The notes under the pieces: model-generated
The model's database searches: none
What the model saw: only the letters and a program-made list of their open reading frames with translations
Told to the model about the DNA's origin: nothing
Translations under genes and position numbers: made by a program
Source: a virus
Virus record (IMG/VR): IMGVR_UViG_3300013286_000074
Location: 1 to 21,366 of that record
Reading direction: 5' to 3' (one strand)
DNA length: 21,366 nt
Shown here: positions 1 through 21,366 of the stretch, in pieces
How positions within the stretch are numbered: position 1 is the stretch's first letter
How the letters are laid out: every line of letters starts with the position of its first letter

Positions 1-662
1 ACAGGGATGTCATAACGGCCGGACCAGTGATCAATCTTGTGATAATCGACATATTGACCATCATACAAACGGCGAACAGCAGTCAAGACCAACTGATCTT
101 CTGAACCATAGTCTAGAACGATACGCTGCTTACGAGAACACCACTCAAAGATGGGAGTATACCCATTGGCAATACAATCGACAGCAAAATCAATATAACG
201 ATCATCCACAAACTCTTCAACAGGCTTTGCCACATCGGTCGAGCCCATTTTTGTGCCCCAGATCATTTCACCATTCACAATGAACGCTGCGATCATTGAA
301 CCATCAAGCTTCTCAAGGATAGCATGAGGACGTGAAAGGTCTACAACATGATCCTGAGTCTCATCACGCTCGTTCACATTGAAGAACTTATGGAAAGGAC
401 GGCGAATGATATCACCAGTTGCAGTATCAAAGATAATACCACGGCATTCACGACGAACTGCAGCATAATAACTTTCCAACGCTTCCGTAGAGCTATGGAA
501 CATATAGTTCTCAACTGTGATAGCAGGAAACGTATCAGCCATCATCACATTGTAATTGATGACAGTATATGACCCTTTATCTGCGACTACAAACTCATCT
601 CTTCCCTCGATTGCTGGAAGAACGTCGCTTATATTTCGAATGATTGGGAACTCATAATTCAT
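1..662 (-). CDS. rnlA: RNA ligase of the T4 Rnl1 type, 5' part (runs off the window)
   Basis: This is an ATP-dependent RNA ligase that, in T4, reseals tRNA cut by host anticodon nuclease. Translation from the ATG at 662 gives about 220 residues before the window edge. It shows ECRGIIFD (about residues 73-80), FHKFFNVNE (about 92-100) and the adenylation motif KLDGS (about 124-128), whose lysine takes AMP. The downstream FEWCSRKQRIVLDY segment matches the Rnl1 pattern FEWxxxxxRIVLxY. The C-terminus lies outside the window. AAAGGA sits about 7 nt before the ATG, and a TTGACA promoter (688-716) lies just upstream. The first 27 residues are encoded a second time at 1496-1576, beyond a plus-strand endonuclease gene. 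The present 5' end therefore looks like an imported, synonymously different copy. The family assignment is firm; the import is inferred. Confidence 0.92.
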   Translation of the reverse strand, partial: MNYEFPIIRNISDVLPAIEGRDEFVVADKGSYTVINYNVMMADTFPAITVENYMFHSSTEALESYYAAVRRECRGIIFDTATGDIIRRPFHKFFNVNERDETQDHVVDLSRPHAILEKLDGSMIAAFIVNGEMIWGTKMGSTDVAKPVEEFVDDRYIDFAVDCIANGYTPIFEWCSRKQRIVLDYGSEDQLVLTAVRRLYDGQYVDYHKIDHWSGRYDIP

Positions 663-687
663 TATATATCCTTTCATCAATATATTT

Positions 688-716
688 CTTATAATATATA
701 TTGAGAATAATGTCAA
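688..716 (-). promoter_or_regulatory. Host-type (sigma70-like) promoter for rnlA
   Basis: Read on the minus strand, TTGACA (716-711) is followed by 17 bases and then TATAAG (693-688), about 25 bases before the rnlA start. It shares the GTTGACATT core with six other promoters in this window. Confidence 0.65.
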
Positions 717-721
717 CCTTA

Positions 722-729
722 TATAAATA
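722..729 (+). promoter_or_regulatory. T4-type late promoter for the plus-strand endonuclease
   Basis: The sequence TATAAATA is the T4 late promoter -10 box. It lies about 65 bases before the endonuclease ATG at 793, on the strand opposite to nearly all other genes here. A small hairpin (GGTAT/ATACC, 748-761) is in the leader. Confidence 0.6.
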
Positions 730-792
730 AGAAAATGACTGTCGCGGTATCCCCATACCCACAGCCTCTAACGCTAAACAGGAGCATCAGCT

Positions 793-1527
793 ATGGATAT
801 TTATTACACTGCAACAGACCGTTCGCCTTATACCTATCTTTTAGAATGGTCAAAACACAATATGAGATATTATGGTGTAAGATACGCCAAAGGTTGCCAT
901 CCCAACGATCTCTGGAATCCCTATAAAACTTCTTCAACATATGTCGCTGCGTTTGTAGAACAATACGGCGAACCAGATATAATCGAAGTTCGCAAAATAT
1001 TTACAAGCATCAATGATGCAAGACAATGGGAAGAGAATGTTCTCAAAAGGCTAAACGTCACTGATAGGACTGATTATCTAAACAAAACAGATAATATATC
1101 AATATGTCCAATTGCATCTTCTAATGCAAAGAAACAATATTGGTCCCAGTTTACGCCAGATGAACGTACTGAGTTAATAACACCATCACGCTTAAAGATA
1201 CCAGAGGACATCAGAAAGTCATCAGCATCCACCGCTGGTAAAGCTAGTATGGCAAAATTATCAAAAGCAGACAAAAGAGCCAGAGGTCTTCATGCTGCTA
1301 GGATTGTAAATTCTAATATGACCGCAGAAGAAAAAACACAGCGTGGAAAGAAAGGTATGCAATCTAGATGGTCAAAAGATCCATCACTTCGTCCTCTGAG
1401 ACAATTTGATTGCCCTGTTTGTGGTACCCATATTCAAACAAGAGCTCCAACTACAAAAACTTGTAGTAAGAAATGCATGTATATTCATAGATCTCAGCCA
1501 CGACGAACTCATCACGACCTTCGATAG
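793..1527 (+). CDS. GIY-YIG-like homing endonuclease inserted in rnlA
   Basis: This 244-residue free-standing endonuclease is on the plus strand inside a minus-strand operon. Its N-terminus PYTYLLEW...RYYGVR (about residues 12-30) is a GIY-YIG-type nuclease core with TYL in place of GIY, YYG in place of YIG, and the following arginine. WEEN (about 75-78) may supply the catalytic glutamate. The C-terminus has a Cys4 zinc motif, CPVC...CSKKC (about 212-230). The protein at 13254-13916 shares PYTYL, YYGVR, DLW, TSS and GEPDII, so the two are one family. AGGAG precedes the ATG, and a late promoter lies at 722. The last eight residues are read from antisense rnlA sequence, so the original 3' end may be lost. 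Homing into rnlA is inferred from the flanking duplicated sequence. Nuclease activity cannot be judged. Confidence 0.82.
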   Translation: MDIYYTATDRSPYTYLLEWSKHNMRYYGVRYAKGCHPNDLWNPYKTSSTYVAAFVEQYGEPDIIEVRKIFTSINDARQWEENVLKRLNVTDRTDYLNKTDNISICPIASSNAKKQYWSQFTPDERTELITPSRLKIPEDIRKSSASTAGKASMAKLSKADKRARGLHAARIVNSNMTAEEKTQRGKKGMQSRWSKDPSLRPLRQFDCPVCGTHIQTRAPTTKTCSKKCMYIHRSQPRRTHHDLR

Positions 1528-1576
1528 CAGGTAGCACATCAGAAATGTTGCGGATAAGGGGAAATTCGTAGTTCAT
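1496..1576 (-). pseudogene. Remnant of the ancestral rnlA 5' end (27 codons)
   Basis: Starting at the ATG at 1576, the minus strand encodes the same first 27 residues as rnlA at 662, except Leu for Ile at position 7. It diverges after residue 27, where the endonuclease sequence begins. It keeps a Shine-Dalgarno (AAGGA) and sits 2 nt after the stop of the 1579 gene, which is the spacing expected of the original operon. By my count 27 of 81 bases differ and 22 codon changes are silent. This looks like the original start of the ligase gene, cut off when the endonuclease arrived. Confidence 0.85.
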
Positions 1577-1578
1577 AA

Positions 1579-1773
1579 TTAATTTTCCTTGACGGTCTGC
1601 TTGATAGCATCAATGATCATAGAGAATTGATTAGGATTAAGTCGACCTTCATGAACATACATCCAAAGAAGCTTGTCATGTTCGACATAAGTTCCATCAA
1701 TAATCTTTCGGCAAATTGAACGGACACGTTGATCACCATAACGACCACGACCTTTGATAGTTAGTGATAACAT
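1579..1773 (-). CDS. Small protein of unknown function, start possibly frameshifted
   Basis: I do not recognise the family. From the ATG at 1773 it is 64 residues, basic at the N-terminus (KGRGRYGDQRVRS) with a helical C-terminus. The start is unclear. The leader shared with other genes (GGAATGGAGATTGAT-ATG) points to an ATG at 1783, but that frame stops after 16 codons. A single-base shift near 1757 would join MSHDVITNY to KGRGRYGDQ. An ATG at 1800 is in frame, but it falls inside the leader and is unlikely to be used. Either the gene starts at 1773 with a distant Shine-Dalgarno, or it carries a one-base insertion. It is directly upstream of the rnlA remnant. Confidence 0.55.
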   Translation of the reverse strand: MLSLTIKGRGRYGDQRVRSICRKIIDGTYVEHDKLLWMYVHEGRLNPNQFSMIIDAIKQTVKEN

Positions 1774-1788
1774 CGTGAGACATATCAA

Positions 1789-1837
1789 TCTCCATTCCAT
1801 ATAGATTATGTATAATCCATTCCGGGAAAAATGTCAA
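1789..1837 (-). repeat. Promoter and leader cassette, first copy
   Basis: Near-identical to 7439-7487 (two mismatches in 49). A third, more divergent relative of the leader half precedes the gene at 2578. It probably spread by recombination between early promoters. Confidence 0.8.
1809..1837 (-). promoter_or_regulatory. Host-type promoter for the 1579-1773 gene
   Basis: On the minus strand TTGACA (1837-1832), a 17-base spacer and TATACA (1814-1809) precede the gene. The stretch 1789-1837 is repeated almost exactly at 7439-7487. Confidence 0.7.
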
Positions 1838-1844
1838 ACTGTTT

Positions 1845-2054
1845 TTAAAGAACCATAATGTTAGTCGGATGGATCGAATTTTCCTTACCATCACACCAAC
1901 GGACCCTAATCACGATCTCTTCGCACGTATCATACTCGTTAAGATCAAATCCAATAATGTGTCCGAGGTATGCTCTATCAGAATGTGGATGAACGACACG
2001 CCCAAGAGTATACTGACTGAAATCAACATACACAGGCCGAACAATTTTCTTCAT
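1845..2054 (-). CDS. Hypothetical protein, 69 aa
   Basis: I do not recognise a family. The protein has an N-terminal KKIVRPVYVDF strand and a beta-rich body (YLGHIIGFDL, EEIVIRVRWCDGKENSIHP) that resembles a small barrel-like domain. No membrane segment is visible. It is the last gene of a four-gene run (2578 to 1845), starts 1 base after the preceding stop, and is followed by the promoter at 1809-1837. Co-transcription with the upstream small genes is likely from the spacing. Confidence 0.65.
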   Translation of the reverse strand: MKKIVRPVYVDFSQYTLGRVVHPHSDRAYLGHIIGFDLNEYDTCEEIVIRVRWCDGKENSIHPTNIMVL

Positions 2055-2055
2055 A

Positions 2056-2259
2056 TCAGCAATCTTCTTCCATGTTCTGGAACATCAGTTCGATGATAGA
2101 CTCAAAGTCATCATCAGGGTGCATACCCGAGTCGATAACTACCTGGGCATATATATCCGAGAGATAGTCATACAGTTCCTCACCATGAGTAAATGCAAGA
2201 CATTCATAGATATAATCGAATGGATCTTCTTGAGATAGGATCAGTTCATTCAAAGTCAT
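2056..2259 (-). CDS. Hypothetical acidic protein, 67 aa
   Basis: The family is not recognised. The sequence is acidic and apparently helical (EDPFDYIYECLAF, DFESIIELMFQNMEEDC), without membrane or metal motifs. Its ATG overlaps the stop codon of the upstream gene (TAATG), so the two are translationally coupled. It lies in an operon of short early-type genes driven from about 2600-2632. Coding status rests on operon packing and length. Confidence 0.65.
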   Translation of the reverse strand: MTLNELILSQEDPFDYIYECLAFTHGEELYDYLSDIYAQVVIDSGMHPDDDFESIIELMFQNMEEDC

Positions 2260-2444
2260 TATACAAGATCCTTCATCTTAGGATAAGGTGTGCCATCAAG
2301 AAACGAGAACACTACTTCAACAAACCATGCAGGATCTTTGAGTGCATACTCTACCATCTTTTCTGGTGACGTGTTGGTCTTTACCATGTAGTCATAGTGA
2401 GCTTCAATGTAGACCGACTTGGGAAAGTAAAAATGATTCATCAT
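2259..2444 (-). CDS. Hypothetical protein, 61 aa
   Basis: The family is not recognised. It is a short soluble protein with a helical middle (MVEYALKDPAWFVEVVFSFLDG). The tandem ATG ATG at 2444/2441 overlaps the TGA of the upstream 45-residue gene, which indicates coupled translation. It is the second gene of the 2578-1845 operon. Confidence 0.65.
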   Translation of the reverse strand: MMNHFYFPKSVYIEAHYDYMVKTNTSPEKMVEYALKDPAWFVEVVFSFLDGTPYPKMKDLV

Positions 2445-2578
2445 GCCTTACCCATATGCTTGTTGAGTTGAGTATCCTTGGTCTTGCGAGCAGGTTCAAC
2501 AACGGTTACCTTACCACCCTTGGCAAGAAAGGCTTCGATCATTGCATTGTGTTCGTCGCGAAGGTTAGTCTTTGTCAT
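2441..2578 (-). CDS. Small basic protein, 45 aa
   Basis: This short gene begins at the ATG at 2578, right after the shared leader GGAATGGAGATTGAC, and encodes 45 residues beginning MTKTNLRDEHNAM and ending NKHMGKA. It is lysine-rich with a central KGGKVTVVEPARKTKD segment, and no domain is recognised. Its stop overlaps the ATG of the next gene. The strong Shine-Dalgarno and leader make it a real gene despite its size. Confidence 0.65.
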   Translation of the reverse strand: MTKTNLRDEHNAMIEAFLAKGGKVTVVEPARKTKDTQLNKHMGKA

Positions 2579-2599
2579 GTCAATCTCCATTCCTTATAG

Positions 2600-2632
2600 A
2601 TTATATCTAACACATTCTTTAAAAAATGTAAA
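2600..2632 (-). promoter_or_regulatory. Host-type promoter for the 2578-1845 operon
   Basis: On the minus strand TTTACA (2632-2627) is followed after 17 bases by TAGATA (2609-2604). A better TATAAT (2605-2600) sits at a 21-base spacing. The conserved leader to the ATG at 2578 follows directly. Confidence 0.55.
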
Positions 2633-2655
2633 CAAAAAAGTACAGCTAAAACGAA

Positions 2656-2687
2656 AAAATTCCACCGACAGAAGCCGATGGAATTTT
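2656..2687 (-). terminator. Rho-independent terminator after the 2708-3070 gene
   Basis: A 12-bp stem (2676-2687 with 2656-2667, one G:U pair) has an 8-base loop, and its 3' arm runs into six T on the minus strand. It is nearly symmetrical, so it could also act on the plus strand. It separates the upstream gene from the promoter at 2600-2632. Confidence 0.75.
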
Positions 2688-2707
2688 CTTATTAAAAGCA
2701 AAAGTTG

Positions 2708-3070
2708 TTAAATAATATAGTCAAAAAGAAAAGGTGCCAGTCCTATCAAGAAAAAGATAGGAATAAAAACCGCACAACCTTGATTCTGTCCAGTTGTCCG
2801 CTTTCGGGTTCCAGAACTTGTTTTACGAGTTTTAGCTTTTTTTACTTTTGGTGAACCATATGTCTTGGTGGTTCGTTTAACGGCGCCAGTAGTTCCACAT
2901 GTTATATATTCAGTTACTTTTTCTTTACCATCAGAAAAAGACCTATTGATAGTTCGACCACCAGTTTTAGTTGAATATGACCTAGTAGTCTTACCTTTAA
3001 AGTTGGTACTGAAGTTTGTGTACTGACCAGGTCCTGTCTTTCGGCGAGTACGTTTGATAAAATTAGCCAT
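2708..3070 (-). CDS. Basic protein with a C-terminal membrane segment, 120 aa
   Basis: No family is recognised. The first 90 residues are rich in Lys, Arg, Thr and Ser (for example KVKKAKTRKTSSGTRKRTTG). They are followed by a hydrophobic segment, CAVFIPIFFLIGLAPFLFDYII, long enough to span a membrane. The ATG at 3070 overlaps the upstream stop (TAATG), and an upstream alternative start at 3079 lies inside that gene. A strong terminator follows. A membrane-anchored protein with a positively charged tail that could touch nucleic acid is only a guess. Confidence 0.65.
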   Translation of the reverse strand: MANFIKRTRRKTGPGQYTNFSTNFKGKTTRSYSTKTGGRTINRSFSDGKEKVTEYITCGTTGAVKRTTKTYGSPKVKKAKTRKTSSGTRKRTTGQNQGCAVFIPIFFLIGLAPFLFDYII

Positions 3071-3774
3071 TAATCCCAAAGCCCAAAATAGTATTTAGCA
3101 AAAAGTCGATGACCATTTGAGATTCGTTTATAATGAGCTTTCTTGCCTTCTTCATCAACATAATATGCAGGCTTGGTTGGGTCTTTCTGGTAGTTGAAAT
3201 CAAGCGACTTCATACCCTTACTGTCAAGGTTTTCATCACCTGTGTTCTTAAATGTCATCTCAAGTTGATCTGAATTATGATAAAATTGATCATCATTATT
3301 ATCTTCATGTGTGCATTGCTCGAATGCCCAAATCATCTCATCAAGTACATACTCCCAACGAGCCTCATGATTGTTGTCTGTGTCCCATTCATTTTCTTTA
3401 GGTCCGGCAGAAGTAGACTTTAGTTGCTCTGGAACATCTTCATCATCAACCAAAGGTGAACCGTGCTTCTGCTTCTTAAGCTCAACAAGAACGGGATGAA
3501 TAATCAGAGAGAGGGTGTGATCAGCACCCCATACATCATAATTATCAATACGAATATTGATCTTACGCTTACGACTGTTTGACCAGCGATTAAGTGGACG
3601 CACAAGATCACTCAGCTTATCAAAGAAACCAAAGACGAGCTTATCGTACCACAAATAATCCTTTTCAGCAAAGAAATAGTTATCTGTCTGTTCATACCGC
3701 ATAAACTCATACTTGCGTTCCCAGGAATAAACAGGTATGAGATCCGATTTATAAGGTCCAATATGTACTTTCAT
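3070..3774 (-). CDS. Conserved phage protein of unknown function, 234 aa
   Basis: The sequence matches a widespread uncharacterised protein of T4-like phages, recalled by its pattern: MKVHIGPYKS at the N-terminus, NSRKRKINIRIDNYDVW, HTLSLIIHPVLVELKKQKHG, SPLVDDEDVPEQL, and ARWEYVLDEMIWAFEQ. The protein is acidic, without membrane segments or nuclease motifs that I can identify. The ATG at 3774 overlaps the stop of a 34-codon ORF upstream. No function is proposed. Family membership is from memory of the pattern, not a search. Confidence 0.85.
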   Translation of the reverse strand: MKVHIGPYKSDLIPVYSWERKYEFMRYEQTDNYFFAEKDYLWYDKLVFGFFDKLSDLVRPLNRWSNSRKRKINIRIDNYDVWGADHTLSLIIHPVLVELKKQKHGSPLVDDEDVPEQLKSTSAGPKENEWDTDNNHEARWEYVLDEMIWAFEQCTHEDNNDDQFYHNSDQLEMTFKNTGDENLDSKGMKSLDFNYQKDPTKPAYYVDEEGKKAHYKRISNGHRLFAKYYFGLWD

Positions 3775-3878
3775 TAAATTGTCACCATCGTTAAAGTTGT
3801 AATTTTATTTATAAAATTATAAAGGAGAAATTTATGTATTGCGTATATCTTACTAGTAATCTTTTCAAATGCACTCAT
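3774..3878 (-). CDS. Possible 34-aa ORF coupled to the 3774 gene, overlapping an endonuclease remnant
   Basis: Four bases after the stop of the 3880-4350 gene, an ATG at 3878 opens a 34-codon frame (MSAFEKITSK at the start, TMVTI at the end). Its TAA overlaps the ATG of the next gene as TAATG. Both ends have the packing typical of real genes here, but the middle is the antisense of a plus-strand endonuclease start. It may be a small gene rebuilt around the insertion, or chance. Confidence 0.3.
   Translation of the reverse strand: MSAFEKITSKIYAIHKFLLYNFINKITTLTMVTI
3834..3860 (+). pseudogene. 5' remnant of a GIY-YIG homing endonuclease gene
   Basis: The plus strand has a TTTATAAAATTATA stretch like a decayed late promoter, a strong Shine-Dalgarno (AAAGGAG) and an ATG at 3834. 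The first codons, MYCVYLTSN, match the start MYCVYITEY of the endonuclease at 17508-18353. The frame then closes after 23 codons inside the neighbouring gene. It looks like the front end of a lost endonuclease. Confidence 0.5.
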
Positions 3879-3879
3879 G

Positions 3880-4350
3880 TTAAAACTCACCTTCAATCAA
3901 AGTAATAAAATCATCAATATTAGAACAAAGTGGAATATCATATCTATCACAGATCATCTCGACATTACCTTTGCGCCAATAACCATCAGGGCAGCAAACA
4001 ATTGCTGAAATTCCCAGTCCTGCTACTAGTCCAAGTTCCATAAGTGTGATAGCCGCTTGTCCATTTGGATCAAAGTAAAAAACTACAAGATCTGCATTTT
4101 CAATGTTTTCCAGTTCCCAAGTAACTTGCTCATTAAACTGAGGGTTATCAATTGACTGAACCCATGTTGAATCCCAATCATCTCGGCGAGGATTGCAGAT
4201 AACCACATCATAATCTGCAAATTCTCGCTCTAATCGTTCCTGCCAATTTTCTGCCTTGCCCATATCAATTGATCCGGCAAGAAAGATACGAGGCATGTGT
4301 TCGTACTTAACATCGAATGTATCTTCAGGTGCTTTATAGATAATAGCCAT
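3880..4350 (-). CDS. Nucleoside 2-deoxyribosyltransferase-like protein
   Basis: The 156-residue protein has RIFLAGSID (about residues 21-29), then ENWQERLER, a DYDVVICNPRRDDWD segment, NPQFNEQVTWELENIENADLVVFYFDP and MELGLVAG (about 123-130). This is the layout of the nucleoside 2-deoxyribosyltransferase-like superfamily. In that superfamily a glutamate in the MELG region is a candidate nucleophile and the N-terminal glycine-rich loop binds the nucleotide. Phage members are thought to act on nucleotides, but substrates are rarely known. It is coupled in a minus-strand run with 4355-4612. The domain call is good; the reaction is inferred. Confidence 0.75.
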   Translation of the reverse strand: MAIIYKAPEDTFDVKYEHMPRIFLAGSIDMGKAENWQERLEREFADYDVVICNPRRDDWDSTWVQSIDNPQFNEQVTWELENIENADLVVFYFDPNGQAAITLMELGLVAGLGISAIVCCPDGYWRKGNVEMICDRYDIPLCSNIDDFITLIEGEF

Positions 4351-4354
4351 TACT

Positions 4355-4612
4355 TTACTCTCTCATAAACGGTCTGGTAATTACAACTTCTTTAGGAGTA
4401 ACCTCATAGACCTCAGGATCGTCGTAGTAATAATCAGTATAATAAGAGCCATATCGACATTGATCAATTTCGTAATACTTATCTTCAATCTTTACATAAG
4501 ATGTTCTGAATGATCTTTTGCCATCATCAATCCAATCACCTTCTTTAAGAATAGTAAGTTCAGGATCTTCATCATTAAACATTATTGCAATTTCAGCATT
4601 AGTATAAGGCAT
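4355..4612 (-). CDS. Hypothetical acidic protein, 85 aa
   Basis: No family is recognised. The sequence is acidic and tyrosine-rich (YYTDYYYDDPEVYEV) with alternating hydrophobic residues that suggest beta structure. The ATG at 4612 overlaps the upstream TGA, so translation is coupled; a TTG at 4615 is the only alternative. It lies between the DUF6915-like gene and the deoxyribosyltransferase-like gene. Confidence 0.65.
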   Translation of the reverse strand: MPYTNAEIAIMFNDEDPELTILKEGDWIDDGKRSFRTSYVKIEDKYYEIDQCRYGSYYTDYYYDDPEVYEVTPKEVVITRPFMRE

Positions 4613-4956
4613 CAATCAATCCTCTCAACACGGCGCTTCTTAGCACCACTCATCCAGGGTTTTAATTCAAGTGAATCCAACCAATCCGAGACCGTAGGTA
4701 TGAACCCAAGGTCTTCTTGAACATGTTCTTCGGCAATATCTCGGACCGAAACATCCTTGCCGGCAGCATTTGTGATATAAGTACCAAACTGCTGTTCTGC
4801 TAGATAGATACCAAATGAGCTGTGGAGAATAGCACGATGCCGAACATCAGGCATTGCTATCTTAGAAGAGTCTATAAAGTTATGGATCTCTATATAATCC
4901 TCAACACAACCACCATAGCGCTTTACAGATACTTTAGCATGCACGAGCGGTTTCAC
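4612..4956 (-). CDS. DUF6915-like phage protein
   Basis: The 114-residue product has the pattern KPLVHAKVSVKRYGG, EDYIEIHNFIDSSK, DVRHRAILHSSFGIYLAEQ and HVQEDLGFIPTVSDWLD. I associate this from memory with the DUF6915 domain of phages and bacteria, whose function is unknown. HAK, HRA and EEH are candidate conserved polar positions. The start is GTG at 4956, overlapping the TGA of the upstream small membrane gene (GTGA). Its stop overlaps the next ATG. Assignment rests on pattern memory. Confidence 0.7.
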   Translation of the reverse strand: MKPLVHAKVSVKRYGGCVEDYIEIHNFIDSSKIAMPDVRHRAILHSSFGIYLAEQQFGTYITNAAGKDVSVRDIAEEHVQEDLGFIPTVSDWLDSLELKPWMSGAKKRRVERID

Positions 4957-5090
4957 TTGGTGTCCTTCTTCTTAATATGCTTAATAATCTTACCTGCTGT
5001 GTATGTAGCAAGACCAAGAACACCAAACATGGCAAAGATCGGAATTGCATCAAGAGCAGCTTCTGGAATGGGCCTTTTAAACTTCATCAT
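4953..5090 (-). CDS. Small single-pass membrane protein, 45 aa
   Basis: From tandem ATGs at 5090/5087 the minus strand encodes 45 residues: a short basic N-terminus (KFKRP), a hydrophobic segment (DAIPIFAMFGVLGLATYTAG) and a lysine-rich tail (KIIKHIKKKDTK). It would be a one-pass inner-membrane protein. Its stop overlaps the GTG start of the next gene. It lies just 3' of two tRNA loci. No family is recognised. Confidence 0.6.
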   Translation of the reverse strand: MMKFKRPIPEAALDAIPIFAMFGVLGLATYTAGKIIKHIKKKDTK

Positions 5091-5101
5091 GCATCCTAAA
5101 G

Positions 5102-5178
5102 TGGTGCGCCCGGAGAGACTTGAACTCCCAACCTATCCGTTATGAGCGGACAGCTCTGACCAATTGAGCTACAGGCGC
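5102..5178 (-). tRNA. tRNA with CAT anticodon (Met or Ile2)
   Basis: A full cloverleaf can be drawn on the minus strand. The acceptor arm GCGCCTG pairs with CGGGCGC, the D stem GCTC pairs with GAGC, the anticodon stem GTCCG/CGGAT holds the loop CTCATAA, the T arm is GGGAG-TTCAAGT-CTCTC, and ACCA is encoded. The anticodon CAT means elongator Met, or Ile if the first base is modified to lysidine. The sequence alone does not decide between them. Confidence 0.9.
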
Positions 5179-5192
5179 AAAGATGGTGAAAA

Positions 5193-5274
5193 TGGTGCCC
5201 CAGGAGAGATTCGAACTCCCATACTCCAATTACATCGTTGACGACCGCTTAGAAGGCGGGGATGATACTGGGGC
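5193..5274 (-). tRNA. Aberrant tRNA-like gene, apparent TCT anticodon (Arg)
   Basis: A perfect 7-bp acceptor stem (GCCCCAG/CTGGGGC), a normal T arm (GGGAG-TTCGAAT-CTCTC) and an encoded ACCA are clear. The only good anticodon arm is CCGC-CTTCTAA-GCGG, which reads TCT. However, just seven bases separate it from the acceptor stem, so there is no D arm, and 23 bases fill the variable region. CATC before and GATG after this hairpin could pair instead. The coding end of the upstream endonuclease runs into it (stop at 5230). It may be a rearranged or non-functional tRNA. Confidence 0.5.
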
Positions 5275-6015
5275 ACGTTTAAAGCATTTTTCTTCATAAA
5301 AATGAGGTAAATATCGTTTCATCCAACTATTTACCTTTTGTGGTTTTATACTTAATATTTCTGAAACTTTTGAAACCCAACCAAACTTTGTGAAATCTAT
5401 ATTAGAATTCAATATCAAATTTTTGTATGGATTCCATTTTAAATCTGTTTTATTTCTCACAGATTCACCTATTTCTTTTTTTGTTCTTTTAATTTTTCTA
5501 ATTTTTCTTTTTTCGGCAATCTTAAAATATTCAGTGTAATCTGGTTGGAATTCAATATCAATTATTTTATTTATTAGTTCTATATTATAGCAACTTGAAT
5601 AATGTAATTCAATTAAAGTCCAACCCGATGCTTCAATTTCATCATGTCGAAGTTTATAATACTCTTTTAAATTTCCAGATCTATCGTAATGCTGATTGCC
5701 ATTTACTTCAATGCCGAGCTTTATGTCTGGAAATGCAATATCAATAGAATAAAATCTAGATTGAAGAGGTTGCCACTCTTCGATAAAAACTAAACCTTTA
5801 GAAATTAAATATTTCTTTAAATGTTCACAGGGGCTAGATTTAAATTTAGTATGTCTTTTCCATACATGCTTATCTGGGTTGTCTTTTAAATATTGTTTAC
5901 GTTTTTCACTGAGAAGTAACCTAGTTTTATCATCATGTTGATGTGAACATTTATCGCTACAATATTTTGCTCTAACTCTAAGATTTTCATTACCGCATCT
6001 TGGACATAACTTCAT
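5230..6015 (-). CDS. Vsr-like (PD-(D/E)XK) homing endonuclease abutting a tRNA
   Basis: This 261-residue endonuclease opens with a Cys4 zinc motif, CPRCGN...YCSDKC (residues 4-23). A nuclease core follows with FYSIDIAFPDIKLGIEVNGNQHY (about 87-109). Its D...ExxGxQH order fits the Vsr-like/EDxHD homing-endonuclease group. The C-terminal part (GWVSKVSEILSIKPQKVNSWMKRYLPHF) looks like a helix-turn-helix DNA-binding unit. After KCFKR the last 14 residues are read from the tRNA-like gene at 5193-5274, so the native stop has probably been lost or displaced. A late promoter (6046-6053) lies within an inverted repeat that reaches the Shine-Dalgarno. The codons are more AT-rich than those of the neighbours. 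The nuclease class is likely; the target, probably the tRNA, is inferred. Confidence 0.8.
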   Translation of the reverse strand: MKLCPRCGNENLRVRAKYCSDKCSHQHDDKTRLLLSEKRKQYLKDNPDKHVWKRHTKFKSSPCEHLKKYLISKGLVFIEEWQPLQSRFYSIDIAFPDIKLGIEVNGNQHYDRSGNLKEYYKLRHDEIEASGWTLIELHYSSCYNIELINKIIDIEFQPDYTEYFKIAEKRKIRKIKRTKKEIGESVRNKTDLKWNPYKNLILNSNIDFTKFGWVSKVSEILSIKPQKVNSWMKRYLPHFYEEKCFKRAPVSSPPSKRSSTM

Positions 6016-6023
6016 AAAGTCTC

Positions 6024-6081
6024 CATTTGAACCTATAATACTTTATATTTATAATTCTTAGTATTTTGACAGGTTCAAATG
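6024..6081 (-). promoter_or_regulatory. Inverted repeat enclosing a late promoter and masking the RBS
   Basis: On the minus strand the 11-base arm CATTTGAACCT (6081-6071) is perfectly complementary to AGGTTCAAATG (6034-6024), and the latter runs into the Shine-Dalgarno (ATGGAG). TATAAATA (6053-6046) lies between the arms. Read-through transcripts would fold and hide the RBS. Transcripts started at the late promoter would lack the left arm. Confidence 0.65.
6046..6053 (-). promoter_or_regulatory. T4-type late promoter for the Vsr-like endonuclease
   Basis: The box TATAAATA lies 30 bases before the ATG at 6015, inside the loop of the inverted repeat at 6024-6081. Confidence 0.65.
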
Positions 6082-6110
6082 TCAATCAAGAGCTAACGGC
6101 GCATTAAAAG

Positions 6111-6296
6111 TTAAGAGATTCGACCAAGTCGATGCATAAGATTTGCAACCTGGTTGATTTCTGTATTGGAAAGATCTAGACGAAGGTAATGATCTAGAGC
6201 ACGCTTAATCAGAGGAACATCGGCTGGCGAATAAACACCACCTCGGACTTCCTTAGGTTTGGTAGAAGGATTGAAATCTTCATCAAGAGGCTTCAT
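6111..6296 (-). CDS. Hypothetical protein, 61 aa
   Basis: No family is recognised. It has a polar N-terminus (MKPLDEDFNPSTKPKEVRGG) and a helical remainder (ADVPLIKRALDHYLRLDLSNTEINQVANLMHRLGRI). The ATG overlaps the TGA of the upstream gene (ATGA), which indicates coupled translation from the promoter at 6497-6525. Confidence 0.65.
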   Translation of the reverse strand: MKPLDEDFNPSTKPKEVRGGVYSPADVPLIKRALDHYLRLDLSNTEINQVANLMHRLGRIS

Positions 6297-6466
6297 AGCT
6301 TCGACCCAGTAGTCATGAGCCAGGTATTGGCTGTGTCCATCCAGTCAAGCATTTCAGGCTTAAGAGTTTCACCATTCCTATAAGCATTGATAAGATGACA
6401 ATATGCTTCTTCCACGGCAATACGACCATCACGCATAGTGGGAAAGGTATAAGTCTCAATTTCCAT
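6293..6466 (-). CDS. Hypothetical protein, 57 aa
   Basis: The start is set at the ATG at 6466 because GGAGG lies 8 bases upstream; an ATG at 6490 is in frame but lacks a ribosome binding site. The product begins MEIETYTFPTMRDGR and is mostly helical (IAVEEAYCHLINAYRNGE, MLDWMDTANTWLM). No family is recognised. It is the first gene after the promoter at 6497-6525 and is coupled to the next gene. Confidence 0.6.
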   Translation of the reverse strand: MEIETYTFPTMRDGRIAVEEAYCHLINAYRNGETLKPEMLDWMDTANTWLMTTGSKL

Positions 6467-6496
6467 ATCAGCCTCCATGAACAAATTCATATATTC

Positions 6497-6525
6497 TATA
6501 TATATCGAAACCGGAAAAATGTCAA
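6497..6525 (-). promoter_or_regulatory. Host-type promoter for the 6466-6111 pair
   Basis: On the minus strand TTGACA (6525-6520), 17 bases and TATATA (6502-6497) are seen. The TGA stop of the 43-residue gene upstream is part of the TTGACA box. Confidence 0.65.
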
Positions 6526-6653
6526 TCTTTCTTTTTCTTTTTGGTTATATGAGTTGCAGTTGCAACTACCGCAAACACGGTAAGAATACCTGAGACCCAA
6601 CCCCAGAAGAAAATTGAAACGAGAGTAGAGAAGCTAATACCCACAATAGTCAT
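6522..6653 (-). CDS. Small membrane protein, 43 aa
   Basis: From the ATG at 6653 the minus strand encodes a 43-residue protein. A hydrophobic segment fills most of it (ISFSTLVSIFFWGWVSGILT and VFAVVATATHI), and it ends in KKKKKD. It resembles a one- or two-pass membrane peptide with a cytoplasmic basic tail. It starts 16 bases after the stop of the 6670-7209 gene, with AGGA upstream. Its TGA doubles as part of the next promoter. No family is recognised. Confidence 0.6.
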   Translation of the reverse strand: MTIVGISFSTLVSIFFWGWVSGILTVFAVVATATHITKKKKKD

Positions 6654-6669
6654 GATAAAATCCTATAGT

Positions 6670-7209
6670 TTAGCGGAAAAAGCGTCCCCACTTACCGCTT
6701 TTATTAATATTGCCGTATCTGTCCGCTGTTACACTTAGTGTACTTCCACAAAAGTTTTCTCTAAGATTAATTTTAGCTTCACCCTTGATAACACCATTGT
6801 GCGTACATTGCATATGAAGAAATTGAGGCATTTTCTTCCCTGTAAACTCTACTGCATAATAATGCCGATTGTTGCGAGCATTAAACCGAAGAGAGGCAGT
6901 TTTAGTTTGAATACCACCTACAGTATCAACAGTAGGAGTATTATACTCTGCAATATTGTCATTAAGATCCATACATGATCTAATCTCACCGATCTGATGA
7001 TAATTAATAGCACCCAATCGGCAAAGAAGATGAAGGAAATTACGCTGGATCTCATAATTATCTTTGGATCGAACTGAATCCTCAATAAGAGGATCCTCAA
7101 TAATAATCCTACCAGCAACCAAATGGTCCAGAAGTTGCAATCCATACGTAAAATCCGTACGAATAGCAGAAAACGATTTGTTGCTAATATCTTGAATAGA
7201 GCGAGACAT
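6670..7209 (-). CDS. Hypothetical protein, 179 aa
   Basis: I do not recognise a family. The N-terminal half is helical (SAIRTDFTYGLQLLDHLVAGR, YEIQRNFLHLLCRLGAI). The C-terminal half looks beta-rich (KTASLRFNARNNRHYYAVEFTG, KGEAKINLRENFCGSTLSVTADRYG). Six cysteines or histidines are scattered without a CxxC pair. The ATG overlaps the upstream stop (TAATG), so it is coupled to the 74-residue gene and driven from 7459-7487. Confidence 0.7.
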   Translation of the reverse strand: MSRSIQDISNKSFSAIRTDFTYGLQLLDHLVAGRIIIEDPLIEDSVRSKDNYEIQRNFLHLLCRLGAINYHQIGEIRSCMDLNDNIAEYNTPTVDTVGGIQTKTASLRFNARNNRHYYAVEFTGKKMPQFLHMQCTHNGVIKGEAKINLRENFCGSTLSVTADRYGNINKSGKWGRFFR

Positions 7210-7433
7210 TAAAAGAACCCTTCCGTATGCATCTGAATGTCTTCAATTCGATGCGAGATAGTCTTGGCAGAATATTGAACGCCGTTAATTTCAAAGAAAT
7301 GGCGCCCACCAATAGGACCGGTCTTTTCCCACCGAAGCTTAAGAGCTTCACTTTCACGAAAAGGTGAAATGCCATGAGTCCAAAGGCGACCAGTCTTTAG
7401 TTCAAATGCACCACCGGAAAGATTAGTAATCAT
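7209..7433 (-). CDS. Hypothetical protein, 74 aa
   Basis: The start is placed at the ATG at 7433, directly after the shared leader GGAATGGAGATCAAC; an in-frame start at 7445 falls within that leader. The product (MITNLSGGAFELKTGRLW...) is beta-rich, with GPIGGRHFFEINGVQYSAKTISHRIE. No family is recognised. It is the first gene of the 7433-6522 run. Confidence 0.65.
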   Translation of the reverse strand: MITNLSGGAFELKTGRLWTHGISPFRESEALKLRWEKTGPIGGRHFFEINGVQYSAKTISHRIEDIQMHTEGFF

Positions 7434-7438
7434 GTTGA

Positions 7439-7487
7439 TCTCCATTCCCTATAGATTATGTATAATCCATTCCAGGAAAAATGTCAA
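7439..7487 (-). repeat. Promoter and leader cassette, second copy of 1789-1837
   Basis: These 49 bases match 1789-1837 with only two mismatches. They contain TTGACA (7487-7482), a 17-base spacer, TATACA (7464-7459) and the leader up to the Shine-Dalgarno. They drive the gene starting at 7433. Confidence 0.8.
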
Positions 7488-7493
7488 CTCAAA

Positions 7494-7703
7494 TTTTATC
7501 AAACTCCTTGGGGAACTTTTGATTCTCCTAAGGCTTTAGAGCCTCAATTTACAATGAGTCGAATGAAAAACTTTTGTATTAACAACACAAGAAAACTAAC
7601 TAAAGGTGTATTCCTCGGTTGTGAAATATTAAAAGAAAAATTCACAACCGAGGATATAGGAAAGACATATAAAGAATTAGGTTTTAAAACTAAATCTTGT
7701 TAA
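7494..7703 (+). pseudogene. C-terminal remnant of a homing endonuclease
   Basis: The plus-strand frame from 7494 reads FYQTPWGTFDSPKALEP, then FTMSRMKNFCINNTRKLT, and ends FTTEDIGKTYKELGFKTKSC. The TPWGTFxS start and the GKTYKELGF end are patterns I associate with the C-terminal DNA-binding part of phage HNH/GIY-YIG endonucleases. No nuclease domain precedes it, only the promoter of the gene at 7433. It is antisense to the surrounding genes, and its end overlaps the last codons of the dehydrogenase gene. It is the tail of an otherwise lost endonuclease. Confidence 0.6.
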
Positions 7704-8517
7704 GTTTAATATGTTGTTGCTTTTCTCTGTCAAGAAGCTCTTCGTAAACATTTCTATAGTCACAATTCATGTTCCATGCTTCACGTAGCACGGATAAAGA
7801 ATTTTCAGAGAAATGTACAAAAGCGGGGACATCCTTATTGAAGCAACTGCCACCGAAACCTCTTCGTCCATCCCAACCTGGGACGTTGGTATGTGAAGTA
7901 CCCACACGCTTATCAGTTCCGATAGCACTTACAATCTTGTTGAAGTTGCCACCTTCCTTACCGATAAGATCATAGAACTGATTGAACCAAACGACTTTAG
8001 TAGCAAGAAATGAATTAATTCCGTACTTAACAAAGCTTGCATCAATAGTCGACATGTGATAGACGGGACATGGCTTACATGAACTATACTGTTCATAGAT
8101 CCGTTCTACAGCCTTAGTCTTATCAAACGTACCACCGAAAACATGCATGATAGGATTTACGAAATCCTCATTAGCTCGACTTTCAGTTAAAAACTCAGGA
8201 TTATAGACAATCGAATCACCAAAGCTTGCAATAATATCAGGAGTAACTGTAGACTTAACTACTACCAAGCAGTTAGGGTTATTTTGTACTAGATACTTGA
8301 CTGCTGATTCTACAATAGAACCGTCAATTACACCATCTTTACCCATTGGTGTTGGAGCACAAACAAATGCAATATCTAGATCTGTAGGAATATTCTCAAT
8401 CGGATAGTTGTAGTTTGGATCTACAATAAACTTGATGATGTTTGGATGATTGAATCCATAATCAACAGCCTTACCAACAAAGCCGTGCGCAATAATAGCC
8501 ATTTTCAATTTAGTCAT
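7690..8517 (-). CDS. UDP-glucose 6-dehydrogenase-like protein, short form
   Basis: Members oxidise a UDP-sugar to the uronic acid with two NAD. The 275-residue protein has an N-terminal Rossmann fold with GFVGKA (residues 12-17), VCAPTPMGKDG (52-62), VVVKSTVTP (85-93) and YNPEFLTESRA (105-115). The middle domain has KYGINSFLATKVVWFNQ, and the catalytic cysteine is in GFGGSCFNKD (Cys225). The usual C-terminal UDP-binding domain (full enzymes are about 390-440 residues) is missing, so substrate binding may differ. Its last few codons overlap an endonuclease remnant, so the end may have been altered. UDP-glucuronate for a glycosyltransferase is a possible use. Confidence 0.85.
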   Translation of the reverse strand: MTKLKMAIIAHGFVGKAVDYGFNHPNIIKFIVDPNYNYPIENIPTDLDIAFVCAPTPMGKDGVIDGSIVESAVKYLVQNNPNCLVVVKSTVTPDIIASFGDSIVYNPEFLTESRANEDFVNPIMHVFGGTFDKTKAVERIYEQYSSCKPCPVYHMSTIDASFVKYGINSFLATKVVWFNQFYDLIGKEGGNFNKIVSAIGTDKRVGTSHTNVPGWDGRRGFGGSCFNKDVPAFVHFSENSLSVLREAWNMNCDYRNVYEELLDREKQQHIKLNKI

Positions 8518-8527
8518 AATATAGTCC

Positions 8528-9271
8528 TCAAGTTAAGGAAGAGTACGAAAGTATCTCCCATGTTCCATCATAATGTTCAACTAATGCAGTACATGATTCT
8601 ACCCAGTCACCGGTATTCATATATGCAATATCGTTTATTGTTTTAATTTCTGCTGTGTGAATATGACCACAGATTACACCTTGAAAATTACGTTTCTTGG
8701 CATATGTAGATATAGTATATTCAAACTTGAATATAAAGTCAACTGCTTTCTTTACTCTGTACTTTAAAAATTTGCTTAATGACCAATAACCGAAGCCTAG
8801 TCTATGTCGAATCCAATTAAATCTGCTATTGATGTCTAAAACAAAATCATAAGCTTTGTCACCAAGGAAACCAATCCATGGAGCTAAGCGAGTAATGCCA
8901 TCAAAAAGATCACCATGAATAACTAGATATTTATTGCCGTCTAGACCGATATGTGTAATCTGATTGCAGATCTTAATCCGACCAAAACTTACACCATATG
9001 GAATCATAGGGCGAAGAAATTCATCGTGATTACCCGCCACATAGATTACGTCAGTACCTTGTTTGGCAAAACCTAGAATCCGACGAACAACTTTAGTGTG
9101 TGAATCCTTCCACTTGAGTTTATTCTGCTGGATTTTCCATGCATCAATAATATCACCAACAAGGTAGAGTGTTTCGCATTCATTATTCTTTAAAAAGCTA
9201 TTAAGTAAATCTGCCTTACAATCTTTGGTTCCTAGATGAACATCGGATATAAAGATAGATTTATACTTCAC
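8528..9271 (-). CDS. LpxH-like metallophosphoesterase
   Basis: This 247-residue calcineurin-type phosphoesterase shows all metal-binding blocks: ISDVHLG (residues 8-14), VGDIIDAW (38-45), GNHDE (80-84), VIHGD (about 117-121) and CGHIHTA (about 203-209). The spacing and GDxxDxW pattern are those of the UDP-2,3-diacylglucosamine pyrophosphatase (LpxH) group, which acts in lipid A synthesis. Whether the phage enzyme uses that substrate is unknown. The start is taken as GTG at 9271, overlapping the regA TGA (GTGA) with AGGA upstream; an earlier in-frame ATG at 9310 would lie inside regA. It replaces DNA polymerase as the gene after regA. Confidence 0.8.
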   Translation of the reverse strand: MKYKSIFISDVHLGTKDCKADLLNSFLKNNECETLYLVGDIIDAWKIQQNKLKWKDSHTKVVRRILGFAKQGTDVIYVAGNHDEFLRPMIPYGVSFGRIKICNQITHIGLDGNKYLVIHGDLFDGITRLAPWIGFLGDKAYDFVLDINSRFNWIRHRLGFGYWSLSKFLKYRVKKAVDFIFKFEYTISTYAKKRNFQGVICGHIHTAEIKTINDIAYMNTGDWVESCTALVEHYDGTWEILSYSSLT

Positions 9272-9672
9272 TTGCGCTTTCCTATAGTGTATTTTGCTAG
9301 AAGTGTCCAATCATTCTTCTCTTTATGAGGAAGAATCTTGATTTGATTAAGAGTAGCGATTGGTTTCTTCACCAAGTCAGGTTCTATAATCTTAATTAGA
9401 TCCCAATCTTCAAGAAGTTTGGCAATTGTATTCCGACGACCTTTATCCTCGTCTGAAAAGTTTGAAGCTTTACCATCAAGCTCAAATAGTTCTTTAAAGT
9501 GAAGAATTACATATCTACCTTGCTTGTGCAAGATATGACAAGATTGATAGAGGGTCTTGTCTTTTCGTGAAGCCACACCAATACGAGTTAGTGTTTCTTT
9601 AATCTTTAGAAAATCATCTTCTTCACCAAGACGAATCTCAATCCCTTTACCTTTAAAAATATCATCAGTCAT
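9268..9672 (-). CDS. regA: RegA translational repressor
   Basis: RegA binds the initiation regions of many T4 early mRNAs, including those of genes 44 and 45, and lowers their translation. The 134-residue product matches T4 RegA closely: IEIRL...DDFLKIKETLTRIGVASRKDKTLYQSCHILHKQGRYVILHFKELFELDG, then EDKGRRNTIAKLLEDWDLI and the end LLAKYTIGKRK. It is about a dozen residues longer than T4 RegA, owing to an N-terminal extension and an altered loop. It follows gp62 with a 69-base gap that contains a TATAAATA box. The next gene overlaps its stop. Confidence 0.95.
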   Translation of the reverse strand: MTDDIFKGKGIEIRLGEEDDFLKIKETLTRIGVASRKDKTLYQSCHILHKQGRYVILHFKELFELDGKASNFSDEDKGRRNTIAKLLEDWDLIKIIEPDLVKKPIATLNQIKILPHKEKNDWTLLAKYTIGKRK

Positions 9673-9716
9673 AGCCCACCTTTATTTTGTTCTATCATTA
9701 CAATCAAATGACCGAA

Positions 9717-9724
9717 TATTTATA
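9717..9724 (-). promoter_or_regulatory. Possible late promoter ahead of regA
   Basis: TATAAATA on the minus strand lies 45 bases before the regA ATG, in a rare intergenic gap. It matches the T4 late box exactly, but late regA expression would be unusual, so this is tentative. Confidence 0.4.
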
Positions 9725-9741
9725 AAAGTAAGGCCTACAAA

Positions 9742-10119
9742 CTATTCAGTTCCTGTTTCAAGATACTCCTTGATCTGTTTAACTTGCTTCGGAGATAAAA
9801 TCTTTAAATACTCATCTGCCTTTTTATTACTACACTTATAATATGTCATTATAAGTTCAACATTCTTATCTTGCTTTTTCTTAGTCCATTTGGAAAACCG
9901 TTTCCTAGATCTAATAATGTTAGTCAGATATTCATATTGAAGTCTACTGTCTAGATGATAGAGCATATTCATATTGTTCGCATATTCAACTGTATCGTGA
10001 AAGTACGAAAAGCCTTTATTGATCATCCATGCGTTATAGTCTTTTTCACCTGCTTCATCGGCCATCATATCCTTTTTGCTATGACCGATAGCATTGATAT
10101 AGTCAAACGGGCTCGTCAT
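9742..10119 (-). CDS. 62: Clamp loader small subunit (gp62)
   Basis: With gp44 this subunit forms the complex that opens and loads the gp45 clamp. From the ATG at 10119 (AAGGA upstream) the product is 125 residues: MTSPFDYINAIGHSKKDMM, a central SRLQYEYLTNIIRSRKRFSKWTKKK block, and the helical tail LSPKQVKQIKEYLE. T4 gp62 is 187 residues and diverged, but RGKRYGKWAK there matches RKRFSKWTKK here. Its place between gp44 and RegA agrees with T4. In-frame upstream codons to 10182 lie inside the zinc-protein gene and lack a Shine-Dalgarno. Confidence 0.85.
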   Translation of the reverse strand: MTSPFDYINAIGHSKKDMMADEAGEKDYNAWMINKGFSYFHDTVEYANNMNMLYHLDSRLQYEYLTNIIRSRKRFSKWTKKKQDKNVELIMTYYKCSNKKADEYLKILSPKQVKQIKEYLETGTE

Positions 10120-10297
10120 TTTCTTGATTTCCTTTTGATAGAACCTCTGCTGATTTATCCCAAAACCTAGCACAGTCATCACATATTTCTAGATCTACTA
10201 CACCATCAGCAGTACCAACTCTAAGTTCATGCACAGGGTTCTTTGCTTTAAGAACCCTTTTGCATGTGGCACACTTTCGGTGTTTCCACCAACTCAT
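10103..10297 (-). CDS. Small Cys4 zinc protein between gp44 and gp62
   Basis: This 64-residue protein has CATC near the N-terminus and CDDC about 28 residues later, a likely four-cysteine zinc ribbon, followed by a polar tail. No family is recognised. The ATG at 10297 overlaps the gp44 TGA (ATGA), GGAGG is upstream, and its own end overlaps the gp62 start by 17 bases. A role beside the clamp loader is suggested only by position; T4 has no such gene there. An alternative GTG start is at 10303. Confidence 0.7.
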   Translation of the reverse strand: MSWWKHRKCATCKRVLKAKNPVHELRVGTADGVVDLEICDDCARFWDKSAEVLSKGNQENDEPV

Positions 10298-11244
10298 TTC
10301 CACGATCCCTCCATCATAATCTCAGTCAGGCAACACACCAAGTTAATCTCTTGGTCGGCTGCAAATGCATGCTGGTACTGATACTTGCCTAGAATGAGAA
10401 CTACTGCTGGAATAGTATCTTTTGTTACATATTGGCTTGCTTGATCAAAGATCATACGATACATGCCATTAGCATCGTTGTCGATGTTTTCAGCGACCCA
10501 CTTGCGCATGTTGGTATAGTCACGTTCCTTTAGAAAGGTCATCAGTGTCTTGAGTGTTACTTCCTGTAGATTAACAAGAATGCCAGAGTCAATCTTACCC
10601 GTAGCTGAATACCGCTGAAGTTCATTTAGAACTCGGCGCCAATCAGGAAAGTGTTTCTTGAGGACTTCAGCGATAACGGCCTTATCAAATTCAATTCCTT
10701 CAGTAGTGAGAATTTGACAAATTCTTTTCATGAACTGTTGAGCAAGACCGGGTAGTTCTTTCTTGGTAATCTTGAAGTCGATTACAGAACAACGAGAATG
10801 AAGTGGTTCGATGATGCGATTCTTGTAATTACAAGTGAGAATGAAACCACAGTTCTTTGAAAACTCTTCCATAAAGTTACGAAGAGCAGGTTGTACTGGG
10901 CTTGTACCACCGGCGGACAAATAATCTGCTTCATCTAACAAAATATATTTGCGACCTGTGGATGAAATTGACATAGAAGATGCAAACTGTTTAATATGAT
11001 TACGAAGAGCATCAATATTTGCGTTTAATGAACCATTGATAACTATATAGTCACACCCTAACTCCTCAAGCATAGCACGAGCAACAGTTGTTTTACCACA
11101 ACCAGCACCACCAGCAAGTAGCAGATTTGGAATATTCTTTTGGTTAACAAATTCTTGGAATACAGACTTAATATTGTCTGGCAGAATAGTGTCTGCGATA
11201 GTCTTAGGTCGATAGCGCTCCACCCACAAGAATTCTTCAAGCAT
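10294..11244 (-). CDS. 44: Clamp loader ATPase large subunit (gp44)
   Basis: This is the AAA+ ATPase that, with gp62, loads the gp45 sliding clamp at primer ends. In 316 residues it shows the N-terminal WVERYRPKTI, Walker A GGAGCGKT (45-52), Walker B ILLDEAD (101-107), sensor 1 in FILTCNYKNRII (134-145) and the arginine-finger motif SRC (150-152), then a helical lid and collar domain. Its length equals that of T4 gp44 (319). The start at 11244 is preferred because GGAGATATTGACA precedes it; the in-frame ATG at 11259 overlaps that Shine-Dalgarno. It is separated from gp45 by a hairpin-rich 106-base spacer. Confidence 0.95.
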   Translation of the reverse strand: MLEEFLWVERYRPKTIADTILPDNIKSVFQEFVNQKNIPNLLLAGGAGCGKTTVARAMLEELGCDYIVINGSLNANIDALRNHIKQFASSMSISSTGRKYILLDEADYLSAGGTSPVQPALRNFMEEFSKNCGFILTCNYKNRIIEPLHSRCSVIDFKITKKELPGLAQQFMKRICQILTTEGIEFDKAVIAEVLKKHFPDWRRVLNELQRYSATGKIDSGILVNLQEVTLKTLMTFLKERDYTNMRKWVAENIDNDANGMYRMIFDQASQYVTKDTIPAVVLILGKYQYQHAFAADQEINLVCCLTEIMMEGSWK

Positions 11245-11270
11245 TGTCAATATCTCCATAATAAAGTAAA

Positions 11271-11349
11271 CGCCGGTTACGAGGTCCGGCGACGACTTTT
11301 CGTATCGTCCGCTTCACCAGATGGTGCAATACGCCAACGTTACAGTTGG
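11271..11349 (-). promoter_or_regulatory. Four tandem hairpins in the gp45-gp44 spacer
   Basis: Inverted repeats follow one another: 11271-11276 with 11286-11291 (CGCCGG/CCGGCG), 11291-11295 with 11305-11309, 11315-11318 with 11323-11326, and 11334-11338 with 11345-11349. On the minus strand the last, GC-rich hairpin is followed by TTTACTTTATT, weakly terminator-like. The cluster could attenuate transcription from gp45 into gp44, or be an RNA processing or protein-binding element. Confidence 0.5.
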
Positions 11350-11350
11350 A

Positions 11351-12010
11351 TTAGCCTTTAAATGTGCTGTTGGACTCAACAGCCACAAAGTATTCTACCT
11401 CGGTTCCAGTAAACTTGGAGAGACCCTTGGCAGAAATTTCAACATCATAAGCACCAGGAAGTAGCTTAAGATTATCAGCACGAATAATCATGCGGAATAT
11501 GTTTGTGGTGTCACCGACCTTGACCGAATAAACATCACCGGATGGATTCTTGCTGTCAATAGCCTGGACAGTAATGGATTCACCATCACCAACAACCGCA
11601 ATTTCAGGAAGTGATAGAACGGCTAGAGCCTTAAGAACTTCCTGAAGATCAGTTGCATCAATCGTGAACTTCACCTCTGGATCAGGAAGCTTAATGTCCT
11701 TGTCTGGTGGTGTCACAATCAGACTTGGCTCTGTGAAGGTATAATTTAGCTTGCGTTGACCCTCGCGGATTTCCATAAACTTTTCCTGAACATCAAGTTC
11801 AGGATCTGAGAAGAGGGAAATAGTCCCGAGGAAACGACTCAGATCGTAGATTGCAAACTGACCCGAAATATCCTGAGCAATCTTTGCACGAGCCATAATT
11901 GTCTTACCGGTAGAAATGGTGGACAGTGTCTTGCCTGGCTTGAACTGAATTGACGGGTTAATTGTAGAAAAGTTTTTAAGAATTTGTAGGGTACGTGAAT
12001 CAAACTTCAT
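11351..12010 (-). CDS. 45: Sliding clamp (gp45), DNA polymerase processivity factor
   Basis: This PCNA-like trimeric clamp tethers the phage polymerase and, in T4, also activates late transcription. The 219-residue product resembles T4 gp45 (228) throughout: MKFDSRTLQILKNFSTIN at the N-terminus, FAIYDLSRFLGTISLFSDPE, DLQEVLKALAVLSLPEIAV, and the end YFVAVESNSTFKG matching YVVALEADST in T4. The ATG follows GGAG with 7 bases spacing. It has its own promoter at 12041-12069. The TATAAATA boxes elsewhere in the window suggest this clamp-dependent late system is used. Confidence 0.93.
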   Translation of the reverse strand: MKFDSRTLQILKNFSTINPSIQFKPGKTLSTISTGKTIMARAKIAQDISGQFAIYDLSRFLGTISLFSDPELDVQEKFMEIREGQRKLNYTFTEPSLIVTPPDKDIKLPDPEVKFTIDATDLQEVLKALAVLSLPEIAVVGDGESITVQAIDSKNPSGDVYSVKVGDTTNIFRMIIRADNLKLLPGAYDVEISAKGLSKFTGTEVEYFVAVESNSTFKG

Positions 12011-12040
12011 TTTTATTCTCCATGATGAAACGATATACCA

Positions 12041-12069
12041 TATGTATACGGTATACTATAAAATGTCAA
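12041..12069 (-). promoter_or_regulatory. Host-type promoter for gp45
   Basis: On the minus strand TTGACA (12069-12064), 17 bases and TACATA (12046-12041) lie about 30 bases before the gp45 ATG. The spacer and -10 region contain overlapping GTATAC palindromes. Confidence 0.65.
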
Positions 12070-12070
12070 C

Positions 12071-13261
12071 TCACTTTTTGAAATTCTTCTTAAGAAGTGA
12101 TGGGTCAGCGGTTGCAGATGCGCCAATTTGAGCAAGATCTACAAGTGAGCCACCAAAGACCATCATACCAACATGCTGTAGTGACATCCATGGGCAGAAC
12201 CAAACCTTCATACCAGCCTTACGTGTCCACTGACAGAACATGTAATCTTCTGATAGATAGCGATTTGTGTCTGGGCAGATTGGAGTATCGAAGAAAGCCA
12301 TAATCTGACGTGAACCATCAAAATGCTCAGTACGAATATGATCTGGTGTGTATAGCTGCTCTGGATAAGCCTCAGCAAACCGCTCAAAGGTATTACGGCG
12401 AATCATCATAAAGCCAGTACCAGCTTCAAGAACTTCTACTGGTTCACCAAGAGGAATTGAACCATTACCCTGTACTGGATTAAAGACATAGTCACCGACA
12501 TACTTTTCAAGATTCTGTGGATTCTCATCAGCAAAACCTTTGTCAACAGCTGTCTTAATCTTTTCCCATGAGATACACTTCTTAGGATATGGACCGGCAA
12601 TGATATCGTACTGATTGTTTGGGTCCTCATGATCTGATAGTGCTAGAAGAGCAATAACGTCTTGTGCATTGAAACCAATATCCGAGTCGATAAACATTAG
12701 GTGAGTGTCACCAGAACGCATAAACTCATCCGCACAATAGTTTCTAGCACGAGTAATCAATGATTCATTAAATAGAAAATAAAATCTTACCTGAATACCA
12801 TAATGTGTACATAGTGCAGAAAGATCTGCTACAGATCTGGCAAACATACCAGCGCATTGTCCCATTTTGTTCAATAAGATTCGTTAAATCTTATCCGGTT
12901 AAACCAGCTATAAATTTCTTTATAGATCAGACTATATCTTCATCCAGTAACAATTAACTGGAGCTACGCACTTCGGATCACTTGATCCTACTTCCTGTCG
13001 GAATAGTCGTTGAACCTTTTCCATATCATAAGACTTAGGAACTTGGCTGCTGATTGCCCAATATAACATCTTTTTAACATTCAAACAATCTTTCGATTAA
13101 TTTTGTAGTGTGTTATCTCTAAGGGGGTTCCAGCAATTCACGTAGTTATCTTCAAAGATTACTCAAAGAAGAGGCAGAGTTTTACCATACATTGGGGCAG
13201 CTACAAATAATTTTCGATCTCTTAATCTTTCAATTGGTACTTTAATTTCTAAATTAGACAT
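12071..13261 (-). CDS. Glycosyltransferase (GT-A fold type) split by a group I intron
   Basis: The gene is in two exons, 13261-13184 and 12862-12071, which join to a protein of about 289 residues. Exon 1 encodes MSNLEIKVPIERLRDRKLFVAAPMYG, and in the unspliced RNA it stops soon after. Exon 2 continues GQCAGMFARSVADLSALCTHYGI, then FYFLFNESLITRARNYCADEF and THLMFIDSDIGF (DSD as the metal and sugar-nucleotide site). The junction rebuilds the MYGGQC segment that I recall as continuous in phage glycosyltransferases of this type. An in-frame ATG at 12874 lies in the intron and would give a truncated product. The substrate is unknown. The stop sits directly before the gp45 promoter. The exact splice sites may be off by a base or two. 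Confidence 0.8.
12863..13183 (-). ncRNA. Group I intron, ORF-less, subgroup IA-like
   Basis: On the minus strand the conserved core elements occur in order: P (GAATTGCTGGAA), Q (AATCAGCAGCC), R (GTTCAACGACTA) and S (AAGATATAGTC). P4 pairs 13131-13136 with 13047-13052, and P7 pairs 13003-13008 with 12930-12935 (six base pairs each). Further hairpins are 12975-12988, 12944-12961, 12908-12925 (P9-like, 7 bp) and 12874-12894 (8 bp). The 5' site follows a T and the intron ends in G, as the class requires. P1 is short (GGU with GCC). At 321 bases it has no room for an endonuclease. A free-standing endonuclease lies just upstream of exon 1. Confidence 0.92.
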
Positions 13262-13916
13262 TTGTGTTTTTCCTTTTCATATTATTGCTTATTTTCATTT
13301 TAGTCTCCTCCGTGTGAGTTTTTCCATAAAATGGATTATTAGAGCCACTCTTATCATAATTTCCAAAATTTGAATCTTTCGGTATGATTCTACCTTTGTT
13401 CCAATTAGAATAATTAATATCATATTCTTCGGGATTTATTCTTTTGTGATTTATTCCATCATTAATCCAAATTTTGTCTTTATGAGAAACACATGAATCT
13501 TTATGTTTTTTTCTTTTTACTGGATCTAAAAATTGAAGTCTTGTAGCTTCTCTTAATTTTGATTTCATCTCATAGCTATTCATTCTTTCTTTCATAGCTT
13601 GTTTCATTTGATCATCCATGACAATCGTTGCACCTATAGCTTTATTAAGCCATCTATTTTTTTCGTCTGATTCAAAAAGACATTGTCTAATTTTTAATTT
13701 TTCATAGTCAATCGCATCTTGAGCTATTTCAAATACCATGTCAATTAAAATTATATCAGGTTCTCCATGCGATTCTCTAAAATTTTTTACATGTTTAGAA
13801 GAGGTAAAGTACTTTACCCAAAGATCTTTTTCTGGTTCAACTTTATTGGCAAATCTAACACCGTAGTAATATTTTTCTAATTCTGACCAGCCTATTAAAT
13901 ATGTATATGGTTTCAT
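13254..13916 (-). CDS. GIY-YIG-like homing endonuclease next to the intron-bearing gene
   Basis: The 220-residue protein begins MKPYTYLIGW and has YYYGVRF (about residues 16-22), the same GIY-YIG variant as the gene at 793-1527 (shared DLW, TSS, GEPDII). The C-terminus carries a NUMOD3-type DNA-binding motif, NNPFYGKTHTEETKMKISNNM. Its stop codon overlaps the ATG of exon 1 of the glycosyltransferase by 8 bases, so it is free-standing, not inside the intron. A late promoter sits in an inverted repeat that covers its ribosome binding site. It may cut intronless alleles and help move the intron, as described for F-CphI in a cyanophage; this is inference. Confidence 0.85.
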   Translation of the reverse strand: MKPYTYLIGWSELEKYYYGVRFANKVEPEKDLWVKYFTSSKHVKNFRESHGEPDIILIDMVFEIAQDAIDYEKLKIRQCLFESDEKNRWLNKAIGATIVMDDQMKQAMKERMNSYEMKSKLREATRLQFLDPVKRKKHKDSCVSHKDKIWINDGINHKRINPEEYDINYSNWNKGRIIPKDSNFGNYDKSGSNNPFYGKTHTEETKMKISNNMKRKNTNV

Positions 13917-13922
13917 TATTTT

Positions 13923-13960
13923 ACTCCTATGTATTGTTTTTGTTATTTATACATAGGAGT
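13923..13960 (-). promoter_or_regulatory. Inverted repeat enclosing a late promoter and masking the RBS
   Basis: On the minus strand the 12-base arm ACTCCTATGTAT (13960-13949) is perfectly complementary to ATACATAGGAGT (13934-13923). The second arm contains the Shine-Dalgarno AGGAG for the ATG at 13916. TATAAATA (13951-13944) overlaps the first arm, so late transcripts would start in the loop and leave the RBS free, while early read-through RNA would hide it. Confidence 0.8.
13944..13951 (-). promoter_or_regulatory. T4-type late promoter for the 13254-13916 endonuclease
   Basis: An exact TATAAATA lies 28 bases before the ATG, inside the inverted repeat at 13923-13960. Confidence 0.7.
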
Positions 13961-13975
13961 ATTTTAAGGATATCT

Positions 13976-14329
13976 TTATTTCTTATCTGCTCGATCTTGA
14001 GCTTTTTGGTCACTATAAGTCAATCCGTGGTAACGAACTGAAAGCTTTTCGATGTTCTTTTGGATTGTTTCTTCTCTAGTAATTTTGAGTTCTTGACGAA
14101 GTCCTTCCATATAGAACTCAAGATCACCTAGTTCTTCAATTACATTGTCTCGATCAAGTGTCTTATTATAGATTACGTGCTTTTTAATTGCATCTAGTAG
14201 TTCGCCGGCTTCACCAGAAATACCTGTTGCCATATGCCACATATTAATAGAATATGGAGTTAAACTGTTCTGAATAACAGAACCTGGCTTTACTAAAGCT
14301 GAAATCATTTCAGAGTATTCAATTGTCAT
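13976..14329 (-). CDS. MazG-like nucleoside triphosphate pyrophosphohydrolase
   Basis: This 117-residue protein has the metal-binding helices of all-alpha NTP pyrophosphohydrolases: GISGEAGELLDAIKK (residues 37-50, ExxE at 40-43) and NVIEELGDLEFYMEG (62-76, EExxD). Family members split NTPs or dNTPs into the monophosphate and pyrophosphate, which cleans or adjusts the nucleotide pool. The ATG overlaps the stop of the upstream DUF3310-like gene (ATGA), and it ends the four-gene nucleotide block. The substrate is not evident from the sequence. Confidence 0.85.
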   Translation of the reverse strand: MTIEYSEMISALVKPGSVIQNSLTPYSINMWHMATGISGEAGELLDAIKKHVIYNKTLDRDNVIEELGDLEFYMEGLRQELKITREETIQKNIEKLSVRYHGLTYSDQKAQDRADKK

Positions 14330-14673
14330 ACTTTATCCTTAGTCTCAAGATCATGCACGTGTAGTGCAATAATTGCATAATGAACGACCTTCATTAGGTC
14401 CTTCCGCCAATCTTCGGGGGTTCCCTTACGACCATATCGCTGGGCATACTTTAGAATATTACCAACGGTAAATCCAATGCCATGTCCACCGTCAATAATA
14501 AACTCGGTGGCTTGATAGTTGTTTTGGGAATAGTGTTCACCGTATGTCTTGTTTACATAGTTGGTGATGTCCTGAAGGATTTTACCTTCATTGTATTTAT
14601 ACTGAGTATTTACAGGCATCGAATCTTTTTCGACTGCTTCTTCGTGGTCGTGTACATCATAATAAGTTTTCAT
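14326..14673 (-). CDS. DUF3310-like phage protein
   Basis: In 115 residues the C-terminal half contains FTVGNILKYAQRYGRKGTPEDWRKDLMKVVHYAI. This matches the DUF3310 pattern (GNxxKYxxRxxxK...DLxKaxxY) found in many phages and sometimes annotated as nucleotide-kinase-like without proof. The N-terminal third is polar and acidic. It overlaps both neighbours by 4 bases (ATGA), which ties it to dexA and mazG expression. The true function is unknown. Confidence 0.75.
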   Translation of the reverse strand: MKTYYDVHDHEEAVEKDSMPVNTQYKYNEGKILQDITNYVNKTYGEHYSQNNYQATEFIIDGGHGIGFTVGNILKYAQRYGRKGTPEDWRKDLMKVVHYAIIALHVHDLETKDKV

Positions 14674-15290
14674 ATCATCTCCAAGTCGTTTTCAATTCTG
14701 GCAATAGCTTGAAATCTTAGAATATCTGCCAGAATATCCCAAGAACTGTTATGTAGTTTAAACTTTTCTTCCCAGAGTGTTTCATCTTTAATAGGTGTAA
14801 ATGAATTCTTTTTTGGGAATCGAAGTTTGGCATCAATATAAGTACGAGTATCTCTAAGCTTATAATGAGGCAGATGCTTATGAAGTTCTTCTAGTCGACC
14901 AACCGAATCGGCTAACCTCCACAGGATAATAGGATCAAATGAATTTGATCTTGACCACCAATACTTCACTCTAGTATCAGATACATGTGAGATAAATTGA
15001 TCTACAAAAGCTTCAACTGTAAGATCAGTAGACATTGGCTTAATTCGGTCACGTACTTCCTTGCTCTGTTCACTCCAGAACTTGAGAGTGTCACCATAGA
15101 CCTTATATCCATAATTATCAACTTGATCTTTCACAGAAGGCTTCAGAGTTTTAATTTTGTCGACAGTTTCTAGTGTATATGGATCTGTTAGAAATAGATC
15201 ATCATCAAACGTGTAAAGAGAGCAATCCAATACTGCACAGTCTTGAGTATTAGTACCCATGGTTTCAAAGTCAAAAATAAGATGTTTCAT
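14670..15290 (-). CDS. dexA: DexA-like 3'-5' DNA exonuclease
   Basis: This DnaQ-like (DEDD) exonuclease corresponds to T4 exonuclease A, which degrades DNA from 3' ends and can hydrolyse oligonucleotides. The 206-residue protein starts with FDFETMG (D7 and E9, exonuclease motif I). It then has TLKFWSEQSKEVRDRI, as T4 has STIEWWKNQSPEARKNI. WWSRSNSFDPIILWRLAD resembles the GMSFDFPILVDL segment. LRDTRTYIDAKL matches QRDIRTRIEALL. Motif III is probably SSWDILADILRFQAI, where T4 has HDCAKDILMM. It sits between dCMP deaminase and DUF3310 with ATGA overlaps. The assignment is by several aligned blocks. Confidence 0.85.
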   Translation of the reverse strand: MKHLIFDFETMGTNTQDCAVLDCSLYTFDDDLFLTDPYTLETVDKIKTLKPSVKDQVDNYGYKVYGDTLKFWSEQSKEVRDRIKPMSTDLTVEAFVDQFISHVSDTRVKYWWSRSNSFDPIILWRLADSVGRLEELHKHLPHYKLRDTRTYIDAKLRFPKKNSFTPIKDETLWEEKFKLHNSSWDILADILRFQAIARIENDLEMI

Positions 15291-15754
15291 ACTATAAGCT
15301 CACCGCTAATGTCGAACTCTAGGTAGTTGACACTTGCTTCATTAAATAATTGTTTTGTAAGTTTATTGGATTCAGCCCAGTTTGGATTTACTTTTGCTGT
15401 ATCATATTGAGTAATGACAGTACCAATCCCAACTTGAATAATGCCCTTGGCACATTCAGAGCAAACAGGAAGTCCAGATACATATAAAGTAGTATTGTTG
15501 AGACTTAAACCGTTTAGGCATGCATTATATATACAGTTCATCTCACCATGAACTACAAACTTGTACTTTTCTTCCTTAACTTCAAGCCGTTCGGAAGAAT
15601 CAATAATACTTCGTGGGAATCCATTATAGCCAGTTACTAATATTCTTTTATCATTATTTACAATTACCGCTCCAATCTTAGTAGAAGGATCGGCAGACCA
15701 AGTTGATACTTCTTTAGCAATATTTAAAAATCTTTCTGTCCATTTATTAATCAT
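15287..15754 (-). CDS. cd: Deoxycytidylate (dCMP) deaminase
   Basis: This zinc enzyme turns dCMP into dUMP, feeding thymidylate synthesis, and in T4 it is allosterically controlled by dCTP and dTTP. In the 155 residues the signature HGEMNC (His69, Glu71) and PVCSECA (Cys98, Cys101) give the zinc ligands and the proton shuttle. DPSTKIGAVIV and GYNGFPR are typical substrate-side blocks. Phage members such as that of T4 are about 190 residues, so this is a compact form. GAGG precedes the ATG, and the upstream neighbour is an antisense endonuclease remnant. It heads the cd-dexA-DUF3310-mazG run. Confidence 0.93.
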   Translation of the reverse strand: MINKWTERFLNIAKEVSTWSADPSTKIGAVIVNNDKRILVTGYNGFPRSIIDSSERLEVKEEKYKFVVHGEMNCIYNACLNGLSLNNTTLYVSGLPVCSECAKGIIQVGIGTVITQYDTAKVNPNWAESNKLTKQLFNEASVNYLEFDISGELIV

Positions 15755-16020
15755 ATAAACCTCGGCGAGTCTTAGAAGGAACTCATAATTTTCTTGGTGG
15801 TAAAATTCAATCTAAATCTAATTTAGAAAGAGTTAAAAATGGTGCACATCCATTCAGTGGTAATAAAGGTACTGAATTAAATCAAAAAAGAATTAATGAA
15901 GGAACTCATCCATTTATACAAGAATTGAAATGTCCTTACTGTAATAAAATTGGTAAAGGTATTTCAAATATGAATAGATGGCACTTTGAAAAGTGTAAAT
16001 CAAAAGTGCCATCTATTTAA
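15751..16020 (+). pseudogene. C-terminal remnant of a homing endonuclease
   Basis: The plus-strand frame ending at the TAA at 16020 reads LEGTHNFLGGKIQSKSNLERV, then NGAHPFSGNKG, NEGTHPF and a zinc-finger-like end CPYCNKIGKGISNMNRWHFEKC. The repeated GTHxF(LGG) units and the CxxC...MxRWHFxxC tail are typical of the C-termini of Seg-like phage endonucleases. No start codon or nuclease domain exists: the frame is closed upstream at 15748. It fills the whole gap between the glycosyltransferase stop (16021) and the deaminase start (15754) on the other strand. Confidence 0.8.
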
Positions 16021-16932
16021 TCATCTAACACGAGGAATTGTATGATCTATTATTTTAGCATCTGAAGTTCCATAACCATAGACATATTTCATTCCATATT
16101 CGTTTGGTTCATCTGGGAATTTAGCATCAGGCTTGATGATAAGTTTGTTATTTCTAAATGGTCTCATATCACAATCGTGGTGCCAGCGACCGTATCTGTA
16201 CACAAGCTTTACACAATCTGGGTGTAGATTAACCAGCATCTTTGATTTTTCAAATGTACCATCACCATAGATTTCAGTAGTATTACCACCCTTGACTGTA
16301 CCAGTACGAAGCTTACCTTGAAGGAATGCATAGAACAAGAATGTGCAGTAACCTGCCTTGAGGCAACGGAGTGATAGATCAACGTCCTCGTTATACTTAC
16401 CGCGCCAGCGGAAAGGTAAATCATTCTTAATGAGAATACAAGACATGAGTCGAGTATTCTGAAGCACTGGTGGATGGTGATAGTTATCAGGGCAGAAGAA
16501 CTTATACTGTGGACCAGCCAGAGCTACATTCTCAAACCGATCTGTAAAGTCTTCCATCGCGCGGAAGATAGAACCCGTCTCAACACGGACCCGGTCATTG
16601 TTATGAAAGCGCCAGAACTCGGTGATGTTATCGTCGATGCACCAGTGCCGCTCATAACCTTGAGCAATTGACCATTCCCAAATCCAGTTACGTGCTGGTC
16701 CTGAACCCTTACCGTGATTACTGAAAGGGAGTTCTAGTACTGTTCCATATGTAGGATTGATAACAGCTCGATAGTTGTCTGCTTCTTGTGGCTCTACTGC
16801 AATATAGTAACGAACACCAATTCGTTCAAATGCCTTGGCTGTGTGACGTGTTTCCCAGCGCCCCTTGCTGATAATGATAAGCGGGTACTTTGGCTGGTAC
16901 TGTTCGCTGGTTTTAGATGGAAACTTATTCAT
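16021..16932 (-). CDS. TET-associated-type glycosyltransferase
   Basis: This 303-residue protein shows YPLIIISKGRWETRHTAKAFERIGVRYYIAVEP near the N-terminus, then SNHGKGSGPARNWIWEWSI, the acidic HWCIDDNITEFW (candidate DD metal site), and RWRGKYNEDVDLSLRCLKAG further on. I recall this order from the TET-associated glycosyltransferase (TAGT) family of phages, whose members are linked to sugar addition on oxidised 5-methylpyrimidines in DNA. No TET/JBP oxygenase lies in this window, so a DNA role is inference. The ATG at 16932 overlaps the end of the preceding gene, indicating coupling; in-frame codons up to 17034 lie inside that gene. Confidence 0.75.
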   Translation of the reverse strand: MNKFPSKTSEQYQPKYPLIIISKGRWETRHTAKAFERIGVRYYIAVEPQEADNYRAVINPTYGTVLELPFSNHGKGSGPARNWIWEWSIAQGYERHWCIDDNITEFWRFHNNDRVRVETGSIFRAMEDFTDRFENVALAGPQYKFFCPDNYHHPPVLQNTRLMSCILIKNDLPFRWRGKYNEDVDLSLRCLKAGYCTFLFYAFLQGKLRTGTVKGGNTTEIYGDGTFEKSKMLVNLHPDCVKLVYRYGRWHHDCDMRPFRNNKLIIKPDAKFPDEPNEYGMKYVYGYGTSDAKIIDHTIPRVR

Positions 16933-17305
16933 CTGATTCAATCCAGCGCTTAAGTGAGTTCTCATCACGTTCCTTGATTGGATGCCAGACAGACTTAGTC
17001 TTAGGTGTGAGTGGCTGCCCAATAAGTTCACCAAAGGCTAGGAAATCTTCTTCAGATCTGAAGTTGATTATCAACTGCTTTGATGCTTCAAGATTGGTGG
17101 ATTCGTACGAAGGCATTCCTTTCCAGATCTTACGCCAATTCTGGTAGTTATGTTCCTTTTCGGCTTCCTCAACTGTTTCTGGAACATCGCTCATACCTAG
17201 GAAATCTGCCAATGAACCTGGACGACCTTCGGTTTCCTTCTTGCCGATACATGCATCAAAGTCAAGTGATGTATTAGGTAATGTGGTCTTTTTATTTTTG
17301 CTCAT
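16925..17305 (-). CDS. Conserved phage protein of unknown function, 126 aa
   Basis: The N-terminal half is polar and probably disordered. The C-terminal half has NLEASKQLIINFRSEEDFLAFGELIGQPLTPKTKSVWHPI. I recall this motif (hxVxFxxxEDxxxFaxLIGQxLTxKTxxxWxP) as recurrent in phage proteins, sometimes fused to ParB-like domains, but no function is known to me. It has its own promoter (about 17329-17358) and Shine-Dalgarno (AAGGAGAG) and overlaps the glycosyltransferase start by 8 bases. The two products may act together. Confidence 0.75.
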   Translation of the reverse strand: MSKNKKTTLPNTSLDFDACIGKKETEGRPGSLADFLGMSDVPETVEEAEKEHNYQNWRKIWKGMPSYESTNLEASKQLIINFRSEEDFLAFGELIGQPLTPKTKSVWHPIKERDENSLKRWIESDE

Positions 17306-17328
17306 AATCTCTCCTTACCGAATAATTC

Positions 17329-17358
17329 AATGTACTATATGTAGTTAAAAATGTCAAC
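17329..17358 (-). promoter_or_regulatory. Host-type promoter for the 17305-16021 pair
   Basis: On the minus strand TTGACA (17358-17353) and TACATT (17334-17329) are 18 bases apart, about 25 bases before the ATG at 17305. The TGA of the upstream 54-residue ORF overlaps the -35 box. Confidence 0.6.
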
Positions 17359-17518
17359 TGGTTTTTGAATATTTGTTGAGCAAGTATTGTTTTTCTATCT
17401 CAAATTGTTGTTTAATGCGTAGACATTCATATACTTGATCTCTATGCTCAAATATTTGTTTCATAGTATCATTATATAGTCTTTTATATTCGTCAGCAAA
17501 TGTCAAGTCATTCTTCAC
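17354..17518 (-). CDS. Small charged helical protein, 54 aa
   Basis: A GTG at 17518, 8 bases after AGGA, opens a 54-residue frame (KNDLTFADEYKRLYNDTMKQ ... IKQQFEIEKQYLLNKYSKTS). It is highly charged and predicted entirely helical, possibly coiled-coil. It overlaps the end of the endonuclease by 11 bases and its stop lies in the next promoter. No family is recognised. Position between genes 46 and 45 is where T4 has the short genes 45.2 and rpbA, but I see no clear match. Confidence 0.5.
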   Translation of the reverse strand: MKNDLTFADEYKRLYNDTMKQIFEHRDQVYECLRIKQQFEIEKQYLLNKYSKTS

Positions 17519-18353
17519 TTAAGATTCCTATAGTCTTACCTTTGTATAAACCGCTTTTCCTAGCTGCTTGTGTAAAACGGATATAATTAAAATTATTTTC
17601 TTTACAGAAAAGTTTAGCATTTAGAATAATCTCACCGTCAAAGACATAGGTATTGCGAAGTTTTTGTTTATGTTCCTCCGTCTTTGGTCTTTTAGCTGCA
17701 GCTATTAAATTAGGATGAGCAGGCTTACCTTTATTTGGAGCGGGTTTGCCTTTTTTCATTTCTGATAGTTTTTGTTTTACTTCAGGTGTGTGTGTTTTAC
17801 CATACATCCCATTCTTTTCACCAATATTCCTACCCATATTTAGCCAAGTAGTTTTTATTTTGTTTTTAACTTTTGGATCTTTTGATGGGTTATTTTGCTT
17901 CATTCTTTCCGAAGAAGATTTTCTATGATTTTTACTCTTAGGGCTTTTGAAAAATTCTTGAAGTGCAGCAGATATATTTTCACTTCCTTTGTGTTTCTCT
18001 CCGGTTCTTGAAGATCCATACATAGGATTCAATTCACCGCTAACATCTCTGCCGAAAAATCCATTTGGTCTTGCTAAAGACTCATTTATCCATTCTTCAG
18101 ATTTTACAACACTATTTTCTATGTGAAATTGTAATTCCGCCTCAAATGCTTCTTTTCTAGTTGAATGTTCACTTATTATGTAAGTGAAGAAATATTGTGG
18201 ATTAGTTTTTAGTTCGGTTTCCCACCAATCTTTATATCTTTTTGAAGTAACACTACCTCTATATCCAGATTTAATCTTTTTTATAGAAGAAGATCCACAA
18301 TATTTCTTTGTTTGATTTAAATCTTTATATTCAGTTATATAGACACAATACAT
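17508..18353 (-). CDS. Seg-like GIY-YIG homing endonuclease
   Basis: In 281 residues, MYCVYITEY (the VYI of GIY) and KKYCGSSS (YCG for YIG) form the nuclease start, and EAELQFH (about 72-78) holds the probable catalytic glutamate. Two NUMOD3-type repeats follow (NPMYGSSRTGEKHKG, then NGMYGKTHTPEVKQKLSEMKKG). A NUMOD1-like C-terminus (YVFDGEIILNAKLFCKENNF) reads DNA. It lies between gene 46 and a small ORF, with a late promoter at 18381 and AAGGA before the ATG. Its start MYCVYI matches the remnant at 3834. It is free-standing; the target site is unknown, probably a neighbouring gene. Confidence 0.9.
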   Translation of the reverse strand: MYCVYITEYKDLNQTKKYCGSSSIKKIKSGYRGSVTSKRYKDWWETELKTNPQYFFTYIISEHSTRKEAFEAELQFHIENSVVKSEEWINESLARPNGFFGRDVSGELNPMYGSSRTGEKHKGSENISAALQEFFKSPKSKNHRKSSSERMKQNNPSKDPKVKNKIKTTWLNMGRNIGEKNGMYGKTHTPEVKQKLSEMKKGKPAPNKGKPAHPNLIAAAKRPKTEEHKQKLRNTYVFDGEIILNAKLFCKENNFNYIRFTQAARKSGLYKGKTIGILSEE

Positions 18354-18380
18354 TTTATTTCCTTATGTTATGTATTGATC

Positions 18381-18388
18381 TATTTATA
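18381..18388 (-). promoter_or_regulatory. T4-type late promoter for the Seg-like endonuclease
   Basis: TATAAATA on the minus strand lies 28 bases before the ATG at 18353, right after the end of gene 46. I see no RBS-masking hairpin here, unlike at 6024 and 13923. Confidence 0.65.
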
Positions 18389-18392
18389 CAGT

Positions 18393-20108
18393 TTACTGTG
18401 CAATTCGTGAAAAATTGCTATGTTTTTCAAATTTAATTACAGAATGAAACTTATCAAACAATACTTCTCCTTTGTGTGATATAACAAAGATATTATTTTC
18501 TGACCCCATAGTATCAAGAATTTTTAAAAATTCTTCTGTTCCACCAACATCTAATGATGAATCAAATACTTCATCCATAATAAGTAAATTAGTCGAGGCA
18601 CTATTTCTAAGTTTAGCAATAGCTCTCCACGTTAGGATTAAAGATATATCAATACGAAATTTTTCGCCCTCAGAAAATGAAGCATATGAGAATTCATCAC
18701 GGAATCTGGACTTGATAGTTTCGGTAAACTTTTCATCAAGTTCAAAGTTGACAAAGAAGTCCAAGGCGGCAAGGTACTTATTAACAAGCTTATTAATGAT
18801 AGGAACATACTGACGAATAATACGTGTTTTAATACCAGTGTCTTTTAATAGACTTGATGATACCTCAAGAATCTCTCGTTCATCAATTAGCTTATATTTG
18901 TCCTTAATGCTTTTAGCTAATGATTGTTTATGTTCTTCTATTTCAGTAACTGAAATATCAATCTGAGTTGTGTTAGCTCTAATGGATTTAATTTCTGTCG
19001 TAAGTGTCTTGACACTGTTATTCCAAGAACGAATATCGGCATTGTTATTAGAGATTTTGGTATTAAGACTTGTAATCTCCGAATTAATCTTCGTAATCTC
19101 TTCTATTCTATTATTAACACTCTGGATTTCTTGCTCAATTGTTGTAAGTGCTTCATTAATCTCTTTAGTCTTTCCATCACGAGTTTCGATGGTTTTATTT
19201 TTAAAGTTGTGATCAATGCATTGCTTACATGTTGGACAATTATCGTGATCGTGGAAAAACTTAATCTCTCGCTTAAGGTTCTTGATCTTTGTCTCTAGTT
19301 GAGACTCGAGTTCAATTAGTTTGCTTTTCTTCTTTGAAATCTTATCTTGATCCGCAATCTGTGCATTTAGTTCTTCAATTTTATTGCTAATAAGTCCAGA
19401 TGCAATTTCCGCAAGACCAATCTTTGATTCAAGTTCATCAAGTAAAGACTGCTTGGTTTGAACAAGTGAATCATTGTTATTCTTTAGCGAATCAATATGC
19501 TTTCGCTGCATTTCAATCTTCTGCTCGATTAATTCAATCTGGTAATCGGCATCACGAATAGCATTCTTGTTGAGATTAATCTTGTCTCTAAGTAGAGTAT
19601 TCATGACAGAAAAGATTTGAATGTCGAGTAGATCTTCAATAACTGCTCTACGTTCACCTGCAGATAACTGCATGAATGGAACATAATTAGCAGAACCAAG
19701 AACAACAATCTGAGTGAATGATTTGTGGTTCATCTTCAGAATTGTCTTTTCGAGCATTTCCTGATATTCACGAATATCGGAGTTCTGATTGATCAGAGTA
19801 TCATTTAGATATATTTCAAAAATACCTGGCTTAATACCACGCCGAATCATATATTCTTTTCTGCCAACAGAGAACTCTACTTCAACAAGCATTCCCTTAC
19901 CGGTAATGCTATTAATAAGCTGAGGCTTATTAATATTACGGTATGGCTTACCATAAAGAACAAATGATAATGCATCAATTAAGGATGACTTACCTGCTCC
20001 ATTTTCACCGACAATCAAAGTAGATTTTGATCTATTTAGAATAATCTCTGTAAACTGATTACCTGTAGATAACAGGTTCATATATCGTAATTTTTTAAAT
20101 AGTATCAC
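18393..20108 (-). CDS. 46: Recombination endonuclease subunit gp46 (Rad50/SbcC-like)
   Basis: This SMC-like ATPase works with gp47 to process DNA ends for recombination-dependent replication. In 571 residues: Walker A GENGAGKSS (34-42), a long coiled coil with the zinc hook CPTC (291-294), a second coil, the ABC signature FSEGEKFRID (478-487), Walker B LLIMDE (508-513) and the ISH switch region. T4 gp46 is 560 residues. The start is GTG at 20108, overlapping the TGA of the upstream gene. An endonuclease gene follows 40 bases after the stop. Confidence 0.95.
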   Translation of the reverse strand: MILFKKLRYMNLLSTGNQFTEIILNRSKSTLIVGENGAGKSSLIDALSFVLYGKPYRNINKPQLINSITGKGMLVEVEFSVGRKEYMIRRGIKPGIFEIYLNDTLINQNSDIREYQEMLEKTILKMNHKSFTQIVVLGSANYVPFMQLSAGERRAVIEDLLDIQIFSVMNTLLRDKINLNKNAIRDADYQIELIEQKIEMQRKHIDSLKNNNDSLVQTKQSLLDELESKIGLAEIASGLISNKIEELNAQIADQDKISKKKSKLIELESQLETKIKNLKREIKFFHDHDNCPTCKQCIDHNFKNKTIETRDGKTKEINEALTTIEQEIQSVNNRIEEITKINSEITSLNTKISNNNADIRSWNNSVKTLTTEIKSIRANTTQIDISVTEIEEHKQSLAKSIKDKYKLIDEREILEVSSSLLKDTGIKTRIIRQYVPIINKLVNKYLAALDFFVNFELDEKFTETIKSRFRDEFSYASFSEGEKFRIDISLILTWRAIAKLRNSASTNLLIMDEVFDSSLDVGGTEEFLKILDTMGSENNIFVISHKGEVLFDKFHSVIKFEKHSNFSRIAQ

Positions 20109-20290
20109 TTACCATCATCCACATACCAATCTTGACCTTCTTCATATCCGACTTCATAAGCAGCTCTAAGCCACTTTACAAGATGTTCTGTGTCAATACC
20201 TTCAAGCTTATATGTAATCAGATCATCATAGAATCTTTCACAACGAATGCTAAAGACTTCCGTTTCATTAAACCATTCATCAAATGTCAT
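20105..20290 (-). CDS. Small acidic protein between gp47 and gp46, 61 aa
   Basis: The protein (MTFDEWFNETEVFSIRCERFYDDL ... VKWLRAAYEVGYEEGQDWYVDDGK) is acidic, aromatic-rich and probably helical. I recall similar small proteins in other T4-like phages between or near 46 and 47, with no known role. It starts 2 bases after the gp47 stop, and its own stop overlaps the gp46 GTG, so it is made with both recombination subunits. Confidence 0.75.
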   Translation of the reverse strand: MTFDEWFNETEVFSIRCERFYDDLITYKLEGIDTEHLVKWLRAAYEVGYEEGQDWYVDDGK

Positions 20291-20292
20291 AG

Positions 20293-21363
20293 TTACTCCA
20301 CAGTTAGTGCTTCCGCATACAAATCCGACAAGAAAGCATCTAGTTTATTCTTGTCTACCTTAGTCTCAATATTACTACTAAACTTTCGTAGAATAGTTAG
20401 AGTATCTTCTGCTTCATCAATAATATCAGAATCATCTTCAAGGTTGAGATTAAGACTATCTTCTACAACTTGCAGATCAAGCACACCAGCTTTTTCAATC
20501 TTGTCGATGTACATATCGAACCAGTATGGATTGAGCTTATTGTGGATAATTACCTTGACATATGTTCCACGAAGTGCTTCGGCATCAATGTCCAAAACCG
20601 TTTCCATAACCCCAAGCGAATCATCATAGTGGATCTTATGGAACATCTTATACGGATTCTGGATAAATGTCAACTCTCTTGTGTCGGTATCGAACACATG
20701 AAAGCCTCTGGGATCATTCCAATCAGACCATGTCATCTCATAAGGTGCACCAAGATAGTGGATATTCCCACGAGATGACTTATGGTGGAAGTGACCTGAC
20801 ATAACTGTGTCGAACTTCTCAAAGGGCTTTGTACTAAAACCGTGATCGTTTACAGCACCTCGATACATCTCAAAGCCTGCCAATTCAAGGTGACCCATTA
20901 CAATTTGAGCTTTTGTGTCCTCAAGAAACTTCATTGACTCATCATAATTGCCAGAACAGATCCAAGGAATAAAAGCAATTTCGGTGGTATCAAATCTTAC
21001 ATTCTGTGGTGAACTATAGTAAAAAAGATTTTTACCATTATGTTTTGAATGTTGAAATAATTCGTTCATACTATTTACATCATTAGTATTTTTGTATGTA
21101 GTATCATGATTTCCTATAATAACGTGAAGTTTTATATCATCGTTGGCACATTTATCTACAAATTGTCTTAAATTTCTTGCAGTAAGAAAATTGATATATT
21201 TACGTCTATCACAAATATCACCAAGATGAACTATGGATTTAATATTATGTTGTTTTAGATATGGAAAAAAAGTATTATCGTAAAATAAATTAAAATAGTC
21301 TGCGAATGAACTACTATCACTTCTAGCACCCCAATGTGTATCAGTTATCAAGGCAAGTTTCAT
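20293..21363 (-). CDS. 47: Recombination endonuclease subunit gp47 (Mre11/SbcD-like)
   Basis: This metallophosphoesterase nuclease partners gp46. The 356 residues include TDTHWG (residues 7-12), HLGDICDR (46-53), IGNHD (83-87), VMGHLE (155-160) and SGHFHH (189-194), which together are the Mn-binding blocks of Mre11. The C-terminal part, with LNLEDDSDIIDEAEDTLTIL, would be the gp46-binding region. T4 gp47 is 339 residues. The ATG at 21363 is 3 bases from the window edge, so its Shine-Dalgarno and promoter are not visible. Confidence 0.95.
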   Translation of the reverse strand: MKLALITDTHWGARSDSSSFADYFNLFYDNTFFPYLKQHNIKSIVHLGDICDRRKYINFLTARNLRQFVDKCANDDIKLHVIIGNHDTTYKNTNDVNSMNELFQHSKHNGKNLFYYSSPQNVRFDTTEIAFIPWICSGNYDESMKFLEDTKAQIVMGHLELAGFEMYRGAVNDHGFSTKPFEKFDTVMSGHFHHKSSRGNIHYLGAPYEMTWSDWNDPRGFHVFDTDTRELTFIQNPYKMFHKIHYDDSLGVMETVLDIDAEALRGTYVKVIIHNKLNPYWFDMYIDKIEKAGVLDLQVVEDSLNLNLEDDSDIIDEAEDTLTILRKFSSNIETKVDKNKLDAFLSDLYAEALTVE

Positions 21364-21366
21364 TTC

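Follow-up and report, generated by a model that had tools for sequence, protein, structure and literature searches.

Near one end of the 21,366-nt viral DNA analyzed here (the window), whose gene content is that of a T4-like phage, the RNA ligase gene rnlA begins twice, once on either side of an endonuclease gene. The locus raises the question of how a conserved gene acquired a second start that differs in nearly every codon while specifying nearly the same protein, and what part the endonuclease played in this exchange.

Two rnlA starts around an endonuclease gene

A sequence-only reading of the window had proposed that an endonuclease, a promoter, and a diverged 5′ exon were inserted at the start of rnlA and left the gene intact, which the architecture of the locus supports (Table 1). 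The two 5′ ends lie exactly where that reading placed them, at 662–582 (live) and 1576–1496 (dead). They are identical at 54 of 81 bases and differ at 27; 23 of 27 codons are changed and 4 are identical, and the sole amino-acid difference is Ile7/Leu7. The dead ATG (1576–1574), as also described there, is located two bases past the stop of the upstream ORF (1800–1579).

Comparison with relatives delimited both ends further. Alignment to the rnlA gene of relative L009 (blastn) extends the homology of the dead copy to 85 nt, reaching 1492 and hence beyond 1496, and homology of the endonuclease gene (homing endonuclease gene, HEG) to its relative in L016 starts at 1491 (blastn). The breakpoint at 1491/1492 is therefore sharp to the base, and it lacks long homology. 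The final 11 codons of the HEG ORF (793–1527) consist of antisense dead copy. In the live copy, anomalous codons extend to codon 31 rather than 27, followed by family-typical codons 32–45. The dead copy is 91% identical to the rnlA starts of L009 and L013.

When 165 loci (1.13 Mb) were scanned for same-strand peptide repeats located 0.2–2.5 kb apart, a conserved gene start flanking an HEG was seen in the window only, which indicates that the rnlA duplication is not a chance occurrence; the remaining matches came mainly from entire paralogous genes, repeats, or tail-type proteins. The promoter of the live gene consists of TTGACA (716–711) and TATAAG (693–688) with a 17-nt spacing. In a promoter scan, the rule of which cannot score a TATAAG −10 box, promoter-like sites were no commoner than in shuffled sequences; recurrence of the promoter in L006 and in the leaders of relatives provides the better support.

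Table 1. Features at the rnlA end of the window (positions counted from its first base)
Feature	Position	Strand	Basis
Live rnlA (T4 RNA ligase 1 family), cut by window end	1..662	-	Pfam PF09511, E 3e-25; PHROG 562
Diverged ("recoded") 5′ exon, codons 1-31, ADKGS class	570..662	-	Per-codon comparison with relatives
Shine-Dalgarno AAAGGA of live rnlA	669..674	-	Sequence
Promoter of live rnlA, TTGACA-17-TATAAG	688..716	-	Sequence; near-identical tract in L006
T4-type late promoter TATAAATA of endonuclease	722..729	+	Sequence; recurs before other HEGs
Structured leader RNA of endonuclease (model R1), ends at HEG start codon	733..794	+	66.9 bits, E 1.6e-16
GIY-YIG endonuclease ORF, 244 aa	793..1527	+	PHROG 314; fold match; L016 relative in same place
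Breakpoint, HEG homology / dead rnlA homology	1491..1492	.	blastn to L016 HEG and L009 rnlA
Dead rnlA 5′ end (codons 1-28), native position after upstream ORF	1492..1576	-	L009/L013 identity; grouping with HEG-less alleles
Upstream ORF of native operon	1579..1800	-	Stop two bases before dead ATG

The window endonuclease matches the homing endonuclease family PHROG 314 (E = 1.8e-7); a Pfam search of the protein gave no GIY-YIG match. Residues Y26, Y27, G28, R30, E80, and N97 are invariant in an alignment of 24 endonuclease relatives. For an AlphaFold model (mean pLDDT 73.6; >90 across most of the catalytic part), the closest PDB structure is the catalytic domain of I-TevI (1mk0; probability 0.91, E = 0.085), and a zinc finger protein ranks third. 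The catalytic domain comprises approximately residues 12–98, and a zinc ribbon approximately residues 206–231; judged by the family match and the model, the enzyme is a GIY-YIG endonuclease with a zinc ribbon. The L016 protein runs about 50 residues further where the window ORF stops, and the window HEG, without this C-terminal part of its relative, may be inactive. The HEG is a separate ORF outside any intron or intein; a group I intron at the locus was ruled out, with Rfam finding none at 500–1900. A scan of viral contigs with the single protein gave no match, and an alignment-based scan identified 377 relatives. The codon usage of the HEG is no better a fit to the live exon than is core usage.

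Elsewhere in the window, a group I intron (12908–13196, minus strand; Rfam, 94 bits) interrupts a relative of phiN3 gp42, the neighbor of the clamp gene, after approximately residue 23. A free-standing GIY-YIG HEG (13254–13916, minus strand) is situated immediately upstream of this intron, an arrangement that resembles collaborative homing. A tRNA-Met (5105–5178, minus strand) and a weak tRNA-like match (5196–5274, minus strand) lie beside an endonuclease ORF at 5230–6015, the end of which is overlapped by the weak match.

Allele classes and the codons of the live exon

A comparison of 80 rnlA loci with 34 distinct rnlA starts distinguishes two classes of alleles. Five starts (window live copy, L006, L007, L014, and L017) read ADKG[SP] at codons 27–31, and nearly all others have KEG or KDG instead. 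In a tree of codons 1–31 (93 columns), the five ADKG alleles group together (UFboot 80), whereas they are scattered in a tree of codons 76–205. The earlier expectation that the live copy would cluster with endonuclease-bearing relatives and the dead copy with empty ones is borne out in the codons 1–31 tree, in which the live copy, L006, and HEG-bearing L017 group at UFboot 99 and the dead copy falls with HEG-less alleles. Excess divergence is limited to codons 1–31, with residuals of 0.47, 0.45, 0.30, 0.29, and 0.20 for the five ADKG alleles and a mean of 0.03 (sd 0.05) for the other alleles, L014 being counted among these others. Both HEG-bearing rnlA loci belong to the ADKG class, compared to 3 of 32 without HEG (10/561 = 0.018, counted by hand), an association that is weak because just two rnlA loci with an HEG are known. 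L006, L007, and L014 carry related ADKG-class alleles with no HEG at the site, and the diverged exon is therefore not confined to the element.

In L016 and L017, rnlA is immediately preceded by an antisense, full-length relative of the HEG, whose position and orientation are those seen in the window; a dead rnlA copy was looked for in both and not found. From its gene order, L016 is a donor-like arrangement. The insertion is absent from L010, whose upstream gene and leader end are similar. No second rnlA start was detected among named phages (29 records), and a DNA-level search with the window returned distant phages only. Two exact patterns for the live-type codons retrieved L006 (the same contig as L081) and ordinary relatives.

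L006 has no HEG within 2 kb before rnlA. Its promoter, leader, and first ~45 rnlA codons are 96–98% identical to those of the window, including 79 of 81 bases over codons 1–27 (98%), in a gene that is otherwise 43% identical over codons 44–75 and 65–85% identical in later blocks, which indicates that the cassette has moved. A live-type start in a relative devoid of the endonuclease had been named as an observation that would count against the proposed insertion. L006 presents this observation to the letter, but its start is transferred rather than native. Based on these identities, the L006 start is interpreted as either an allele that persisted after loss of its HEG or one that arrived by co-conversion without the nuclease gene. 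A co-conversion tract next to the HEG is present, as evidenced by the tract common to L006 and the window and by the conflicting trees.

At matched residues, codons of the live exon are common to 17% of relatives on average. Random synonymous choice predicts 39% with the usage of window genes, 44% with that of L006 genes, 46% with that of family rnlA bodies, and 35% with uniform usage; the observed value is below all four (P ≤ 0.0005), in a case that was picked for being extreme and in which the window and L006 are not independent. The L017, L007, and L014 alleles are close to or above what random choice predicts and thus no more than saturated. Because its sharing falls under the random expectation, the live exon has departed from the ordinary allele more than drift to saturation would account for. 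The sequence-only reading had suggested that a diverged donor phage would supply the recoding without selection, which 17% of shared codons versus 35–46% under the four models renders doubtful. The codon bias of a foreign donor was rejected as the whole cause, all four usage models predicting more sharing than is seen. Selection against self-cutting would be the natural reading of these anti-consensus codons.

Gene-end replacements elsewhere and a shared leader RNA

The element type anticipated from the window recurs in two further events, both at the 3′ ends of other genes. In six contigs (L002, L003, L004, L005, L046, and L051), a phosphoesterase gene is 97% identical to L006/L018 over its first 300 nt and switches to a foreign C-terminus around codons 100–119. 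After the switch follow a convergent GIY-YIG HEG, a small ORF, and the orphan native last 41 codons, which are almost identical to L006/L018 over about 120 nt. The third event affects the 3′ end of a gene, here called gene X, in L128/L130 (with HEG) versus L165/L201 (empty). The gene is identical at 616 of 618 bases up to codon 206 and then continues into a diverged replacement end, after which comes a convergent HEG that belongs to another GIY-YIG type; past the HEG, the native last 25 gene X codons are followed by downstream DNA as in the empty phages. Comparison of the tail from codon 196 (before the switch) shows 39 residues kept and 16 that differ, with the codon unchanged in just 19 of the 39 residue-conserving positions. 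Between L128 and L165/L201, the change is limited to the HEG and one gene end, and by this comparison they are a near-perfect before/after pair.

Each parallel event is represented by at least two contigs, which stem from different assemblies. In both 3′ events, donor sequence gives way to native sequence at a point located deeper in the gene body than where the dead copy has its inner end. At rnlA, the dead copy stops at codon 28; the sequence shared with L006 reaches codon 45. A switch deeper than the dead-copy end is the pattern that would be expected from one-sided-homology break repair with resection. It is important to note that the three events are a lower bound from an incomplete search, since most HEG loci have no close empty relatives against which to check for stranded ends.

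The HEGs of all three events share one leader RNA. In order, it consists of a late promoter (TATAAATA or a similar sequence), an outer stem that holds an inner hairpin, the motif UCUAA or one like it, a hairpin presenting the Shine-Dalgarno sequence in its loop, and finally CAGC and the start codon. Changes on both sides were observed in 14 of 14 pairs, in hand-picked sequences with helix 3 partly misaligned, and the covariation score is 0.637 versus 0.220 in shuffles. No Rfam family matches the leader. The leader model R1, which includes the window as one of 19 sequences, has 44 matches in 88 sources, among them window 733–794, L016 3868–3930 (minus strand), and L002 7750–7812 (minus strand). 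Where the next ORF was read, nearly all matches precede endonuclease-like ORFs, which by eye are several GIY-YIG types or HNH. Two contigs of 333–361 kb contain 13 leader copies each, and the leader is also present in Rhizobium phage RHph_I1_18 and Variovorax phage V45v66. Because the leaders of relatives repeat within these genomes, leader similarity alone was not used as evidence. As a covarying RNA preceding these endonuclease genes, the leader is undescribed.

Leader-bearing HEGs also occur in other contexts. In L086 (6828–8830) and L060 (reverse strand, 2632–4591), an antisense HEG with leader RNA splits rnlA mid-gene, near residue 192 and 208–242, with no Rfam intron at either split. In L155 (1691–4085), an HEG with leader RNA splits a long gene, the parts of which are contiguous at residue 400 of the L161 relative, again with no Rfam intron at the split. 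In the viral contig L092, an Alphaproteobacteria-type (permuted) tmRNA gene (3204–3698, minus strand) lies just before a leader-bearing HEG.

A homing model, its alternatives, and known systems

The architecture, sharp joints, mosaic alleles, two allele classes, and two further events can be read directly from the DNA. They probably reflect a free-standing GIY-YIG HEG that moves with the end of its target gene, with break repair swapping this end and stranding the old one. The donor would resemble L016/L017, in which the HEG is antisense directly before rnlA, beside a promoter and a diverged 5′ exon. The enzyme would cut the ordinary allele near codons 28–31, close to the inner end of the dead copy. 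The rnlA-body side of the break would be repaired by homology on the donor, copying in exon, promoter, and HEG, while the other break end would find no homology and be joined inside the HEG 3′ end, stranding codons 1–28 as the dead copy. We infer both the joining of the outer side without homology and the order of these steps. The imported end would presumably be resistant, with the changed codons making the exon uncuttable; rnlA itself is not disrupted, since the imported exon specifies the same protein. The rnlA event itself rests on one contig.

Alternatively, the HEG could be a mere passenger at a joint at which illegitimate recombination, as part of ordinary mosaicism, attached a second rnlA 5′ end. 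Such an origin would suit a breakpoint without long homology, and HEGs are known at the boundaries of phage–phage exchange (PMC10448857). It is unlikely, however, as in three independent events an HEG is flanked by a dead native end on one side and a foreign replacement end on the other, L128 and the near-identical L165/L201 differ just at the HEG and one gene end, and no gene-end duplication around a non-HEG ORF was noticed in the 165 loci by a scan that is insensitive to short or diverged ends. An assembly chimera of two phages from one metagenome, a concern for a window known from a single contig, is very improbable considering that the HEG–rnlA arrangement is also found in L016/L017 and that both parallel events are seen in two or more contigs of different assemblies. 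Tandem duplication in one phage with subsequent drift in place and later arrival of the HEG is hardly conceivable even though just one amino acid separates the copies. The live exon matches another phage, L006, at 79 of 81 bases, and the dead copy has 91% identity to L009/L013; without translation, a dead copy would not hold 26 of 27 residues through 27 substitutions; and L128 versus L165/L201 shows replacement instead. In situ duplication with drift was rejected.

The dead copy could also serve as the second homology arm of a self-contained element, with later homing being homologous on both sides. This role is conceivable but somewhat doubtful: the dead copy keeps native sequence (91% identity to L009/L013) and is on the outer side, as in the model for yeast WHO elements (PMC7282813), but the window's rnlA arrangement has a single known carrier, and the HEG C-terminus is apparently lost. 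The homology-arm reading is compatible with the homing model above, as its next step.

The window element works like two fungal systems and is a member of neither, since the enzyme family or genome type fails. In the WHO elements of Torulaspora and Lachancea yeasts (Coughlan et al. 2020, PMC7282813), the endonuclease gene likewise adjoins its target gene, homing swaps the end of an essential gene for a resistant allele of the same protein (resistance being presumed in the window), and a duplicated fragment of the old end remains, as in the window and both 3′ events; the WHO model proposes homology-arm use of this fragment (PMC7282813). In contrast to the predicted GIY-YIG enzyme with a zinc ribbon, the WHO enzyme is an intein-derived HO/VDE-type protein with a zinc finger, and WHO elements target mainly the FBA1 3′ end in nuclear DNA rather than a phage 5′ end dependent on a promoter of its own. 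Fungal mitochondrial mORFs with foreign C-termini (Paquin et al. 1994, cited by PMC3630166; Glomus cases in PMC3630166) similarly combine an HEG with a foreign gene end and leave the old end behind the HEG. For Glomus atp6, replacement and native ends are 63.5% identical in DNA and 91% in protein (PMC3630166). The mORFs differ in residing in fungal mitochondria, in affecting C-termini in the reported cases, in carrying no promoter, and in encoding LAGLIDADG enzymes except for one GIY-YIG (PMC3630166).

For the enzyme class, the closest known system is the free-standing Seg HEGs of T4, which are responsible for intronless homing (reviewed in PMC2988022) and, like the window HEG, are GIY-YIG genes between genes of a T4-like phage. 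Their target lies in the neighboring gene, with flanking co-conversion; the window enzyme would similarly cut its neighbor, rnlA. Unlike in the window, repair in that review proceeds by HEG-flanking homology, and no stranded gene end is described (PMC2988022). No phage case with a stranded gene end was found among the open-access papers searched. Engineered home-and-rescue and cleave-and-rescue drives also link a cutter to a rescue copy of an essential gene (PMC7968924, PMC7951863), but they are synthetic and operate in insects, whereas the window holds a natural phage element with a partial gene.

More generally, we tentatively suggest that HEG cassettes marked by the shared leader RNA form a general class in T4-like phages and spread by swapping the 5′ or 3′ end of a target gene for one with codons selected to differ from those of the cut allele. 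If so, these cassettes would be natural home-and-rescue drives with a recoded rescue exon. Gene-end-swapping homing, known from fungi, would then include phages as hosts and 5′ ends equipped with a promoter of their own. The comparison of L128 with L165/L201 makes a gene-end swap directly readable, and the allele pairs (dead versus live; L165/L201 versus L128) are ready for studying how free-standing endonucleases spare their carriers. The data suggest that selfish nucleases recode conserved phage genes codon by codon while leaving the protein unchanged.
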